The notes beneath the pieces were generated by a model. That model did no database searches and was not told the origin of the DNA. It worked only from the letters and a program-made list of their open reading frames with translations. Shown here one piece after another: positions 1-64,000 of a DNA stretch of 64,000 nt; the first letter of the stretch is position 1, and every line of letters starts with the position of its first letter. This DNA comes from a virus: the IMG/VR virus record IMGVR_UViG_3300043548_000722, positions 43,651 to 107,650 of that record. The stretch is one strand, 5' to 3'. The translations under genes were made by a program, and so were the position numbers.

Positions 1-300
1 GAGGTCGTGGCCAAGCTCAAGAAGGTCACCGGACCCACGGGCTACCCGACGATTGCGCTGGACTCCGTGGTTCCGGTCACCGAGTTCACCATGGAGAACA
101 AGCAGTGCCCCGTGACGGTCAATGGAGAGGGAGCCCTCACCTACGACGAGTCCTTGGATAATCTGATGAAGAATCAGTTTGACTTCGAGGAGTACACCAA
201 GCCTCGGACAAACGCAGAGTACGCGGAGATGCTGGGCTTGCGTGAGGGCGACATCGGGTTCGCCTCTTCCGCCAAGCGGTACAACAACTTCCGCGGCTAA
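1..300 (+). CDS. Hypothetical protein, C-terminal part
   Basis: The frame is open from the first base of the window and stops at 298-300. A GTG at position 7 could start translation, but the purine-rich bases just before it sit too close to act as a ribosome-binding site, so the gene most likely begins to the left. About 99 residues are visible, mostly polar, with a basic start and a C-terminal SAKRYNNFRG. I do not recognise a family. It lies directly upstream of a strong terminator and of the DNA polymerase gene, so it closes a separate transcription unit. Confidence 0.7.
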   Translation, partial: EVVAKLKKVTGPTGYPTIALDSVVPVTEFTMENKQCPVTVNGEGALTYDESLDNLMKNQFDFEEYTKPRTNAEYAEMLGLREGDIGFASSAKRYNNFRG

Positions 301-306
301 TCACTG

Positions 307-339
307 CCGAGGGGCCCCTTCTGGGGCCCCTCGGTCTTT
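307..339 (+). terminator. Rho-independent terminator
   Basis: A perfect 12-base-pair GC-rich stem (307-318 with 323-334) with a TTCT loop is followed by TCTTT. It sits between the stop at 300 and the polymerase start at 351, so it ends the upstream unit. The short U-tract may allow some read-through into the polymerase gene. Confidence 0.85.
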
Positions 340-350
340 GCGGAGGAACC

Positions 351-2756
351 ATGCGCTATCAGTTCATTGACACGCCGCTGCCGATGTACGTCTTCTCCGA
401 GGAGGAGGCCAAGAAGCTTGCAGCCCATATGATGACGCTTCCCAGGGTCGGGTTTGACACCGAGACCACGGGGCTCGATAAGCTCGGTGCGCGGATCAAG
501 TTCTTTTCCTTCGGCTACGAAGGAATGCGGTTTTGCGCCCCAGTACGCCTGCTTCCGGTGTTCCAGCCTGTTCTGGAGAACCCAGAGATCCGGAAGTGCA
601 TGACAAACGCAAAGTTCGACATGCACATGGCCGCCAATCACGGCATTCACATCGCGGGGCACATCTACGACACCGTGTCGATGGACTGGCTTCACGATGA
701 GAACCGACAGGGCCGGCACGGTCTAAAGCAGTGCGCGGCGGACTATCTCGGCCTCAAGATGGCTCCGTTCTCGGAAGTGTTTGGAGGAGTGGGGACCACA
801 GACAGAGAAGTCGAAACTTTGTGCCGAATGCACGATGCCCTTGAGACTGCCGATACGTCTCTGGCACTGGAGATCCTGGCGCTGATTGGCCAGATTGACA
901 TGGATCCTGATGACCTCGAGGACATGCAGACCGTCTCCAAGAAGCTCGGATTGGGGCGAAAGGATCACTCCAAACTTCTGCCGGCTACCAAAGTTCTAAA
1001 GATCGCCAGAAAACACGGGCTCTGCCCAACCACTCGCGGAAAGTCTGGCTACGTCAGCGATTTTTACGAACTTCTTGGGATGGGCCCCGTCGCGGACAAA
1101 GAGCGCGATTCGCACAAGGACGCACTCGTTGATCCGGACGCGCTCATTGAGGCGCACGAGTTCATTCTCGGGCACTTGGCGAAGGCTTCGGAGAATGAGC
1201 TGTCTCCGCTCGACATGATCACGCTGCTTGTCGGTGACTACGCGTCTCTCGACGCCTGGGCGACATTCAAGCTCACAGAAGAGCTTGAGTCGCTACTCTC
1301 GAAAGAGAACATCAACCCCGACATGACATTGCTCGATTACTACAACGACGTCTCTGCGACGTTCATCCGGATTCTGTGGATGATGGAGCGTCGCGGGTTT
1401 CAGCTGGACGTCGATGCGATTCAGGCACTCGCCGCTCCGATGGTCATGGACATCGACCGCCTTGAGCGCGAGTTTGTCGCACAAGTCGGCTGGGAGATCA
1501 ATCCAAACAGCCCGACTCAGCTTGTCGATCTCTTCTTCACAACGAAGGGCGGACAGTGGCTAGATCCGTTTGGCAATCCCGCACGCAAGCTCAGCAGCGG
1601 CGGAACAACGGGCGTGAAGAAGCCCTCAGTCAGCAAGGAGGTCATTGAAGAATGGGCAGAGAAGGGAAACCCGCTAGCACAACTTCTTCAGGAACACAGA
1701 GTCTTGAAGAAATTGCACAGCACCTATATCGACGCATTGCCGAGAACCGTCGATGCGCGAAGGCGGATCCACACGGACCTCAAGAGCGCGGGAACGGTCA
1801 CTGGCCGTCTGTCATCCGGAGAGCCAAACCTTCAGAACATTCCGGCTCGTGGTAACTGGGGCCGCAGAATCCGAGAGTTCTTCATCGCCGGGCAGTGGGG
1901 ATCTTGCGATGACTGGTATCTGCCGGATGTAGCGCACATTCAGTCCCCGAAGTATCCGCGCGACCAAGAAATGCTACTGATCGTGGCTGACTACGAGCAG
2001 CTCGAAATGCGGATCATGGCTCACATGAGCGAAGATCCCCGGATGATCGACACGATTCGCAGCGGCAAGGACCTGCACTCCATGACGGGGGCACTTGCGG
2101 TTGGCGCGAACTATGACGACATCGCGGCTGCAAAGAAAGCTGAGCATCCGACCAAGGAACAGCTCGAGCTTCTTGAGCTTCGGAGTCAGATGAAGGCAGT
2201 CGGCTTCGGACTTCTGTACGGGATCGGCCCCAAGAAGCTTGGCCAACAACTTGGCCTGAAGATGGTCAAGAAGTACGGACGAAACGGGATAAACTACGAA
2301 ACCTGTCCCGAAGCAGAGGAGCTTATCGAGAAGTACTTCTCCATCTACCCGAAGGTACAAGAGTTCATCGACGACACTCATTACCAGTGCGAAAATGATC
2401 TCTTTGTACAGACGATCATTGGGAGGTATCGCCGCCTTCCCGATATCTTGTCAAAGGAACGTGGCCTGGCGATGCAGGCTCAGCGGCAATCGGTTAACTC
2501 AAGAATTCAAGGTTCCGCCGCCGATATTGCCATTCAGGCGATGATCAACTGTGAGAGTAACGAGGCCCTTCGCGAACTCGGGGTTCGGATGCTGTTGCAG
2601 ATCCACGACGAGCTCGTGTTCGAGGTTCCGAACATTCCAGACGTTGTCGACCAGGCAAAGATCCACATCCGCAGCTGCATGGAGAACCCGTATCCCATGC
2701 GCGTTCCCATCCTGATTTCGATGGACTCTGCTCGGTCCTGGGGAGAGGCGAAGTGA
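351..2756 (+). CDS. polA: Family A DNA polymerase with 3'-5' exonuclease
   Basis: This 801-residue protein is the phage replicative polymerase of the Pol I type. The N-terminal third is a proofreading exonuclease: Exo I is GFDTETTGL, Exo II is NAKFDMHM, Exo III is YASLDAWAT, and all catalytic acids are present. There is no 5' nuclease domain. A poorly conserved stretch of about 130 residues lies between Exo II and Exo III. The polymerase part has TGRLSSGEPNLQNIPAR, motif A VADYEQLEMRI, motif B around KAVGFGLLYGIG and motif C QIHDELVFE. The ATG at 351 has a GGAGG site at 342-346. The stop overlaps the next start (GTGA), which suggests coupled translation with the HU-like gene. Confidence 0.96.
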   Translation: MRYQFIDTPLPMYVFSEEEAKKLAAHMMTLPRVGFDTETTGLDKLGARIKFFSFGYEGMRFCAPVRLLPVFQPVLENPEIRKCMTNAKFDMHMAANHGIHIAGHIYDTVSMDWLHDENRQGRHGLKQCAADYLGLKMAPFSEVFGGVGTTDREVETLCRMHDALETADTSLALEILALIGQIDMDPDDLEDMQTVSKKLGLGRKDHSKLLPATKVLKIARKHGLCPTTRGKSGYVSDFYELLGMGPVADKERDSHKDALVDPDALIEAHEFILGHLAKASENELSPLDMITLLVGDYASLDAWATFKLTEELESLLSKENINPDMTLLDYYNDVSATFIRILWMMERRGFQLDVDAIQALAAPMVMDIDRLEREFVAQVGWEINPNSPTQLVDLFFTTKGGQWLDPFGNPARKLSSGGTTGVKKPSVSKEVIEEWAEKGNPLAQLLQEHRVLKKLHSTYIDALPRTVDARRRIHTDLKSAGTVTGRLSSGEPNLQNIPARGNWGRRIREFFIAGQWGSCDDWYLPDVAHIQSPKYPRDQEMLLIVADYEQLEMRIMAHMSEDPRMIDTIRSGKDLHSMTGALAVGANYDDIAAAKKAEHPTKEQLELLELRSQMKAVGFGLLYGIGPKKLGQQLGLKMVKKYGRNGINYETCPEAEELIEKYFSIYPKVQEFIDDTHYQCENDLFVQTIIGRYRRLPDILSKERGLAMQAQRQSVNSRIQGSAADIAIQAMINCESNEALRELGVRMLLQIHDELVFEVPNIPDVVDQAKIHIRSCMENPYPMRVPILISMDSARSWGEAK

Positions 2757-3070
2757 CACAGGCCGAGCTGGAGAGGGCGATCTGCAAGAGGACCGGGCTA
2801 CCAGACTCGGTCGTTGCGCTCGTGCTCACAACTCTCAAAGACCTGATCTCGGAGAGCCTCGAAAGACAGCAGGATGTTGTCTTTCGAGGGCTCTTTCGCA
2901 TCTCATCTCGAGTACGGGAGATCAACTCATTTCAGACTGCTGTCGGTTCGAACGAGCCCAAGAGGGCCACAGCGTATAAACTTGTCCTGGGGATCCACCC
3001 CGTTCCTGCTTTCCGAAAGGAGCTAAACAAATGGACAAGTACGCTGTCGTCCTCGATGACCAACACGTAA
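2753..3070 (+). CDS. HU/IHF-like DNA-binding protein
   Basis: This 105-residue protein resembles the HU/IHF family of DNA-bending proteins (usually 90-100 residues). The N-terminal helices are followed by the family-like block FRGLFRISSRVREI and a C-terminal VPAFRKELNKW, which matches the end of HU (FRPGKxLKxxVN). The beta-arm is short and divergent. It starts with GTG overlapping the polymerase stop. A role in organising phage DNA for replication or recombination fits its place between polymerase and recombinase. The 3' end overlaps the next small gene by 40 bases. Confidence 0.75.
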   Translation: MTQAELERAICKRTGLPDSVVALVLTTLKDLISESLERQQDVVFRGLFRISSRVREINSFQTAVGSNEPKRATAYKLVLGIHPVPAFRKELNKWTSTLSSSMTNT

Positions 3071-3210
3071 AGACCGCGATGGAGGGCAAGGGCTCGTGCC
3101 CTTCCTGCGGCTCAAGAAAAGTCGACAACCGGGGTCTCACTCCGGTCTGTCCCAACTGCGGCACCCGCCCGTGGGAGAAGCATGGCTCGCGCCAAGAAGG
3201 AAGAAAGTAA
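3031..3210 (+). CDS. Small zinc-ribbon protein
   Basis: This is a 59-residue protein that opens MDKYAVVLDD. It has two CxxC knuckles (CPSC and CPNC) about 16 residues apart, as in a classic zinc ribbon. The ATG has a good ribosome-binding site (AAAGGA at 3016-3021). It overlaps the HU-like gene by 40 bases and the recombinase start by 29 bases, in different frames, so its reality rests on the zinc-ribbon pattern and the ribosome-binding site. Its position suggests a nucleic-acid-binding accessory of the replication cassette. No specific function can be given. Confidence 0.75.
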   Translation: MDKYAVVLDDQHVKTAMEGKGSCPSCGSRKVDNRGLTPVCPNCGTRPWEKHGSRQEGRK

Positions 3211-4324
3211 CGCTCAGGCGGCCATCAACAAAATCAAGAGCAAGTACCCCGGCAAGGTCTTCACTGCCGGAGAGTACACGATGCCCTGGAAGGTCAAGAG
3301 ACTACCGACGGGAGTTCTTGACCTCGACATCGCGCTGGGCGGAGGTCTTCCTGCCGGCGGGATGACCTTCCTCACCGGCAAGCAGGGAGTTGGAAAGAAC
3401 TGGCTGGTCAACCAAGTCATTCGCCAGCACCAAGAACGACATGGGGACAAGACAACGGTCGCCGTCGTCTCGACTGAGATGGTCTACGACAAGGAGTACG
3501 CGCAGCTTTGCGGAGTTCGCGTTGCGATGTCGGACATGGAGATCTCCCTCTTGCGGGATCAGTACGAAGCAAACGATGAGGCCTTCCCCGCAGACTATGA
3601 GGAGAAACTCCGCAGGCAGGTCGGTGAGTTCATCACGGTTCCTCCTGCGCTTGCAGAGGAGTCTCTCCAGATTGCGATCGAGCTAATTGAGACCAGAGAG
3701 TTTGACATCGTCGTCATTGACTCCTTCGGATCGTTGCTGACGGAGCACGACGAGGAGAGCAATCTCAGCGAGCCGAACCGAGTGGGCGGTGCTGCGCTTC
3801 TCAACACGCGCTTTGCGCGCAAACTGAACGCGGCACTCGGTCCTGACAAGGACGGCAATCCGAACCTCACTTGTGTCATCGGGATCAACCAGGTCCGCGA
3901 CAACACCGACCGCGCCAACAAGTACTCCCCAAAGACAGTTGAGGCGGGAGGATGGGCACTCAAGCACGCGCGCTGGGTCACGATTGAGATGTCGCCGCAG
4001 GCGAAGGTCCGCGATGGTGACCTCACCACTGGAAAGACAGTGCGGTGGGAGATCACCAAGCAGAAGGCTGGAGGTCACGAAGGAGCCTCTGGCACCTACG
4101 ACTACCTGTTCAAGCACACGGGCATCAATCGCGCAGCGCACTCGATTGCTGTTGCGGCCGATTACGAAGTCATGTCGAGAAAGGGGGCCTGGTACTTCTA
4201 CCAAGGTCAGCAGATTGGGCAGGGACTCGATTCAGCGGTGAAGTTCGTCCTCGACAATGGGCTTCTCCAGAAGATTGAAGACGACACGATGCGAGCGGCG
4301 GGCATCCGCTGCTCGTACGGGTGA
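3182..4324 (+). CDS. uvsX: RecA/UvsX-like recombinase
   Basis: This 380-residue protein is a RecA-fold strand-exchange ATPase. Visible marks are LPTGVLDLDIALGGGLPAGG before the P-loop, a Walker A GKQGVGKN (about residues 66-73), the catalytic-Glu region VVSTEM (about 95-100), Walker B DIVVIDSFGS (about 175-183) and the L2-region GINQVRDN (about 234-241). The Walker A motif ends in Asn where Thr or Ser normally coordinates Mg2+. It should bind single-stranded DNA and pair homologous strands for recombination-dependent replication and repair. Its stop overlaps the next start (GTGA). Neighbouring nucleases and a possible mediator support the assignment. Confidence 0.92.
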   Translation: MARAKKEESNAQAAINKIKSKYPGKVFTAGEYTMPWKVKRLPTGVLDLDIALGGGLPAGGMTFLTGKQGVGKNWLVNQVIRQHQERHGDKTTVAVVSTEMVYDKEYAQLCGVRVAMSDMEISLLRDQYEANDEAFPADYEEKLRRQVGEFITVPPALAEESLQIAIELIETREFDIVVIDSFGSLLTEHDEESNLSEPNRVGGAALLNTRFARKLNAALGPDKDGNPNLTCVIGINQVRDNTDRANKYSPKTVEAGGWALKHARWVTIEMSPQAKVRDGDLTTGKTVRWEITKQKAGGHEGASGTYDYLFKHTGINRAAHSIAVAADYEVMSRKGAWYFYQGQQIGQGLDSAVKFVLDNGLLQKIEDDTMRAAGIRCSYG

Positions 4325-4791
4325 GCCGGAGGCCAACGTGCCCCGTCTGTAGCGGAGTCAATCTGGTTCCGTGGTCGTTGGGAAAGGTCCGCTGTCGCAC
4401 ATGCGACCGGGCCTTTCCCCGCCACGAGATCCAGTCCGAGGAGTACGTTCCTCGGGCTCCGCGAAGCCAAAGCACTCGCGCTCAGGCTGACAAGCAGGAG
4501 CGTCGAGTTGCTAAGGACCTCGGGGCACGCCAAACGATTGCATCCGGGCAGACGCCCGTGGACAAAGGAGACATCAAGTCGGACCTGGTTCGTGTGGAAT
4601 GTAAATACACCGATAGTAAGTCATACTCTCTAAAGGCAGCGGATTTAGTCAAGATTGCCGGGCAGGCAACCAAGGACCAAATTCCACTGTTCTATGTTGA
4701 GTTCAGGACTGAGGGGGAAGGCTACTACGTCATCCCTGAGCACTGGTTCCTTCAACTTCTCGAGAAGTACAAAGATGATCAGGACGATTAA
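4321..4791 (+). CDS. Zinc-finger PD-(D/E)XK nuclease (resolvase-like)
   Basis: This 156-residue protein begins with a zinc ribbon (CPVC, then CRTC, about residues 7-29). It continues with a basic helix QERRVAKDLGAR and a nuclease-like core in which GDIKSDLVRVECKYT gives the acidic residue plus ExK pattern of PD-(D/E)XK enzymes such as Holliday-junction resolvases and VRR-type nucleases. A further Lys-rich helix and the strand QIPLFYVEF follow. It begins with GTG overlapping the recombinase stop. A role in cleaving branched DNA is inferred from the fold and context; the exact family is uncertain. Confidence 0.7.
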   Translation: MSRRPTCPVCSGVNLVPWSLGKVRCRTCDRAFPRHEIQSEEYVPRAPRSQSTRAQADKQERRVAKDLGARQTIASGQTPVDKGDIKSDLVRVECKYTDSKSYSLKAADLVKIAGQATKDQIPLFYVEFRTEGEGYYVIPEHWFLQLLEKYKDDQDD

Positions 4792-5584
4792 GGACCTTGA
4801 GGGTCTCTCTGCCGAAGAGATTGAGGCCGTGCGCAAAAGCATCAACATGCGCTGCTACTACTACATGGGCGTGAAGAAGTTGGGCCAGCAGGAGGGCATG
4901 ACGCTCACCGAATACACGGCATGGAAGGCAATTCCGGCGGATGAACCTTGCCGTGCCTGCCACGGGACCGGAACCTGGAAGAAGCCCGAGCGCAGCGTGG
5001 GCACGATTCACGCAAGCTCGGCGGCCTCCTGTGTTCGCCGCCTCTACTACGATGTCGATGCAAGCATTCGTCCCAAGTCAGTGATCTCCCCAGAGTTGCA
5101 GATCACCTTCGCGATGGGCCACGCGATTCACGATGTTGTGCAGAAGGCGCTGCATGCCGCGCTGCCTGGTAAGTTCGCGGATGAGATGACGGTCGATCTG
5201 GACGAGGCGATGGTACTCGGCAGTCACACGGACGGCGTCGCCGAGATTGAGCAGGCTCGGGTCCTCGTCGAGATCAAAAGTATTGGCAAAGAATTCGACA
5301 CGCTCGTGAAGCCGAAGGACGATCACATTACGCAGGCTGTGGCCATCTACGCCAAGGCCCTCGAAGTCCCGTTCATCAGCTTCTTGTATGTCAGCAAGTC
5401 GTGGCCCCACAACGTCAAAGAATTTGTGATGGTCTACGACGAGAAGTACTACCGCAGATGGTGGAAGAACAAGGGCCAGGTCGTAGACCTTGCGCTTGAG
5501 AAGGGGGAACCTCCGATCGCCGATGCGTCAAAGGACGATTGCGGGTTCTGCCCGTATTCCTATCACTGCCCTCAAAAGCTGTGA
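4775..5584 (+). CDS. RecB/Cas4-like PD-(D/E)XK exonuclease
   Basis: The ATG at 4775 is preferred (269 residues) over an upstream in-frame codon at 4655, because the longer version would run deep through the preceding gene. An early zinc-like pair CRACHGTG is followed by a Cas4/RecB-type nuclease: a lone Cys in SCVRRLYY, the GHAIH motif, GSHTDG with the catalytic Asp, VLVEIKS giving ExK, and QAVAIYAKAL as the QxxxY motif. A C-terminal CGFCPYSYHC supplies three more Cys, so the four cysteines could hold an iron-sulfur cluster as in Cas4 and AddB. It probably processes DNA ends for the UvsX-like recombinase. Confidence 0.85.
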   Translation: MIRTIKDLEGLSAEEIEAVRKSINMRCYYYMGVKKLGQQEGMTLTEYTAWKAIPADEPCRACHGTGTWKKPERSVGTIHASSAASCVRRLYYDVDASIRPKSVISPELQITFAMGHAIHDVVQKALHAALPGKFADEMTVDLDEAMVLGSHTDGVAEIEQARVLVEIKSIGKEFDTLVKPKDDHITQAVAIYAKALEVPFISFLYVSKSWPHNVKEFVMVYDEKYYRRWWKNKGQVVDLALEKGEPPIADASKDDCGFCPYSYHCPQKL

Positions 5585-5592
5585 GGTGAAGG

Positions 5593-6138
5593 ATGACGAA
5601 GCGCGCAGCCACGGACTTTACCGTAACCCTGGAAGACGGGGAAGAGATGTACTCGGGGGCCGCAGATCGGGCTCTCCAAAGAATTGAGAAGCTTGGCCTG
5701 GAGATCCCTGCGCGCCCCGTCGATTCCAGCGGACAGCCGTTCGATGGAAGGCTCCCGTCAAACGTGGCGGACTTCACCACGAGGGAACTGGCGGAAGTCT
5801 ACACCTTGATGTGTAACTACGCGGATTATCTTGAGAACCTCCACACGGTCGCACGCGCAGAGGTTCTCAACTCCGACCGCCGTCTCAAACTGACCAAGGC
5901 GCTGGTCCGCAAGACCAAGCCGGGCACAGCACAGGAAAAAGACGACCAGTGCCTCACGGATGTTCGGTACATCGAGGCGGACGTGGCCTACGTGGAGGCT
6001 GCGACCTACCAGGAACTCCTGGAAGGGTTGGCCAAGGCGGCGTCGCGGGATCGGTCGGTCCTCAGCCGGCTGATTGAGACAAAGAAGATGGAGCTGGACA
6101 ATAAGCGGAGGGACAACAATGCTCGAGTATACCGATAG
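5593..6138 (+). CDS. Helical protein, possible UvsY-like mediator
   Basis: This 181-residue protein has an AGGTGAAGG site just before its ATG. The first 50 residues are polar. Residues about 60-175 are a long, charged helical stretch with two helical arms joined by a basic turn, ending DRSVLSRLIETKK. That layout resembles phage recombination mediators of the UvsY type, which load recombinase on single-stranded DNA. It is encoded two genes downstream of the UvsX-like protein. The resemblance is in length, helix pattern and context only, so the function is a hypothesis. Confidence 0.6.
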   Translation: MTKRAATDFTVTLEDGEEMYSGAADRALQRIEKLGLEIPARPVDSSGQPFDGRLPSNVADFTTRELAEVYTLMCNYADYLENLHTVARAEVLNSDRRLKLTKALVRKTKPGTAQEKDDQCLTDVRYIEADVAYVEAATYQELLEGLAKAASRDRSVLSRLIETKKMELDNKRRDNNARVYR

Positions 6139-6601
6139 TCTGAGGTTGTGGGTCCCCTTCCTCCCTCCGTCCGAAAACCGGATCCGCGTTCATCGGAGAC
6201 AGGGCGGCCAGGTCTATTCGAAGGAAGCACGCGACTTTCAGACGCTTTTCGCAGATCATCTGCGGACTTCCTTCTTCACTGACTTGGCCGCGTTCGTCCA
6301 AGGTCATACAGAGAAGAGCCTGTATGTGCTCCGGATGGTGTTCCACTTCGACACTGTCATCAACAGTGGATGGGCTAAAAACCAAGCAAAAACACTCTAT
6401 AAGAAGTTTGACGTGGGCAATCGACGTAAGTTGATTGAAGACTGCCTCTCCACTGCGCTCGACATTGACGACTCAGTGTTCTTCGAGGTGCAGCTTGTGA
6501 AGCGCATGAGCCAGACTGGGGAGGGTGTTGAGATCCTTCTTACCCGTGCTCCTCCGTCTTCCTTCGGAGTCCCAGATGTCAGACGAATTCAACAAAAGTG
6601 A
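6119..6601 (+). CDS. rusA: RusA-like Holliday-junction endonuclease
   Basis: This 160-residue protein looks like the RusA family, which resolves Holliday junctions. The N-terminal LPPSENRIRVHRR matches the PPSxNxxxR opening of the family. The core KKFDVGNRRKLIEDCLSTAL and DIDDSVF match the D-x-x-N...K...D-x-L...DD pattern that holds the catalytic acids. The ATG at 6119 has a GGAGGG site at 6107-6112; an in-frame codon at 6074 is rejected because it lacks such a site. It overlaps the preceding gene by 20 bases. It forms the resolution step of the recombination cassette. Confidence 0.85.
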   Translation: MLEYTDSLRLWVPFLPPSENRIRVHRRQGGQVYSKEARDFQTLFADHLRTSFFTDLAAFVQGHTEKSLYVLRMVFHFDTVINSGWAKNQAKTLYKKFDVGNRRKLIEDCLSTALDIDDSVFFEVQLVKRMSQTGEGVEILLTRAPPSSFGVPDVRRIQQK

Positions 6602-6869
6602 GCTGATTGAGCTCTTGCGCGAAGAAGGTCATGGGAATATCAGCAGAGGAAATGGGATCCCAAGACTGATTGCTGCGCTCGAAGATGAGGAAGATCCGGA
6701 GCCCTGCCCGCTGGAGGGAAGACGCTCTACGATGGAGAAGCACATCCGGCGGAACTGGACCCGAATACGGACCCAGCTTCCGCGCTGCAACGGGAAGTGC
6801 ACAGTATTCGGCTGTCCAGACGCTATTGTCATTGGCTGCTGGCTGAGATTCAAGGACGAAATAATATGA
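6576..6869 (+). CDS. Small Cys-containing protein with helix-extension-helix start
   Basis: The likely product is 97 residues from the ATG at 6576, with GGAG at 6564-6567. The N-terminal KSELIELLREEG with GIPRLIAALEDEED resembles short helix-extension-helix (SAP/HeH-type) DNA-binding repeats. The C-terminal half has RCNGKCTVFGC and a further GCW, four cysteines that could bind zinc. It overlaps the RusA-like gene by 26 bases and the next gene by ATGA. A nucleic-acid-binding role is possible but not shown. Confidence 0.65.
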   Translation: MSDEFNKSELIELLREEGHGNISRGNGIPRLIAALEDEEDPEPCPLEGRRSTMEKHIRRNWTRIRTQLPRCNGKCTVFGCPDAIVIGCWLRFKDEII

Positions 6870-7774
6870 CTTGGGAACCGTGCGTTACCTGCGCTCGGGT
6901 CTCAAAGTGTGGAGACGTTGATCACAACCTCCTCCTCGAAGGGGGAGGTTGTTCTCTCCACGAGCCTGCACACGAAGGCATCGTACGCGCCCGCCTTCGC
7001 ATCATGGACGAGTTTGGCGCACTCGCAATACCGACAAAGAAGAACCTAAAAGACGGAGTCATCACAATGGCTGGTACTGTTTCATCTACGGCCGCATCGA
7101 AGCGTAACCTCCGTGCCCTGGGCAAAGTCCTGGGGGTTGTTCCCAAGGGCGGCGCCAGCTTCAAGCTGTCGGCCGAAGAGATCTGCACGATGATCAAGGA
7201 GAGCGGCGACCCGCGCTTCATCAATCTTGAGAAGATGAGCGATGAGGAGGTCGCGGCCATCACGGAAGAACTCGGTGGTGAAGAGGGTGGTGAGGAGACT
7301 GCCGCCGCCGCTCCCGCACCGACGCCCGCTCCCGCTGCCCCGGCCGCGAAGAAGCCGACGGCACCGGCCCCTGCTGCGCGTGCTTCTGCTCGCTCCAAGC
7401 CGGAACCCGAGGCTGAGGCTGAGGAAGAGACCGAAGCTCCGGCGCCGCGTGCTCCGCAGCGTCCTGCTCCGGCTCCCGTTGCGCCGCTCCGTCCCGATGC
7501 GAAGCGTCCGGCGGCCCCTGTCCGGCCGGCGGCCCCTGCTGCCTCGGCACCCACCAGCGGCCTGTCGGCCGACCTCAGCAAGCTTGAGGAGATGGTGATG
7601 GTCATCGGGAAGGCGGGCGATGCTCGTGATCTCGCGCTCAAGAACATCATCACCACGCTCAACCAGCTGGCCGAGAAGGTGGAGGCGATCGACGCTCATC
7701 TCGCCTACCAGTACAACGCGAGCGTCGAGCCGGGAAACGAGATCAAGTCTCTGACCGAGGTAAGCTGGATCTGA
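6866..7774 (+). CDS. Pro/Ala-rich protein with Cys-containing N-terminus
   Basis: The start is ATG 6866, overlapping the previous stop (ATGA), giving 302 residues. Residues 1-35 hold CVTC, KCGD and GGGC, a possible zinc site. Residues about 70-150 are a compact helical region starting MAGTVSSTAASKRN, which could also be made alone from an internal ATG at 7067. Residues about 150-235 are a low-complexity Pro/Ala/Glu linker. The last 65 residues form a predicted coiled coil. Near the end is the heptamer G GGA AAC (7732-7738) in the correct phase for a -1 frameshift, which would add about 58 residues. No family recognised. Confidence 0.75.
   Translation: MTWEPCVTCARVSKCGDVDHNLLLEGGGCSLHEPAHEGIVRARLRIMDEFGALAIPTKKNLKDGVITMAGTVSSTAASKRNLRALGKVLGVVPKGGASFKLSAEEICTMIKESGDPRFINLEKMSDEEVAAITEELGGEEGGEETAAAAPAPTPAPAAPAAKKPTAPAPAARASARSKPEPEAEAEEETEAPAPRAPQRPAPAPVAPLRPDAKRPAAPVRPAAPAASAPTSGLSADLSKLEEMVMVIGKAGDARDLALKNIITTLNQLAEKVEAIDAHLAYQYNASVEPGNEIKSLTEVSWI
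7732..7738 (+). other. Candidate -1 slippery heptamer G GGA AAC
   Basis: In the frame of the Pro/Ala-rich gene the sequence reads ..G GGA AAC, the X XXY YYZ form used in -1 programmed frameshifting. Slipping back one base enters a frame that is open to 7914. A short hairpin lies right after it, but I see no strong pseudoknot, so efficiency cannot be judged. Confidence 0.5.
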
Positions 7775-7914
7775 TTGAGATCCTGTCTGACCGGCTGGAG
7801 ACGATGGGTCTCGACGAGATCTTCGAGATCATCACCGCCGCAGGGTACGGAGTGCGGCGAAAAGGGCTGACCCACGAGCAAGTCAAACGGCTCTTGATCA
7901 GTCTGACCGCATAG
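7738..7914 (+). CDS. Small ORF, possible -1 frameshift extension
   Basis: This frame is open from the slippery heptamer to the TAG at 7912-7914 and would encode about 58 residues including IEILSDRLETMGLDEIF, AAGYGVRRK and THEQVKRLLISL, which look like real protein. Within it the only ATG is at 7804 (36 residues) and has no good ribosome-binding site, while CTG codons at 7765 and 7771 follow GAGG at 7757. So either a -1 frameshift adds this tail to the upstream protein, or a rare start is used. The strong terminator follows at once. Confidence 0.5.
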   Translation, partial: RDQVSDRGKLDLIEILSDRLETMGLDEIFEIITAAGYGVRRKGLTHEQVKRLLISLTA

Positions 7915-7919
7915 GTCAA

Positions 7920-7951
7920 GGGGGACTCCTCACGGAGTCCCCCTCTTTTTT
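7920..7951 (+). terminator. Strong rho-independent terminator between convergent units
   Basis: A perfect 10-base-pair stem (7920-7929 with 7934-7943) with loop TCAC is followed by TCTTTTTT. It ends the plus-strand replication cassette. The minus-strand structural operon stops at 7950, so the same hairpin may also act on that transcript, although its U-tract is weak on that side. Confidence 0.9.
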
Positions 7952-10900
7952 AGCCCCAACCCTTGTCGCCTGCTCGATCCGTGAGCCAGCCGATACGCGC
8001 CCCACGAAACTTTACATTCGGCGGGTACATTGTAGAGATTGCTCGATGCGCCCAGTTTGTGTCTCCGTCAACGAAGGGACCTGGGTCAGATGTCCCAACT
8101 GCAATCGCCTTTCCAAACTTCCCGAACGAGAACGCGACTGCCTCCGCCAGGGTGCTGACCGTTGTGGTGGTAGGCTGATACTGCGGCTGCACTATTACCG
8201 GAAAGTCAAACGACGAATCCGGAGACACTGAAGTAAGGCCAACGGCATCCGACAAGTTGAAAGGAAGCACCTCTCCTGTGCCGAGCGCGTTTGGCGTTCT
8301 CCTGGGGCCGCCAATGAACCGGATGACAAGTGCGTATGCAAAATGCCTGCGGTCTACACGAAGCGCCGCGGCTGAGATCGCCTCGTCAGGTAGGTGCAGT
8401 CTCTTCTTAACGAAGTATTCCTTTCGCGCGAACACACTAAGAGGAGAGGACCCGATGAAGGGGGCGGAGTATTCCCACGCTTCTTCGACCTCGTTGGTCG
8501 CGTCTGCATTGTCGCCAACTGCGGGCAAATCCACTTCGCCAGACCAGATAATCTCCCCAAACCCGAACTCGGGCTCGTGTTCGTTCCATCTCGCAAAATC
8601 ATCCTGATCGAACGCCGTATCCAGGGTATTGAACCTCCAGAGCTCTACGAGCACTCCGGCATTAGGCTCCCACTGTGAGACATCAGACACCTCCTCGAAG
8701 GTAGCGCCACTACCAATCTTCCAGAAGATCTCAGGAGCTCTCTTGTAGATTCCCCAACAAGTACTTGAGCTCGGGCGCATGCTTAGAGAAATTGAAACCT
8801 CTGAGAGTACGGAGCCGTGAGGGGCATCGACCGGCATCGTAAAGCCGACAAACCCAGGGGGAATGAACGAGTCCCTAGGAATATCTACATCATTAACGCT
8901 CCAGGACGAGTTCACTGTCAGGTGTCCGTGGAGCGCGTACCAAAGAGGATCAAACGCTGCCGTATACAACGTGATTGTGGCAGAGTTGACCCCGATATCG
9001 AACAGCCTGTACATGTCTACTGATGGCCTGATCCATCGATCCTCGGGGATAGAGTTGATCAGGCTTTCAATGAGATCCCCCTGTCCAGCTGACAGGGTCT
9101 CCCGTATAGAGGCACATTCACCTCGGAGGGCATACGCCGCGTTGACTAGAGCAACATAGAATTCTTCATTTCTACTTACGACCCTGGGCTCAGTGTCTTC
9201 GTACTGCCTAATAGCTGCCGAAGCCAGTTTTTCGCAGGTAGCAAGAAACTCCATAAAGGCCTCCGATACCGCGGTATCCAACGGATCTGCGGTATGGGCG
9301 CTGTCCAAAACAACCCAGGCGGCGTCTGCGTCCTCGTATGCCGTACCCCAGGAAAACTTCAGGATTTCCGAGGAAGCATCTGGCATCGGCTCTAACATCA
9401 ATGTACGTAGATTATTTCCATATGTCCATGCATTTGCCGGGCTCGGTTGTCCGGAGGTATCAGACAAAATCTGTTGCGTTGTCTTAACTCCTAAGATTGT
9501 TTGAGAGTTCACAGTACGTAGCAGACCAGGACCTCCCCGCAGCTCTTGCATACCCATCGAGTACGTTGAAGTTGGAGGGGTGAACGATGTGGAAGTGCTC
9601 AAGTCGTAGTCACGCTGCCAGCCCATGTTCACGCCGTAATCCTGCCCACCAAGCAACTTGGTATCGGCAGGACCAAGCGTCTGGTAGCCCTTTACGGCAT
9701 TGGCAAACCGGAACCCATGCGCGGCAACGTGGCCCGAAGTAAGTACCGGACCGCTAACCTTCAGTGGGTCCGTGTCGTGCTGGACGGAGATCTCCTGGAA
9801 CGCCATGTACGTCGAGGTAGTCGGATCAGCCGGGACCGTAATCTGGAGAAATAACTCCTCGTCAAGCCTGCTCTCCTGAAGCGCGCTTGAGGCACGATCC
9901 ACAACCCCATTGACCGCGAGCGTGGCTTCGTAGGATCGAATCTCCACCGCGCCAGAAGACACAAAGCTCACTACGGATACCGAGTCCGAGGCGACTGTCG
10001 TTCCTGACGCGGTCACCATGGCGAGTCCGACAGTCACAGGAGCCGCAGTGCCTCCCGATGCCGCACGCAGACGAATCTTGAGACGAAGGTGGTCCTTCCA
10101 GATGTATCGACGCCCGCGCTGGCGAAGGACTGTTGCCGTAGCTGCTCTAGTCACGATTAGTGTGCCGCCGTGTGTGGGCTGGTAGCTGAGGGCTCCGCCC
10201 AGACCCACCTTGCGGATGTCGGTCAACGCAAAGTCGGAGGCCGTGGTATCCACAGTCTCGTCGGCATAAAATGGAGGGCGAGGCTCATTTGAGTACGTCG
10301 CCCACGGAGTCGTGTGGTGAGGCGACTCGGCGCTTCCGGACCATGCGGACGACTCAAAAAGAAGCGGTGCTGAGATAGGGTCGTAGTCTTCGGCAGCCCC
10401 AATCCCTGCACCATCTGTGGTCAGCGCCCATTGTACGAATGAGAGCGTCTTTGAGTTTCCGGAGCGGTCAACCGTGCTGTCCGCGCGTTCATCCAGAGAG
10501 TTTGAGTCAGAGGACAGCAGTGGAAGCTGGTCAAGAGTCTTGAGCGCCTGATAGGTGCCGACCTGCATCCAGTCCGCAATGTCTATGTAGGAGCGGTGCC
10601 ATCGCAGGCCGTGCAGCCGGAAGTCAGCTCCGGCCGCAGGCGTGATCGCAACATCTCCGCCCAGTGCAAAGAAGATATCGGTTCCGTCGCTCTCCACTGC
10701 CAAAATCGCATATCTTTCGCCAGTGGAAATAACCTCAACGATGCAGCCAACCCACGAGGACGCCGGCCCCGGCAGGGCTCCGACTCCGAGAGACGAGACC
10801 GCGAGCACTCCTGCATGGGCAAGATTGAAGCGAGTGTAGTCGGAGGCAGTGAAGTCTCCTATCGGGTCGCTGTCCGTCTCATTGGCAGGGCGGATAATCC

Positions 10901-13900
10901 CCGGCCTTCCCAAAGTAGTCGGAGCTGCCCAGTAGGAAGAGCTCGAGGGGTCCCAGTGATACCCGATGTGCAGATCCGAGTTTGACCCCCACATTGGGTA
11001 GATCATTCGGCCCGCAGCAATGACATCCTCTGAATACACCCCTCCCAGAGCGTGCCCAAAGTCACTGTCGGGAGGATTGCCGTGTACCCAAATCGAACCG
11101 ACGGTTTCGATGGCTGAGCCCAAGCCCGTGATTGCGGGCTCCGTCCCATCCGACTTGCGAATGAAGACGGCCGCAGCCGAGGGCGTGTGTGACCCGCCCG
11201 CAGTGTCTTCACCTTTTGCGACCACCAACGCAGGGTCTGTGCCGCGCTGAATGACTCCAGCAGCAAACGACCTACGAACCCCGGTCGTGTAGTCGGCCCC
11301 ATCAGTGTCCGGAAGTCTGAAGGCCGAGCTGTTGCCGAACCCCGATGCCTCTACAAAGAGGCCAACGGCGGTAGAGTCGACTGTCTCGGAAGAAGCGACG
11401 GCGACATGGATGCCGTCCGCAGGTGAGAACGCGTTTACGTCCACGGCGTAGCCACGGCTGACATCGTCGGCCCCGCCGTCCAAGGCAGAAAACTCCGAGT
11501 CATTGGCCGTGACAAGGATGCCTGCGCCGGTGCCTGCCCACCCCACGCGAATGCCGATGACGGTGTCGTTTGCGCTTGCAGCCGCCGGATCCTGCTCCTG
11601 GAACACGCTCAGGGCTGCGCGGCCTGCCGCCGCGCCTCCGAACATGGGCACTCCGACGCCCATGCGCAGATTCAGAAGCATGAACTGATGTGAGCCGGTG
11701 AAGGTCGGAGACGTACCGTCGAGATTGCGAATCGTAAGCTGGTTCGGACGGGTTTCGTAGGCTTCGTAAAGACCCGCGTACAGACCCGTGAGCACACGCA
11801 CGTAGGTCTTTGCGCCGTGCGAGTTGGCCGACCGGGCTGACGTGGAGTGGTGCGTGATTGGGTACAGAGTTCGCAGATTGTCTGGATTTACGGAGACTGA
11901 TGCCGAGTTCACGACTGACGTGATCACGCCACCTGACGCAAACGACCCGGTCAGGATGTCAAGATTCGAAACCGTGGTCCCATCAAGGAGCGCGGATTTC
12001 GTCACATGCTCGAAATGAGCAAAGGCCAGGTCGCTACCGACGCTGCTGCCATTGACCTTCGTATGATGGAAACCTCCTGCCCTTACGCTCTCGGTGACGC
12101 TGCTAATTGCTGCGCGATAGTCCGTGACCAGGTCGTCAAAGATCTCCCATGACGACACGTTGTCCGCACCGCCGCCAAGCGGCAGCACGGTGCCAATCTG
12201 ATGCAGCGGAGGGACAATCTGCACAGTCCGCCCATCAATCCAGCGCGTGATGCGCCAATCGGCGTAGTTCGTGCCGCTGATGACGAAGTTGATCGCGCGA
12301 CCAACGTCCTCAAGGGTGAATGCGTCGTAGGTGCCGGAGGCATCGTATCCAGAGGCACGGAGGAGGTTCCCCTCCAGAACTTCCGCTGCGTCCACGGATG
12401 TGCGATTGGAGGCGGCCGTCGTTGCGGCGGGCGTTGCGAAAAGAGTGACTGGGCGATCAGTAACTTCTGCAAAGAAGCCGCCACCCTTGTCCTGGCCCTG
12501 TCCCTGGTAGACACCGCCGAAGTTGAGATTGCGGTGCAGGTTTCGTAGGACCCAGCCATCGACCTCTTCTGACGAGTTGATGGCCGGGACCAGCAAGAAG
12601 TCTCGAGGCACGCGACCAAATGCGTTCTGCATGCCGAGGATGATGCGGATACCGCCTGCGGGAACACGCGGGATGTGCGGCTCGAACCACAGGTACAGCG
12701 AGGTTTCGAACAGTCCATTCGAGTGGACAGTGAGCGTCTCTCCCGACTGGGCGTTGAGAAGATGCAGAGACTCATCTGTTTCGTGCCGAACGACGATCTC
12801 TGTCTCCGAAACGACAGTGTCTACAACGTATCTCCCCGCGTTCGAGATTGGGGTTACAACGACCGGACCCGTTAGCTCAACGATGTCCCCTTCACGCACT
12901 CCGTTCGTGACAAACGTCGCGCCGGAGCAAATGATCGTAGCGCCATCGATAATCTCTGTGACGCCCACAGAGCTTTGCTTCAGAGACTCTCCGCCCAAAG
13001 CATTACGGTAGAACGGGTAGTCATCTGTGCTGAGCGGTAGGTTGGCCGACCCGTCTTCGTTGAAGGTACTCGCGCCTCCAACAATCCCGCCAGAGGGCAG
13101 GTAAGCAACGGTGCCGATGCCCACTACCTTGTCAAGAGATAGCAACTCGTTCCACTCGGAGTCGAGGACCGCAAAGTACTGAGAGATCTGCTGAAGCGAG
13201 GCGTCGGCAGGAAGATCAACGAAAATTGCGGTCTCGAGCACTGCATCGAGATCATCGAGGTATCCGGTGGCCAGGTCGATTGAGGTCACCGCCCCCGTGA
13301 GCGCGTCATACTTCAGACGAGGGCTGTCCTCTGGGATCTCCAGCACGACAGGTACGGCCACTTCGCGGACAAGCTGGACCTGGTGGCTGTCGAGGTTCTT
13401 GGCTAGGCTGTGCAGAGCGCGATTGACGCTCTCGCTCGTCCGGTCCTCTCCACGCGCGACGAAGCTAGACCGCGGACGGTTGCCCTGCGTCAGAGCTCGC
13501 GGACTGGAAGATGCAAGGTCCCCCGCAGTCACCCGTGCAGACGGATGCGGGTTTACGTGTAGGCCAACCAGCGGAGCAAGGTCTGTGAAGCCCGCGGCAG
13601 TCGGAAGAACCTCGATAAAGGCATTGGTCCCTTCCGCAGCAACGTAGCCGGTGTTCTTGGCAACAACCTTGAGCACACCTTCGTAGGCATAGGCAGTCAG
13701 CGGGGCCGGAATGGATACCGCAGCGGCTGCGGTGTTGATCCCATCTACGATCTGCGCCAGGGTTAGCGCAGAGACAGAGGAGAACGAAACGACCAGGCTC
13801 GCCAAGGATTCTGTCGCAAAAGTGATCGCAAAGCTGCCCGGGCTACTCGCTGCCAAGATGGCATCGATGTCGTCGAAGCCTCCGGTGGCATTGATGGGCT

Positions 13901-13979
13901 TGGCGCCAAAGATAACGGGCTGCGCGAGGACAGCTTTGTCCGTCTTGCTTGCAAGAAAGGGACGGCGTACAAAACTCAT
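7950..13979 (-). CDS. Giant tail/baseplate-associated protein (2009 aa)
   Basis: This is the last and largest gene of the structural operon. The protein is Ser/Thr/Asp/Gly-rich and predicted mostly beta, with no signal peptide. Residues about 170-215 hold a helical block (RALHSLAKNLDSHQVQLV). Several segments resemble the beta module found in the two large proteins upstream, for example VREGDIVELTGP..GRYVVDTVVSETEIVV and FTLEDVGRAINF..WRITRW. Such size and position (after J-like and lectin-like genes) suit a tail fibre, spike or baseplate-periphery protein. The function is inferred only. Its start overlaps the stop of the upstream gene (ATGA). Confidence 0.8.
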   Translation of the reverse strand: MSFVRRPFLASKTDKAVLAQPVIFGAKPINATGGFDDIDAILAASSPGSFAITFATESLASLVVSFSSVSALTLAQIVDGINTAAAAVSIPAPLTAYAYEGVLKVVAKNTGYVAAEGTNAFIEVLPTAAGFTDLAPLVGLHVNPHPSARVTAGDLASSSPRALTQGNRPRSSFVARGEDRTSESVNRALHSLAKNLDSHQVQLVREVAVPVVLEIPEDSPRLKYDALTGAVTSIDLATGYLDDLDAVLETAIFVDLPADASLQQISQYFAVLDSEWNELLSLDKVVGIGTVAYLPSGGIVGGASTFNEDGSANLPLSTDDYPFYRNALGGESLKQSSVGVTEIIDGATIICSGATFVTNGVREGDIVELTGPVVVTPISNAGRYVVDTVVSETEIVVRHETDESLHLLNAQSGETLTVHSNGLFETSLYLWFEPHIPRVPAGGIRIILGMQNAFGRVPRDFLLVPAINSSEEVDGWVLRNLHRNLNFGGVYQGQGQDKGGGFFAEVTDRPVTLFATPAATTAASNRTSVDAAEVLEGNLLRASGYDASGTYDAFTLEDVGRAINFVISGTNYADWRITRWIDGRTVQIVPPLHQIGTVLPLGGGADNVSSWEIFDDLVTDYRAAISSVTESVRAGGFHHTKVNGSSVGSDLAFAHFEHVTKSALLDGTTVSNLDILTGSFASGGVITSVVNSASVSVNPDNLRTLYPITHHSTSARSANSHGAKTYVRVLTGLYAGLYEAYETRPNQLTIRNLDGTSPTFTGSHQFMLLNLRMGVGVPMFGGAAAGRAALSVFQEQDPAAASANDTVIGIRVGWAGTGAGILVTANDSEFSALDGGADDVSRGYAVDVNAFSPADGIHVAVASSETVDSTAVGLFVEASGFGNSSAFRLPDTDGADYTTGVRRSFAAGVIQRGTDPALVVAKGEDTAGGSHTPSAAAVFIRKSDGTEPAITGLGSAIETVGSIWVHGNPPDSDFGHALGGVYSEDVIAAGRMIYPMWGSNSDLHIGYHWDPSSSSYWAAPTTLGRPGIIRPANETDSDPIGDFTASDYTRFNLAHAGVLAVSSLGVGALPGPASSWVGCIVEVISTGERYAILAVESDGTDIFFALGGDVAITPAAGADFRLHGLRWHRSYIDIADWMQVGTYQALKTLDQLPLLSSDSNSLDERADSTVDRSGNSKTLSFVQWALTTDGAGIGAAEDYDPISAPLLFESSAWSGSAESPHHTTPWATYSNEPRPPFYADETVDTTASDFALTDIRKVGLGGALSYQPTHGGTLIVTRAATATVLRQRGRRYIWKDHLRLKIRLRAASGGTAAPVTVGLAMVTASGTTVASDSVSVVSFVSSGAVEIRSYEATLAVNGVVDRASSALQESRLDEELFLQITVPADPTTSTYMAFQEISVQHDTDPLKVSGPVLTSGHVAAHGFRFANAVKGYQTLGPADTKLLGGQDYGVNMGWQRDYDLSTSTSFTPPTSTYSMGMQELRGGPGLLRTVNSQTILGVKTTQQILSDTSGQPSPANAWTYGNNLRTLMLEPMPDASSEILKFSWGTAYEDADAAWVVLDSAHTADPLDTAVSEAFMEFLATCEKLASAAIRQYEDTEPRVVSRNEEFYVALVNAAYALRGECASIRETLSAGQGDLIESLINSIPEDRWIRPSVDMYRLFDIGVNSATITLYTAAFDPLWYALHGHLTVNSSWSVNDVDIPRDSFIPPGFVGFTMPVDAPHGSVLSEVSISLSMRPSSSTCWGIYKRAPEIFWKIGSGATFEEVSDVSQWEPNAGVLVELWRFNTLDTAFDQDDFARWNEHEPEFGFGEIIWSGEVDLPAVGDNADATNEVEEAWEYSAPFIGSSPLSVFARKEYFVKKRLHLPDEAISAAALRVDRRHFAYALVIRFIGGPRRTPNALGTGEVLPFNLSDAVGLTSVSPDSSFDFPVIVQPQYQPTTTTVSTLAEAVAFSFGKFGKAIAVGTSDPGPFVDGDTNWAHRAISTMYPPNVKFRGARIGWLTDRAGDKGWG

Positions 13980-14593
13980 AGGAAGCGGACCTCCCAGATC
14001 ACGCGCAGAGTAAACGAAGTGGTCTTGGTTACGGGCTCAAATGTCTTGTAGGCCATTGGTGCCCGATCCGCGACGGCCATACCAGTCGGAGTCGCAGTGC
14101 GACTCCAGTTGTTGTCCGGATCTCCGTCCGTGAACAGCCCGGCCTCCGTGAGAATCACGTTGTCCGGCAGGCTGATCTCTGTCTGCCCATATTCCCGGAT
14201 GAACCGCACCGCCGTCCTGGAGGACGTGGAGGACAACACGGGGAAGGTAGCAGGGACTCTGACTCTCGCCAGGAACTCTCCTGGAACGTACGGGACGCCG
14301 CTGACAAGCTGCGAGATGTTTGCGACCTCGGGCTGGGATCCTACGCCGAGGCCGATGAACGCAATGCGGTCATTCCGAAAAAATTCGTCGCCTGAAAAGT
14401 TCTTAAGAGAGATTAGTTCGGCCAAGTACTCACGGCCCGTGAGCGTCCAGATGTTCGAGCCTTCGACATGCTGACGGCACTTGCCGTTTTCGAAGCTGTC
14501 GATCGTGACGAACCCTTCGATGGCCGGAGCTGAGGCATGGTCCTTGACCACTTTACGGCCAAAGAACGGCAGTAGGCGCGCGATGTTCAGCAT
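13976..14593 (-). CDS. Tail/baseplate-associated beta protein
   Basis: This 205-residue protein has a hydrophobic-basic start (MLNIARLLPFFGRKVVK) and then a beta-rich body with RIAFIGLGVGSQPE, a RFIREYGQTEISLPD strand region and ILTEAGLFTDG. The end, AYKTFEPVTKTTSFTL then IWEVRFL, resembles small tail proteins of many phages that end with a WEIRF-type strand and carry the E-A-G-L-F turn. It overlaps both neighbours by 4 to 7 bases, so it is translated within the tail operon. It is probably a fibre-attachment or baseplate component; this is a comparison by eye. Confidence 0.7.
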   Translation of the reverse strand: MLNIARLLPFFGRKVVKDHASAPAIEGFVTIDSFENGKCRQHVEGSNIWTLTGREYLAELISLKNFSGDEFFRNDRIAFIGLGVGSQPEVANISQLVSGVPYVPGEFLARVRVPATFPVLSSTSSRTAVRFIREYGQTEISLPDNVILTEAGLFTDGDPDNNWSRTATPTGMAVADRAPMAYKTFEPVTKTTSFTLRVIWEVRFL

Positions 14594-14775
14594 ACTTCGA
14601 GTCTCCGGATGATCTCTTTGGCCTCGTCCACAGTAACACCGAAGTTGAACGCAATCACTTCGGGGTTGAGAGGTTTGCCGTCCGCAGACTGAATACCTCC
14701 TCTACGCGCTCCCTTGGCGCCGCCCTCAATCTTAAGGGAGTCAACGACTCTTGGCTGTTCTTTGTTCCTGATCAT
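14587..14775 (-). CDS. Small hypothetical protein in the tail operon
   Basis: This 62-residue protein has a basic Gly-rich first half and a second half, PEVIAFNFGVTVDEAKEIIRRL, that looks like a single helix-turn-helix-like or LysM-like helical pair. It overlaps the upstream 1590-residue gene by 4 bases and the downstream one by 7, so it is almost certainly translated. No family recognised. Confidence 0.65.
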   Translation of the reverse strand: MIRNKEQPRVVDSLKIEGGAKGARRGGIQSADGKPLNPEVIAFNFGVTVDEAKEIIRRLEVC

Positions 14776-17700
14776 CGCTTACCCTGCGAAGGCGTTTCTT
14801 TACGGAAGATACGACCGATGACAGACGCGGGTTCTGGAGTCATTTCTGCGATCGTGAACTGGGTAGCAGAGTTTACTTCGATGATTGGGAACAGAAAGTG
14901 ATCTGTCCCGTAATCAAACTCAAAAAAGTCTCCTGGACGAACCCCAAGCTCTTCAATATCGTGGCTTGCATCCGAGATAGTAACGACCGCGGTCCCGTCA
15001 ATGTCAAAGCCTACTGCGGGAGTATACGTCGAAACAATCGCGGCTTCGTCTGCGGGGAAGATACCGTCGATTGTGATGGTCCCTCCGTCGACCTCCGCAA
15101 TGGTGTAGACGCCGTGCGAAAGGCTGCCAGCACTAGGAGCGACCACAAGCAGGTCTCCTGCTGAGGCGGCAAAGGACCCCGTGAGGGTGCTTCCTGAAAG
15201 AGTGACCGGACCGGCAGCGTCGACCACCGTCAGGGGACGATAGATATCGATCTCTATGTCGTCATAGCCCATGAGCCGCTCAAGACGTGGATCTGTGTCT
15301 CCGTCGAATTCTTCGTATACCTGTTTGCGAATTTCTACATTTTCTATGAGACGCTCGACAGGTCGGCTCAAGAAAACCTGATCTCCGTAGATCGCTACAA
15401 TTTTATAGGCAGCCCCGGTGTCCGTATCATAGAGAGTGTCTTCGCGCTCGACATTCTTTAGATCGATATCGGCAATCTCAATTACAGAGACTCCGAGTGT
15501 CGCGGTACTCGCGCTTCCGGAGTAAACCGGGTTCTTCGTCAGTGACCACCGTTCAATACGGTACTCGGCGCTCTCATCGGGGTCCGGAAGAGGAGTCGCG
15601 AGAGTAAGTGCCGTTTCCTGATCTGCAAAGAGATCTGGGGTTCCCGTGTTGGAGGTCGCGTAGAGAGCCCAGTCAAATACTCCGAGATCTTGGATTACAT
15701 AGACGCCGCGGTTTGGCCCACTCAGAATGATGACGCGGTCATCCGCGGTCACACCCGAGGACCGGAACGCAGCATTGTCGTCTCGCAGGACGTGGTGCTC
15801 AAAGAACTCCGCGTCATCTCCAAAGGTACTGTCTACCGCAAATGAAGTCCCTTCATAGATGATGTGAGAGTCATCGCGAAGAACTTGGAACTGGGCAGCA
15901 GAATCCGCCGCAAGAGAGGAGATCGGTTTGGTGTACGGAGTGCTGTCTGCGTCCTCATCAATGCGGAGTTCCGTGTCGCTAACGACCTCCGCAACAATGT
16001 ACATTCCACGATTGGGGCCGGAGATGATGACCAGCCGATCTCCAGCTTGAATGAGATTGCGCCCGAATACCGTGACTTCGCCCGGAAAGGCGGAGTTGAT
16101 CCTGGGGAGCGAGGTAACATCCCCGCTGAACCCGCCTCTTGCGGAGGTCACGGTATCCGAGCCTGCTTCGAACTCGAGGTCGTCTCCCTGAAACAGTGTG
16201 CGCGTACTGCGGCTTCCGAAATCGAAACGACGAAGGGCTTGTCCACTGCCGTTGAGGTCATCAAAGGCCCGTGTGGACTCCGTGCTAAACGCAGGGTCAT
16301 CCATCAGGTGGAGATCCATCCCAAGGGTGGGGCGTGCGTCTACCGTCACGGAGTCAAGCAGCGACAAGACTGCAACGATCTGGGGCTTCGTGTAGATCGG
16401 CCGGATTCGGTTCAGGAACTCTGTGGCCAATGGAATGTCGCGCGAGTCTACTGCGCGCACATCAATCTCAGCCTGCCAAGTATGATACTTGCGCAGCTCG
16501 ACTTCTCCGGGAACGGCAGAGTACTCTCGCCACCAAGTCGGGGACACGACGTTGTCTGTCAAGATCACTGCGTTGGTGAGCGGAGTGAAGGGCGGAAGGA
16601 AGTCACCGACCGCAAAAACGCTACCCGTAAGGGGATTGATCCCTAGACCCTTAAACTTTTCTATGCTGTAGAGATCTGAGCGAGGATAGCGGAAAACGCT
16701 GAAAATTCCCGTACCTAGCCCCTCAGCATCAAGCTCCTCAGTGATTACACGACCGTAGAGGTCCGTGTATTCTGGATCAATCTGAACAATCTCACTTGGC
16801 TTCTCTGTGACGGGCAGATCCAACAGGATGTGCGCGCCAATTTCGGCTGAGCGAAGTGTTGGACCAGAGGCCCACGCGTACATCAGTCCGGCAACTGCCG
16901 CACGATACGAAATCTGAGTCGTTCCATATGCGTCAAGATCTGCTTTAGTAATGTTGACGAGAACGCCAAAGTTATCTTCGATGTATTTGAAATTATCAAT
17001 CAGCGTGAGTGGGGCCCAAAGGGTTTCTGGTGCAGGGCTACTGGGTGTGAACCGGGACGAAAATTCGATGAACCGTCCCTGCCCACGGCGACGAATCACA
17101 TACTCGATGGACTGTTGATCGGCGACTGGGAAGAGCCCGTCCGCAACACGCGGGCTGACTCTTAACTCACGTTCTGAAGTCACGGAGGTGATTGCGTAGG
17201 TCCCCTGGCTAAGCCCCGTCAAGATTTCCAGTTCGTCCCCGGGACGAATTCCATGAAACACCAGAGAGTAGTCAGCGATACCGACGACGGGCGACCGCGC
17301 TCGCGTCGTCAACGCAGTGCCCCGATGCTCCGTGCCCGTGATGCTAAAGTCATTGTTTTCGGACAACTTGATCGGAAGCCGTGACAGCGAGCTAGTAGTG
17401 TCATCCTCGTGGATAAGGATGGTGCTCGATCCCTGAGATTCCACGCGCTCTGGTGAGATGTACTCAAACAATGCTGGAATCGAGTAAACCGGCTCTTCTG
17501 CCTCACCACTCGGATCAAGCGGAATCCTCGTATTTCGAATAACTCGTGTTGGACTAATCTGGATGTCAAAGAAACCCGTCAAGGAAATATTAGTGGTCGG
17601 GTCCAGTGGGAGGTTCTGGTACGAATTGCGAAACTCCCTGCTGTGAAAAATCTCGTAGATGTCCAGCGCGGACTCAGTGTAGAGCGCCTCCCCACTTTCC

Positions 17701-19544
17701 GACAGCGTCACGGTCGGAATTGCCAGCTCTCGCGACATCCTCTCCAGATCAGTCGCGTCAATCTGTCCCTTGTGGTAGTTGCCATTTCCATCGGCGCCGA
17801 ATGATATTGCCGAAGTCCCCAGCTCGAAGGCAATTTTATTTCCGGCGACACCGAGTACCTGAGCCTTAAAGACCGAGCCGATCTCAAGGTCTGTCCGGAA
17901 GACGGTGAACTGGAGTACGTCTCCGGCAGACACGCCCAGCTTCTCGAAGTCGTCGATGGTGTCTGAGCGCAGAGTGGGACACACTCTCCAGCGAATCCCC
18001 TCTCTGCCTGATGGCGCGGTCGCGGACTTAAGAGTGACTGCCCAGAGATTACCGCGCCCACCCTCCTCAACTGGGGAGAACCCCTCGAGAAGCTCGTAGG
18101 TGGCGACTTCGTGACCTACGCCGTCCAGGACGATTATCCTGTCCTCGAATCCTGCTTTTAGATCAATCGAGTAAAGGACCTCTTCTGGAAAGATGGTCCC
18201 CTCGATCTTTGCAGAAGTGACAACCCCCGTCAGGCTCTGGTTCAGAGATGCGATCTCTATAGCAGCTCCTGCCCGAGATCCCGACAAGATGCGTAGACGT
18301 GCCCCTTCGACTGAGTCGAGGACATGCCGGCTCTCTAGACGCACTTGAAAATTGTCGATCACGTATCCCGTGCCGACCAGTGAAACCGTGTCTAAGGCTG
18401 GAAGACTTGCTTCGCCCTGCGGAATGTAGACGGTATTTGTGAACGCAGTTTGAGGGCTCTTAAAGCTGGCCCGGACAGACTTGAGAAGCCGGTACTTAAT
18501 GTTTGAGGCGCGTACCGGCATCGGCGTGATCAGGCGAAGTCTCGTCGTCGACAAGACCTCACCCACTGCGTAGTAGCCAGCATTCGCACCGATAAGAACC
18601 TGAAGGTAGTCTCCGGCCTTTGCTGCTGCGAAGGGCGCGGCGCTGTCGTACACCTCGAAGTAAGATGAGGCGTCTACGACGAGTGTTGTGCCAGAAGCGA
18701 TCTCCTCCCGCCCAGCAAACGGAACCTCATCTGAAACAATGTAGCCAGACGCATCTGCATTGATGCGGTTGATCAAGTACTGCCCACGGCTTGTGCCGGA
18801 GAACAGTGTCATCGTCGTCCCAATGGCACGGACGGTGGTGGGTCCGGAGACCAGCACCTCCTTTGCTGAGATAACGACTGCGCTTGCGACGAATGTCACA
18901 GAACCCGTGAAGGCTCCGGATCCACTCTGGGACCCTCCATACACAATGTCGAGAGTATCTGGATCAAGTTTAAGAGCTGGTGAATAATTCAGCCATTTCT
19001 TCTGGAATAGCGGCTGAATTGTAGCAATTGATTTTGCGCGATCGATCTGAATCGCGCGCAAAAAGTCAGAAGCGACAGCCTGTGTCATTCCGGACCATAC
19101 GATCGGAAAAATCTCTCGATCGTTAACCAGACTCCAGAAGTCGGAAAGCACGTCAAACATGAACGTGCCGTCCACATCTACTCGCTTTACCGCAGGAACA
19201 ACGGCAGGAGAGAAGAACACGGACGCTGTGACCGTGTCGCTCCTGACTCCGTCTGCCTCTACATAAAGAGAGACGGTATATGTTCCAGTGAGGTCTCCCT
19301 CAAGATCTACCGCCTTTTCCGAGTTCTCTGACAGGTCCAGGGCGGCTGCGCTATCGACCGGCCGTGCAGAAAGTGACCAAAATAGCGTAAGGTTGTCGTA
19401 GGAACCCTGGACAGTCGAGCCCGCACCGCTGAACTGCACACGAGACCCGACAATCCCTGTCGCCTCACTGGGAGTGATTTGAGCAACCGGCTTTGCTCTG
19501 AAGGGCTCTACAGCAAAGCGATGAGTCTCGGTTGCTCTACTCAT
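14772..19544 (-). CDS. Giant beta-repeat baseplate/tail protein (1590 aa) with PKD-like start
   Basis: Residues about 18-112 look like a PKD/Ig-like domain (AQITPSEATGIVGSRVQFSG, then LTGTYTVSLYVEADG). The rest contains about nine copies of a 35-45 residue beta module with the core G-D-x-L-x-I-x-S-G-x-N-x-G-x-Y-x-I followed by a V-x-S-x-T-x-L strand, for example AGDYLQVLIGANAGYYAVGE and AGDRLVIISGPNRGMYIVAE. The same module occurs in the J-like protein encoded just upstream. It is probably a large peripheral baseplate or fibre-network protein. The ATG overlaps the upstream stop (TAATG). A homologue of known function was not recognised. Confidence 0.8.
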   Translation of the reverse strand: MSRATETHRFAVEPFRAKPVAQITPSEATGIVGSRVQFSGAGSTVQGSYDNLTLFWSLSARPVDSAAALDLSENSEKAVDLEGDLTGTYTVSLYVEADGVRSDTVTASVFFSPAVVPAVKRVDVDGTFMFDVLSDFWSLVNDREIFPIVWSGMTQAVASDFLRAIQIDRAKSIATIQPLFQKKWLNYSPALKLDPDTLDIVYGGSQSGSGAFTGSVTFVASAVVISAKEVLVSGPTTVRAIGTTMTLFSGTSRGQYLINRINADASGYIVSDEVPFAGREEIASGTTLVVDASSYFEVYDSAAPFAAAKAGDYLQVLIGANAGYYAVGEVLSTTRLRLITPMPVRASNIKYRLLKSVRASFKSPQTAFTNTVYIPQGEASLPALDTVSLVGTGYVIDNFQVRLESRHVLDSVEGARLRILSGSRAGAAIEIASLNQSLTGVVTSAKIEGTIFPEEVLYSIDLKAGFEDRIIVLDGVGHEVATYELLEGFSPVEEGGRGNLWAVTLKSATAPSGREGIRWRVCPTLRSDTIDDFEKLGVSAGDVLQFTVFRTDLEIGSVFKAQVLGVAGNKIAFELGTSAISFGADGNGNYHKGQIDATDLERMSRELAIPTVTLSESGEALYTESALDIYEIFHSREFRNSYQNLPLDPTTNISLTGFFDIQISPTRVIRNTRIPLDPSGEAEEPVYSIPALFEYISPERVESQGSSTILIHEDDTTSSLSRLPIKLSENNDFSITGTEHRGTALTTRARSPVVGIADYSLVFHGIRPGDELEILTGLSQGTYAITSVTSERELRVSPRVADGLFPVADQQSIEYVIRRRGQGRFIEFSSRFTPSSPAPETLWAPLTLIDNFKYIEDNFGVLVNITKADLDAYGTTQISYRAAVAGLMYAWASGPTLRSAEIGAHILLDLPVTEKPSEIVQIDPEYTDLYGRVITEELDAEGLGTGIFSVFRYPRSDLYSIEKFKGLGINPLTGSVFAVGDFLPPFTPLTNAVILTDNVVSPTWWREYSAVPGEVELRKYHTWQAEIDVRAVDSRDIPLATEFLNRIRPIYTKPQIVAVLSLLDSVTVDARPTLGMDLHLMDDPAFSTESTRAFDDLNGSGQALRRFDFGSRSTRTLFQGDDLEFEAGSDTVTSARGGFSGDVTSLPRINSAFPGEVTVFGRNLIQAGDRLVIISGPNRGMYIVAEVVSDTELRIDEDADSTPYTKPISSLAADSAAQFQVLRDDSHIIYEGTSFAVDSTFGDDAEFFEHHVLRDDNAAFRSSGVTADDRVIILSGPNRGVYVIQDLGVFDWALYATSNTGTPDLFADQETALTLATPLPDPDESAEYRIERWSLTKNPVYSGSASTATLGVSVIEIADIDLKNVEREDTLYDTDTGAAYKIVAIYGDQVFLSRPVERLIENVEIRKQVYEEFDGDTDPRLERLMGYDDIEIDIYRPLTVVDAAGPVTLSGSTLTGSFAASAGDLLVVAPSAGSLSHGVYTIAEVDGGTITIDGIFPADEAAIVSTYTPAVGFDIDGTAVVTISDASHDIEELGVRPGDFFEFDYGTDHFLFPIIEVNSATQFTIAEMTPEPASVIGRIFRKETPSQGKR

Positions 19545-21826
19545 TAGGCGGTGTCCGTGAGGTCGATGAACACGTTGGCTTTCGCGCCGTAGATTTTACT
19601 CTCTAGTACCGATCGTGGCGACTGGAGAGTGACGGCGTAATCGTATCCAGATCCGAGGCCAACCGCCGCCGAACGAAGGTTGACTGACATACGATTGTAC
19701 ACTGAACCGAACTTTAGGGTGGGAATCGAGCCAATCGATACGGTCTTGCCGTCCAGAATGTTGTCCACCGTGGCGCGCTTCGCGGACCCGCTGTCTGCCC
19801 ATGGGATGTCAATGCTGGGCTCCTCTTCAAAGTCAATGAAGAGTCTGACGCTCTTGCCAGGCAAAATCACAAGAAGGTATGTGTGCTCTACGGAGAGGTC
19901 AATCGGTGCTGAGATCAGTCTTCCGACTTCGGACTCTGGGTTGAGTACCTCCAGAACATCTTGTGTGTCCTGGCTCACGAATACGAAAGTCTCGGATCGA
20001 TCTTCTGCCGTTACAAACTGGAGCTGAACGAAGGTGTCTGCCGCGCTGGCGCGCACTGCCATCAGCGCGGCACTCGCCATGCGAACTGGATCCACCTGCT
20101 CAAGCTGGTCTACGATCTCCACGATCTTGGCCTGGGCGAATACCGCGATGCCAGTGACATACTCTGTATATTCGTCCGCAGTAAAGGAGATGTGGTAAAA
20201 CCCGACGAGATCACTTGCGTCCGGCTCGATTACAGCCACGTCGTCTACAATTGAGACTGGCGCGGAGCCTTCGTAGGTCCAAGCAGAAAAGTCTCCTGCG
20301 TAGGCGACTTCCTTTACGGGCATGAAAATAAAGTTCTCAATCGCAAAGATGCCGTCGAAGTAGACTGACCCCAGGTCCTCTTGATCGAGGAATCCGATGT
20401 CAAAACGCGCGAGACCCTGTGCGTCGCTGAGGCCACTAAGGTCCGTGCTGGTAAAAGAACCGCCGATGACGAGCTCGGCCGCTGTCGGGGCGATGGAGCA
20501 GAGAACTTGCGTCCCATCAAACACAGTCAAAATAAACGGCGCCGTCTCACTCCAGTCAACCTCTGCCGTCTCGTAGTTCTCTGTGATCAGGCGGTTGTTG
20601 GAGCCGAGCGCATTCGTGTACATGCCGAAGGACGTGGTTCCGTCGTTCAAGAAGCGAAACTTGAGCGCATCCACTCCATTACTGATGTCAAAGCCCATGC
20701 CTATATTGTAGGAGCCGCCATGTTCTTCTTGTTGCGGGCGTCCACGAAAGAACACCAGCCACTTTGAGGTCTGAAGCTGCGGCTCTTCAGATCTCAACCT
20801 GGAGTTGGTGGTCTCATTAGCGGTCAGCAGTAGTAAGTCTGTGTCCGGGATCCAGGAGGCTGACTCTCTCCTCATCCGGGAGACATCCGCCTGACTCGCT
20901 GCAATCAGACAGCCGGATGCCTCTGCTGTCCCTTCCTGAAACGCCTCCACTCCTCCCGCAGAGACCAGGGTCTCACCGTGCTCTTCCAGGAGCATGGAGT
21001 AGAGGTACGCCTCCCCTACGCGCTCTTGATCCAATCCAAAAAAGACGCTGGACCCCGCGCTGGGGTTTTGAGACTCAACCAGGCCAATACGCGCGGTAGG
21101 AATGAACTTTCCAAGCGCACTGATTGGCTCGTCAAACAGCCGAGTCTCCTCTTTTGTGGTCTCGTCGGTGACTGTCACAATCGCCCGAGCCAGGTATCCC
21201 GACGCCTCGAAGAAGATGCGGAACGAGTGCGTGGCCGCTGACCAGTCGAAGTTCACGGTCTGATTGACGGCCCGCACCCCCGAGGAGTCCGCGGGACCCG
21301 TGATTCGGACGTACTTTGTCCCAGCGGAATCACCGCAGAAAACAAAGATCCCGGTGCTGCGGTCCCAGTGGATGTAGCCAAACAACACGCCGTTGTAGTC
21401 CGTGTCGCTCAGGTAGGCAGCTGGTCCGGCTGAGGGGATGACAGGTACTGCGAAACGAAGTTCGCACCCGACAGGCGCGTCCTTTGTCACATCTCCGTGG
21501 AGAAAGAGCACGTTTGATGACTTGACTGCCGAGGCGCTTGCGATGCTTAGCACCGCATCGCCCGAAACATTTTCAAACGTGAGATCTGCACGGTTGTTGT
21601 TTCTTTCAATCGGGAGAGAATCGCTGAAGACGTCAAAGACATACGGCTCGCTGAGCGGAAGCTCTGTCTCGTTCGGCGGATCAAAGACAGCCTTCGCAAA
21701 CGTAACGAAGCCGTAGACCTCCCCGGGGTCCACCTGGTAATCGTCGTCCCGCACGCCAAAGTAGATCGGCAGTGTGGGGGAGAACTCCTCACCTTCGGCG
21801 GGAGTGCGGTTGACGACGTTAGGCAT
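19544..21826 (-). CDS. Lectin-like (LamG/concanavalin-type) tail protein
   Basis: The start at 21826 (MPNVVNRTPAEGEEF, 760 residues) is chosen because it overlaps the upstream stop by only 8 bases; a longer reading from 21994 runs through an Arg-rich stretch read from the J-like gene. After an N-terminal domain (about 1-75), three similar beta-sandwich segments follow (roughly 75-270, 330-520, 540-745). Each has the jelly-roll pattern of a long strand, a D-W/L-S turn, and a strand like ILTVFDGTQVL or LLVILPGKSVRLFIDF, as in LamG/concanavalin-like domains. A glycan- or receptor-binding role at the baseplate is a reasonable inference. Confidence 0.75.
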   Translation of the reverse strand: MPNVVNRTPAEGEEFSPTLPIYFGVRDDDYQVDPGEVYGFVTFAKAVFDPPNETELPLSEPYVFDVFSDSLPIERNNNRADLTFENVSGDAVLSIASASAVKSSNVLFLHGDVTKDAPVGCELRFAVPVIPSAGPAAYLSDTDYNGVLFGYIHWDRSTGIFVFCGDSAGTKYVRITGPADSSGVRAVNQTVNFDWSAATHSFRIFFEASGYLARAIVTVTDETTKEETRLFDEPISALGKFIPTARIGLVESQNPSAGSSVFFGLDQERVGEAYLYSMLLEEHGETLVSAGGVEAFQEGTAEASGCLIAASQADVSRMRRESASWIPDTDLLLLTANETTNSRLRSEEPQLQTSKWLVFFRGRPQQEEHGGSYNIGMGFDISNGVDALKFRFLNDGTTSFGMYTNALGSNNRLITENYETAEVDWSETAPFILTVFDGTQVLCSIAPTAAELVIGGSFTSTDLSGLSDAQGLARFDIGFLDQEDLGSVYFDGIFAIENFIFMPVKEVAYAGDFSAWTYEGSAPVSIVDDVAVIEPDASDLVGFYHISFTADEYTEYVTGIAVFAQAKIVEIVDQLEQVDPVRMASAALMAVRASAADTFVQLQFVTAEDRSETFVFVSQDTQDVLEVLNPESEVGRLISAPIDLSVEHTYLLVILPGKSVRLFIDFEEEPSIDIPWADSGSAKRATVDNILDGKTVSIGSIPTLKFGSVYNRMSVNLRSAAVGLGSGYDYAVTLQSPRSVLESKIYGAKANVFIDLTDTA

Positions 21827-24800
21827 TCCCGCTCCGCGCACGGACAAGGATGCGCTCCTGGCCAGTGCCTGGGTCTGTCGAGGTAGGCGTACCCGGAATG
21901 TAGAACGTCGTCCTGTGCGACCCGTGGAACGTACCTTCGGAGAGACCGATCGAGTCGTCCGACCTCGAAAGGATGCGACGACGGTCCAGGTCATGCGTCA
22001 CGATCTGGAGGATGATCGGGTGCTTGTACGAGGTGACGTTATTGGAATGTAAGAATTTCTCGATCTTGGATACGTCCAGGATCTCGTTCGGGTCAAGGCC
22101 GTTAATGTAGTTGGCAATCTCGGCCGCCATCTTCGTTCGGTTTCCGCCCGTGGCCTCGATGTCTACGTAGACGAAGGAGGGCAGGAAGTGCCGAGCCAGC
22201 GGATCCGCGCAAAGAGTGCGGTTGAGGTTCGAGGACAGGAGAGCCTGCACTCGCCCGACTTCCGCAGAGAACTCGTGCTGAACAACGAAACTTGCGCCGT
22301 TGAGGTTGACCCTGTTCTCTGCGAGATCATCGAGGTCGTTGGGCAAGAACGAGGCCGACATGTAGATCTTGCACTGCTCAGCCGCGCTGTAGGAGTAAAG
22401 CGGGTCTACGACCTCCATTCGGTAGCCATCGGAGTCGTAGGTTCCGAAGATTGGCGTCATATGCGTGTCTTTCGGAATGTTGTAGACCGGGCGACCTCCC
22501 AGAGAGAACGCACGTACGTCCATGAAAAAGAGTCCGCTCTCGGTGCCCTGACCGCGCATCTCGGTTGAGGAGAGGTGGACACAGTGGGGACGGACGATCT
22601 CGTAAGGCTGCTTCACACCGCGCACGGGACCCAGTCCCTCCAGGTCTCGCTGACGCGCATAGCCTACGTCAATCGAGCCGCCCTGGTAGATCGCCCGAAC
22701 TCGCGAGGTCAGCCTATCGGACGAGGGATGCACCGTCGCAACACGCCACACGGACGGCGTCCCGCTGTAGATGCGGATGGGGCGTAGCCCAACCATTTCG
22801 GCGCCCCCGTCGATTGCAGATTCCTCAAGCTCATCCACTGGGGCACTCACGATAGCCCAATGAACTCCTGTCTCTTCGAACCCGAAGTTGTTTCTATCAA
22901 GCGTTGCAGTTTGCCCACTGGTAGACACTGCGGTGATCTGGTAACTACCGTCAACACCCGAGTAATTTGAGAGATAGATCGTTAGGTACCTTCCAACGTC
23001 GGATGCAGTAAACGGATTATTAGAGTCCTGGATCGTCGCTGTCCCGGCCGTAATCCCTCCCTCGTTTCCACTTTTGAGGATCGGTGTGGTTCCTACCGGA
23101 AGTGGCCGGTCCAGTGCCAGGTACTCGTCGCCTACTTCGACGACTGTGTATCCGCCTTCCCCATCCCCCTCCTCAATAAATACAAAGTCTCCTACATGAA
23201 CCACGTCCTGGTCATCTCCTGAGCTCGGTGACAGGAATGTAAAGTCAGGAATACCGAGCTGAAGTCGAGGCAGTCGTATAATGTTCGAATTGGTCTGAGT
23301 TATGACCGCAACTACGCGATCCATCTTCGGAGTTGGCAGAGCACCAACAACTTCGAGGAGTGTGCGCTGCTCGTAGATCCGAACGAAGTCGGAGCCCGGC
23401 TGCACTCCCGAAGTCAGGAAGGCGGACAGGAGCGCATCAGATGGCTCAAGCTCAAATGAGTCGGATGCTGTTGTATGCGCTGTCAGCGTCACGTCTCGAG
23501 GAAGGTCTACGGGCGTAAGCGGACCTGTCCTTGATGCGCCAGGAAATACCTGACGGGAGGGCTCGGTTCCTGCCGCGACGAATAGAAGTTCCTCGGCTCC
23601 GGTAGGGACTGAGAACAGGGTCGGCGCGTGGGGATGGAAGAACCGGCGGGTTTCCTCACCATTCTCCGTCCACACATAGTCGGTGCAGGAACTGGGCCCG
23701 TACACAGTTACCGACGTGGGTTCTGTGAAGTAGAGCCGCACAATCTGTTCTGCAGTCGGCCGCGCGACCACGTAGGAGTCAAAGAACCCAGCCACCATCT
23801 TCTTCAAGACAGAGCCCGGGTTGACGACGAACTCAGACGGCACGTCGTAGCCTGCCGAGGAGAGCGTCTGGAACAGCCAGCTAAAGGACTCCTGCACAAG
23901 CTGCCACGGATTGACTGGATCTCCGACACGCGGGCCAGAGGCAATTGAGGCGGTGACGTTGAAGGAAGGAGGAGACAGGCTGAGGGCCGGAGCGGTACGC
24001 GGCACAAACTCGGACAGGCCCACGAATGGGTTGACCGGAAACTCGTTCTTGATCTTTACAATCGAAAACGTGTAGGCCACTCGCTCGTCAAGATAGTCGT
24101 CAGACGTGCTCGAGCCACTCGTCGAGACGATGCACCCGCCGTGATACACCTTGTAGGTGTAGACCTTGTCGATCACGTACGAGCCTGCATTGGCGCCGTG
24201 ATCGATGGTTAGGATGTCCCCCGGCTTGGCGCGAGAAAGTGCAGCGGGCGTATTCCGCAGCTCACCGTTGTTGTACTGGTCCATCGCGTCTGCGAAAGAC
24301 ACCTCATTGGTGAACAGCGCCTTCCAGTCAAACTCCGGGGTTGCGAGGAAGATGTTGTTGCAGCCGTCAAAGAGCGCCTTCGGGACAAGGATCTCGTACT
24401 GTGCCAGGATCGTCTGGGTCGCAAAGTCGTCGATGTCGCGCATCGTAAAGGGGGAGAACAGGTCGAAGAACGCTCGGAAATCGTCCCCAAGAGAGAACTG
24501 ATCCGTAAGGTCTACGAGCCACTCCCGAATGGCAAACAGGAAGTCCTTTGCTGCATCAGGAAGCGCGAGGCTGAGATGCGTCTGGACTGAATGCCCAGTC
24601 GTCGAACCGGGGTCAGAGAACAGCGTCAATACACCGACGTAGTCCTCGTCCGAAGGCAGGCACTCATCGCTGTAGCAGGTCCCGGGCCTTTCCGAGTACT
24701 GGGTGATGGTAACGAGGTCCGCTGGCTTGATTGTCCCGTCTGGAGACCTCTGACCAGTCCCGCTCTTGGCTCCCGTAGAGTCTACGTCGTAGGCAACGAG

Positions 24801-27176
24801 ACGCACATGTTCTGTCGGGGCCCACTCTGGTCCGGCATCGGGGAACACAAACCCATTGAGACCCCTGAAGACCTCTTTTGCACCAGAAAATCCATCCACA
24901 GCGCGGGCGCCCACAGGAAGTGCAGGAGGGACGGCGTATCCAGAGGACTGTCCTCCGGCTGCCTGCACAACCATGCCGTTTGGCGCGATGCGGATCAATG
25001 GTCGGCTAAGGCCTGTGCCGGCCGCGTACACTCGATACGAGACGTTCGAGTCTGTTGCCGTCATTGGCACTTCTAAAATAGGACCTCTACCGCCCAGAGT
25101 AGGATCAAACCCGACAATACGATATTCTCCAGTGTTATTACCGTCCAGAATCTCAAGTACACTGCCTGGGCCCACGTTGTAGGAGACCAGGTCTGTGTCC
25201 ACACGCACAGTCGACGAACCGATGACTGTACGAAGATCCGCAGCAGTAGCACCAGCAAAAGGAAAGAGAGGAGCCTTTGGAGTAAAGGCGTCAACGACCA
25301 CCTCCGACACAATACGGAAGCGATAGTCGCCACCGAGGACAGTCATGGCGGTGTCCAGAGTGAGTTCTGGGCCCCGCACATCCATGATTTTGTATGTCCC
25401 GGTATCGGGTCCGTTAACTACTGTAAGTGTCATTCCCCGCGAGACGCCGATCTCCTCCCAGAGCGTCTGCTCAACGGCCACAAGTGTTGCCGTTGCAGAC
25501 GATGTGAACCCAATGACGTACGCTGGGGCAGTCCACTCGTTATCTGAGGTAAGGCCGACCAGGTCGATGTAGTGGTTTCCTGCGACCGTTGAGACCGTGT
25601 ACGCGAGACCGGCGGTGTCTTCCTCGATCGTAGTGCCGTCCGAAGAGAAATGAATCACTTCTCCCGTCAGGAAGGACCCACTGACGGCCGCGAGTCGCAG
25701 CCGTAAACGCGCGTTTACTTTGTTGGCAGCAGCCCGGTAGTCTGTCAGCTCAGACGGCAGTTCGTCCGCCGACACGGTAAACAGGTCGTCGCTTTCGTAG
25801 ACGCTGACTTCGCTGGATGCGGAAGACAGTGTGGAGACCGCTGTGGATGAGCGTGTCGGGCGCACATACACATCGTAGTGACCGCCGATGTGTACCTGGT
25901 CGTCGCGAATGACGATCTCATCCCCTTCATCGGGATTGGTGATGCCACCGGGAATGCCGGAGATCCGCAGTTCTGCGCGATCATAGGCGGCAGCGAACAC
26001 CCCGGGCAGCAGCCCCGGGATGGCAGAGCCTGGGGGCGAGTCTACCTCTGGCGCTCGATTAAGGCGCAGAAGATAGATTGTCGGGATGCCCTCAAGGTCC
26101 TCAGAGCTTTCGTAGAGGACCTCCTCCACGACGAACCTCTGGTTCTCTACGCCAGCCCCATAGAGGAACTTCCAGAAATTGAGATCGATCTGTCCGCCGT
26201 CACGGATCCTACGCCGACCGTCTCTGCCCTTGTTCTCGAACATGGAGAGGAGGATCATGTACCGGCCGAGGATGAGACTCATCCCCGAACAGATCACATC
26301 GCCGCCGCCGGAACCCGTGATCTTGTCTCTCTGCATTTCTGGATCGCCAAATCCAACGACCTCCAGATTTCGCACAGACGGAAACTCGGAGAAGATCCTG
26401 GCTCGGATACCGCGACGCGTGTTGAGGCTGCGCTCCGTCAGAGCAGTCTGCGTCCTTGCGAGCAGTTGCTCAGAGGATTCTGCGGTCTCCCCATTGGTAA
26501 ACGAGAACAGGTTGGTCACACGGACCGCTGCGGGAACTCCCGTAATTGTACTTAAGGAGTTGGCAGAAATGTTGTAGGCATCTCCTGGCAGCTCTGCAAT
26601 CACGCCTACATCAACGTAGAAAAACTGACCAGATCTCTGCGCCGCCACTACTTCAGGTCGAAAGAACTGAGGAACGCGGGGAAAGAAACTAAGACCGCTC
26701 GCACTTCGAATCTGTGTCGTAGAAAGGATGCTAACAAATGTAGGCTGTGAAAAGAAGATCCGCGCTGTCCCGGAGGCCCTCGATCCGGGTTTCCGGGAGA
26801 CAAAGAAGTTCGCGGCTAGGTCTTCCGCGTCCTCAATCCGAAGAGTTGATGCGTTCCTAGCGGACTGTGAGCTTCGAATGATCTGAAGTTCCCTCTTCAG
26901 CGCCTCCATGAGGAGCTGTAGCGGACGAATGACGATGTCAACAATAGCAGTGCCGTCCTCAACGGACAGCGTGGGATACTCCTGCCGTAGTCGCGTCTTG
27001 AGAAACTCCTCAATATCCATGTCAAACGGGTCAGTCGAAAGTGCCCGAAATATTGGATCAATTACCTGGAGATAAAGGCTTCCATTCTCAGAGGAATCTA
27101 GCGACGGGTCAAATGCCTCAAGACGCTCAACCAAGAGGTCTCGAATCTGCTGAGCCTGAGATGATGTGTTGGCCAT
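21819..27176 (-). CDS. Baseplate J-like protein, greatly enlarged (1785 aa)
   Basis: Residues about 1-290 match the baseplate J/gp47-type pattern: ATSIVDIVI-type helix, then EDLAANFFVSRKPGSRASG, RIFFSQPTFVSI, SANSLSTITGVPAAVRVTN and the later SEQLLARTQTALTERSLNTR with RGIRAR. P2 gpJ is about 300 residues, so this protein carries about 1400 extra residues. The extra part holds at least five GD..SG..G.Y.I beta modules (for example RGMTLTVVNGPDTGTYKIMD) and a DVGR variant. A C-terminal region of about 250 residues resumes J-like features (IEATGGNRTKMAAEIANYI). It should form the wedge ring that joins tail tube end and fibres. Confidence 0.85.
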   Translation of the reverse strand: MANTSSQAQQIRDLLVERLEAFDPSLDSSENGSLYLQVIDPIFRALSTDPFDMDIEEFLKTRLRQEYPTLSVEDGTAIVDIVIRPLQLLMEALKRELQIIRSSQSARNASTLRIEDAEDLAANFFVSRKPGSRASGTARIFFSQPTFVSILSTTQIRSASGLSFFPRVPQFFRPEVVAAQRSGQFFYVDVGVIAELPGDAYNISANSLSTITGVPAAVRVTNLFSFTNGETAESSEQLLARTQTALTERSLNTRRGIRARIFSEFPSVRNLEVVGFGDPEMQRDKITGSGGGDVICSGMSLILGRYMILLSMFENKGRDGRRRIRDGGQIDLNFWKFLYGAGVENQRFVVEEVLYESSEDLEGIPTIYLLRLNRAPEVDSPPGSAIPGLLPGVFAAAYDRAELRISGIPGGITNPDEGDEIVIRDDQVHIGGHYDVYVRPTRSSTAVSTLSSASSEVSVYESDDLFTVSADELPSELTDYRAAANKVNARLRLRLAAVSGSFLTGEVIHFSSDGTTIEEDTAGLAYTVSTVAGNHYIDLVGLTSDNEWTAPAYVIGFTSSATATLVAVEQTLWEEIGVSRGMTLTVVNGPDTGTYKIMDVRGPELTLDTAMTVLGGDYRFRIVSEVVVDAFTPKAPLFPFAGATAADLRTVIGSSTVRVDTDLVSYNVGPGSVLEILDGNNTGEYRIVGFDPTLGGRGPILEVPMTATDSNVSYRVYAAGTGLSRPLIRIAPNGMVVQAAGGQSSGYAVPPALPVGARAVDGFSGAKEVFRGLNGFVFPDAGPEWAPTEHVRLVAYDVDSTGAKSGTGQRSPDGTIKPADLVTITQYSERPGTCYSDECLPSDEDYVGVLTLFSDPGSTTGHSVQTHLSLALPDAAKDFLFAIREWLVDLTDQFSLGDDFRAFFDLFSPFTMRDIDDFATQTILAQYEILVPKALFDGCNNIFLATPEFDWKALFTNEVSFADAMDQYNNGELRNTPAALSRAKPGDILTIDHGANAGSYVIDKVYTYKVYHGGCIVSTSGSSTSDDYLDERVAYTFSIVKIKNEFPVNPFVGLSEFVPRTAPALSLSPPSFNVTASIASGPRVGDPVNPWQLVQESFSWLFQTLSSAGYDVPSEFVVNPGSVLKKMVAGFFDSYVVARPTAEQIVRLYFTEPTSVTVYGPSSCTDYVWTENGEETRRFFHPHAPTLFSVPTGAEELLFVAAGTEPSRQVFPGASRTGPLTPVDLPRDVTLTAHTTASDSFELEPSDALLSAFLTSGVQPGSDFVRIYEQRTLLEVVGALPTPKMDRVVAVITQTNSNIIRLPRLQLGIPDFTFLSPSSGDDQDVVHVGDFVFIEEGDGEGGYTVVEVGDEYLALDRPLPVGTTPILKSGNEGGITAGTATIQDSNNPFTASDVGRYLTIYLSNYSGVDGSYQITAVSTSGQTATLDRNNFGFEETGVHWAIVSAPVDELEESAIDGGAEMVGLRPIRIYSGTPSVWRVATVHPSSDRLTSRVRAIYQGGSIDVGYARQRDLEGLGPVRGVKQPYEIVRPHCVHLSSTEMRGQGTESGLFFMDVRAFSLGGRPVYNIPKDTHMTPIFGTYDSDGYRMEVVDPLYSYSAAEQCKIYMSASFLPNDLDDLAENRVNLNGASFVVQHEFSAEVGRVQALLSSNLNRTLCADPLARHFLPSFVYVDIEATGGNRTKMAAEIANYINGLDPNEILDVSKIEKFLHSNNVTSYKHPIILQIVTHDLDRRRILSRSDDSIGLSEGTFHGSHRTTFYIPGTPTSTDPGTGQERILVRARSGNA

Positions 27177-27187
27177 GAGCGATCCTA

Positions 27188-27826
27188 CTATACTGAAAGA
27201 CCCGCGACAATCGCATTTCCGTCTTCTGCGACAATACGGAGCCTGATGTCCAGGGACAACGAAGTGCTGTCGAACGAAGAGCCGAGAAGCTCTATGTTTC
27301 TAACTCTCCGCGATGATGGGAGGTCCGCTCTGCGAGACTGAGCCCTCCGCAGCGCAGAGAGTGCGGCACGAACCTTATCCTCTATAAGTCCGACCTGTGA
27401 ACTTCGCTGTGGATCAGTCCCTAGAATAGATAACAGACCTCCACCGGCGTTGGGCGTAAAGATGTCAGATCCAGGACTCGTAAACAGGTACTTCAAAACA
27501 AACTGCACGATTTCATTAGAAGGATTTGACTGTGACGACGGAGTTAGGGACTCGAAACTAATTATGGACGCATCATAGTCAGCCTGAGAGATCTTAAGGA
27601 CGTTGAGCGTACGGATCGGGGAGCCAAGCTCCGACTCTGGGATGTCTGCAATAACATGTGAGTCGTTAAGAACGACATATACTGGGCTTCGAACGCCGTT
27701 GATGAGAACAGCGGAGATTCCCTGAAACCCGGTGCCCTTGATGTCTAGGGAAAACCCCCCATTGAAGAAGTCAAGGCCGACAACTCTTGCGACTTCTTGA
27801 TACTGAAGGAGCGGAAAATCCATCAC
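27188..27826 (-). CDS. gp25-like baseplate wedge protein with IPT/TIG-like N-terminus
   Basis: The 212-residue product has two parts. Residues about 15-75 look like an IPT/TIG Ig-fold (IKGTGFQGISAVLINGV, then NDSHVIADIPESEL). Residues about 105-212 resemble the gp25/gpW wedge fold: LKYLFTSPGSDIFTPNAGGG, a helix with EDKVRAALSALRRAQ, and paired strands RNIELLGSSFD and LSLDIRLRIV. In P2-like phages gpW is encoded just before gpJ, and here the gene is directly upstream of the J-like gene with a 12-base gap. The IPT/TIG extension is unusual. A MM double start leaves the first Met uncertain. Confidence 0.75.
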   Translation of the reverse strand: MMDFPLLQYQEVARVVGLDFFNGGFSLDIKGTGFQGISAVLINGVRSPVYVVLNDSHVIADIPESELGSPIRTLNVLKISQADYDASIISFESLTPSSQSNPSNEIVQFVLKYLFTSPGSDIFTPNAGGGLLSILGTDPQRSSQVGLIEDKVRAALSALRRAQSRRADLPSSRRVRNIELLGSSFDSTSLSLDIRLRIVAEDGNAIVAGLSV

Positions 27827-28167
27827 AGAGCCTCTGCAAGCAGCGCAGACCGTAGAGCCTGTAATGCTCCAGTCTGAGAACCGTCGAAGGTGCCGAAAAG
27901 ACTGGACCGCAGGGCACGAATCTTTTGAATCTGCCCGAGTGTTGCTCGTGCCGGTATGGCCGCAGATCCAAAACCTACGGCTTCGGCGCTGTCCACTATC
28001 TCCTCAGCTTCAGAGTCGATATCTAAGATTCTATTGTCAATTTCGGTTAGAAACGTAGAAGTCTCTGAGGTATTAGGCCCAGAAAGCCCGGTTTCGACAA
28101 CTGAGGCTATAATTAGCTGGGAAACGTGGTAGCTCAGCCGCACTACGTCAAGCGAAGGTGTGGTCAT
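27823..28167 (-). CDS. Hypothetical tail-operon protein
   Basis: This 114-residue protein is mostly helical, with an amphipathic start (VVRLSYHVSQLIIASVVE), an acidic middle and an Ala/Leu-rich end. It overlaps both neighbours by 4 bases (ATGA). Its place between a 450-residue protein and the gp25-like gene makes it a likely minor baseplate component or assembly factor. No family recognised. Confidence 0.7.
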   Translation of the reverse strand: MTTPSLDVVRLSYHVSQLIIASVVETGLSGPNTSETSTFLTEIDNRILDIDSEAEEIVDSAEAVGFGSAAIPARATLGQIQKIRALRSSLFGTFDGSQTGALQALRSALLAEAL

Positions 28168-29516
28168 TCTGCACCTCTGGCGTACTGTAGTAACTCGGAA
28201 GTCTGCGCATCTAAATCAAACGCACGAACTGCGGACGTAAACACGGTCTCAGCAAATATCGCAAATCTTCCCCTGCGGAGTAACTCGGCTGCCTTATCAA
28301 ACCCCTCTCGGTCAAGGTCGAGAACAAGTCGACGTGACACCTCTGCCAGAGACGGGGCAACCTCAGTAGGAATGCTCAAAATAGTCTGTAGTAGGGTAGT
28401 CTCAGTAGGAACGGGGACCCCAAAGGCATTCAGGCATCTGGCCGTGTTCGTCGTTACCGTAGAAACCTGCGCTGCCGCTGCGGCAAGTCTCTGCATGAGA
28501 CGAGCAGCATCGCCTCGGGACGAGATAGACGCTGCCTCTTCTGGCGTTGGGATGTCTGCTCGCAGAAGTGCTTTTAGCGGGTATACCTCTTTAACAGCCT
28601 CTATCATTAGATTTTTGGCAGCTGATGTTATTGTTACCGGACCTTCAGGGGCCGCGTCCGACACAGTCACTCCGACTGAGCTAACGCCGGTAATCTCGGT
28701 CAAGAAATTTCCTACACGAAGAATATCGCCCACCTCCACTCGACAGAGCAGAGGATTGATTGTGAGCAGTACGGTCTGTCCTTGGCGAGAAGATTGAAAT
28801 TTACTAGGGAAAGCGGACGCCTCGCTTAATCTATGCGAGCTAGACGATGGAAATGAAAGAGCTCTTATGACTCCTCCAGATGCAACGATACCAGCCAGCG
28901 CGGCAGAGGGCTGAGTTTGCTGAGCCGCTCTTTTTAGGGAGAGCAGAGGGGCCACCGCCGCAACCGGCAGCAGCGTACTGTGCAGCTGACTGTCTCCAGA
29001 GGTAATGTCCGAGACGATTATGGCTACGTCCGCTAACCTCCGTCGTACATCGTGAAGAATCCGAGTCAGTCTGTTCCCCGCGTCATCGATCGATACCACT
29101 TTATTGCGGACCAAGGAACGGGTCATTTGGTTTGCGAGTTCTCCAGACTGGCGAAGAACTGCACGCAGCCCGTCCTCGGTAGGATTTCTGAGCGTCTGAT
29201 CTATCTGTCGTACAACTTCTGCTGAAGATGGGACTTGCACCTCTACGGGAGTCGTCTGCGAATCATAGGCTGCCTCCACTGCCCGACAGAGCAGCGCATG
29301 GAGATCACTTAGGGCTATACCAAGCGCGCGAGCTCTCTTTAGACGAAAGTACTGTAGGATCTCTGGCTGATGAATCAAGGTCTGAGCCACTCGGCTCCTG
29401 GCTTGGTCCCATCTCAGTTGCCGTTCCGTCTCCCCGGGCACAAGATCTCTTGGTGTCGCCCGAATCCTTAGCGCAGATCGAATCTGCGCTTGAGAAACGT
29501 TGAGTTTGTGTGCCAT
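28164..29516 (-). CDS. Hypothetical baseplate-region protein (450 aa)
   Basis: The start at 29516 (MAHKLNVSQAQIRSALR) is chosen because it overlaps the upstream stop by ATGA; the frame continues upstream to 29609 without such support. The first 230 residues are helical and basic. Residues about 265-310 form a small beta unit, VEVGDILRVGNFLTEITGV, similar to the GD..L module of the giant proteins nearby. The C-terminal 130 residues are helical again. A structural role in the baseplate is inferred from context only. Confidence 0.7.
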   Translation of the reverse strand: MAHKLNVSQAQIRSALRIRATPRDLVPGETERQLRWDQARSRVAQTLIHQPEILQYFRLKRARALGIALSDLHALLCRAVEAAYDSQTTPVEVQVPSSAEVVRQIDQTLRNPTEDGLRAVLRQSGELANQMTRSLVRNKVVSIDDAGNRLTRILHDVRRRLADVAIIVSDITSGDSQLHSTLLPVAAVAPLLSLKRAAQQTQPSAALAGIVASGGVIRALSFPSSSSHRLSEASAFPSKFQSSRQGQTVLLTINPLLCRVEVGDILRVGNFLTEITGVSSVGVTVSDAAPEGPVTITSAAKNLMIEAVKEVYPLKALLRADIPTPEEAASISSRGDAARLMQRLAAAAAQVSTVTTNTARCLNAFGVPVPTETTLLQTILSIPTEVAPSLAEVSRRLVLDLDREGFDKAAELLRRGRFAIFAETVFTSAVRAFDLDAQTSELLQYARGAE

Positions 29517-30412
29517 CAGGTCACCGTCAGTGAGATGACGTTGAGCGATGTCGGTAGAGCGGGGAACCTGCGGGCGGGGGCGATGCTGGGTGCGAACTGA
29601 ATTTCGCACTCGCCTGGAGAGACGCCGACGACCGTGAGCACGTTGTCTTTCTGAGTAACGGTAGCCACGGTCGGGTCCGAACTCTTGGCGCTCACAAGGC
29701 AGACTGTGAGACGGTCTGAGTCGGGGTTCTTTGGGTATGGCCCAACAAGTCCACTTGAGAGCACGCTGTTGATCGTGATCTCAACGTCGTCTCCGGCCGC
29801 CAACGTCACGGCAGAAGATGGAACGTCTACATACGCGACGTACGGCCAGACGAGCTCAGTGAACCCAGTCGCCGGCAGGTCCGGGACCATGACATGAAAG
29901 ACCTGCTCTCCGTAGGACTCGACCACAACATCGTAGCGAGCACCGCGCAGCAAGTCGAACTCGACGTAGCCCTGGCCATCCGACGAGATGAGAACCTTGG
30001 CGTTGCCGGTCGCCATACCTCCGCTGATCCGCACGTAGTCCGTCAGCATGAGGTCAATCGTGACGTCAGGAAGTCGCTGCCCGGCCGCGCCGATCAGAAA
30101 CCCGCTGACTCTGCACAGATTTGCCTGAGTCGCAGGAGGGCGGGCATCTAAGTCCTGGCCCGCAACATCGAAGATGGAGTCCTCCTCGATGACGACGCTC
30201 AGCTTCTTTGCAAAGCTAAAGCCGGCCTTGAAGAAGCGCACCCAGTAGGTTTCTACCGGAAGCTCAAACACGACTTCGCCCGACGAGTCCGTATTCCCGC
30301 TGTCAATGAAGGTCGTTCCGTCCTCTGTGAAGACAAAGACCGTCACGCCAGGAACCTGAGTCTCTCGTGTCTCGTCAGAGGAGTCGTATGTGTAAAAGGT
30401 GACCGATGCCAT
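29516..30412 (-). CDS. Ig-like / carboxypeptidase-regulatory-like tail protein
   Basis: This 298-residue beta protein has two carboxypeptidase-regulatory-like units. The first (about 15-75) has VPGVTVFVFTEDG, DSSGEVVFELPVETYWVRF. The second (about 98-190) has CRVSGFLIGAAGQRLPDVTI and GQGYVEFDLLRGARYDVVV. The C-terminal 95 residues look like a bacterial Ig-like (BIG2) domain: SAKSSDPTVATVTQKDN then LTVVGVSPGECEIQF. Such domains occur in fibres and baseplates that touch cell surfaces. It overlaps the upstream and downstream genes by 1-3 bases. Confidence 0.75.
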   Translation of the reverse strand: MASVTFYTYDSSDETRETQVPGVTVFVFTEDGTTFIDSGNTDSSGEVVFELPVETYWVRFFKAGFSFAKKLSVVIEEDSIFDVAGQDLDARPPATQANLCRVSGFLIGAAGQRLPDVTIDLMLTDYVRISGGMATGNAKVLISSDGQGYVEFDLLRGARYDVVVESYGEQVFHVMVPDLPATGFTELVWPYVAYVDVPSSAVTLAAGDDVEITINSVLSSGLVGPYPKNPDSDRLTVCLVSAKSSDPTVATVTQKDNVLTVVGVSPGECEIQFAPSIAPARRFPALPTSLNVISLTVT

Positions 30413-31080
30413 CAGGACCTCCGGGGGAGAGGAATCAGCTCGAGTTCCTGAACTTCGAGAAGGTCGCTTCCTGTCGCGGCAAGGTCAAAGAGGTCAATGT
30501 TCGCCTGATTGGGAACTGTTACGTTTCGCACAAGTGCGGTGCCTGAGATGGTCAGCAGCCCCTGGATGCCCCGAACGACATTGAACGAGACTTGCCCTGA
30601 CGCATTTGAGACGGCAGTCACATCGGCAGCGACAAACCCGATGCCCATCTTTCTTGCCGACTCGATGCTTGGGCTGAAGCGGACGTAGACACCTTGAAGG
30701 TAGTCCCCTGCCGCGTCGATGAAGGTGCCCGTGATGAGGCACGTATTGGATGACCCTACATCCGGCGCATCGGGGACGTCTACGTTTGAGGCGTGGTCAA
30801 ACGCGAAAACAACGTCAGTGGCTGTGTACTCGACGGAGTTGACCGTGAAGGTCCACACCAAGTCGTACTGGCCCGAGGTCGCCGGAGTCCACGGCGCGGT
30901 GTAAACGCCCAGCTCGGTGTTCGTCGGATTTGTGATGGTCGCGACAGTTACTCCGGCCTTCTGAATGACCAGAGTCGGAGCACTGTCAGCGTTTACTCTG
31001 AAAGTAGATCCAGAACTAGAGGTGAACTGGATGGTCAGGATGGACGATGTGGCGACCCCGACTGCCTTAAAGCTGCTCAT
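30412..31080 (-). CDS. Ig-like beta protein of the tail operon
   Basis: Residues about 1-95 form a beta-sandwich with the phrase GVYTAPWTPATSGQYDLVW, as in phage adaptor or BppU-type N-domains. Residues about 112-200 resemble the carboxypeptidase-regulatory-like unit of the next gene (CLITGTFIDAAGDYLQGVYV against CRVSGFLIGAAGQRLPDVTI), so the two genes share a duplicated domain. Total 222 residues. Likely a fibre or baseplate adhesin component. Confidence 0.7.
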   Translation of the reverse strand: MSSFKAVGVATSSILTIQFTSSSGSTFRVNADSAPTLVIQKAGVTVATITNPTNTELGVYTAPWTPATSGQYDLVWTFTVNSVEYTATDVVFAFDHASNVDVPDAPDVGSSNTCLITGTFIDAAGDYLQGVYVRFSPSIESARKMGIGFVAADVTAVSNASGQVSFNVVRGIQGLLTISGTALVRNVTVPNQANIDLFDLAATGSDLLEVQELELIPLPRRS

Positions 31081-31081
31081 C

Positions 31082-31480
31082 CTAGCTCCTGACGGAGAAG
31101 GTCAGTACGCCGGTGAGGTCGCCAATCACTGCCGGAGCGATCAGTTCCACCCCGTCCTCAATGGGCTGCGACGTAACAGACGGGTTTGAAAGCTCAGTGG
31201 ATACCTCAAGGACTGCCTCGAGACGGGTGATGTCCGTCTTCACAAGAGTGCCCTCGGCACTCAGCGCGAGGTAGTGAATCACAAACCACCCCGGAGCGGT
31301 CGGGGTGAAGGTGTTGATGTAGACGCGCGTTTCTGTGGTGCTGAGCGAGGCAGACTCGGTAAGTGTGAGGTCCCAGCTCGTACCCGTGTCCATGCTGAAC
31401 ACTTTGGCCGTGACCGTAAGGCCTGTATACGGAGAGTAGAAGGCAATCCGGTAAGGAACGCCGACAGTCGCGGTACTCAT
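31082..31480 (-). CDS. Small Ig-like tail protein
   Basis: The ATG at 31480 overlaps the upstream stop (ATGA), giving 132 residues. It is beta-rich: VGVPYRIAFYSPYTGL, RVYINTFTPTAPGWFVIHYL. The FTPTAPGWFVIHY phrase parallels APWTPATSGQYDLVW in the next protein, which points to a common Ig-like fold. Probably part of the same adhesin or fibre assembly. Confidence 0.7.
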   Translation of the reverse strand: MSTATVGVPYRIAFYSPYTGLTVTAKVFSMDTGTSWDLTLTESASLSTTETRVYINTFTPTAPGWFVIHYLALSAEGTLVKTDITRLEAVLEVSTELSNPSVTSQPIEDGVELIAPAVIGDLTGVLTFSVRS

Positions 31481-31986
31481 GAATCCGTCCGGAAGAGGTC
31501 CGAGAGATAGCCGCCATAGGTTCCGTGGATGCACTTGATTTGAGAGAACTTGTCTCCGTCAAAGCCACCACAGAACGTCATCTTGATCGAGGGACTGACA
31601 AAGACTGCCATTAGATACCAGTCGAAGTCTCCCTTTTCGATGATCTCCTCCGGCACTCCCAGAGGCTGCTTTTTGGCCTGCCCCTGCCCCTCTCCCTGCC
31701 AAACTGCACGGGGCACTGGAAGCCCCGGAGTCATCGCAAGGTATGCATACGGCTCCGTATGCTTGCCGAGGATGACTTCGGCCGAAGTCTCATCTTCCGG
31801 TAGGAAGAGCATGGGCAAGGTCGGCAAAGATGGAACGCCGTTGTCCATCTCGAACACGTAGAGTGCCGCGAGGACTGGGCGCGTCTTGCTTTCCCGGTCC
31901 TCGACCATGCTGTCAATCAGGAACCGCGCCCACTGAAGGGCAACCTCATCCGGATTGCTCGCCGTCGACAGGTCCACCGTTGCCAT
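31477..31986 (-). CDS. Hypothetical tail-operon protein
   Basis: This 169-residue protein has an acidic helical start, a beta centre (LAALYVFEMDNG, PMLFLPEDETSAEVILG) and a C-terminal half with FDWYLMAVFVSPSIKMTFCGG. It overlaps the upstream gene by 41 bases and the downstream gene by 4 bases. No family recognised; a minor structural or assembly protein is likely from context. Confidence 0.7.
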   Translation of the reverse strand: MATVDLSTASNPDEVALQWARFLIDSMVEDRESKTRPVLAALYVFEMDNGVPSLPTLPMLFLPEDETSAEVILGKHTEPYAYLAMTPGLPVPRAVWQGEGQGQAKKQPLGVPEEIIEKGDFDWYLMAVFVSPSIKMTFCGGFDGDKFSQIKCIHGTYGGYLSDLFRTDS

Positions 31987-32320
31987 GCTTCTTCCGAAGA
32001 GTCACGTACATCTCTGCGGCAGTGTTTACCGCATCGCGCGCAAGCGCAGGACTCAGTTTCGAGATCATAGCCGCTACAAGCTTCCTTGGGAAGGACAGCG
32101 TGGGCATGGCGGACAGGAGAGAGCAGAGACCCAAAATCTCCGTCACGATCTTGTACTCAGAGGGGGTCAGTAGCGTAGTTGGCTCTCCAGACAGCGAGAA
32201 AATCTCTCCCGTCTCGGTGTCGAAGATGGCCTTCTCCCCTTCGTAGCCATCCATGATGGCCTTCACGGCTGCATCCAATGTTTTGCGCGGCTTCTTCTTG
32301 CTACCGACAAAGGCAAACAT
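31946..32320 (-). CDS. Small helical protein of the tail operon
   Basis: The 124-residue product starts at ATG 32320 (MFAFVGSKKK), 5 bases after a GGAGG site; ATG 32323 is also possible. A basic start, an acidic beta region with IFDTETGEIFSL and a C-terminal helical domain (GLCSLLSAMPTLSFPRKLVA) are visible. It lies after a hairpin that separates it from the coiled-coil gene. It may be an assembly factor or tail component, but no family is recognised. Confidence 0.65.
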   Translation of the reverse strand: MFAFVGSKKKPRKTLDAAVKAIMDGYEGEKAIFDTETGEIFSLSGEPTTLLTPSEYKIVTEILGLCSLLSAMPTLSFPRKLVAAMISKLSPALARDAVNTAAEMYVTLRKKHGNGGPVDGEQSG

Positions 32321-32339
32321 CATGACCTCCAAAATGAAC

Positions 32340-32368
32340 GAGGCCCTGGCGGAGTACGCCAGGGCCTC
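32340..32368 (-). terminator. Intercistronic hairpin after the coiled-coil gene
   Basis: A perfect 12-base-pair stem (32340-32351 with 32357-32368) with a 5-base loop lies between the coiled-coil gene and the next gene on the minus strand. It is followed by GTTCATTTTGG rather than a clean U-tract. It may partly terminate or protect an mRNA that over-represents the upstream coiled-coil gene. Confidence 0.6.
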
Positions 32369-32387
32369 TACCCTCTAACCCGAAGGA

Positions 32388-34193
32388 TCAGAAGGCGCCG
32401 CCGCCGCCGGACGACTGGATCGGGGACCGAACCGTCATGAAGCGAGTGGTGGTGAAGGTCTGTGTCGTAGCGATGGGATCGCTGTCGAAGCACATGAACT
32501 GCACCTCAACCGTGCGGTTGTAGTACGCGCCGATCTCGGCCCACGCCTCGAACTGGCCGGTGCCCGTGCGAGACATCTTGTACCAGTTGGTCAGGCCGAT
32601 TGCATCGGTGGTTCCGAGGGCGGAACCTGCCGAGGCGGCGTTGTACAGCGTGGGGTTGGATGCGCCCTGGCCGAGACCCTGCGCGATGATGAGGGCCTGA
32701 CCCTGGGCTGCACCGTTGGTGCCGACCACATCCGGGTCCTCAAGCGCGCCGGTCGTGCCGTCCTGGATGGTCAGACCGAAGCGGATGCGGAACGCGGAAG
32801 CGCCCGAGTAGACCTCGGAGGGAACCGAGGGGACCAGGCGGGCGTTGGTTGTCACCTGGAGGGTGTCAACCACGGCCTTGATGGCGGCGATGTCGGCCGA
32901 GACGTTGGCGCCGGTCGGAGTACCGATCTTCGACTGGATGTCCTGGGTGTCGGTCTCGATGTCGTTGACCTTGGACTTGATCGCAGCCAGGCCTGTCGTG
33001 GCGTCGGTCAGCTCCTCGTGCGCCTCGCGGAGCAGGAAGCCGGCCGTGCCAGCCGTGGTGTAGGTCGCCAGGCTCTCAGCCCACACGTCGGTGCCGGCCA
33101 GGTTGTCGTAGATCTTCTTCAGACCTTCGGCAACGCTGACGGGGTTACCGGCGATGGCGCCACCCGCGAACACCGCGCTGACATCGCCGATTTCGGTCGC
33201 GAGACCGTCCACGACGCCGTCAATGGTGTCCAGCTTGGTCTCGTTGGCGTCGATCTCGGCCTTCAGGGCTGCGAGGCCCGTGGTGCCGTCGGCAAGCGCC
33301 GAAGCGATGCCATCGACCACCGTGTCCACGGTGTCAACCTTGGACTCGATGTTGCCGAGGTCGGTGTCGACGCTGTCGAGGCGAACCTCGAGAGCCGAGA
33401 GACCGTAGGTCGCGTCCTCAACAGCGGCCTTGATCGCGTCAACGTTGCTGTCGACGGTCGCGAGGTCACCGCTCAGGGCAGCGATCTTGCCGAACACCGT
33501 GGCCGAAGCCGAAGTGTCAGCAGCCAGACCGATCAGGTCCTCAGCGGCCTCGGAGGCAGCCACAGTACGGTCGAGCAGCAGGTCAAGACGACCGCCGTTC
33601 GCCCAGTCACCCTGGAGCTCGTTGGTGTCGGCGAGGATCGCCGTCACGTCGGTCTGAAGAGCGCCGACCTCGGAATCAACCGTGTCGATCAGAGCCTTCA
33701 GGGCGCCGAGGCCGTCAGTGGCGTTGTCCAGGTCATCCTGAACGCCATCCACCTTGTTGAAGATCGTGGCCAGGGCAGCCGCGACAGTCGCCGGAGCGGA
33801 GATGTCGTTGAAGGTCTGCGCGCTGACGTCGCCGATCTCAGAGGCGATGCCGTCCACGACCGTGTCCACGGTCGCCACGTCCGAGAGGACCTGGGCGATG
33901 TGGTTGGCCGGAGCGTAGGCCCACAGGGGGATACGCACGGACTCGCTGTTCTTGGTCACAACCGCGTAGTACATCTTGTCCGCGGTCATGGCCGTGGAGA
34001 GGACCTTGAGGGCGTAGAGACCGCCGCCCATGTCGTCCACGGAAACACCGGAAGCGAGGGTCGAATCGACGCCAGCGGCGTCATCGGCCTCGTAGACGAC
34101 GGCGGTCGGGTTGAGCGACGCAGCCGACATCTGGAACGGGAAATAGGCGTTCTTCCCAGAGGGGACGACACGCTCAAAAGCCATGGTAGCCAT
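32388..34193 (-). CDS. Long coiled-coil structural protein (fibre/whisker-like)
   Basis: Residues about 1-95 are a small beta domain (RVVPSGKNAYFPFQMSAAS, MYYAVVTKNSESVRIPLWAY). Residues about 100-450 are tandem coiled-coil repeats with unit phrases such as VATVDTVVDGIASEIGDVS and KVDTVDTVVDGIASALADG, spaced by TTGLAALKAEID-type helices. The C-terminal 130 residues are a Gly-rich beta region that ends in GGGG AF. Total 601 residues. This resembles trimeric fibres or whiskers with an N-terminal adaptor and C-terminal knob. A good ribosome-binding site and a hairpin after the gene suggest high expression. Confidence 0.8.
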   Translation of the reverse strand: MATMAFERVVPSGKNAYFPFQMSAASLNPTAVVYEADDAAGVDSTLASGVSVDDMGGGLYALKVLSTAMTADKMYYAVVTKNSESVRIPLWAYAPANHIAQVLSDVATVDTVVDGIASEIGDVSAQTFNDISAPATVAAALATIFNKVDGVQDDLDNATDGLGALKALIDTVDSEVGALQTDVTAILADTNELQGDWANGGRLDLLLDRTVAASEAAEDLIGLAADTSASATVFGKIAALSGDLATVDSNVDAIKAAVEDATYGLSALEVRLDSVDTDLGNIESKVDTVDTVVDGIASALADGTTGLAALKAEIDANETKLDTIDGVVDGLATEIGDVSAVFAGGAIAGNPVSVAEGLKKIYDNLAGTDVWAESLATYTTAGTAGFLLREAHEELTDATTGLAAIKSKVNDIETDTQDIQSKIGTPTGANVSADIAAIKAVVDTLQVTTNARLVPSVPSEVYSGASAFRIRFGLTIQDGTTGALEDPDVVGTNGAAQGQALIIAQGLGQGASNPTLYNAASAGSALGTTDAIGLTNWYKMSRTGTGQFEAWAEIGAYYNRTVEVQFMCFDSDPIATTQTFTTTRFMTVRSPIQSSGGGGAF

Positions 34194-34252
34194 GGAGGAC
34201 CTCTCACGTTCTTGGGTTGACGAGAGGCTGCCGCTTTAGACGCCGGCGCTCA

Positions 34253-34465
34253 TTACTGTTTACGAATTTGGTTCTTCAACGTCTGGTACGTGTTGAAGAA
34301 CTTGCACTCTTCGGTAGACGGCCAAGTAGACTCGGCCTTGTCGAGTTCCTCTTCTGTAATCTTGAAGACCCAGAACACGCGCCTGCCTTCTCGCTTTACC
34401 GACACGATCGGGAAGCCGCGGGAGACAAGGAAAGAGGCAAATGCCATGTCCTGAGTTTCGAACAT
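34253..34465 (-). CDS. Small protein resembling the DUF5659 type
   Basis: This 70-residue protein begins MFETQDMAFASFLVSRGFPI and continues with RVFWVFKITEEELDKAE and a C-terminal NTYQTLKNQIRK. That order (acidic start, GF strand, F-x-F strand, helix, LK-I end) is typical of small phage proteins of the DUF5659 type, whose function is unknown. It overlaps the upstream gene by one base and lies in the tail operon next to the sigma-like factor. Confidence 0.7.
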   Translation of the reverse strand: MFETQDMAFASFLVSRGFPIVSVKREGRRVFWVFKITEEELDKAESTWPSTEECKFFNTYQTLKNQIRKQ

Positions 34466-34698
34466 CAGGTGAGGGCCGAAGAAAGAGAGGGAAAAAACTC
34501 GGAGATAAACGACTCCGAGTGAAGACGAGATAACTCTACCGCACGACGCCTGATTTGTCTACTTCCGGTCCTCGCTTCCTTCACTATTAGCAGGGTTTCT
34601 TTGTATAGTAGAAGTTCGTACTCACGCGCACGGAGAGCTTCGCGAAGCTCCGCCTCTATTTGTGAGATTAGGGCCGACGATTCTTGGGAGGCATCCAT
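34465..34698 (-). CDS. Small helical hypothetical protein
   Basis: This 77-residue protein is one long charged helix (LISQIEAELREALRAREYEL, then basic TGSRQIRRRAVELSRL). It lies 2 bases after the sigma-like gene and overlaps the next one, so it is co-translated. It could be a regulator or scaffold, but nothing identifies it. Confidence 0.65.
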   Translation of the reverse strand: MDASQESSALISQIEAELREALRAREYELLLYKETLLIVKEARTGSRQIRRRAVELSRLHSESFISEFFPSLSSALT

Positions 34699-34700
34699 GA

Positions 34701-35531
34701 CTAAAATGATGCCTCATACGTGCGATATTTCTCTGAAATCTTACCCTTGACCTGAGATACCTTCGAGGCGCTCCAGTTGAGTTCGGCGGCGATTTCGTTG
34801 GTCGACGCTGTCTTACGCTTCCCGTTTTTTCCGAACAAGAAGTTAAAAACCGACTGCTCCTCTAGAGTAAGATCGTAGGGTAGCATCTCAATAATCTCGC
34901 GATGTCGAGGAGACACCTCTTCGAACGGATTGCTCTCAAACCCGTCTTCTCCGCCTGTCGGGATCACAAAAATATCAGGGCGCATCTCTCGCGCTAAACG
35001 CTCTACTTTCTTGAGGCTGATCTTCATGTAATCAGCAATTTCTTGTTGGGTCGGGTCTCTGCTCAAGTCTTCCCTTAGAGAGTCTATTGCCCGTTGATAA
35101 TCGCCGATTCTATTGGCCTGTGCTTCGACGATACGAGTGAAGTTTTGATGTTTTTTAACGTACCTATTCAAACTGCGCAGGTTGGTTGTGACATGAGTTG
35201 CGATCTGCGTCCCGCGGGAAGGGTCATAAGTACGTAGGGCTTTGACCGCCAGAGATCTTGCCTCTGCCTCGATTGCGGGTCTGTAGATGCGCGGTGCGCG
35301 GTGCTTATTGACCTGCGCGGTAATTACTGGATTTAGACTACTGAGTAGCGGCTGTAGCTTGTCCGGATCTTCGTTCGAGACCTTCCACTGGCGCCAAAGA
35401 TCCACCTCATTGGCCGCTTTTCCCGTAAATGGGACGGTCTGCCCCGTAGGATCCTTCTGCCCCCAAGTTGGGGGGAACTGGTGAGGATCCTTAGCCGCGG
35501 TCTTAATCATCCAGTCCCTAAGCGATGCCAC
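34701..35531 (-). CDS. Sigma-70-like transcription factor
   Basis: This 276-residue protein looks like a phage RNA-polymerase sigma factor. Residues about 80-125 recall region 2: AEARSLAVKALRTYDPSRGT then IATHVTTNLRSLNRYVKKH. Residues about 145-185 recall region 3: DLSRDPTQQEIADYMKISLK. Residues about 220-270 recall region 4, with LTLEEQSVFNFLFGKNGKRK and NEIAAELNWSASKVSQVKGK, a helix-turn-helix for the -35 element. The start is unusual (a 60-residue leader with MIKTAAKDPHQFPPTW). It could direct host polymerase to late promoters, like T4 gp55. It overlaps the upstream gene by one base. Confidence 0.85.
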   Translation of the reverse strand: MASLRDWMIKTAAKDPHQFPPTWGQKDPTGQTVPFTGKAANEVDLWRQWKVSNEDPDKLQPLLSSLNPVITAQVNKHRAPRIYRPAIEAEARSLAVKALRTYDPSRGTQIATHVTTNLRSLNRYVKKHQNFTRIVEAQANRIGDYQRAIDSLREDLSRDPTQQEIADYMKISLKKVERLAREMRPDIFVIPTGGEDGFESNPFEEVSPRHREIIEMLPYDLTLEEQSVFNFLFGKNGKRKTASTNEIAAELNWSASKVSQVKGKISEKYRTYEASF

Positions 35532-35767
35532 TATTCCCCCCGAATCTTCTTGCCGGCCTCGTCGGCAGACATCCCCAATCTAACATTTCTACCGTAGTGA
35601 ATTTTATTAGCGAAGTTTTTATCCAGCTGCTCGAAGGCACGCTTAGCAAGGAGCTGCCGATTATAGAACAGCAAATCCAACATCGCGTTGGTGACCTGCA
35701 CGTTGGACTTCTCGGCTGCCTCGGACAACATACCTGAAGGGGGTCTCTGAAAGATGGTATCCATCAC
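35531..35767 (-). CDS. Small hypothetical protein upstream of the sigma-like gene
   Basis: This 78-residue protein is helical with a hydrophobic patch (VTNAMLDLLFYNRQLLA) and a basic end. Start at 35767 or 35764 (MM). It overlaps its neighbours by 1-4 bases. No family recognised. It could be a sigma-associated factor only by location. Confidence 0.65.
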   Translation of the reverse strand: MMDTIFQRPPSGMLSEAAEKSNVQVTNAMLDLLFYNRQLLAKRAFEQLDKNFANKIHYGRNVRLGMSADEAGKKIRGE

Positions 35768-35991
35768 ATCATCTCCGGAGTTTGCGGCATCAACGCTGCG
35801 CGCTGTGCCAGTTCCCGCTGCTTACGGATCACCTTACCCTCACGCGCATCCTGAAGGAAGTCCTTTCCGTATGCACCCGCAAGCGTGCCTACGCCCAGTG
35901 CCGTTCCCAGCCCGGCCACCTGTCCCCCGGACAGGGCAATCTTTTCAAGCTCATCAACAAAGAACTGAAACTGCGCTGTAGAGTACCTCAT
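35764..35991 (-). CDS. Small protein with a hydrophobic glycine-rich segment
   Basis: This 75-residue protein has an amphipathic start (FQFFVDELEKIALSG), then a Gly/Ala-rich hydrophobic segment (GQVAGLGTALGVGTLAGAYG) that may enter a membrane, and a basic C-terminal tail. Similar Gly-rich hydrophobic N-termini occur in the 413-, 839- and 1129-residue proteins farther right, so it may be a membrane-active virion peptide. It sits 3 bases after the hub-like gene. Confidence 0.65.
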   Translation of the reverse strand: MRYSTAQFQFFVDELEKIALSGGQVAGLGTALGVGTLAGAYGKDFLQDAREGKVIRKQRELAQRAALMPQTPEMM

Positions 35992-35994
35992 CTT

Positions 35995-38900
35995 TTAACC
36001 CCTCTTTCCGATTCCCGAGACGTGGTTTCTTCCGGTAGCAGAACTGCCGCCAATAGTATCACGATAGTCTAGCACACGCTTGGCGCGCTCATAGCGCGGG
36101 TCTAGCCGATCTCCCTCGGTGCCCTCTAACGTGAAGGGATTGGCGGTTGATGTCATCCGATGGCGAAGTCCGACACCCTTGATGTCTAAGAATTCGAGCT
36201 GACTTCCATACTTTTCGCTTCCAAAGTTAACCGCATTTGAATGAAATCCTCCCTGGTATTTTGCTTCAGGGCCCAATGTAGCGCCAGAGTTCTGCACCCT
36301 GCGAACCACTCTGCCTTGCGAGTCCAGCTGAACTTGTTTATCGCCCAAGACTTGCGGTAGATTCGCAATCGGGCGGCGAGTGACTCCGTCGATGTACAAC
36401 AGGGGGTCTGCTCCCGCCTCAGATCGAGTATCGGTGGCTTCCGAGTACTGCTTTGCTATCCAGTCTACAGCTTGTTCTATAGATCTAACTGCGTATCCAT
36501 CAAGACTCTCGGACTCTGGCACAAGGTCGGTAATCGACATTGACTCAAAAAACGGCTTGTAGATCTTAGATGTAAGGCGAGAAACACCAGACTCATCAAG
36601 AGCAGCGGAGTAGTCCTTAGAGATCCACTGTGGGCGGATTGCCTCTTCTACGGGAAGCTTGCCCTCTAATGATTCCTCATTCACGACCTCTGCTACGAGC
36701 GTGTCTTTAGGAATTGGTATGAGAACTTCGAAGTAGTTGCCAGACGCATCGGCATATGCCGTCTGGGGATACCCCGCGTCAAACAAAAGGCCCAAGAGTT
36801 CTCCTACGATTACCGAAGCAGATTCGGTAGGGATTATGCCCACCTCCTGAACTGCATCTCCGGTTTTAAGGAAGTAAACAACTACAGCAGTCCCGTAGTC
36901 TCCAGTCCACAGTCCGCTATTGATTACTCCTCCAAGAACCGGAACGGGGGAAATTGAGATTCGGGGCTCTGATATGTCCTCGAACGTATCAAACGTGTCT
37001 GACGGAGACACGATCGTCGCATCAGTGGCTACCGGCAGTGAACTTAGAAACTCTCCAATATCGTAGATACCGGCAGTTCCTTCAAACAGCTTCCAAAATG
37101 CTAGATCAGCGCCCTTTAGCTCCGCGGACATGGCCCGGACAATGCTGCTCTTGAGACTCCAAGTCTGAGTTGTTGAGACCTTTCTGCCTCCGGTCTGAAT
37201 CGTCATAGTTGCATCGTTCTGGATTAACTCAAAAAACTGATCTTCAGCTTGAGATCCGGTCCTATGCGTTCGTACGTGGGTGAGCACAACACTCGTGATC
37301 GCTCCTCCTTGAGTTATTGAGTGCGTGACTGAATTGACCATCCCAAGGGTAAACGCCCTATTACTAAGATCTGTAGAGCCAGTCTCGTCAACTGTGATGG
37401 ATGCATCTACGATTACCGCGGGAAACCCCGCTACAATAAAAGGACTGAACGCAAGGCTAGCCGACCCAGTCTTCGCTTCGTATCTCTCAGACAAGAGCCG
37501 AAAGTGTGCCACTTTTCGAGCATAGGTCTCGTACGAAGGCATCAATACATCTTCTGGAGATGACCCGTCTTGATACAAATTCTTATAGAATAGTACGTTA
37601 TCCATAGCATGAAACTTAGGAATAATTCCACTATATTTCTCATGATCGTAGACCAGAATGGAATTTGGAGAGCCACCTTCCGATGACGATTGAATCGAGT
37701 CTTGAAGATTGTCGCCGGATACAAATTGCGGAGCATAAAACACTGACTTAACTGCCGCAGATAAAGTCTGCTCAAGGCCAAGGTCTAACTGAAGCCGCGT
37801 CGTTTCTCTGAGCATGTCTCTTTGAGTAAGGAAGCTTTGTAATTGATCTGGGTAGATCACATTACACGCAGGAGGGGGAACGAACCACACATCCGGCCTA
37901 AAGATGAATGTTTTAAGACTTTCTCGTGGGGAAGATGACACCGGAGTAGAGGGTGTCGCTGGGGCCACTGAATCGCCCTCGGGGGTGACACTGCCAAGGG
38001 AGACCGCACCAGACTGTCTCCAGTTGCGAAGCTCGAAGTGGACCGGGTCAGCTCCTATGTTCCCCAAGATAAAAAGAGGATCCTGCCGCGAAGTTTCTGA
38101 CGTAACTGCTAAAGAGCGAATCTCTGGGGTCCTTGCCGCAATGATCTGAACGATCCGTCCCCAAACTACAAAGTCTTTAAATGTAAGAATGTCCTCTTTA
38201 AAGTCCTCTTGACTGCGATAGATTGATTCAAAATCAGAGGCATCTGGTCCTCGCGCCTCCAGGTCCGCCACCGTAGAAAGGCGGATTCCGCTCTCTGCCA
38301 GGGATGCAATAATTCTTCTAAGACGCAGATACCATGTCTCCCCCGATGCCACGTCTTTAATTGGTTCTCCGGGCCCATTCGTGCGGTACGGCATCGCCAC
38401 GCCAATTCGCGCACTACGGCCGGTCTCATAGATCATTTGAATATCGAGGGCTACCCGATTTACGTGGGCACTGCGCAGCTCATACGAAGTAATTTGCGCC
38501 TCTGTCGGATCTGCTCCCTCCCTGGAGCGCAGAATAGCAACTACTTCGGCTCGCTCCCGTAGTGCGTCAGTAACAACCACCTTGGCGCTGGTGTTGCCCG
38601 AGGGAAGAGTGGCCTTGGCCACCGCAGCGCGTACCTCTTCAAGAAACTTAACTGCGATGTCCCGAAAGTCTGCCCGAAGCTCGTCTATCTGAGTGTCTCC
38701 GGTTGTTCCGACCGTGTCGATAGAATCGTCTGTCTCAACCTCGTATTTTGGAATGTCTCGATTTGGGGCATCCGGAACAACCTCTGATTTTCCGGCTACG
38801 TACGTTGGTGTTAAGTTGGTTACTACGTCGTAAAAGACATAATCAAGGATCACTCGGAGAGTTTCTCGAAACGACATCACATCTCCGGCTGGGGCAATTC

Positions 38901-39636
38901 GATCCCTAAGCCAGTCTGAAAACTGAGATGTGTTGTATACGGACTTCGCAGTTTCTCCGGTGTCGGTAATGATTGACTCCAGGACTCTAGTCCGACGCTC
39001 TTGGATGGTAGTCCAGGGGCTCGTTCCGTAAAACTTTCCTTGTGCCCCACTCAGAGTCTCAAGAATGTTGAGCAGTCCGCCAAGAGAGGAGTTCCTTGCT
39101 GACTGGAGAGCAGGAGACTCTGGGTTGCCTCGCGACAAATTACCAATAATATCGGAGGGCGAGTTTATAATGGAGTCGAAAGCAATTTGACTGGTTGTTA
39201 AAAACACAGAGTTGTTGTTTAGAATTGCGCTATTTCCGCCAATCTGTGCGTTGGCATCTGCGTTGTAGTTTAGGCTGTACGAGAAACTCGTATCCCACAC
39301 CACAGAGAAGTCTCGACACATCAAGGAGCCGGATCTGCTCCCCATTCCAGAGTTCGAGAATGTGATGCTATGCACTTCTCCACAGAAGAGGAGCTTGTAG
39401 TGCTCATCGGCGGGCTCATTTAGTCCAGACTCCAGAAACTCCATAGAATCAAGAAAAAAGAGATGTACCGTTGTTCGAGGCAGCAGGAGCTTAAGCTTGT
39501 CCGTGGGCACGACCTCTATGTTCGCAGAGGCAGGCTGCCCCACGGTAGACGTAACTGATGCCGAAATGACGGGGATTTCAATACCCTCCAAGAACAGCTT
39601 GAGATCAAGATAGAATCCAGGCGTTTTGCTTGTCAT
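35995..39636 (-). CDS. Large baseplate hub-like protein (1213 aa)
   Basis: The N-terminal 140 residues are beta-rich and hub-like (FYLDLKLFLEGIEIPVISAS, STVGQPASANIEVVPTDKL, then FCGEVHSITFSNSG), similar in style to gpD/gp27-type hub domains that build the tail-tip ring. The middle (about 150-620) is mixed, and the end (about 800-1213) is beta with SARIGV-type strands. Its place after the tape-measure and a 545-residue protein fits the usual order of myovirus tail modules. It is much larger than common hubs (350-450 residues). The assignment rests on context and start pattern. Confidence 0.65.
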   Translation of the reverse strand: MTSKTPGFYLDLKLFLEGIEIPVISASVTSTVGQPASANIEVVPTDKLKLLLPRTTVHLFFLDSMEFLESGLNEPADEHYKLLFCGEVHSITFSNSGMGSRSGSLMCRDFSVVWDTSFSYSLNYNADANAQIGGNSAILNNNSVFLTTSQIAFDSIINSPSDIIGNLSRGNPESPALQSARNSSLGGLLNILETLSGAQGKFYGTSPWTTIQERRTRVLESIITDTGETAKSVYNTSQFSDWLRDRIAPAGDVMSFRETLRVILDYVFYDVVTNLTPTYVAGKSEVVPDAPNRDIPKYEVETDDSIDTVGTTGDTQIDELRADFRDIAVKFLEEVRAAVAKATLPSGNTSAKVVVTDALRERAEVVAILRSREGADPTEAQITSYELRSAHVNRVALDIQMIYETGRSARIGVAMPYRTNGPGEPIKDVASGETWYLRLRRIIASLAESGIRLSTVADLEARGPDASDFESIYRSQEDFKEDILTFKDFVVWGRIVQIIAARTPEIRSLAVTSETSRQDPLFILGNIGADPVHFELRNWRQSGAVSLGSVTPEGDSVAPATPSTPVSSSPRESLKTFIFRPDVWFVPPPACNVIYPDQLQSFLTQRDMLRETTRLQLDLGLEQTLSAAVKSVFYAPQFVSGDNLQDSIQSSSEGGSPNSILVYDHEKYSGIIPKFHAMDNVLFYKNLYQDGSSPEDVLMPSYETYARKVAHFRLLSERYEAKTGSASLAFSPFIVAGFPAVIVDASITVDETGSTDLSNRAFTLGMVNSVTHSITQGGAITSVVLTHVRTHRTGSQAEDQFFELIQNDATMTIQTGGRKVSTTQTWSLKSSIVRAMSAELKGADLAFWKLFEGTAGIYDIGEFLSSLPVATDATIVSPSDTFDTFEDISEPRISISPVPVLGGVINSGLWTGDYGTAVVVYFLKTGDAVQEVGIIPTESASVIVGELLGLLFDAGYPQTAYADASGNYFEVLIPIPKDTLVAEVVNEESLEGKLPVEEAIRPQWISKDYSAALDESGVSRLTSKIYKPFFESMSITDLVPESESLDGYAVRSIEQAVDWIAKQYSEATDTRSEAGADPLLYIDGVTRRPIANLPQVLGDKQVQLDSQGRVVRRVQNSGATLGPEAKYQGGFHSNAVNFGSEKYGSQLEFLDIKGVGLRHRMTSTANPFTLEGTEGDRLDPRYERAKRVLDYRDTIGGSSATGRNHVSGIGKRG

Positions 39637-41270
39637 AGGATCACCGACAGGATCGACCCAAAACTTCCAGGGGATATTGTCCCAGTATCTCCCCGCAGCC
39701 TCGCGGCTCTTCGTGATGCCTCTAGCCTTCGTTGTTCTGTAGAGAGTGTCTCACGGGAGATGTCGGCCTGTAGCGAAAGCTGAGTTTGACGTTCAAGATT
39801 TCCCGTATTTGGATTCGTAATATTATTTTGCAGCTCTCGCCTACGATTAACGATGCTATTGCCGATAGCAAAGATGACCGCTCCAAAAGCTGCCCTTGAT
39901 AAAATACGAAGTACGTTTGCAATTTTCTCGTTCCTGGCCTGAGCCGCGATGGCTGTCCGGCCTGCGCTCTCAAGCTCAGCACGAGAGCTCAGGCCCGGCA
40001 CCGCAGACAAGGCTGGGATGTCGATGCCGAACGCAGCAAACGCCGCAACGCTCTGAGACTGGTAGAAGACAGCCTCCCCCTTGACTTTTGCGTTACGCGC
40101 TTTCTCACTTTCCTGTAGGTACTGGATTTGAGTCTCCGCCCCTTCTCCGGGGTAGCTTAGGTACTCATCTGTGTTCTGGTAGTAGAGGGGAGGAGTTTTA
40201 ACGCGCTTTCTGTAGTTCTCCTCGAGAGACAGATCCCCGGCTACGTTTGTGCGTAAGTCCACCGTCCGCACTGGGGATGACCCCGGATTATTACTAAAGA
40301 TCAGTGTGGGAACGCCAAATAGGTTAGATACCGCCAAGTTGTTTAGGTCTTCCTGGGCGGATCCAGCGGCAAAAATCGATCCTCGTAGTCTCGGGGATGT
40401 GTAGCTAACTGGAACGACCAGGTTTCGGCCGTACAATAGGTTCCGAGCCGACCTAACGAAGTTGTCCAGCGCCGCGTCAATCGAATTCAGTGCGCCAAAG
40501 AATTTTCCAACCGCAGTGGGCTCAGCAAAGGGAGACAGCTTAATATTTGCACGACGAACCGCGGCGGTGGTGCTTTCGTAAGGGGAGTTTCCTGCCAAGT
40601 TGGTCACATCGACTGGAGATGGACCTGTGTTCAGTAAGGCAGGGGATGTTGCATCGACGTGTGGTCTGACCACATCCTCGACGAACATAGAGAAACTTAT
40701 TTGGGTCATATACGGATCTTGTGCGGACACAGATGACGTACAGTTAAGAAGATACCCGTAGATGACAAGCGTGCTCCGTCCGTCGGCCACACGCAGCTTG
40801 GCCCTTGTGTTGGAGCTCGCCAGCGTAGTTCCACGAAGACGTTCCTCGTAATTAAGCCACCATTCTCTGTGCCATTCAAAATCCGCAGTGTTAGGAACCA
40901 CTGCGGTTACGGACACTTGACGCGGCTGCTCGCCAAAGAAGAATGCGTAAGTAGCGCCGAAAGTAGAGATGAATTGATGCTTTTCTGACCTGGACTCTGT
41001 AAATGACTGAATAATAAAGTTGGTCGTGTATGTTACAGGAAGTCCGACAACTGCACTTGAGTTTCGTAATCTAAGATTTGTGGGGGCATCCCCTCCGGGC
41101 GTCACGATTTCAATTGATGCGTGCGAGTCTTTTGGGATCACAATTCCGCGCATCGGCCTTCGGACGAACGTAGTGGGGCTGTTCTCATTCTCGAGACTGG
41201 ATGCCGCGGCGGGGAGTCGGAACCCACGTACCCGCTCTGTTTCGATGAATTGAAGGATAGCAGAGCTCAT
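39633..41270 (-). CDS. Tail/baseplate protein (545 aa)
   Basis: The N-terminal 200 residues contain HQFISTFGATYAFFFGEQPR, VSVTAVVPNTADFEWHREWW and a strand-loop YMTQISFSMFVEDV. This block (F-G-x-x-Y-x-F-F-F-G-E and N-x-x-D-F-x-W-x-x-x-W) recurs in structural proteins of several large phages, where it belongs to the tail-tip or hub region. The C-terminal 150 residues are a helical, Gln-rich tail. It overlaps both neighbours by 4 bases. Exact role unknown. Confidence 0.7.
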   Translation of the reverse strand: MSSAILQFIETERVRGFRLPAAASSLENENSPTTFVRRPMRGIVIPKDSHASIEIVTPGGDAPTNLRLRNSSAVVGLPVTYTTNFIIQSFTESRSEKHQFISTFGATYAFFFGEQPRQVSVTAVVPNTADFEWHREWWLNYEERLRGTTLASSNTRAKLRVADGRSTLVIYGYLLNCTSSVSAQDPYMTQISFSMFVEDVVRPHVDATSPALLNTGPSPVDVTNLAGNSPYESTTAAVRRANIKLSPFAEPTAVGKFFGALNSIDAALDNFVRSARNLLYGRNLVVPVSYTSPRLRGSIFAAGSAQEDLNNLAVSNLFGVPTLIFSNNPGSSPVRTVDLRTNVAGDLSLEENYRKRVKTPPLYYQNTDEYLSYPGEGAETQIQYLQESEKARNAKVKGEAVFYQSQSVAAFAAFGIDIPALSAVPGLSSRAELESAGRTAIAAQARNEKIANVLRILSRAAFGAVIFAIGNSIVNRRRELQNNITNPNTGNLERQTQLSLQADISRETLSTEQRRLEASRRAARLRGDTGTISPGSFGSILSVIL

Positions 41271-41515
41271 TTACGCACCACAGGCACTCGAGTGGTCACT
41301 ATAGAAGTCACGATGTCGCGCGACAAAACTGATCCGTGCTTGGACCCTGTCCTCAACTCATCGATGACCTGTAAGTATCCCTGCCTTACAAGATCTTCGA
41401 TGATAGGAAACTCAACAATTTCTACTCGTCGTCTGACATCAGATTCCGAGGTAGTGACGATAGAGGTGACCTTTCGTCGATCCGAGATAGTGTCAAGAAT
41501 CTGAGTAGGCATCAA
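41267..41515 (-). CDS. Small tail-module protein between tape measure and hub
   Basis: This 82-residue protein is beta/alpha, with a curious repeat of the phrase VTSIVTT near residues 16 and 70. In P2-like and T4-like modules a small LysM-type tail protein is encoded at this spot. No clear LysM motif is seen, so the role is open. It overlaps its neighbours by 4 bases on each side. Confidence 0.65.
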   Translation of the reverse strand: MMPTQILDTISDRRKVTSIVTTSESDVRRRVEIVEFPIIEDLVRQGYLQVIDELRTGSKHGSVLSRDIVTSIVTTRVPVVRK

Positions 41516-44500
41516 TCCTCCGGATCAAAAAGTGCAGTCAGGATACGGTTGTTGGATACAGCCCTCTCAACCTTATCTACCATTTCTGCTGTTTTAGTAA
41601 CGGTTTCGGCCATTGTAATCACAGACTCTGAAAAAATATCCTCCGTAGTCTTACCTCTGCGGAGTACCGCACGCGCTCCCTCTGCCGTTCCATACGCCGA
41701 CGACTCCGCGGCACTGAGAGTTCGTACTATCTCTTCGGCAACATCCCCTCTAAAGGCTCCGCCCTGTAGTCCGCGCGTGCGCACAAGTTCGTCGATAGAG
41801 GCGCCGTCTAGTCCCGCTTTCCTTAATTCATCTGGGGTCAGACCTCCGGCAGATAGTGCGCGCAAGTTCTGATATACGCCGACTCCACGTTCGATAAGTT
41901 GCTGCTCTGTAGTCGTGTCTGCCTGAAAGTTTCCCGCAGATGCGGCAGCGATGACTGCCCCCAAGTTCTCCAGCTTATTTCCCTGGGTGCCCTGTTTAAA
42001 TATTTGCTGAGCTTGCTCGCCCTCAAAGCTGTCCACGGATACCGAGCGGATAAGCCGATCTACTGTATTTTCCAGCTCGCTGCCGGCCATGGCACGCTGA
42101 CTTGTAACGGCTCCAGCGGCAATTTTTGAGATCTTTCCTTTCTCATCCTTAGTGAGGCCCCTGGCTCTTTCACTAGCACTCTTGTTTCCGAGTTGTTTCG
42201 ATAAGACGGAATTAAAAGTTCCGAGTTGCTCGGACGTAATATTGATCCCATACCGACGCCTAATCCGCTCTGCCGCCTTCTCGTAACCCTTCTCAGTAGA
42301 GGGAGATGTTTGGATACTGTCCGAAATAATAGAATCAATGTCTACCTGGTTTTTATCGTAAATAGCTGCCAGGTCCATGAGCGGGCCACCAGACTTAAAC
42401 TCGTCAAGGAATACTCCTAGATCAGTCTTAGTAGCAGCGTTCAACGTCATTGCGCCTATTCCGCTGACTGCTCCTGCTCCAAGCTTGAGTAGGGGGTTTG
42501 CTACGGGAAACGCAAGTGCACTCGCAGCAGCCGCCTGGATAGGATTCACGTCCGTTCCGGCAAAGCCTGAAAATGCTTGAGTTGCTGACTCTTGCGCGCG
42601 CTCGATCTCCGCAAACCTAAGATTCGTCCCCACAAGTCCGTCTTCTGCCACAACCTCCGCCAAAAGACGCAGATTATCCGGAGACCCGTGCCCAATGTAC
42701 GCGTCAACTTCCCTGTCGGAGTGTGGCTTGTTCGCGTACATAAGACGTCTACGAACCCTCTCTCGCAAATCCTGCACCGCTTTTCGGCGCTTATCAGGAT
42801 CCGCAATCTCTCGAATTGAAAGAATTTCTTTGTTAAGTGCTTCCCTCTCTCGTGCGTCGATAACACCTCCTGCCCCAAGAAGGCTTCCTCCATAGTTTGG
42901 TGCGAGAGCTGCTCCAAATTGAGCCGTGTTCTCTGTGTTTAGCGTCATTTGGGCAAGACTAGATAGGCCCACTGTGTCCTGGACAACTTGCGAGAAGTAG
43001 TCTCCTCCCCGCAGCGTCTCCATTGCGGCTGTACGCGCCTGCTGAGACAACCCTCCCGTAGTAACGCCAAAAGAAGGCCCTCCTCCAAAGACTAGCCTTT
43101 CTATGCCTTCTGCCTCTGCGGTAAACCTGCGAGAGAACCTACTAAATGGCTGCGCAAGATCGGTCTGCACATCTTCTAAAGTACCTGTCGCCGACTGGTA
43201 CAATCCTCCTAGCGTCATTTCCCTATTAGCCGCTGCATTTTCGTTAGTAATCCGCTCCTGCTCAATACGCTGAGTTCTTGCGTCATTTACCATCTTTCTA
43301 CTGTCGCGCATCTTTTGAAGAGCGCGAAGTGTACGACGGTCCATTTCAAATTGGGTCTGAGCGATAAGTGCAATCTGGTCCTCACTGGTCTTTCCAGATT
43401 CCTTGGCAATCTCATCTATGAGTGCCAATACTGCATCAGATCCCTCGCCGGTTTCTAGCAGTGCTTGTTTAATGTCCTGCTGGCGTGTGACAAAAGACTC
43501 TTTACCAGACATGGTGGACGTCTTTTGCTGTCCCAGAGTTTTTAGGTCTTGGAGACTAAGGTCACCAGTTTGTAGTCTCTTTAGTAGATTGAGGTCGATG
43601 CCTCCCTTGAATCTGCCTTCTTGATTGGTTGTGCCGAGCGCACTGAGTAATAGAGTGCCGGCTCCGCCGGACAGACCCTGTAGCGTAGACCCCAGTACTT
43701 GCTGCGACATCGCTGCAATCGCGTCTGCCGGCGTCTGAGCCCCTGTGATGTCCATCATCTCCGTTCCGGACAATCCGATGCCCGAGGTCATCCCCAGCGA
43801 CAAGAGCTCAGCGACAGAACGAACCGACGTTCCGCCGGCTTTTCCGCTCATACCCTGACCTCTCGTCATACCGGCTCCTCCCATAAGCAGCTGGGAGAAT
43901 GCCTGCGAACTCATCCCCATCCCCCGCATAAAGGTCATACTCGCGGTATTTCCCATTACATCCGCGGACGTATAAAACCCAGCCCCCCGCATCTGTTCGA
44001 AAAACCTACTACTCTCCTCCATGCTCGTGCCTAAAGCACGCGCCATCTTGTGCAGAGTCTTACCGAGTTCCGTAACTCTTTTTGCTAGTTTTTCGGCATC
44101 CTGCACTCCCTGGTGCATGCCCATTTCCGTAAACCGCTCGGTCGCGCGAAGCGCATCTGTCATTGACACAAAGGGATTATTTTCTCCGATTGCAGTAATT
44201 CCACGCTGAATAGTATTGAGCTGGGATTGACTAAATCCTCTACCTGTCTGAGGGTTGCCTCCGAAGGGATTGTAGAACTGCATATTTCCGAACATTTGAT
44301 TTACGGCGCCAGCCTGCTGAAGTCCTACGCCGGCAAAATGTGCTCCTGCACCGGCGGCCATCAAGCCCACTCCAACTGGCCCTCCGAGCATCCCCATCAT
44401 AAGCCCAGAACCGGAGCCAAATGCTGCACCACCTACGCCCGCAATAGACAAGGGAATAGAAGCCATTCCCAGCAGGGACGTGGCTTGAGAACTAATATTT

Positions 44501-44664
44501 AGCCCCGATTGCAGCATTTGCGGAGCGTATACGCGCGCGCCAGTCTGCTGGGAGGGTCCCATCGCATAGCTAAACGACGGAGGAAAGTGAGCACCTCCCA
44601 CGTTCGGAACCATTGTAGGAGACGCTACTCCTGACATTCCAGGGGCTGTGCCGTAGGGGATCAC
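41512..44664 (-). CDS. Tape-measure-like tail protein (1050 aa)
   Basis: The N-terminal 150 residues contain long hydrophobic Gly/Ala/Met segments (ASIPLSIAGVGGAAFGSGSG, LMMGMLGGPVGVGLMAAGAG). The middle is helical with phrases typical of tape-measure proteins (VTELGKTLHKMARALGTSME, then SRFFEQMRGAGFYTSADVM, with TASMTFMRGMG). A second hydrophobic region occurs near residue 720. Tape-measure proteins set tail length and help DNA entry. It begins the tail operon with a GTG start after a GGAG site. At 1050 residues a tail of about 150 nm would be expected by the usual 0.15 nm per residue relation. Confidence 0.75.
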   Translation of the reverse strand: MIPYGTAPGMSGVASPTMVPNVGGAHFPPSFSYAMGPSQQTGARVYAPQMLQSGLNISSQATSLLGMASIPLSIAGVGGAAFGSGSGLMMGMLGGPVGVGLMAAGAGAHFAGVGLQQAGAVNQMFGNMQFYNPFGGNPQTGRGFSQSQLNTIQRGITAIGENNPFVSMTDALRATERFTEMGMHQGVQDAEKLAKRVTELGKTLHKMARALGTSMEESSRFFEQMRGAGFYTSADVMGNTASMTFMRGMGMSSQAFSQLLMGGAGMTRGQGMSGKAGGTSVRSVAELLSLGMTSGIGLSGTEMMDITGAQTPADAIAAMSQQVLGSTLQGLSGGAGTLLLSALGTTNQEGRFKGGIDLNLLKRLQTGDLSLQDLKTLGQQKTSTMSGKESFVTRQQDIKQALLETGEGSDAVLALIDEIAKESGKTSEDQIALIAQTQFEMDRRTLRALQKMRDSRKMVNDARTQRIEQERITNENAAANREMTLGGLYQSATGTLEDVQTDLAQPFSRFSRRFTAEAEGIERLVFGGGPSFGVTTGGLSQQARTAAMETLRGGDYFSQVVQDTVGLSSLAQMTLNTENTAQFGAALAPNYGGSLLGAGGVIDAREREALNKEILSIREIADPDKRRKAVQDLRERVRRRLMYANKPHSDREVDAYIGHGSPDNLRLLAEVVAEDGLVGTNLRFAEIERAQESATQAFSGFAGTDVNPIQAAAASALAFPVANPLLKLGAGAVSGIGAMTLNAATKTDLGVFLDEFKSGGPLMDLAAIYDKNQVDIDSIISDSIQTSPSTEKGYEKAAERIRRRYGINITSEQLGTFNSVLSKQLGNKSASERARGLTKDEKGKISKIAAGAVTSQRAMAGSELENTVDRLIRSVSVDSFEGEQAQQIFKQGTQGNKLENLGAVIAAASAGNFQADTTTEQQLIERGVGVYQNLRALSAGGLTPDELRKAGLDGASIDELVRTRGLQGGAFRGDVAEEIVRTLSAAESSAYGTAEGARAVLRRGKTTEDIFSESVITMAETVTKTAEMVDKVERAVSNNRILTALFDPED

Positions 44665-44685
44665 GTTAAACTCCGAAGTTTTGAG

Positions 44686-44695
44686 TCATAATATA
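44686..44695 (+). promoter_or_regulatory. Candidate promoter element TCATAATATA
   Basis: This AT-rich decamer lies 15 bases upstream of the start at 44711. It resembles elements at 45251, 62114, 62557 and 63332, each upstream of a plus-strand unit. It could be a -10 type element. No clear -35 partner is seen. In the reverse sense it reads as TATATTATGA, upstream of the tape-measure gene. Confidence 0.4.
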
Positions 44696-44710
44696 GTTAG
44701 GAGGTGAGTA

Positions 44711-45022
44711 ATGGTATGGATATGGGTTGCGACAATGGTCGTGGCCGTCTTGAGTAAAATCAAGGCGGTGCTTGATCAAGAGGCGGCGATGGAGGCCGCC
44801 ATCAGTGAGGAGTTCTTGGAGAGACTCCGCTGGAACTCCCGGATCCGGGCGGCGATGCGCGCCGAGGTCGAGGAGACCGAGGTCCAGTGGGTGACTTTGA
44901 GCGTCCCGTCTGTGGGCACGTTCAAGATTACCGCCGATGAGGCGGTGGTCCTCCAGAGGGAGGGGCTGGATACGGACAAGGCCCACCGAATCCTCCGGAC
45001 GGCGCTTGAGCGTGGAGTATAG
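44711..45022 (+). CDS. Small membrane-anchored protein
   Basis: This 103-residue protein starts with a hydrophobic segment MVWIWVATMVVAVLSKIKAV, likely a membrane anchor or signal anchor, followed by an acidic helix and a small beta part (VQWVTLSVPSVGTFKITADE). A very good ribosome-binding site (AGGAGGTGA) precedes the ATG. It stands alone on the plus strand between two minus-strand genes and ends in a strong terminator. Unknown function; possibly a superinfection or host-membrane factor. Confidence 0.75.
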   Translation: MVWIWVATMVVAVLSKIKAVLDQEAAMEAAISEEFLERLRWNSRIRAAMRAEVEETEVQWVTLSVPSVGTFKITADEAVVLQREGLDTDKAHRILRTALERGV

Positions 45023-45024
45023 AC

Positions 45025-45050
45025 AGGCGGGGCCCTCCGGGGCCCCGCCT
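45025..45050 (+). terminator. GC-rich bidirectional terminator hairpin
   Basis: An 11-base-pair GC stem (45025-45035 with 45040-45050) with a 4-base loop, flanked by GACA and TGTC that can extend it. It lies between the plus-strand gene ending at 45022 and the minus-strand gene ending at 45063, so it probably stops both transcripts. The U-tract is short. Confidence 0.75.
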
Positions 45051-45062
45051 TGTCATCGATCT

Positions 45063-45254
45063 TCATGTTAGCTGGCACGGTCCCTTCTCAGGCTCGTCGA
45101 CCACGAACTTGCCGGTTTCGCGCGCAACGAGGAAGGACTTGATGATAGATTTTTCGAAACGAGCAAGAGGCTCCGCTCCCTGGCTGCGGAACCAATGATC
45201 AAACGCTTCGATTTCTCGATCGAGGCGGGATAAAAGTTCTTTCTTTTCTGCCAT
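45063..45254 (-). CDS. Small acidic-basic helical protein
   Basis: The likely start is ATG 45254 (63 residues, MAEKKELLSRLDREIEAFDH), with GGAG in the palindrome at 45260-45267. The longer frame to 45389 is antisense to the ligase. It is helical with FEKSIIKSFLVARETGKFVV. It is divergent from the ligase gene and shares its ribosome-binding palindrome. No family recognised. Confidence 0.65.
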   Translation of the reverse strand: MAEKKELLSRLDREIEAFDHWFRSQGAEPLARFEKSIIKSFLVARETGKFVVDEPEKGPCQLT

Positions 45255-45267
45255 AAGATCTCCGGAG
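45251..45267 (+). promoter_or_regulatory. Shared control region of two divergent genes
   Basis: CCATAAGATC (45251-45260) resembles four other candidate promoter decamers in this window. CTCCGGAG (45260-45267) is a palindrome that gives a GGAG ribosome-binding site on both strands, for the ligase (ATG 45273) and for the small minus-strand gene (ATG 45254). The two starts are only 18 bases apart. Confidence 0.45.
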
Positions 45268-45272
45268 GTCGT

Positions 45273-46541
45273 ATGGAGTATATCACCCTGTACAATCGGG
45301 CGCGTTCCGGCGCCATTCGTATCTGGCAGGTTGCCCTGGAACAGGGCAAGGTCACCACGCAATTCGGGCAGAAGGACGGAGTCCTGCAAACCGTGGTCGA
45401 TTACGGCTATGAGAAGAATGTTGGCAAGGCCAACTTCATCTCAGCAGAGCGAGATGCGGAGAACCTCGTGGATCGACTGATCCGCGAGAAGAAGCGCGAA
45501 GGCTACCGCGAAGAGTTGGAAGAGGTCACCTTTGATCCCTTTGACCCTCCGGAGATGCTGAGCTTCTACAAGCCGCAGAACGCGCTCAACTCCACGATGG
45601 AGGCGATGATCGAGCGGAACGAGGCGTGGGCGGTGCGGAAATATGATGGCGAGATGATGGTGTTGATTCACCGCCCGGATGGCGAGGTCCGTATCCTGTC
45701 CCGCAAGATGCACCCGACACACCATCACGAGAACATCCCTTGGTCGGAGAGGTTTTCGCACATCGCGAACTCTCTGAAGAGGGACACGCCTCGCGGTACG
45801 GTTCTCCTGGGCGAGATGGTTGGCCCCGGGTGGAGCGATGATCGTTGGTTGGTGGCCCAGGTACTCAAGTCTCGAACGGCCCGCGCGATCGAGCTCCAGC
45901 GGGCGCACGGGCCGATGCGTTTCCGGGCCTGGGATGTGGCCTGGTGGGGAATGGAACAGCTTATCGGGAAGATTGAGTACCGACACAGGTACGACAACAT
46001 CGACGAGCTTACAGATGGCGACTACCTGCTGCCCGCAGAGGTGCTGGTGGAGGATGACTACACTGGCGTGGATGACCTGCGGCGCATCGCCGCAGAGAAC
46101 CGATGGGAGGGGTTCGTGATTGTGAATCCCTGCGATACCTACGGCGATCGCGGCTTCAACCTGCGGGGCAAGCCGGATCGTCCCTCGGGATGCTGCAAGC
46201 TCAAGCCATTCTTTGAAGATGATTTTGTTGCGATCTGGGACCCTGCGAAGAAGCAGGGCAAGTACGGTCGGGGCAAGTACACGGGCCAGTTCGGCGCGTG
46301 CTCCCTGTACCAGATCGACTCGAAAGGGAAGATGCGGTACATCTGCGAGTGTGGCAACGGCTTCACCGCCGAGTTCATCCGTGAAAACTCGGCGGCTCCG
46401 TGGCAGAAGGTCATTCAGGTCCGGTACGAGTCACGGACCTATGAGTCGGAAGATGACGAAACGAACGCGCTACAGTTTCCCCGCTTCATGATGGAGCGGA
46501 CGGACAAGAGCGCGGATGAGTGTGTGAATCCCCGGCTCTGA
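45273..46541 (+). CDS. ATP-dependent DNA ligase with N-terminal WGR-like domain
   Basis: Residues about 1-80 resemble a WGR domain: KVTTQFGQKDGVLQTVV, then FISAERDAENLVDRLIREKK with the end EGY. WGR domains bind nicked DNA ends in PARP enzymes. Residues about 115-330 form the ligase adenylation domain: motif I VRKYDGEM with the AMP-accepting Lys, LLGEMVGP, FRAWDVAW, WEGFVIVNP and CCKLKPFFEDDF. An OB-type domain follows. Total 422 residues. It seals nicks during phage replication and recombination. It is a single-gene unit with its own terminator, away from the replication cassette. Confidence 0.9.
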   Translation: MEYITLYNRARSGAIRIWQVALEQGKVTTQFGQKDGVLQTVVDYGYEKNVGKANFISAERDAENLVDRLIREKKREGYREELEEVTFDPFDPPEMLSFYKPQNALNSTMEAMIERNEAWAVRKYDGEMMVLIHRPDGEVRILSRKMHPTHHHENIPWSERFSHIANSLKRDTPRGTVLLGEMVGPGWSDDRWLVAQVLKSRTARAIELQRAHGPMRFRAWDVAWWGMEQLIGKIEYRHRYDNIDELTDGDYLLPAEVLVEDDYTGVDDLRRIAAENRWEGFVIVNPCDTYGDRGFNLRGKPDRPSGCCKLKPFFEDDFVAIWDPAKKQGKYGRGKYTGQFGACSLYQIDSKGKMRYICECGNGFTAEFIRENSAAPWQKVIQVRYESRTYESEDDETNALQFPRFMMERTDKSADECVNPRL

Positions 46542-46546
46542 AAAGT

Positions 46547-46579
46547 AGGCCCCGCAGACATCTGCGGGGCCTCTTTTTT
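46547..46579 (+). terminator. Terminator after the ligase gene
   Basis: A stem of at least 11 base pairs (46547-46557 with 46562-46572) is followed by CTTTTTTA. It is a strong plus-strand terminator. The minus-strand gene ends at 46578 inside its tail, so the hairpin may also serve that convergent transcript. Confidence 0.9.
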
Positions 46580-46928
46580 AGCCACCGAATACGAAGGCTT
46601 CTTTCGGATGGCCTGCGGATTCTTTGGCAGCCTCCTCGGCTCTCCTGGAGATGGCCTGAAGCTCGCGCTGCTTTGCTGCCTCTGCCGCAGCACGCGCGCG
46701 CATCTCGATGACTTCCTTGAGCCGAGACTCGATCTGCTGCTCAGAGTAGATCGGTCCCTGCGCCAACAGGGAGCGGAGGGTGAGTAGGAGGTTGTCGTGC
46801 GCTTCCAGCGCCTCTCCCAATACGGAGTCGTTCTCCGACAGCCGCTGGATCTCTGATAGGATCGTGCTGTAGGCAGAGGACGAGAGTCTCTCGAGGACGG
46901 CGACGCGCTCTTCAAGGCTGGCGTTCAT
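46578..46928 (-). CDS. Coiled-coil hypothetical protein
   Basis: This 116-residue protein is almost wholly helical, with heptad-like stretches (MNASLEERVAVLERLSSSAY, QQIESRLKEVIEMRARAAAE) and an Ala/Glu/Arg-rich end. It shares one base with the upstream small gene. It may be a structural or scaffold component, but nothing specific is visible. Confidence 0.65.
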   Translation of the reverse strand: MNASLEERVAVLERLSSSAYSTILSEIQRLSENDSVLGEALEAHDNLLLTLRSLLAQGPIYSEQQIESRLKEVIEMRARAAAEAAKQRELQAISRRAEEAAKESAGHPKEAFVFGG

Positions 46929-47191
46929 TAGATCTCCTCACTAAGAATACCCCTAATCTCTTTCTCCATTTCCGCAACACCCTCTTCCAGTTCCTCGACG
47001 ACCTCCTCGATGACGTCGGTAGATACTGGAGCGCCCTCGCAGGAGATCTGCGCGAGTGGGGTGGCCACCCCATCAGAGGGTAGGAAGCGGGTGCGTAGGA
47101 TCTGAACCAGGGTGTGCTGAATGGCGCTGCGCTGCTTGAGCTCCTTTACTTTTGCGAGAACGGAGCCTACGGTCTTGGCTGCGGGCGGCAT
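46928..47191 (-). CDS. Small helical hypothetical protein
   Basis: This 87-residue protein has a basic first half (KTVGSVLAKVKELKQRSAIQ) and a strongly acidic last third (VIEEVVEELEEGVAEMEKEI). It has a GGAGGA site before the ATG. It is the first gene of a two-gene unit with the coiled-coil protein. No family recognised. Confidence 0.65.
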   Translation of the reverse strand: MPPAAKTVGSVLAKVKELKQRSAIQHTLVQILRTRFLPSDGVATPLAQISCEGAPVSTDVIEEVVEELEEGVAEMEKEIRGILSEEI

Positions 47192-47212
47192 GAAAAAAAT
47201 CCTCCAAAAACT

Positions 47213-47225
47213 GGTATAACATACC
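47213..47225. promoter_or_regulatory. Palindromic operator-like element GGTATAACATACC
   Basis: GGTAT and ATACC are perfect inverted half-sites around AAC. It lies in the divergent gap between minus-strand 46928-47191 and plus-strand 47335-47556 and contains TATAAC, a possible -10. It could be an operator or promoter. No -35 box is clear. Confidence 0.35.
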
Positions 47226-47271
47226 TGTGAAGAAACTGAGAAGTCTCCGGAGAAATCGACGAAGTACTCAC

Positions 47272-47313
47272 CGCACCCAGGGCGTACCGGACTGTTCGGG
47301 AAAGCTGGGTGCG
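47272..47313 (+). ncRNA. Structured 5' leader hairpin (cis-regulatory candidate)
   Basis: A 9-base-pair stem (47272-47280 with 47305-47313) encloses a second hairpin (47287-47291 with 47295-47299). The element lies 22 bases upstream of the ATG at 47335. No U-tract follows, so it is not a simple terminator on the plus strand. It may regulate translation. It does not match any riboswitch pattern I can recall. Confidence 0.4.
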
Positions 47314-47334
47314 AACTCTAATAGGAGATCTCAC

Positions 47335-47556
47335 ATGGACGAAATTCTTAAGAAGTCGGCTGCTATGCGTATGTTTTTCAACATCAACACCTTTCGATGG
47401 GAGTCCATGGATCCAGAGATCTCACGGGCCATCCAACAGGTGTACGCAGATAACCCTATTCTTACTCTGGGATCTGTTCCTTTCGCGGTTTTTGCGGAGT
47501 TAATCCGCGTAGTGCTCTGCTGCGATCCGCCCTCCGAACGCCCTCCAGAAGAGTAA
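47335..47556 (+). CDS. Small hypothetical protein with structured leader
   Basis: The ATG at 47335 with AGGAG at 47323-47327 gives 73 residues (MDEILKKSAAMRMFFNINTF); the in-frame upstream part from 47227 is judged to be leader. A mid hydrophobic segment (VPFAVFAELIRVVLCC) may enter a membrane. Its 3' end overlaps the convergent kinase-like gene by 95 bases, which weakens the call, but the ribosome-binding site is good. Confidence 0.55.
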   Translation: MDEILKKSAAMRMFFNINTFRWESMDPEISRAIQQVYADNPILTLGSVPFAVFAELIRVVLCCDPPSERPPEE

Positions 47557-48472
47557 AGTCGCTTGGAGCAACGTTTTGTATTCCGTACAGTGTACGGAAC
47601 ATCTCCGATTGGGTGATTGGAGTAGTCAGTATCGCTTTGCGACGAAACGCGGAATCTTCCATAAGCCTTTGCATAAAGCCACTTTGACGCTGCATTAGGG
47701 TTTCTATGTCCGGGGCTGTACTCCCGACCGGCAATCCTACCCACCTCTGCACAAAGCGCGACCTCGGGCTGCTAGCAGCTAGCGTCTGTGCAGCGCGGTC
47801 GGGGGAAGATGGAATGAAGTCAATAATTTTGGGACCAGAGGCCGTCATAATCGTATTACCAGGATTGCCTACTACATCTCCAAGGGTCTTTTTTGCTCCC
47901 ATCCGGAAATTACTTGCCGGAAGATGCGCCACGGCCCGAGTAAAGTCAGTGCTCCCGGGGGCATTGAGCTGCTCTGGGGTCACATAGCTGGCGAAGTCCT
48001 TTTCGGGTCCCGAGACGAACTCTGTGTGGTAATACGGAGTGCCGCTGTCCGCCCGCCGAAGCTTCGGACTGTAGAGTGTGGCGAACGTAGGGTCTTTGGT
48101 CGCACGCGCTCTTCTGAGCATATTAAATTTTTCGGCGAGTACTCGTTGGTCGTAAAGTGGGCCCTTGGTATCAAAGGTCTTCATAACCGACAAGGGCACA
48201 GGGGAATCTGTGGAACCTACAACAAGGGCTGCGGGCCCTTCGGCCCCGCTTCCGAGTACCTTTATAATAGAGCCCATTCGGGTTTTTTTCAGGGAACCCT
48301 CGGCGTCTAATTTTTCTGCAAGCCGCGTTGCTCCGGAGATATCTCCTGCCTCCACAAGTGCCCGCAGGTCTTTTAGATATCGGCGCGCTGCAATTTTTGT
48401 CTGGCCTGCAGACTCTTCAGCCCACAAGGGATGAGTAAGTAGAATAGCCTCGTATGCGGCAACTTTATTCAT
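47462..48472 (-). CDS. Protein-kinase-like protein
   Basis: This 336-residue protein shows a kinase-like layout between residues about 65 and 220. There is a Gly-rich loop LGSGAEGP (73-80), a strand with Lys VMKTF (about 96-100), a helix with Glu (VLAEKFNMLRRA), a hinge-like YYHTEFVSG, and a catalytic-style LGDVVGNPGNTIMT followed by KIIDF. The spacing of D-x-x-x-N and DF fits kinases or aminoglycoside-type phosphotransferases, although the usual HRD is absent. The other parts are unassigned. It is the last gene of the long minus-strand operon. Confidence 0.55.
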   Translation of the reverse strand: MNKVAAYEAILLTHPLWAEESAGQTKIAARRYLKDLRALVEAGDISGATRLAEKLDAEGSLKKTRMGSIIKVLGSGAEGPAALVVGSTDSPVPLSVMKTFDTKGPLYDQRVLAEKFNMLRRARATKDPTFATLYSPKLRRADSGTPYYHTEFVSGPEKDFASYVTPEQLNAPGSTDFTRAVAHLPASNFRMGAKKTLGDVVGNPGNTIMTASGPKIIDFIPSSPDRAAQTLAASSPRSRFVQRWVGLPVGSTAPDIETLMQRQSGFMQRLMEDSAFRRKAILTTPITQSEMFRTLYGIQNVAPSDFTLLEGVRRADRSRALRGLTPQKPRKEQIPE

Positions 48473-50984
48473 CTTGATCTCCAGTTTGAGGGATTGATGT
48501 TACACCGTCGTTAGTGTCTTGGCTAGGAAGCTCTACAGTCTTATTTTTATTGGCAGCTCGGCGCCTCAAAATCTCTGCGGCGAGAGGGACCCCTGCCGAA
48601 GGTATTGCACCCGCGGCATACGTACCATAGGCAGGTAGCAGAGTTTTGAGGCGCCTCCCACGGACTGCTGGAGCGGCAGCCATCATAGCCCGCGCGGTTG
48701 CGCGTGCCTCCTCAAGCAGCACAGGTGCCCACATTGACGTTGCCCCAGCGATGCCCAAGTTTCTTGCTTGAGCCCATCGTTTTTCAGGATCTTGCTCATT
48801 GGCCATAGTCGCTTTTGCTCCATAGCCAAACGCCCCTAAAGTAAGGCCCGTGCCAACCAGGCGGGCAGGTAGTATGGAACTCTGAAGTATCTTTTTCCCA
48901 ACTCCACCTGCTGCATGTCCAAGTTCGTGGGCAAGGACATCAGGATCTTTTATCCCCTCCATGAAGACTTTGTTGATAGTTGGGTTGTAGTGCGGCCCAC
49001 GTCCCTGCAACTGCGCGGCAATTAGATCTGCTATTTGTGCTCTTTCTGTGGGGGGACGACCCTCTACAATTTTACGAAGAAGATAATTATCAGTCATCAG
49101 TTTCTCAGCATCGGCTTTAGTTGGAGCCCCTTGAGATGCAGGTACAGGAGAGTTTTTAAACATTGTATCGAACTCATTTGGATCTCTGGGGCTATTTCTT
49201 AACTTGTCCACAACAGAACGACCTGCCGCATTCTGAAGTGTCTTACCGGCTACGGTCGCTGCTCCAAGGACTCCAAGGGATGTACCAAGAGCCCTTTTTT
49301 TGGACACGCCCTGTTTGTCTTCCGCGGACTCAGATGATGCTCGCTTCTCCCTATTTTTAGCTGACCCGTCTGCCGGCTCATTCTTCGGCCACAGCTCACG
49401 ACGCGCCCAGTAGTTTGCACTGAGCTTGTCGTTGGCAGTCAGACTCCCGTCTTTGCCGCGGATTCCGGCCGAACGCGTGAGGTAGTTCTTCTTTGCCGCG
49501 TCGGAGTAGTTGTGCTTGTAGCCCTTCTGCCCAAAGTGGATCAGCTTGACCTGGTCCCCTTTCTTGGCAAGAACCATCTTTTTCTTCTCGGGACGGTCGG
49601 AGTCAATCGGCTGGTTGTACCCAGGAAAGGTACGGCCGCGATACTCGATCTCAGCCTGCTTGATCACCTCCTCATCTTCCAGAGGCGCGTCGGCATTCCG
49701 CTGAAGAGCTATGGCTCGACGACGAAGTAGCTCAGCAGACAGTGGTAGTCCGGCTGAAGGTAGCGCAGAAATAGCATATGTTCCGAACGCTGGTGTAAGG
49801 GCGGCCAGTCTGCGTAAACGAGCTCCCTTGGGAGCCGCCAGGACTGCCCGTCCGCTAGCCCGGCCTTCCTCAAGAAGCGTTGGTACGTGCTGTAGTGCGG
49901 CCCCTACCGTTCCAAAATTTCTTGAGTGTTCAAACCTGCGCTCCTGTTCCTCTGGGGTTCGTCCCGCAGCACTGACCATTAGTGCGGCAGACCCAAACCG
50001 CATACCCGTGCCCACTGAAGGCACGAGACCTTTACTAAGTGCGTGCAATATTCTTTTCCCCCACGTACCCTCAGAGTGTCCCATTTCATGGGCCAAGAAG
50101 TCTGGGTTAACCGCACCCCCCGTAAGAATCATCTTAGGAGACTCGAGGTACTTGGGTGTGGTATCTTTGAAGTAGTCAGACAGTACCTGTGCGAGCTCAG
50201 GCAACTCCTCGACCCCGATGTCGAAATTGTCGAGCACGGTCGGGTCTCTTTTTAGAATCTCTAGAATCTCATCTGCGGACGGGTTCGCCATTAAGACGGG
50301 CACGCCTTTGGACTCAATGCTGGCACGTAACGAGTTAAATTCTCTGACCCTAGTTCTGTCGCGAAGCTGCCCCTCTATAATTGGAGTCAGCAGTCCCTTG
50401 TCAACGCCGAATGCGGTGGCTCCTAGTCCGGCTGTGGCCCCAACACCTGTCCCGAGAATTGTGCTCGCGGATACGTTATCCCCTGGATAATGTGACACGG
50501 CCGAGGCTGCTTTAGTTGCAGCTGCGTTTGCAATCCGAGCCTTCATGCCCGCGGACATACCGGGGTGGTCTCTCTTAAGAGCTTTATAGATCTCCTTGAC
50601 CTTTGCTGGCCGATCCTGCTCCAGAAAGGGCGGCATATCAGACGCCGATTTGGTTTGAGACTTTTGGTAATCTCTGAGGTCTTTATACTTTGACTTTACT
50701 TTGTTACCAGTTTCTTTGGCGGAGCTAGCTAAACTGCGAGCCGCGTCAACTCCCGCTCGAACAGCCAATCCTCCCGAAGCCAAGCCTCCGGCATAAAGAG
50801 CCCCTCGAAGGACCGGATTTTTCTTAGCAAAATCACTTCCCATTGGTAGATATTTTGTCATCAGTGCGCCAGAACCCGCGGCTCCCGCGATTCCAGTAAG
50901 GCTTTTAGTGTAATCTTCCTGTTTGTAGGAGGGGCCGACATCAACTTCCGCAGACTTGTAAAAAAGAGAAATCTCTCGGATCAT
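48465..50984 (-). CDS. Duplicated zincin metallopeptidase protein (839 aa)
   Basis: Two related units, about residues 296-430 and 683-815, each begin with a zincin helix (LAHEMGHSEG at 297-306 and LAHELGHAAG at 684-693). Each carries a second Glu-bearing helix (LLEEGRASGRA and LLEEARATARA) and ends with a nearly identical hydrophobic block (ALTPAFGTYAISALPSAGLP and LLPAYGTYAAGAIPSAGVP). HExxH plus downstream Glu is the gluzincin pattern. Between them lies a conserved phage-type domain (KLIHFGQKGYKHNYSDAAKK, LSANYWARRELWP). Hydrophobic Gly/Ala stretches near 31-75 and 570-585 may be membrane-active. It may be a virion-carried peptidase that acts on the host or on the capsid interior. Confidence 0.8.
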   Translation of the reverse strand: MIREISLFYKSAEVDVGPSYKQEDYTKSLTGIAGAAGSGALMTKYLPMGSDFAKKNPVLRGALYAGGLASGGLAVRAGVDAARSLASSAKETGNKVKSKYKDLRDYQKSQTKSASDMPPFLEQDRPAKVKEIYKALKRDHPGMSAGMKARIANAAATKAASAVSHYPGDNVSASTILGTGVGATAGLGATAFGVDKGLLTPIIEGQLRDRTRVREFNSLRASIESKGVPVLMANPSADEILEILKRDPTVLDNFDIGVEELPELAQVLSDYFKDTTPKYLESPKMILTGGAVNPDFLAHEMGHSEGTWGKRILHALSKGLVPSVGTGMRFGSAALMVSAAGRTPEEQERRFEHSRNFGTVGAALQHVPTLLEEGRASGRAVLAAPKGARLRRLAALTPAFGTYAISALPSAGLPLSAELLRRRAIALQRNADAPLEDEEVIKQAEIEYRGRTFPGYNQPIDSDRPEKKKMVLAKKGDQVKLIHFGQKGYKHNYSDAAKKNYLTRSAGIRGKDGSLTANDKLSANYWARRELWPKNEPADGSAKNREKRASSESAEDKQGVSKKRALGTSLGVLGAATVAGKTLQNAAGRSVVDKLRNSPRDPNEFDTMFKNSPVPASQGAPTKADAEKLMTDNYLLRKIVEGRPPTERAQIADLIAAQLQGRGPHYNPTINKVFMEGIKDPDVLAHELGHAAGGVGKKILQSSILPARLVGTGLTLGAFGYGAKATMANEQDPEKRWAQARNLGIAGATSMWAPVLLEEARATARAMMAAAPAVRGRRLKTLLPAYGTYAAGAIPSAGVPLAAEILRRRAANKNKTVELPSQDTNDGVTSIPQTGDQDE

Positions 50985-50987
50985 GGC

Positions 50988-52229
50988 TCATTTCCCCTTA
51001 CTAAGGCTTGTGTTTGCAGCAAGGCCGTGCGAGCTGTATTGCTCGCCTTGACGGGTGGCTTCGCGCTTCTGGCGCGCAGCCTTGGCGAGACGGTCCTTGC
51101 CCTCTTCAGTCTGGCGTAGTCTATCCGCTTTTTGCTTTGGAAGATATACCCCTCTTCCGCCTTCGCCTGGCTTGTCGCCACCTGTCCAGTTCCAGTCCTG
51201 CTTGGTCCACTTCTTCAAGGAGTTGTTAGACGCAGAGGGCTTGGCGCCGGAGTAACCCCCGCCTTTGTCCTTGTAGATTTTGGTCGCGAGTTGCATGGCG
51301 CGCGCAGAGTGCTTGCCGCCCATCTTGGCGCGCGCCTCGGCTTTGGCTTGCTCCCATTTCTGCGGGTCAGTCTTGGTAGCGGTAGCTGAGGCTGTCTTAC
51401 CTGTAAATGGAGAGTCTATCGGGCTTGGGAACCTCTTATTTGCTATATCCCTGGCGCAGTCACGGGTAAAATCGCATACTCGACCGTCTACCATTGACGA
51501 GCCAGGAGCAAGTGGTGGGTGTCCCATTTTTTTAAGTGAATCATTTACGAGTGGCTCTAGTTCTCCTTTTCTCCACATCCAACGGTCATCGAAGAGGAAG
51601 AGTGTCGGGGCTGCATGGCGAATTTCACTCTCCCTGCCACCTGTGGCCTCCCTGATGGCCTGTTGTACTTCTTCTGGAGACAGGTCGTGCTCTATGGCTT
51701 TAAGACCCATTTCGTAGCGTGTGTAGTCATCCATGTGTTTTTGAAGTCGTTGTTGTACAAACTGCGCCTTAACCTCTTGGGGGATAGCACTCGCAGACTG
51801 GATTGTACTAGGATTTAAATTGGGCATCTGATTTGGCATCTGATTCGGCAGGCCACGCTTAAGTGTCCGCAGGCCGAGTGCTCCAAGTCCGAGTGCTCCA
51901 AGTGCTCCAGCAGACCCCAGGAGAATGTTTCGTCTCCTGCGCTCGGCCGCGTCCCGTTCAGACTGCTCATTCTTTTGGGGATCTACCTTGGTGGCAGTTG
52001 CGGAAGCCTGCTTTTTAAGGAGCGAAACTTCGGCTTTGGACTCTCCATAGCTTCCAGGATACGCCGTGCCGAGCGCCTTCCCGATCCCATCATATGCAGA
52101 GTAGACCTTGTACTCGGCCCAGGAAGGGATCTCCAGACCAAGATCGATCTTCTCCTTGAGATGTTTCGCCTGCGCGGCGATTCTCTCAAGGGTCTTGCTC
52201 AGCATGTGTGAGTCGTCGTACTCGCTCAT
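50988..52229 (-). CDS. DUF5872-type protein with transmembrane segment
   Basis: This 413-residue protein ends in a DUF5872-like domain (residues about 287-405): DPQKWEQAKAEARAKMGGKH, SARAMQLATKIYKDKGGGY, then WTKQDWNWTGGDKP and GVYLPKQKADRL. Residues about 101-121 are a Gly/Leu-rich membrane segment. The peptide ASATATKxDPQK occurs twice (75-86 and 280-291), although the DNA of the two copies differs at many third positions. The function of DUF5872 is unknown; it is seen in phages and large viruses. It lies between the metallopeptidase and the Cys-rich gene, overlapping the latter by ATGA. Confidence 0.75.
   Translation of the reverse strand: MSEYDDSHMLSKTLERIAAQAKHLKEKIDLGLEIPSWAEYKVYSAYDGIGKALGTAYPGSYGESKAEVSLLKKQASATATKVDPQKNEQSERDAAERRRRNILLGSAGALGALGLGALGLRTLKRGLPNQMPNQMPNLNPSTIQSASAIPQEVKAQFVQQRLQKHMDDYTRYEMGLKAIEHDLSPEEVQQAIREATGGRESEIRHAAPTLFLFDDRWMWRKGELEPLVNDSLKKMGHPPLAPGSSMVDGRVCDFTRDCARDIANKRFPSPIDSPFTGKTASATATKTDPQKWEQAKAEARAKMGGKHSARAMQLATKIYKDKGGGYSGAKPSASNNSLKKWTKQDWNWTGGDKPGEGGRGVYLPKQKADRLRQTEEGKDRLAKAARQKREATRQGEQYSSHGLAANTSLSKGK
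51357..51392 (-). repeat. Peptide repeat copy 2 (ASATATKTDPQK)
   Basis: This codes the second copy of a 12-residue peptide in the 413-residue protein, directly before its DUF5872-like domain. It matches copy 1 at 11 of 12 residues, but the DNA differs at many synonymous positions. Confidence 0.6.
51972..52007 (-). repeat. Peptide repeat copy 1 (ASATATKVDPQK)
   Basis: This codes the first copy of the peptide, just before the basic segment and transmembrane helix. Conservation of the peptide without the DNA suggests either old duplication with selection or a functional site. Confidence 0.6.
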
Positions 52230-52738
52230 TTGCGACCTTCCCAGTCGAGGGAGACCTCATCCTTGGTGATGGGGCCGCCGGAAGCCCAAGTATAGCAAGA
52301 TCGCGCCGAATGGCACTTGAAGTCGTGCATGTGGCAGTAGCCGAGATGGCCATCCTCTTGCACCATGCCAGGCATGCAGTCCTGCATTCGCGGAGAGATG
52401 TCGAACGCAACGCAGTTGCCGCACTTCGACTTCTTTGCAACTGCGGCAGTTGTGTTCCAGTGTTCGGCCAGGTGTTTCCAGTACCCCTCGTCGGACAGAT
52501 TGAGAGGCCCGTACTTGATGTGCTCTGCCTTGATCGCGCGGTTCCGGTTCTTGGTATTGACTTCCAAGCTGCGGGTTGCAAGCGGGCACGCCGCTGCCGT
52601 CTTACCGCCAGAAAGGGGATATCCGCAATTGGCACACTTCTCTGCACCCGCATGGTTCATGTGCCCGCACTTAGGGCATTTGATCTGAGCGGCCGAGAGC
52701 TTGACCATCTCGAGGAAGAAGCCAGTGAGGGGTCTCAT
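52226..52738 (-). CDS. Double zinc-cluster protein
   Basis: The 170-residue protein has an N-terminal zinc ribbon (CPKCGHMNHAGAEKCANCGY, residues about 21-40) and a C-terminal Cys/His cluster: KCGNCVAFD, DCMPGM, then GYCHMHDFKCHSARSCYTW. The second cluster, with about seven Cys and several His, resembles small phage metal-binding modules (C-x-x-C-x-x-F...G-x-C...C...C). It may bind zinc or an iron-sulfur cluster. The ATG overlaps the upstream stop (ATGA). The role is unknown. Confidence 0.7.
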   Translation of the reverse strand: MRPLTGFFLEMVKLSAAQIKCPKCGHMNHAGAEKCANCGYPLSGGKTAAACPLATRSLEVNTKNRNRAIKAEHIKYGPLNLSDEGYWKHLAEHWNTTAAVAKKSKCGNCVAFDISPRMQDCMPGMVQEDGHLGYCHMHDFKCHSARSCYTWASGGPITKDEVSLDWEGRK

Positions 52739-55700
52739 GCGGGATCCGTGAACTTGGTGCGATTGGTCTTTCGGCTGACGGCACGTAGGTTGCCGTGGCC
52801 GTTTCCTCCGCCCTTTGACAGCGGTGTCTTGTGATCGGCCTCACGCGGATCACCTTTCTTTAGCCCGAGCTTTCGGCGAGCCTGGTTGCGCAAACTGCGG
52901 TTCTCAACCTGTTCTGGCTTGGCGTGGTACTCAGCGTACTCTTTTTTGTAGTCCCTCTTTCGATCGCCGTAGGAGCTTATTTTAGTTTGTTCCGCGAATC
53001 TCCCAAGTATCGCATTGTGGCTTTTCGGGTCTCCAATAACCCCAACCTTCTTGTTGGTATTGGGGTTAAGGAAGTCCCTGGGCACCGTCAGGTCCCAGTG
53101 TTTTTCTCCATTCGGAGAAAATCCATTTGCGGCATAGGAGGCTGAAACCAGGTTACCGCAGATAAATTTATCCGCATCTTCTGGATTTTGCTTACGGCTA
53201 ATTAGGTTCTTCGCCATTTTCTCTGGGATCAGCAGGGAAGCGCCCTGTCCAGCCAAGAAGGCAAGACTGTCGTAGTCTCTGCCAACTCGACTCTCGGCAA
53301 AATTAGCCGCTCCCTCTCTAACTTTCTTTGAAGCTTTTGGGCGAACTACAATTGCTGATTGGATTCCATCAAGTGCTTCCTCTAAGTTTCTTTTTTGAAC
53401 TCCATCCTCGATACGTGCCTCAACTACTCGGTCCTTACCGACATAAATAGCAGAATGCGCGTGAGAACCCTGGAGTGCAGTCGAAATCCGTGTAAACACC
53501 GCACTGGGGGCGCTAAGAAGCGCAGGCTGGTTACTATGCTGCTTCGGGGTCATCAGGAGAATGTCTCCTTCTTTTAATTTAGATCTAATACGGGACACAC
53601 TGTCTGCCACCTCAGCAACCTTCAACCGCTCTCCCGGAGGACGCATTGAAGGGCCGAGGACTGTCTTTACGACGTGGCGATTTCCGACGTCTCCGACAAC
53701 AGCATAGCCACGACCCCGTTTAAGGGGGATGTGGTATGTCTGTCCTTTGCGGAGCTTCATGTTCCGCAGCTTTGCGCGGAGTGTGTTGACCTCGGGCTCT
53801 GCTCCAGGAGCACGCTCAGCGATGCGGTCTTCAACATGACCAGCTTCTTTCTTGGTCTCTATAAGACTCGCCCGCTGAAAGACCTCTCGCATCTGCCGCG
53901 CCAACTCAGTTTTCTCATCTGCGCGATCTTGGATCCACTCCTCGGTAGATTTACCAGGATCGAGATTTAGTAGCGACGAGATATTTCCTTGGGGAATTGT
54001 GGAATAGTACCTTTGAACGACTACCTTTCGTTCTTCAGGAGGAAGATGATGATGGCTCTGGTAACGCACCCCTCTGCCGATAACCTGGTCAATCTTTGAG
54101 TTGTTCCAGTGCGGCTCTAGAACTTGGACGAGCTTTGTACCCTTGAGGTCTAGTCCCTCGGTTCCGGAACTCGAGACCAGCAAAACTGGAGTTTTACCAG
54201 AGTTATAGTTTTCGACCAGCTGGGCTTTTTGCTTTGCAGTCAGGGCTCCCGTAAGGGTCTCAAATTTGATACCAGTTCTCTGGAGAGACTTTTCATAGGG
54301 ACGAAGTCCGGCCTCTACATAGTTGGAGTAGACGACCCCTCTGAAATTTGGGTCTGTCTTAGACATTGCACGAAGGCGGCTCACCGCCTCTTGGATCTTC
54401 GGAGTACTGAGGCGCTCCTCAATGTCCGTCATTTCTTTGACATATGGCCTCGGAGATAGCGACGCCTGTCTCCCTCCGGCAACAAATGCATTCAGGTCCT
54501 TTGCCTCCTGTTTAGAGGGAGGCAGGCCTGCCTTAATCTTCATTCTGACGTGAAGCGGAGCAGCGCCCATCACGGTTTCATAGACGGCGTGCTGAGTCTC
54601 CGACATTGGAACACGAATCTTCTCTTCCACCTGCACCGGGAAGTCTGATGCCGATGCCTCGTCGTGCAGATCAATGCGACCTGTGAGGGCATCTATAAGG
54701 GCCTTACGATTTTTTAAAGACCTTTTAATCCCCGGCTGTACGCCAAGTAGTCCCTGAAGCAGTCCCGGAGATACTTCCGTCTCTTGAATAAATTTGGCAT
54801 CGAAGCCAGAAGGATCTGCAGGAAGCACTGCCTTACCTGCTGCAATATTTGCCAAAGGAGCAATATCCGAGGGCTGGTTGTACAGGGCAGTACCTGTGAG
54901 TAGCAACCTCTTTTGCGCCTTCGCGGCATCGGCACGAAGCAGTGACGCAGCGAGAGTGCCTGAATTCCTGAGCCGATGCGCCTCATCGATTACCAGAAAC
55001 CTAGAGGTGTCAATCCCCTTTCCCTCCTTTGCGTCCCTGGTGGCCTTTTCGTAGGAACGAATGCGAGCCGTCACCTCCCCACGAACATGCTTCTTTAGTT
55101 CCTTCTCATAGTTTGGAGTTAACGATGCTGGAGTTACGACTTCAATTGGCAAGCCACTATTGACCGCCGCTGCAATTGAGGTCAGCGTTTTTCCTGCGCC
55201 TACGCGATGGGCAACAATGACTCCATCTGAATTTTCGATCTTCCGCAGCACTCTCTCCTGATGAGGCTTTAGAGCAGAGATGACCTCAGCTGCCTCCTTT
55301 TTCATCGCGTCGCTGGTGTAGACAACGCCAATGTCCTTGTAGAAAGAGTCTTTGGGTAGCGTCTTTTTTAGTTGCCGAAGTTTGCGCTTACCAAAGCGAT
55401 CTACCGCCTGCTGGTAACTGGCGTCGATCTTGTCGTACGCATAGCGAGGGACGGCAACAACAGTGGCTGGACGGCCCTTCACAGGATCAAGATCCTTCCA
55501 GTAGGCGCCCGGCACGTCCTTGTATTCATTAAACGAGGAGAGGTCCCCGATCTCCTCAAGCGGAACCATGTAGTCGATGTCGCTGGTCTTCTTGGGGATT
55601 GAGAGTCTTCCGCTCCCTACGATGGTCCATGTTCCATCGTGCGGCTTGCCATCGATCACAGGGTTGGGAAGGTTGTCCTGAAATCTCGCAGCAGCGGTCT

Positions 55701-56124
55701 TGCTCATCTCCCGGAACTGCTGGATGTGCTTACAATCCTGCGCCTCTCCAGGCTGCGCAACAGACTTCTTGTACCTCCAGTCATTACAGGTACAGCCAAG
55801 TCTCTCCGATCCGCGCAGCTTCGTGATCTGATACGACTTGCCGCCGTCTCCGGGAATGTCAGCGATCTTCTTCCCGGTCTTGAGACGGTTCATGGAGTCG
55901 GCGTACTGAAGTAGCTTGGGGTCCGTCATTGGATCCGCGCCAAGCTGCTTTACGAACGACTTTCTCGCGGTGTTGTCCGTGAAACGGTCCCAGTCCTTTT
56001 TCTCTGAGGACTGGAACTGCTCTACACGTTCTTGTGCCTTCTTCTTCTCGCGAGACTGAACTGCCGCAGTCGTTCCGGCTGCTCCCAGTCCTACAGCGGC
56101 AAGCGGGAGAAGCAACTTCGGCAT
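52735..56124 (-). CDS. SWIM-NTase-SNF2 helicase-NlpC/P60-HNH fusion protein (1129 aa)
   Basis: Domains in order: hydrophobic N-terminus (residues 1-22); SWIM-type zinc finger (CTCNDW at 111-116, CKH at 131-133); a nucleotidyltransferase-like motif (GSGRLSIPKKTSDIDYMV, G170/S171, D182, D184); an SNF2-type helicase core with Walker A AHRVGAGKT (305-313), DEAH (380-383), LTGTALYNQ (409-417), SGTEGLDLKGT (653-663) and VIGRGVRYQ (681-689); a permuted NlpC/P60 papain-like domain (GDILLM at 853, HAHSAIYVG at 888-896, FICGNLVSASY with Cys 989); and a C-terminal HNH nuclease (DHKTPLSKGG at 1097). Helicase, peptidase and nuclease in one polypeptide is very unusual. It may act after injection to remodel host DNA-protein complexes. 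Confidence 0.85.
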   Translation of the reverse strand: MPKLLLPLAAVGLGAAGTTAAVQSREKKKAQERVEQFQSSEKKDWDRFTDNTARKSFVKQLGADPMTDPKLLQYADSMNRLKTGKKIADIPGDGGKSYQITKLRGSERLGCTCNDWRYKKSVAQPGEAQDCKHIQQFREMSKTAAARFQDNLPNPVIDGKPHDGTWTIVGSGRLSIPKKTSDIDYMVPLEEIGDLSSFNEYKDVPGAYWKDLDPVKGRPATVVAVPRYAYDKIDASYQQAVDRFGKRKLRQLKKTLPKDSFYKDIGVVYTSDAMKKEAAEVISALKPHQERVLRKIENSDGVIVAHRVGAGKTLTSIAAAVNSGLPIEVVTPASLTPNYEKELKKHVRGEVTARIRSYEKATRDAKEGKGIDTSRFLVIDEAHRLRNSGTLAASLLRADAAKAQKRLLLTGTALYNQPSDIAPLANIAAGKAVLPADPSGFDAKFIQETEVSPGLLQGLLGVQPGIKRSLKNRKALIDALTGRIDLHDEASASDFPVQVEEKIRVPMSETQHAVYETVMGAAPLHVRMKIKAGLPPSKQEAKDLNAFVAGGRQASLSPRPYVKEMTDIEERLSTPKIQEAVSRLRAMSKTDPNFRGVVYSNYVEAGLRPYEKSLQRTGIKFETLTGALTAKQKAQLVENYNSGKTPVLLVSSSGTEGLDLKGTKLVQVLEPHWNNSKIDQVIGRGVRYQSHHHLPPEERKVVVQRYYSTIPQGNISSLLNLDPGKSTEEWIQDRADEKTELARQMREVFQRASLIETKKEAGHVEDRIAERAPGAEPEVNTLRAKLRNMKLRKGQTYHIPLKRGRGYAVVGDVGNRHVVKTVLGPSMRPPGERLKVAEVADSVSRIRSKLKEGDILLMTPKQHSNQPALLSAPSAVFTRISTALQGSHAHSAIYVGKDRVVEARIEDGVQKRNLEEALDGIQSAIVVRPKASKKVREGAANFAESRVGRDYDSLAFLAGQGASLLIPEKMAKNLISRKQNPEDADKFICGNLVSASYAANGFSPNGEKHWDLTVPRDFLNPNTNKKVGVIGDPKSHNAILGRFAEQTKISSYGDRKRDYKKEYAEYHAKPEQVENRSLRNQARRKLGLKKGDPREADHKTPLSKGGGNGHGNLRAVSRKTNRTKFTDPA

Positions 56125-56134
56125 CGGCGGATTC

Positions 56135-56779
56135 CTACGCGGTGATGAACGCTCGGAAACGAGACTCGAGAGATGACCCGGAGAGAATGTCCTTTAGGAT
56201 GTTCTGAAGGGGATAGATGGTCAGCCCCTTGTTTCTCCGTGCAGTCTCGGCATCGTAAGACCGGCCCATCATAACCGTCCGAGGATCAGTTGCGCTATAC
56301 TTCGCGTAGATGTCGGCGTTGCTGCCCAACATGCGCCACCACCACGCAAGTCTCTCCGCTGCCTGATCGATGGATGTGCGGTAGAAGATCGAGTCCCCGA
56401 TGTCTGTCAGCCGATGCGCGACCTGACACCTCGGGCAGACAATGATGCCTGTGTCCTGGGCAAGATCTCCCGAGATCAGATTGTTGCACCCAGTCTGAGT
56501 AGGTGCCTTCGAGAAGGCCATCTCCGCAGGGCTGATCTTCGGTGCGTCCTGGTTGCGACGGCAGATGAAGAGCATCTCATCTCCGCCTCCATGTAGGCGC
56601 TTCCCCGATTCCCAGAAGGAGAGGGAATACGCAACGGGCTTGTGGAGAGAACGCTCCGAACGGAACCAGATCTGGATCTTGTATTTCGCCTTCTTGGCCG
56701 CCTCCTCGGCTGCCTTGATGTTCTCGGCTTCAATCTTGGAGGCGAGCTCTACGCTCAGGGTCTGCATACTCATGGTCAT
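56135..56779 (-). CDS. Zinc-ribbon hypothetical protein
   Basis: This 214-residue protein has a helical Lys/Ala-rich start, a beta part (YKIQIWFRSERS, VAYSLSFWESGKRL, EMLFICRRNQ) and a single CPRC knuckle (VCPRCQVAHRL); FICRR and GCNNL add more Cys. It is followed by a helical C-terminal region (AERLAWWWRMLGSNADIY). It may be a nucleic-acid or protein binding factor. No family recognised. It overlaps the upstream gene by ATGA. Confidence 0.65.
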   Translation of the reverse strand: MTMSMQTLSVELASKIEAENIKAAEEAAKKAKYKIQIWFRSERSLHKPVAYSLSFWESGKRLHGGGDEMLFICRRNQDAPKISPAEMAFSKAPTQTGCNNLISGDLAQDTGIIVCPRCQVAHRLTDIGDSIFYRTSIDQAAERLAWWWRMLGSNADIYAKYSATDPRTVMMGRSYDAETARRNKGLTIYPLQNILKDILSGSSLESRFRAFITA

Positions 56780-57327
56780 TCTCCGCTTGCAACAGTGACG
56801 TACGCGCCCTTGCGCTTGTCGCCGAACTTCTTGGTGACGCCCTCACCGGGATTGTTCCGAGGCCCTCGAGTCGCAAACGGAAGACGAACGGTTCGAATGA
56901 TCCGGATACCGTCATCCGTCATGACCCTCCGCTCGCCCAGCAAGTCGGATGAGGCTGGGATCTCTGGCGCGTTCTCTTGTGCGCGCGCAGGTTTGGTCGC
57001 GACCGGAGCTGGCGGCACCGCGGCCTTCTTGTTCGGGTCGCAGAGGATTGGCCCAAGATCGGCGTAGGCTGTGTGTAGCATCCCGCCTACGTCCAAGCTC
57101 CAAAAGAAGGTGGGCCTACCTTCTTTGATGGCGTACTCTTTGCGGACACGGATGGCGTAGTCTTCCTCATCCTCGGCAAAGCGAAGAAGATCGATGAGTG
57201 CCAACTCCCATGCCGCAGAGTCCTTCACGCGGAAGAGGACCTGATGACTGGCGTTTGAGTCGTCCCGCTCTTCGTGAATCAGCTCGATATAGTTCGAGCG
57301 TTTAATGTAGGGTTTAAACATTACCAT
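56776..57327 (-). CDS. Hypothetical protein
   Basis: Start ATG 57327 (MVMFKPYIKRSNYIELIHEE, 183 residues) is chosen by AAGGA at the right spacing and a 7-base overlap with the upstream stop; the longer frame to 57540 is antisense-like and Arg-rich. The first 110 residues are a compact alpha/beta domain, then a Pro/Ala linker (KKAAVPPAPVATKPARAQ) and a basic beta end with RIIRTVRLPF. No family recognised. Confidence 0.65.
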   Translation of the reverse strand: MVMFKPYIKRSNYIELIHEERDDSNASHQVLFRVKDSAAWELALIDLLRFAEDEEDYAIRVRKEYAIKEGRPTFFWSLDVGGMLHTAYADLGPILCDPNKKAAVPPAPVATKPARAQENAPEIPASSDLLGERRVMTDDGIRIIRTVRLPFATRGPRNNPGEGVTKKFGDKRKGAYVTVASGE

Positions 57328-57668
57328 TCCTTCATGGCGCGGTCGATGAGCTGGTAGACCTGTCCGAGGATTGACGGCCCCTCGTCGTCTGATGCAGTCT
57401 TCACAGCAGGCATTTCCTCCCACTGCAAGTGCTTGCACGGCTCTCCTCCCGCAAGCTCGTCGAGAGACGTGCCCTCGGGCTCTCCGCCTTCTCGCGGATA
57501 TGCGCAACAGATGTTCTCTTGGCAGATTTCTGGCTGACAAGAGCCGTGACGGTCAGCCCCGATAAAGGAGAAGGTACACCCCGGAGGGATGAAATGATGG
57601 ACTTGCGGGTAGTCCCGACAGAACTGGGGTCTCGTCGGATAGATGCCACAGCGACCGACACAAGCCAT
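57321..57668 (-). CDS. YkgJ-like Cys cluster protein
   Basis: From ATG 57668 the product is 115 residues. It begins MACVGRCGIYPTRPQFCRDY, the Y-x-x-R-P-x-x-C-R-x-Y pattern of the YkgJ family (putative zinc- or iron-binding Cys clusters). Further Cys in PPGCTF, SCQPEICQENICCAY and PCKHL complete a cluster of about ten. YkgJ-type proteins are small, often of unknown role and sometimes linked to metal-dependent modification. The start overlaps the upstream gene region by TGA spacing. Confidence 0.7.
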   Translation of the reverse strand: MACVGRCGIYPTRPQFCRDYPQVHHFIPPGCTFSFIGADRHGSCQPEICQENICCAYPREGGEPEGTSLDELAGGEPCKHLQWEEMPAVKTASDDEGPSILGQVYQLIDRAMKEW

Positions 57669-57669
57669 C

Positions 57670-58200
57670 TCAGTCTCCACTGACAACGAACGCGGTTGCG
57701 CGCTCGAAGTCTCGAATGAGAACACCCTTCGAGCTGCCACAGAGGAACACTGTGTTGCTCGGGGCCTGCGTATCTACATACACAGAGACACCGAAGACCT
57801 CTGTGAGACTTACATTTCTGAGCCAGTCTGTGAGGACGGCCTCTTCTGCAACGACAACTCCTGCGAGAGTCATCCCTTGTTTGCGAAGGTCTGCGACCGC
57901 GCTGCATACAAGATGCAGCGGATCCGACTTGTCCGCCTCAATGATGTCCAACTCACAGTACTGTCGCACGATCTGGTAGGGAGTCAGCAGCCCCGAGTCG
58001 AGGCCGAGCTCCTCTGTCTCGGCATCCATTAGGCGAGGGATCTCTACCTGGAGGTCTTCGCCCTTCTGGTACAGGATCCTCGTGGGCTTGTCCTTCCCTG
58101 CAAACAGAGTCTCGATTGCCGAGACTAGACCCTGCACAGTCTGACGCTGAAGCGGCACGACTTCACTGACCATGACCTTACGGCGTGGTTTGAGATTCAC
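57670..58200 (-). CDS. Hypothetical protein
   Basis: The GTG at 58200 has GAGGTGA upstream and is used; ATG 58173 has a site too close. The 176-residue product is alpha/beta, with GLVSAIETLFAGKD, VSVYVDTQAPSNTVFLCGSS and an end LIRDFERATAFVV. No motif decides a function. It overlaps the RHH gene by 23 bases, which suggests co-regulation. Confidence 0.65.
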   Translation of the reverse strand: MNLKPRRKVMVSEVVPLQRQTVQGLVSAIETLFAGKDKPTRILYQKGEDLQVEIPRLMDAETEELGLDSGLLTPYQIVRQYCELDIIEADKSDPLHLVCSAVADLRKQGMTLAGVVVAEEAVLTDWLRNVSLTEVFGVSVYVDTQAPSNTVFLCGSSKGVLIRDFERATAFVVSGD

Positions 58201-58348
58201 TTCTCACCTCGCGCTTCTTCAGCCATTCAATGAAGTCTCTCATCATCTGGCTGATGGAGAGATCGTGTGCTTCGGCATACTGCCGCAGGAAGATGTGCTG
58301 CCCTTCTGTGACTCGCACCTGTATCCTGCGCTCTTTTGGTGAAGGCAT
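58178..58348 (-). CDS. Ribbon-helix-helix (Arc/MetJ-type) regulator
   Basis: This is a 56-residue protein beginning MPSPKERRIQVRVTEGQHIF, followed by LRQYAEAHDLSISQMMRDFI. A basic beta strand (RIQVRVT) and two helices with a D-L-S-I-S-Q turn match Arc/MetJ/CopG repressors. Small dimeric proteins of this type bind operators or act as antitoxins. It lies just after GroES in the operon, with a stop inside the start of the next gene. It may repress its own operon; no operator was identified. Confidence 0.75.
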   Translation of the reverse strand: MPSPKERRIQVRVTEGQHIFLRQYAEAHDLSISQMMRDFIEWLKKREVRSESQTTP

Positions 58349-58350
58349 GA

Positions 58351-58692
58351 CTACACCCGGTATTCGCCGTGAATGCCGATTGTGCCGGATCCCTCCACAA
58401 CTGCAAGGACGTCCTTCACGTTGAGAAGGAAAAACTCGCAGTCGCGGTCACTGCCCATCAGATGTCCCACCTGATTCGCAAACCGAAGAAACCCTCGGTA
58501 AACAATCCTATCACCGACCTCGACGCCGGCCGGGCCCACCCTCGGGGCGGTGACCGCTACAACTTCGGCCACGCCTTCAGTCTTGACGTCTTTGTCGACG
58601 TCAGTCGGGATGTAGAGACCTGCGATGGTGGTCGTGGAGTGTGGGACTGTCTTGCACAGAGCCCATCCCGGCATCGGTGTCAGCATGATCAA
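58351..58692 (-). CDS. groES: GroES-like co-chaperonin
   Basis: This 113-residue protein matches GroES/gp31: N-terminal LTPMPGWALCKTV strand, TIAGLYIPTDVD (the G-L-x-I-P strand and mobile region), GVAEVVAV, VGDRIVYRGF and the C-terminal DVLAVVE. GroES rings cap GroEL to fold proteins; phage co-chaperonins, such as T4 gp31, help fold the major capsid protein with host GroEL. No GroEL gene is in the window. It overlaps the upstream gene by 4 bases. Confidence 0.85.
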   Translation of the reverse strand: MIMLTPMPGWALCKTVPHSTTTIAGLYIPTDVDKDVKTEGVAEVVAVTAPRVGPAGVEVGDRIVYRGFLRFANQVGHLMGSDRDCEFFLLNVKDVLAVVEGSGTIGIHGEYRV

Positions 58693-59060
58693 GCCTGCAC
58701 AAAGCCAGGGAGGTCAGTGTCGGACGACGGCAAATGGGGGACTGCGGAGGGCGAAGTTACCTCCTTCTGCACAGTCGTTACCCCTTTGACCTTTCCGTAG
58801 GCGTCGAACCTCTTGTCCTGCGGAACCGCGTCCAGCTGCTCAAGCAGCCATTCCGGCGCCTTCTTACGCCGCGCGTTGTCAAAGAGGCCATCCATCGTCT
58901 CGGCCCAGTACACATCGGGGCCGCAACGCCAGACGGCGATCGCACGGATCTCTCCGTTCTTGTCGACGATCTGGACCTGCATCATGACTACGTCAGCGGT
59001 CGCGATCACTTGGCGGCGGACTGTCGGGTGAAACTGGGTCTTCTTGGGTGCGGCGGCCAT
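58689..59060 (-). CDS. Hypothetical protein
   Basis: This 123-residue protein has a basic start (MAAAPKKTQFHPTVRRQVIA), a beta core (VMMQVQIVDKNGEIRAIAVW) and a helix (KKAPEWLLEQLDAVP), then a Ser/Pro-rich tail. AAGGA precedes the ATG. It overlaps the upstream gene by 68 bases in another frame and the GroES gene by 4. No family recognised. Confidence 0.65.
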   Translation of the reverse strand: MAAAPKKTQFHPTVRRQVIATADVVMMQVQIVDKNGEIRAIAVWRCGPDVYWAETMDGLFDNARRKKAPEWLLEQLDAVPQDKRFDAYGKVKGVTTVQKEVTSPSAVPHLPSSDTDLPGFVQA

Positions 59061-59310
59061 TGGTGTTCCTTGTCAGTAGTGTGGAGATTCCGGGGACGAT
59101 GGCAACAGGGACTTCACATCCACAGGTGTAGACAGGAGTCTCTGTCTCGAAGTCGTTTACGATCCGCACGGCCTCATTACAGATGGAGCACAGATCGTTG
59201 TCGATTCCGACCAGCGGAGGCAGGTCTTCCATCATCAGGCCCTTGTTCTTGAGAGCCTGAATGATCATGTCAAGCTTGTACTCAATGCGCACAAGCGCGA
59301 GCTTGTTCAC
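58993..59310 (-). CDS. Zinc-binding hypothetical protein
   Basis: This 105-residue protein has a helical start (LALVRIEYKLDMIIQALKNK) and then a CSIC pair and a CGC pair about 25 residues apart (CSICNEAVRI, YTCGCEVPV), a probable zinc site. The Pro/Ser/Arg-rich end overlaps the next gene. ATGA overlap with the preceding gene. No specific role known. Confidence 0.65.
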   Translation of the reverse strand: MNKLALVRIEYKLDMIIQALKNKGLMMEDLPPLVGIDNDLCSICNEAVRIVNDFETETPVYTCGCEVPVAIVPGISTLLTRNTNGRRTQEDPVSPDSPPPSDRDR

Positions 59311-59657
59311 AGGTCATCCTCGTCATCTACGAGAAGATGCTTCTGAGGGGTGCCCATCTTGTACGAACGCGGGATCTTGACGGGAGCCTCGTCACCCTCA
59401 TCGTCCGGGTGAGAGAACTTGGGAATCGGTCGGAAGGTAGGAGGAGCCTCAGCTTCCTCCTCATCGTTCGCGTCCTCTTCCTGGGCCTCCTGGGGCATCG
59501 AGCCCGAGTGAGGAGATGCATTCGCAAGCAGAGTTGCGGCCTGATCCTCACTGATTTGGAACCGGAACTCTCCGGCCGGGCCCTTGGCCAGGACGTAGAG
59601 ACCGCGCTCCTCGCCAGAGAAGGAATGGATGTCCATGAGTCCGAGTAGTACGATCAC
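59307..59657 (-). CDS. Acidic small protein
   Basis: The GTG start overlaps the upstream stop (GTGA). The 116-residue protein has a beta core (IHSFSGEERGLYVLAKG, EFRFQISEDQAATLLA), an acidic middle (EDANDEEEAEA) and a basic/acidic tail. No family recognised. It could be a tail or head accessory factor from context. Confidence 0.65.
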   Translation of the reverse strand: MIVLLGLMDIHSFSGEERGLYVLAKGPAGEFRFQISEDQAATLLANASPHSGSMPQEAQEEDANDEEEAEAPPTFRPIPKFSHPDDEGDEAPVKIPRSYKMGTPQKHLLVDDEDDL

Positions 59658-60013
59658 TGCTTTCTCCTGACAGTCTTGAGGCGGGGAGCCTTCCCGGGGG
59701 CCATCCCCTGTTCCACCGGCTTGACCTTGATGTGCTGCATCTTCTTGAGTCCATCGAGTCGGTCGTGCATGCTTTTGCGCTCCTTCTCAACGGTCGCCTT
59801 GTTGACGAGGTTTTGGTACTCCTTGAAGGCCTCGGTCGCTGAGTCCCCTCCGAGTGCTGCCTGCGCGACTGCGCGGGTTTCTGCGACGCGGAGAGATGTT
59901 CGGGACTTCCAGACCATCAAGTGAAGTGCCTCGTGCAGCGACCCAAACCTGGGCATTGGCGCCTTGTCATAGATGACGTTGGCGCGTGCCCAGCCGAGAG
60001 GAGTGCTTAGCCA
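59654..60013 (-). CDS. Tail-assembly chaperone extension (frameshift product)
   Basis: The frame is open from beyond 60013 to the stop at 59654 and codes about 119 residues (WLSTPLGWARANVIYDKAPM, PRFGSLHEALHLMVWKSRT). The first ATG (59956) lies 13 residues before the first clearly coding HEALH block. It overlaps the end of the preceding gene, which carries the slippery heptamer G GGA AAT in the correct phase. A -1 slip would fuse the two as in gpG/gpGT of lambda. Alternative: reinitiation at ATG 59956 via a 15-codon ORF starting at 60014. Confidence 0.7.
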   Translation of the reverse strand, partial: WLSTPLGWARANVIYDKAPMPRFGSLHEALHLMVWKSRTSLRVAETRAVAQAALGGDSATEAFKEYQNLVNKATVEKERKSMHDRLDGLKKMQHIKVKPVEQGMAPGKAPRLKTVRRKQ

Positions 60014-60741
60014 TTTCCCAGCACCTCCATTGTGAGACCCTTGGTCACGCGCTCGAGGAACCACACCAAGTTCTGGGTGATGAGCTGGAACACGGGCGAT
60101 GACAGCTTACGGACGTGCCCGAGTCGCTTTTCAATCGCGGCCTCGTGGATCTCGCCGTTCACCACCGTAGGAGGCCAGCGGTTCCCATTTACAGAGAAAA
60201 TGTGGAAGCTGAGCGCCAGTTCATTGGAAGAACGCAGGAACACGCGCGCAGTGGCCTCCTTGTTCTTCGACAGCTGCGTATCGACGTACGCCTCTTCCAT
60301 ATCGGTCACGGAGCGGAACACGACCTCCAGCTTTCCGGGAATGATCGGAACAGCCTGGGTCACTTCGCCGTTCATCAGATACTGGCCAATATCGATTCCT
60401 TCACGCAGGCGAGACTCGACCGCACGGCGCAGCTTTTCGTTCTCGTCCAGCTCCTTCTCGGGCGCTTCAGTCCTTGCCTCTGGTGCGTTCGTCTCTTCGT
60501 CCTCCTCCTGCGGAGGCGGCACCTGGGCAGCAAGCGCAGACAGTCCCGCCGTTGTCTGGGGAGATAGCTGTGTCTTGGGCGCCTGCCGACTTTCCCAGGA
60601 CTTCTGCGTGTCCTCAAACGAGGGCGTGCCAGTCATATCCTTGGGACGGTCAGGAACGCGGGCAGCCTTGGCGCGCTCGATCACTTCGGCGTACTTCGAG
60701 CCCTTCGGAGGCGGATCGTGGAACGTCGTCGGCTTGGTCAT
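60007..60741 (-). CDS. Tail-assembly chaperone-like protein (244 aa)
   Basis: Residues 1-100 are an acidic, Pro-rich disordered start; residues about 115-240 are a folded part with VIPGKLEVVFRSVTDMEEAY (read ...IPGKLEVVFRS), a helix, SFHIFSVNG and FQLITQNLVWFLERV. The type P-G-x-L-x-V-x-F-R-x-x-T-x-x-E is common in small tail-chaperone proteins. It ends LGNG, where the heptamer G GGA AAT lies. Tail chaperones coat the tape-measure protein before tail assembly. The tape-measure candidate lies about 15 kb downstream on the same strand. Confidence 0.7.
   Translation of the reverse strand: MTKPTTFHDPPPKGSKYAEVIERAKAARVPDRPKDMTGTPSFEDTQKSWESRQAPKTQLSPQTTAGLSALAAQVPPPQEEDEETNAPEARTEAPEKELDENEKLRRAVESRLREGIDIGQYLMNGEVTQAVPIIPGKLEVVFRSVTDMEEAYVDTQLSKNKEATARVFLRSSNELALSFHIFSVNGNRWPPTVVNGEIHEAAIEKRLGHVRKLSSPVFQLITQNLVWFLERVTKGLTMEVLGNG
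60013..60019 (-). other. Slippery heptamer G GGA AAT for -1 frameshift
   Basis: On the minus strand the zero frame reads CTG GGA AAT GGC TAA. Slipping -1 on G GGA AAT gives GGG AAA TGG CTA AGC and enters the open frame to 59654. A GGAGGT stretch lies 4 bases upstream of the heptamer and could act as an internal Shine-Dalgarno stimulator, as in dnaX. Confidence 0.65.
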
Positions 60742-61175
60742 TTGTCTTCTTCCTCGAGTAGCGCCGCATAGCTACGGCTTTTGATTCGTGATGTGGGTGC
60801 GTGGGTCTCTGTTCCCTGCGGGGTGATGTCACTCCCCCGGTAATACGGACCCTGTGTCCCTTGGGCGTGCGAACCCCCCTCGGGCTGCATCCAGACCGAA
60901 GAGCGCGGTACGCCGTACAGTCGATTCCCACAGCTCGTGCACTGATGGATCTTCTGTCCGGTTAGCGGAGTTCGGATCGTGAAGCTGGTGCTCCCGCACT
61001 TGCACTTAAGCGGTGCCTTCGTTGGCTTCTTGACGCCACCGATCGCATCGATGATGTCGTCAGCGGCCGAGCGCATTGTTCCCGTCGCCGCCCCTGGCTT
61101 GGCGACTTGCGCTTCTTTGTGAAAATCCTCTACCCGCGCCGGCTTGAGGAACTCTTCCAGATCGTCGTCTTCCAT
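60738..61175 (-). CDS. Zinc-ribbon protein, possibly leaderless
   Basis: This 145-residue protein has an acidic N-terminus (MEDDDLEEFLKPARVEDFHK), a zinc ribbon (KCKCGSTSFTIRT, then CTSCGNRLYG, residues about 56-85) and a Gly/Ser/Thr-rich tail. No ribosome-binding site precedes the ATG; a sigma70-like promoter sits so close that transcription may begin at the ATG. It overlaps the chaperone gene by 4 bases. Unknown role. Confidence 0.7.
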   Translation of the reverse strand: MEDDDLEEFLKPARVEDFHKEAQVAKPGAATGTMRSAADDIIDAIGGVKKPTKAPLKCKCGSTSFTIRTPLTGQKIHQCTSCGNRLYGVPRSSVWMQPEGGSHAQGTQGPYYRGSDITPQGTETHAPTSRIKSRSYAALLEEEDK

Positions 61176-61181
61176 GTGCGA

Positions 61182-61210
61182 GTTGTACTCACACTTGTAC
61201 GCACAGTCAA
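61182..61210 (-). promoter_or_regulatory. Sigma70-like promoter giving a leaderless mRNA
   Basis: On the minus strand TTGACT (61205-61210) and TACAAC (61182-61187) are separated by 17 bases. The expected start is at about 61175, the A of the ATG of the zinc-ribbon gene. The spacer contains GTAC twice in a direct-repeat arrangement (TTGTAC..TTGTAC on the plus strand). Confidence 0.45.
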
Positions 61211-61857
61211 GAAAGTTTTATAACGATTGTCTCATTCATCTGGGCAGGAGCCGCAGTAAGTCCGCTTGCGGACAACAGTTCTCGCTCCTCCACGCCGTAG
61301 ATGTGAAGAACTACTTCACTGAGTCCGGATGGCACAGTGAAATTGATCTCTACATAGTCAGGCATGTCGTTGACGCTGGTGACTGCGCACCCAACGGTCA
61401 ATGAGTCCACAGTGGGAGCAAGAGTAATCCCCGAGCCGCGCGTAGAGACCTCGGAGTAGCAAAGCTCGATCAGTGCAGTGTAGACTCCGGCAGCAAACGT
61501 AACGCTCTTGGCCGCCAGCACTTCTTCTGCGGCACTACGTCCCTTTGAGGACTGTGGAACGCGTACGCCATCACGGATCGTGTATGGGCAGAACGTGATC
61601 TTTCTCCGATTGCGCGCTGATCGGTATGCATTCAGAAGCGGGTTGGAGCTGGGAGTCGTCCACCACTCAGTCACCTTCTTGAACGCGTCAAGGAGATGCA
61701 CGATCTCCGTTGCCTCCCCACTCGGAGGCGGAGCGGGTCTGCCGAGTCTCGCTCTTCGGCCGATCTGGTTCTTGACTGCCAGAACTTCTGGCACCACAGG
61801 TGCGCCAGACACTTCTGCTGCGATCTCCACTCCAGGATCGGCGATTAGGCTACTCAT
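61207..61857 (-). CDS. Hypothetical virion-like protein
   Basis: This 216-residue protein has a helical/Pro-containing first half (VPEVLAVKNQIGRRARLGRP, TEIVHLLDAFKKVTEWWTTP) and a beta-rich second half (FAAGVYTALIELCYSEVSTR, EINFTVPSGLSEVVLHIYGV). The second half looks like a jelly-roll or tail-tube style sandwich, but is not diagnostic. It overlaps the upstream gene by 4 bases. Likely structural by context. Confidence 0.6.
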   Translation of the reverse strand: MSSLIADPGVEIAAEVSGAPVVPEVLAVKNQIGRRARLGRPAPPPSGEATEIVHLLDAFKKVTEWWTTPSSNPLLNAYRSARNRRKITFCPYTIRDGVRVPQSSKGRSAAEEVLAAKSVTFAAGVYTALIELCYSEVSTRGSGITLAPTVDSLTVGCAVTSVNDMPDYVEINFTVPSGLSEVVLHIYGVEERELLSASGLTAAPAQMNETIVIKLS

Positions 61858-62099
61858 CTACGCTGTCTCCGAACAAAGGACTGTAAGAGACTAACCAACC
61901 CCAATGGATCATCTTGCAGATCTGCGGGCTCAACTGCGCGGACGGTGTCTCCGTCGCGCATTCGATACTCCATCCCGACACGCTTCCAGCCGTCCGCTCC
62001 ACGCACCTCAACTCCTCTACGTGCAAATTTATCAACTTGCCCCGTTCTACGAGCAAAAGATGCGACGGTTTCTCCTGGGGCTGCCACTTTTTTTAGCAT
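61854..62099 (-). CDS. Small hypothetical protein, first gene of the minus operon
   Basis: This 81-residue protein has a basic N-terminal half (LKKVAAPGETVASFARRTGQ) and a middle (GMEYRMRDGDTVRAV) resembling the end of LysM or ubiquitin-like small domains. In large phages a LysM-like protein often starts a tail module, but the match is weak. ATG at 62099 lies next to a divergent promoter region. Confidence 0.6.
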   Translation of the reverse strand: MLKKVAAPGETVASFARRTGQVDKFARRGVEVRGADGWKRVGMEYRMRDGDTVRAVEPADLQDDPLGLVSLLQSFVRRQRR

Positions 62100-62105
62100 G
62101 ACTAC

Positions 62106-62133
62106 TTGCGCTCTTGTAAGAACTTCATATACT
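62106..62133 (+). promoter_or_regulatory. Divergent promoter region, plus-strand candidate
   Basis: TTGCGC (62106-62111) and TATACT (62128-62133) are 16 bases apart, a sigma70-like pair for the gene at 62174. A phage-type element TTGTAAGAAC (62114-62123) overlaps it and matches elements elsewhere. The minus-strand operon start at 62099 lies on the other side, but no clear minus promoter is seen. Confidence 0.5.
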
Positions 62134-62173
62134 CATTTTGACTCGCCGAAGTAGCGAGCAACAGGAGAATAAC

Positions 62174-62518
62174 ATGGCACGCGGACGCATCGGCTCACTG
62201 AGCCGCAAGACCTTCTTTCCGAGCACCGGCGACCAAATGGAGAACACCGCTGATGGTGTTGTCTTCGCGTGTGTCCGGAGCAACAAGTTCGAAACCAACG
62301 GCTCGGTGATCCAGTACGGGCTGCTCCAGGGCGTCTCCTCTGATGGTGAGACGTTCTTCCGCTCGATTGACTCTGAGGACAAGGATTGGCTCAACGGCGT
62401 GACGACCATCCGCCGCCTCCTGCAGGCCGAGGGCGTGTGGCGTACCTACACCTGGGCTGAGGAGACCGGCACCTGGCGTCAGGTCCGCGTCTCTGACGGG
62501 CTGCTCCAGAGCGCCTGA
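62174..62518 (+). CDS. Hypothetical protein with good ribosome-binding site
   Basis: The ATG at 62174 (114 residues, MARGRIGSLSRKTFFPSTGD) has CAGGAG upstream. Upstream in-frame codons from 62138 are not needed. The protein is beta-rich with FACVRSNKFETNGSVIQYGL and RTYTWAEETGTWRQVRVSDG. It is the first gene of the plus-strand tail end of the window. No family recognised. Confidence 0.7.
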   Translation: MARGRIGSLSRKTFFPSTGDQMENTADGVVFACVRSNKFETNGSVIQYGLLQGVSSDGETFFRSIDSEDKDWLNGVTTIRRLLQAEGVWRTYTWAEETGTWRQVRVSDGLLQSA

Positions 62519-62556
62519 GTTTAAGGCTGGATCCCACAGCTCTCCCCGATTAGCAG

Positions 62557-62566
62557 TCATAAGAAC
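62557..62566 (+). promoter_or_regulatory. Candidate promoter element TCATAAGAAC
   Basis: This decamer in the gap between 62518 and 62589 matches the elements at 62114 and 63332. A start about 62570 would give a short leader before the ribosome-binding site GGGAG at 62579-62583. Confidence 0.4.
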
Positions 62567-62588
62567 GCTAGACAAAGAGGGAGAAGTT

Positions 62589-62759
62589 ATGTGGGATCTG
62601 GCCACGCTCAGGAAGCTGAATGACGAACGATGTGCTTACCTCAAAAATCCCAGAGAAACTGGGTATAAGAATTGTGCCGAAGGTCTTAGCGGCGGAACCG
62701 AACTACGTCCAGATCGCAATGGGCTGGTACGCCCAGTACGAGAAGACCGGAAGCCATGA
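62589..62759 (+). CDS. Small overlapping ORF (56 aa)
   Basis: The ATG at 62589 has GGGAG upstream. The product begins MWDLATLRKLNDERCAYLKN, a protein-like start seen in other small phage proteins. It overlaps the next gene by 140 bases in another frame, so one of the two readings may be spurious after residue 20. Confidence 0.4.
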   Translation: MWDLATLRKLNDERCAYLKNPRETGYKNCAEGLSGGTELRPDRNGLVRPVREDRKP

Positions 62760-62856
62760 TGCCTTGATGCAGTCAAGGCATTTTGCGGGTGTGGCGCACG
62801 AAATGGGTCAGGCAATTTTGCTGGACGATCCTACACAAGATGAACTGTTGAGGTGA
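62620..62856 (+). CDS. Small hypothetical protein
   Basis: This 78-residue protein starts at ATG 62620 with AGGAAG upstream. The middle is convincingly coding (EKLGIRIVPKVLAAEPNYVQ, IAMGWYAQYEKTGSHDALMQ), with helices and an acidic end. It is in a different frame from the ORF at 62589. No family recognised. Confidence 0.65.
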   Translation: MTNDVLTSKIPEKLGIRIVPKVLAAEPNYVQIAMGWYAQYEKTGSHDALMQSRHFAGVAHEMGQAILLDDPTQDELLR

Positions 62857-62859
62857 TTC

Positions 62860-63057
62860 ATGGAATCCTTTGCAGACGTCACCACGGTGGCACTGGAAAT
62901 GCTCGAGCAAGGCCGAATCGCGGTGGATGGTAAGCACGGATACAAGGCCGCGCACAAGCGGATGCGTAAGCTATCCAATCACCTTACGAAGCTCCTCGTG
63001 CAGCTTCGTAAGGAGAGCATGGCTGCGTGCGGCCAGCGTGATGGAGGGGAGGAGTGA
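62860..63057 (+). CDS. Small basic protein, faintly histone-H1-like
   Basis: This 65-residue protein is helical and basic: VTTVALEMLEQGRIAV, then GYKAAHKRMRKLSNHL, TKLLVQLRKES. The GKxAAxKRxRKxL style resembles short histone H1-like bacterial or phage proteins that bind DNA, but it is too short to be sure. It has a GAGGTGAT site and overlaps the next start by one base. Confidence 0.6.
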   Translation: MESFADVTTVALEMLEQGRIAVDGKHGYKAAHKRMRKLSNHLTKLLVQLRKESMAACGQRDGGEE

Positions 63058-63278
63058 TGGACCAGATCGAGGTTCGCCTCTTCTCTAAGCAGGACCGGAA
63101 CGGCGATGAGTATTTCATCGGCAGTACGGAACTTCCCGCCTCTGTGGACCTCTCTGAGGTCACCTTTGTTTTCTTTCTTCCAATCGAGGGAGAGACGAAG
63201 GGATCTCTGAAGATCCGTCCGCGGCAGCCGCGCCGGGCACCTACTACGCATGACGCTGTCGAGCAGACAGACGACTAA
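63057..63278 (+). CDS. Small hypothetical protein
   Basis: The ATG at 63057 (73 residues) has GGGGAGGAG upstream; a GTG at 63054 is also in frame. Beta-rich: IEVRLFSKQDRNGDEYFI, VTFVFFLPIEGETKGSLKI. The end is basic-Pro then acidic. It is the last gene before a terminator. No family recognised. Confidence 0.65.
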   Translation: MDQIEVRLFSKQDRNGDEYFIGSTELPASVDLSEVTFVFFLPIEGETKGSLKIRPRQPRRAPTTHDAVEQTDD

Positions 63279-63282
63279 ACTC

Positions 63283-63320
63283 TCGAGAGGGGGCTCTTTG
63301 AGCCCCCTCTCGAAAATTCT
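63283..63320 (+). terminator. Terminator before the tRNA cluster
   Basis: A perfect 14-base-pair stem (63283-63296 with 63300-63313) with a TTT loop, followed by AAATTCTTT. It ends the small-gene unit; the tRNA genes then need their own promoter. Confidence 0.8.
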
Positions 63321-63331
63321 TTGAAAATGCG

Positions 63332-63341
63332 TTATAAGAAA
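63332..63341 (+). promoter_or_regulatory. Candidate tRNA promoter element TTATAAGAAA
   Basis: This element lies 8 bases upstream of the first tRNA. As a -10 box it would put the transcription start at about 63345-63348, right before the tRNA. It matches four other elements in the window. No clear -35 box. Confidence 0.45.
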
Positions 63342-63349
63342 GTTGAAAG

Positions 63350-63426
63350 CTCGTTGTAGCTCAGTTGGATAGAGCGCCCGCCTTCTAAGCGGGGGGTCCC
63401 AGGTTCGAGTCCTGGCGACGAGGCCA
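63350..63426 (+). tRNA. tRNA-Arg(UCU): tRNA-Arg (anticodon TCT)
   Basis: Seven-base-pair acceptor stem (63350-63356 with 63416-63422, one G-T pair), D arm, anticodon stem CCCGC/GCGGG with loop holding TCT at 63384-63386, T arm GGTTCGAGTCC-type, and encoded CCA. It reads AGA. Confidence 0.95.
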
Positions 63427-63430
63427 TTTT

Positions 63431-63506
63431 TCCGGTATAGCTCAGTCGGTAGAGCAACGGACTGTTAATCCGTGGGTCACTGGTTCGAGTCCAGTTGCCG
63501 GAGCCA
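63431..63506 (+). tRNA. tRNA-Asn(GUU): tRNA-Asn (anticodon GTT)
   Basis: Acceptor stem 63431-63437 with 63496-63502, anticodon stem ACGGA/TCCGT, anticodon GTT at 63464-63466, standard T arm and encoded CCA. It reads AAC and AAU. Confidence 0.95.
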
Positions 63507-63509
63507 CTT

Positions 63510-63585
63510 GGGGACATAGCTCAGCTGGGAGAGCATCTGCTTTGCACGCAGAGGGTCAGGGGTTCGAGTCCCCTTGTCTCCACCA
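63510..63585 (+). tRNA. tRNA-Ala(UGC): tRNA-Ala (anticodon TGC)
   Basis: Acceptor stem 63510-63516 with 63575-63581, anticodon stem TCTGC/GCAGA, anticodon TGC at 63543-63545, standard T arm and encoded CCA. It reads GCA and GCG. Confidence 0.95.
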
Positions 63586-63627
63586 CTTTGACGAGCGCCC
63601 CTGCGGTAGTGGGGCAGTGAGGTAATC

Positions 63628-63948
63628 ATGGCAAAGAGTGCGCCGGCGACCGTTTCCGGCACCCCCAACTCAAAGGGCCGCGAGGCCCGACAGAACCGCG
63701 AAGCGCGGCGTACCCGTAAGGCGCTGCGCCACGCCGAGAAGCGCGGCGCCAGCTCCGAGCGTGTGGCCCGCATCAAGAGCCATCTCGCCGCGATCGAGGA
63801 GGGCAAAGCTCCCGGCCCCAACATGGGGCGCAAGCAGCGGCGCGATGCCGCACTCGCGCAGCAGAAAGCTGCGATCGAGTCGAAGAAGGCGGCCAGGGCC
63901 GCGATCGTGGTCACCGCCGCCGACGGCAAAGTGACCGAAGTCAAGTAG
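63628..63948 (+). CDS. Basic Ala/Arg-rich protein in the tRNA cluster
   Basis: This 106-residue protein has a GAGGT site. It is very basic (Arg/Lys/Ala-rich: GREARQNREARRTRKALRHA, RIKSHLAAIEEGKAP), consistent with a nucleic-acid-binding protein. It is flanked by tRNA genes on both sides. The end GKVTEVK is beta-like. No family recognised. Confidence 0.75.
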   Translation: MAKSAPATVSGTPNSKGREARQNREARRTRKALRHAEKRGASSERVARIKSHLAAIEEGKAPGPNMGRKQRRDAALAQQKAAIESKKAARAAIVVTAADGKVTEVK

Positions 63949-63955
63949 GTTGAGC

Positions 63956-64000
63956 GGGGCGGTAGCTCAGTGGTTAGAGCAGCAGGCTTATATCCTGCCG
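63956..64000 (+). tRNA. tRNA-Ile(UAU): tRNA-Ile (anticodon TAT), cut by window end
   Basis: The 5' acceptor strand (63956-63962), TA at positions 8-9, a D arm, and a perfect anticodon stem GCAGG/CCTGC with a 7-base loop giving TAT at 63989-63991 are visible. The rest lies beyond the window. A TAT anticodon reads AUA directly, which is rare in bacteria. Confidence 0.8.

Follow-up and report, generated by a model that had tools for sequence, protein, structure and literature searches.

A single gene in the window, the 64,000-nucleotide stretch of viral DNA analysed here, fuses about six unrelated domains, most of them enzyme-like, into one chain of 1129 amino acids. We propose that its product is probably a phage polyvalent protein, which we infer to be packed in the head and ejected as a polypeptide stringing these modules together. 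At least two of the domains have unrelated activities, the locus lies among virion genes, and the domains occur separately or recombined in relatives. Among the hub domains of polyvalent proteins (MPTase, SNF2, ParB and ART), SNF2 is present, an orthologue (G001) gives a weak match to a ParB-like domain, and a neighbouring gene carries a pair of HEXXH repeats.

The open reading frame (52735..56124) runs from 56124 to 52735 on the minus strand, which is the strand of all features given below; the plus-strand reading of the same interval is rich in stops. It comprises 1129 codons, with an ATG start, an AGGA upstream and a spacing of 10 nt past the preceding gene, and the open frame around it extends to 1152 aa with no internal stop. 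All the motifs of the original prediction were located in this one frame, including the hydrophobic N-terminus (residues 1-22); the domain at residues 762-833 and the tags between the domains had been overlooked. The GC3 by module is 0.51 for SNF2 and 0.46 for papain against 0.66-0.68, a contrast that fits the expectation for acquired modules. The same variation, on a metagenomic contig, could be taken as the mark of an assembly chimera or a misread gene fusion. We consider this highly improbable: the frame is single, its joints recur in independent contigs (SWIM-nucleotidyltransferase in G002; SNF2 joined to the 762-833 domain in G001 and G003), and the flanking synteny is conserved. The upstream neighbour (56135..56779, 214 aa) serves as synteny marker: G001, G002 and, by eye, G004 have a similar gene immediately upstream.

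The SNF2 translocase core (residues 285-750, 53875..55272) is certain on profile evidence, as had been predicted. It gave Pfam matches of 5e-17 and 3e-14 and a PHROG DNA helicase match of 2e-35, and it contains both RecA-like domains with Walker A (GAGKT, 309-313), DEAH (380), LTGT (409) and the intact C-terminal SF2 motifs V-VI (VIGRGVRY, from 681). About 38 relatives of this part were found. The permuted papain-like motif set was borne out as well (residues 843-1035, 53020..53598), under another family name. The NlpC/P60 profile scored 17.3 bits, under its cut-off of 23, and that label was dropped in favour of Peptidase_C92, which reached 1.4e-6 and 28.9 bits (cut-off 27) on the fragment and 25.7 bits in the whole protein. 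GDILLM (853), H890 (HSAIYVG), E902 and C989 (CGNLV) follow the His-before-Cys order, H890 and C989 are kept in three phages, and the top Foldseek matches were 3kw0/2if6 in the PDB and a C92 protein in BFVD (E 8e-6). By profile, motif order and fold, the module thus belongs to the YaeF/YiiX family of permuted papains (C92). The C-terminal module (residues 1056-1129, 52738..52959) is a well-motivated candidate for an HNH-like nuclease: phrog_4590 matches at 4e-14, endonuclease VII and several HNH PHROGs match weakly, and the DH...N...N motif is conserved (DYKKEY 1058, D1097-H1098, NRTK 1121), although the Pfam HNH score of 13.9 bits falls below the cut-off of 21.4. It is a small stand-alone gene in most of the 40 loci inspected. 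Searches by tblastn with the papain, nucleotidyltransferase and SWIM parts against 50,697 phage records, with the papain segment alone in IMG/VR, and with the whole protein in prokaryote genomes returned nothing. A stand-alone papain relative was recovered by a C92 search of the relatives' records and by two-sequence alignment. Alignments in which stand-alone HNH and papain rows were mixed in came out misaligned and were discarded.

At the N-terminus, a helical domain precedes a SWIM-like zinc finger (residues 24-140, 55705..56055). The SWIM assignment is well motivated at the motif level, with the four ligands of its CxC...CxH pattern (C111, C113, C131, H133) invariant across four phages, the window's included; no profile matched it. 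The domain is 68-82% identical in two phages and about 30% identical in the fourth, where it is a stand-alone gene of 194 aa. Its sole PDB profile matches were to a protein A helix and were rejected as an artefact of helical composition. The following segment (residues 150-270, 55315..55677) does contain the predicted GS...DID motif (G170-S171...D182-I-D184), but its nucleotidyltransferase identity is unproven: Pfam, PHROG and NCBIfam gave zero matches and the structure model was of low confidence. The pattern was discarded as evidence, since it occurs in three proteins of the phage where 0.4 would be expected, and two of the three belong to the tail block. A small alpha-alpha-beta-beta-beta domain (residues 762-833, 53626..53841) is present in all four orthologues and was modelled with a pLDDT of about 70-87 over the equivalent stretch of L014. 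Its top PDB match, ParE2, was not significant (probability 0.60, E 0.33); the domain is possibly RelE/ParE- or PBECR-like.

Related phages swap, drop or separate these modules, and in three of them the architecture at the equivalent locus differs. In G002, residues 20-281 are 82% identical and the equivalent gene encodes a protein of 423 aa with SWIM, nucleotidyltransferase-like, 762-833 and HNH parts and neither SNF2 nor papain, the breakpoint falling at the SNF2/762-833 joint. In G001 the order is SWIM, ParB-like, SNF2, 762-833 and HNH, the ParB-like domain taking the place of the nucleotidyltransferase-like segment, and G003 has SNF2, 762-833, another domain and HNH. SWIM, papain and SNF2 are three separate genes in G004. 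Elsewhere, L141 has an independent SNF2-papain fusion and L140 an SNF2-NUDIX-LigD-like one. The possibility that the segments would prove to be separate proteins in close relatives had been put forward as a refutation of the fusion; such a split was found in G004, whereas SNF2 and papain are simply absent from G002. The separation in the one and the absence in the other indicate that the modules are optional; they do not make the frame an artefact. The constant part is the C-terminal HNH, while the internal modules vary. This bears on the polymorphic toxin architecture suggested earlier: a toxin-like effector would share domain types with our protein (HNH, papain, possibly RelE/ParE-like), but neither a secretion domain nor an immunity gene was recognised and the C-terminal module is not the variable one. 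Moreover, Iyer et al. separate polyvalent proteins from that class (PMC5512222). We rejected the toxin reading as most improbable.

Most of the domain joints are marked by a short K-x-A-[S/A] tag, which emerged from this analysis. With a matrix trained without the 1129-aa protein, the four best sites in this protein coincide with four of its five joints. The best is QFREMSKTAAARFQ (K142, 55678..55719), between SWIM and the nucleotidyltransferase-like segment; the second, TSDAMKKEAAEVIS (K276, 55276..55317), precedes SNF2, just where many stand-alone relatives of this domain have their N-terminal tag; the third, RFAEQTKISSYGDR (K1048, 52960..53001), lies at the papain/HNH joint and the fourth, PPGERLKVAEVADS (K835, 53599..53640), at the 762-833/papain joint. 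The remaining joint, between SNF2 and 762-833, bears a weak KxA tag outside the top matrix sites (ETKKEAGHV, 53836..53862). K.AS was the top enriched pattern (45 against 8.3), and the tag is strongly enriched in the head-region proteins of the phage (43 against 6.2) and hardly in tail (7 against 3.1) or replication proteins (3 against 2.3 on the plus strand). A wider form occurs at most 25 aa upstream of the SNF2 domain in 15 of 34 relatives (0.26 expected), and the virion proteins gp220 and gp223 of the Salmonella phage Arash contain seven and six copies. Tags were also seen inside non-fused proteins, with single strong matches in the RNA polymerase (RNAP) and in tail proteins.

We infer that the joint tags may be capsid-targeting or prohead-protease sites able to release separate modules. 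A bolder version, possible if short of probable, is that the gene encodes a virion polyprotein in which each module carries its own head-targeting or protease tag, the tag being a general packing and cutting code in many uncharacterised phages. Gene fusion or splitting would then matter little, because the prohead protease would free the modules in the capsid. Conversely, the tag might be only a packaging or core-assembly signal that is left uncut, the full-length protein being ejected. We regard this as conceivable and somewhat improbable: N-terminal targeting sequences are used by P1 DarB and the T4 internal proteins and the tag lies near the N-terminus in stand-alone relatives, but some non-fused head-region proteins carry five to nine copies along their whole length, in the manner of digested scaffolds.

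The neighbourhood points to a virion protein. Terminase, protease, baseplate and a 2116-aa RNAP, all late virion genes, lie nearby on the same strand. The 413-aa neighbour (50988..52229) has two strong tags, and the 839-aa neighbour (48465..50984; HEMGH 299, HELGH 686; tags at 112 and 158) belongs to the same polyvalent-type cassette. The ORF G000:7172-8410 was considered as the major capsid protein and rejected, its sequence being unlike one and no annotated relatives being found. In Arash, gp217, which is 41% identical to the SNF2 part, was detected in virions with 100% coverage, 38 unique peptides and 1148 spectra, against 1210 for RNAP beta' and 1333 for the MCP, while two other helicases gave two unique peptides each; the Arash authors pointed out that abundant proteins might instead have been carried over (PMC10585845). 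The presence of this stand-alone homologue in virions supports packaging. With the late virion genes and the HEXXH neighbour, it makes the injected factor of the original prediction the best reading. A late-expressed, unpackaged recombination or repair enzyme is unlikely: a DNA-processing role would suit SNF2 together with HNH, and SNF2 enzymes are thought to serve jumbo-phage recombination (PMC7824862), but papain and nucleotidyltransferase-like modules are out of place there, the SNF2 homologue is a virion protein and the tags are of the head type.

A further possibility, which overlaps the polyvalent reading, is that the protein is mainly an accessory of the virion RNAP, the SNF2 motor recycling or remodelling the injected polymerase and the other modules being passengers. 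RNAP was found in seven of the seven phages examined. In L130, L142, L145, L149 and L136, the polymerase and SNF2 genes lie no more than about 5 kb apart; in Arash, gp217 comes straight after the RNAP beta' gene and matches its product in virion abundance. The SNF2 profile aligns with vaccinia NPH-I across the NPH-I C domain, and a RapA-like role has been proposed for a jumbo-phage Swi2/Snf2 helicase accompanying RNAP genes (PMC7824862). However, the SNF2 of G000, G001 and G003 is fused at a different locus, away from RNAP, and the motor is not obligatory, because the closest relative, G002, has RNAP and no SNF2. We hold such a predominantly accessory function to be possible rather than probable.

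For the polyvalent protein that we favour, the following scenario may be considered. During head assembly the tags would act as capsid-targeting and/or prohead-protease sites, the protein entering the prohead as a single chain and reaching the next cell together with the DNA, either intact or cleaved at its joints. There, the SNF2 motor would translocate along the injected dsDNA, most likely in concert with the RNAP packaged in the same virion, which it might clear, recycle or remodel in the manner of RapA or vaccinia NPH-I; alternatively, it could be an anti-restriction motor like P1 DarB. SWIM might assist DNA binding and HNH nick or cut DNA, whereas host proteins or RNA would be the targets of the papain, nucleotidyltransferase-like and 762-833 modules. 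This one locus lets the gain, loss and splitting of polyvalent-protein domains be followed in a phage family. The tag may mark head-packed phage proteins and, if it is a packaging or protease signal, sequence alone would suffice to list the proteins that many uncultured phages are likely to inject; Arash, a cultured, tag-bearing phage with a published virion proteome, makes a direct test possible.

Compared with known systems, our protein resembles the polyvalent proteins described by Iyer et al. (2017, PMC5512222) in its unrelated activities in one chain, its late virion neighbours, its SNF2 hub, the metallopeptidase-like repeats in the cassette and its mosaic architectures. In the part of that study compared here, C92 papain and a shared joint tag are unmentioned, HNH appears in another context only, SWIM only as a partner of other SNF2 enzymes, and nucleotidyltransferases only in conjugative elements. 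In P1 DarB/DdrB of the Dar antirestriction system, an SNF2-type ATPase is likewise packaged as part of a very large protein; the N-terminal 30 residues of DarB suffice for capsid targeting (PMC9024508), with no sign that its signal equals the present tag. Membership of the DarB family was rejected, as no adenine methylase was found in the 1129-aa protein by Pfam, PHROG domain matches or NCBIfam. Arash gp217 belongs to the same SNF2 clade, but it is a stand-alone protein of 472 aa, without the other modules and without any K.A[SA] site. The T4 internal proteins have a short targeting propeptide removed by the prohead protease (gp21 cleavage); the motif is different, the present tag also occurs between modules, and the two may not be equivalent. 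Vaccinia NPH-I, which is packaged in virions, and bacterial RapA are SNF2 ATPases working with RNA polymerase, although distant in sequence and devoid of fused modules of the present kind. Our results also support the idea that phages, like poxviruses, pack an SNF2 motor with their RNA polymerase.

The original prediction had placed SWIM, nucleotidyltransferase-like (NTase), SNF2, papain-like and HNH domains in one protein of 1129 residues, and every motif that it listed was found there. The single long open reading frame at 52735-56124 is read from the minus strand rather than the plus strand (the window covers positions 43651-107650 of the 107,650 bp IMG/VR virus record). Pfam profiles matched SNF2-rel_dom (4.9e-17) and Helicase_C (3.3e-14). 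The papain segment searched alone matched Peptidase_C92 (YaeF/YiiX) at 28.9 bits for a cut-off of 27, and in the whole protein this family scored 25.7 bits, under that cut-off. A model of the segment, built from three sequences (pTM 0.62, mean pLDDT 55), was closest in the PDB to 3kw0, a cysteine peptidase of B. cereus, and to YiiX 2if6 (E 3e-3 to 7e-3, prob 0.98-1.0), followed by PLAAT/HRASLS, and its second match among viral models was annotated C92 (8e-6). The C-terminal 70 residues matched phrog_4590 (4e-14), with weak matches to endonuclease VII and a number of HNH families besides. In many phage contigs (L027, L038 and others) this HNH module forms a very small gene of its own, sometimes with a short N-terminal lead whose last residues are EKEA or EKEK.

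We compared the locus, whose flanking genes are common to the relatives. In the phage contig L014, the counterpart has 423 residues and lacks SNF2 and papain; it is 82% identical to the 1129-residue protein in the N-terminal part and 91-93% in the HNH. Compared with that protein, ours carries SNF2 as an insertion at KKE|SGH and papain following PPGERLK. The model of this shorter protein (pTM 0.34, pLDDT 63) was confident in the N-terminal domain and in the equivalent of the small domain at residues 762-833, not in the NTase or HNH; its best PDB match, ParE2, was not significant (prob 0.60, E 0.33). Downstream in this closest relative, L014:6561-7838 and L014:7838-9976 carry a DnaJ domain and an ADP-ribosyltransferase-looking YHGT segment. 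The L003 protein reads SWIM, ParB-like domain, SNF2, 762-833 domain and HNH, the ParB-like domain (NCBIfam SbnI 2e-4, phrog_17560 3e-19) replacing the NTase-like segment. The L017 protein, whose contig stops just upstream of the gene, has SNF2, the 762-833 domain, a glycine-zipper stretch with a further, unassigned domain, and HNH. L103 encodes SWIM (194 aa), C92 papain (about 205 aa) and SNF2 (about 490 aa) in a separate gene each, the SWIM gene adjoining a gene of the same type as the 214-aa upstream neighbour of ours; beside its SNF2 gene lies one for a 493-aa protein that combines Peptidase_C39 with a YHGT segment. Among about 38 strong relatives from an SNF2-alignment scan, most are stand-alone, L141 fuses SNF2 with a papain of the same type, and L140 fuses it with NUDIX and a LigD-like domain. 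Since architectures differ in this way, both at the locus and among the SNF2 relatives, the modules can be left out or swapped. SWIM, NTase and HNH have a GC3 of 0.66-0.68, against 0.51 in SNF2 and 0.46 in papain. The L140 (L140:3903-8582, 1560 aa) and L141 (L141:4797-9179, 1461 aa) proteins each have a C-terminal part resembling DNA ligase, with KIDGAH or KLDGAH.

On its minus strand the phage encodes terminase, tail-fibre and baseplate-wedge proteins, together with a match to maturation protease and a weak one to portal. The RNA polymerase on that strand is a single chain of 2116 aa that includes the beta as well as the beta' domains (G000:C1:24866-31216 of the virus record, outside the window; NADFDGD intact near residue 1400). 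The plus strand carries DNA polymerase, a second helicase and ligase. The RNA polymerase frame has 2108-2135 residues in this phage and in L003, L014, L017 and L103, and is two genes in the Salmonella phage Arash. Less than 8 kb from our gene, 48465-50984 encodes an 839-aa protein with two HEXXH segments about 390 residues apart; the 336-aa product of 47462-48472, kinase-like by eye (glycine-rich loop, IIDF stretch), had no profile match.

In Arash virions, LC-MS/MS recovered gp217, a homologue of the SNF2 core, at 100% coverage (38 unique peptides); its 1148 spectra compare with 3516 for RNAP beta, 1210 for beta' and 1333 for the MCP (PMC10585845). The authors considered carry-over of abundant enzymes possible; two other helicases gave two unique peptides each (PMC10585845). 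In phage P1, the N-terminal 30 residues direct DarB, an SNF2-type polyvalent protein that is packaged (PMC9024508). We propose that the 1129-residue protein is probably packaged and ejected. That SNF2 works together with the virion RNA polymerase is rather doubtful, and an obligatory link is disfavoured because L014 has the polymerase without any kind of SNF2, in a record that is possibly incomplete.

In an unbiased count, K.AS ranked first among gapped tripeptides of minus-strand proteins (45 versus 8.3 by shuffling), with no comparable enrichment in plus-strand proteins. The K[x]A[SA] form was found 43 times versus 6.2 in the head/RNAP block, and 9 versus 3.1 in the 90-101 kb cassette holding our gene; the tail block gave 7 versus 3.1 and the plus strand 3 versus 2.3. 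Both sets of counts come from a gene list that includes a few entries that are not real genes because it is a greedy choice of long frames. Several head-region proteins of unassigned function carry 5-9 copies, like protease-digested scaffolds; the densest are G000:C1:8753-9733, 12181-13404, 20052-21554 and 35829-36923, all minus. A weight matrix trained on all minus-strand proteins except the 1129-residue one placed its best four sites there at 142, 276, 1048 and 835, every one at a domain joint, the binomial value being a guide only, with linkers set by eye from domain limits; the fifth joint has the weak form KKEAG. The same matrix marks joints in L003, L140, L141 and L017, with some non-joint matches as well. 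A wider form lies within 25 residues before the SNF2 domain in 15 of 34 distinct relatives (0.26 expected), usually 5 residues before it. In Arash, K[x]A[SA] occurs 7 times in gp220 and 6 times in gp223, both virion proteins by MS, and is absent from the MCP and gp217. Head proteins of T4 and SPN3US lose propeptides to a prohead protease, often through cuts at several sites (PMC5694885). Processing of our protein at these K[x]A[SA] tags is conceivable, if somewhat against the odds; the tags would then release modules. Each module may have an activity in the host.

By architecture, mosaicism and context, this is a polyvalent protein, presumably a packaged one. In the parts of Iyer et al. (2017; PMC5512222) considered here, C92 papain is absent (no papain, NlpC or cysteine peptidase). 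In those same parts, SWIM is named solely in combination with other SNF2 enzymes, and NTases solely for conjugative elements. The literature covered was that under open licence, and we withhold any priority claim.
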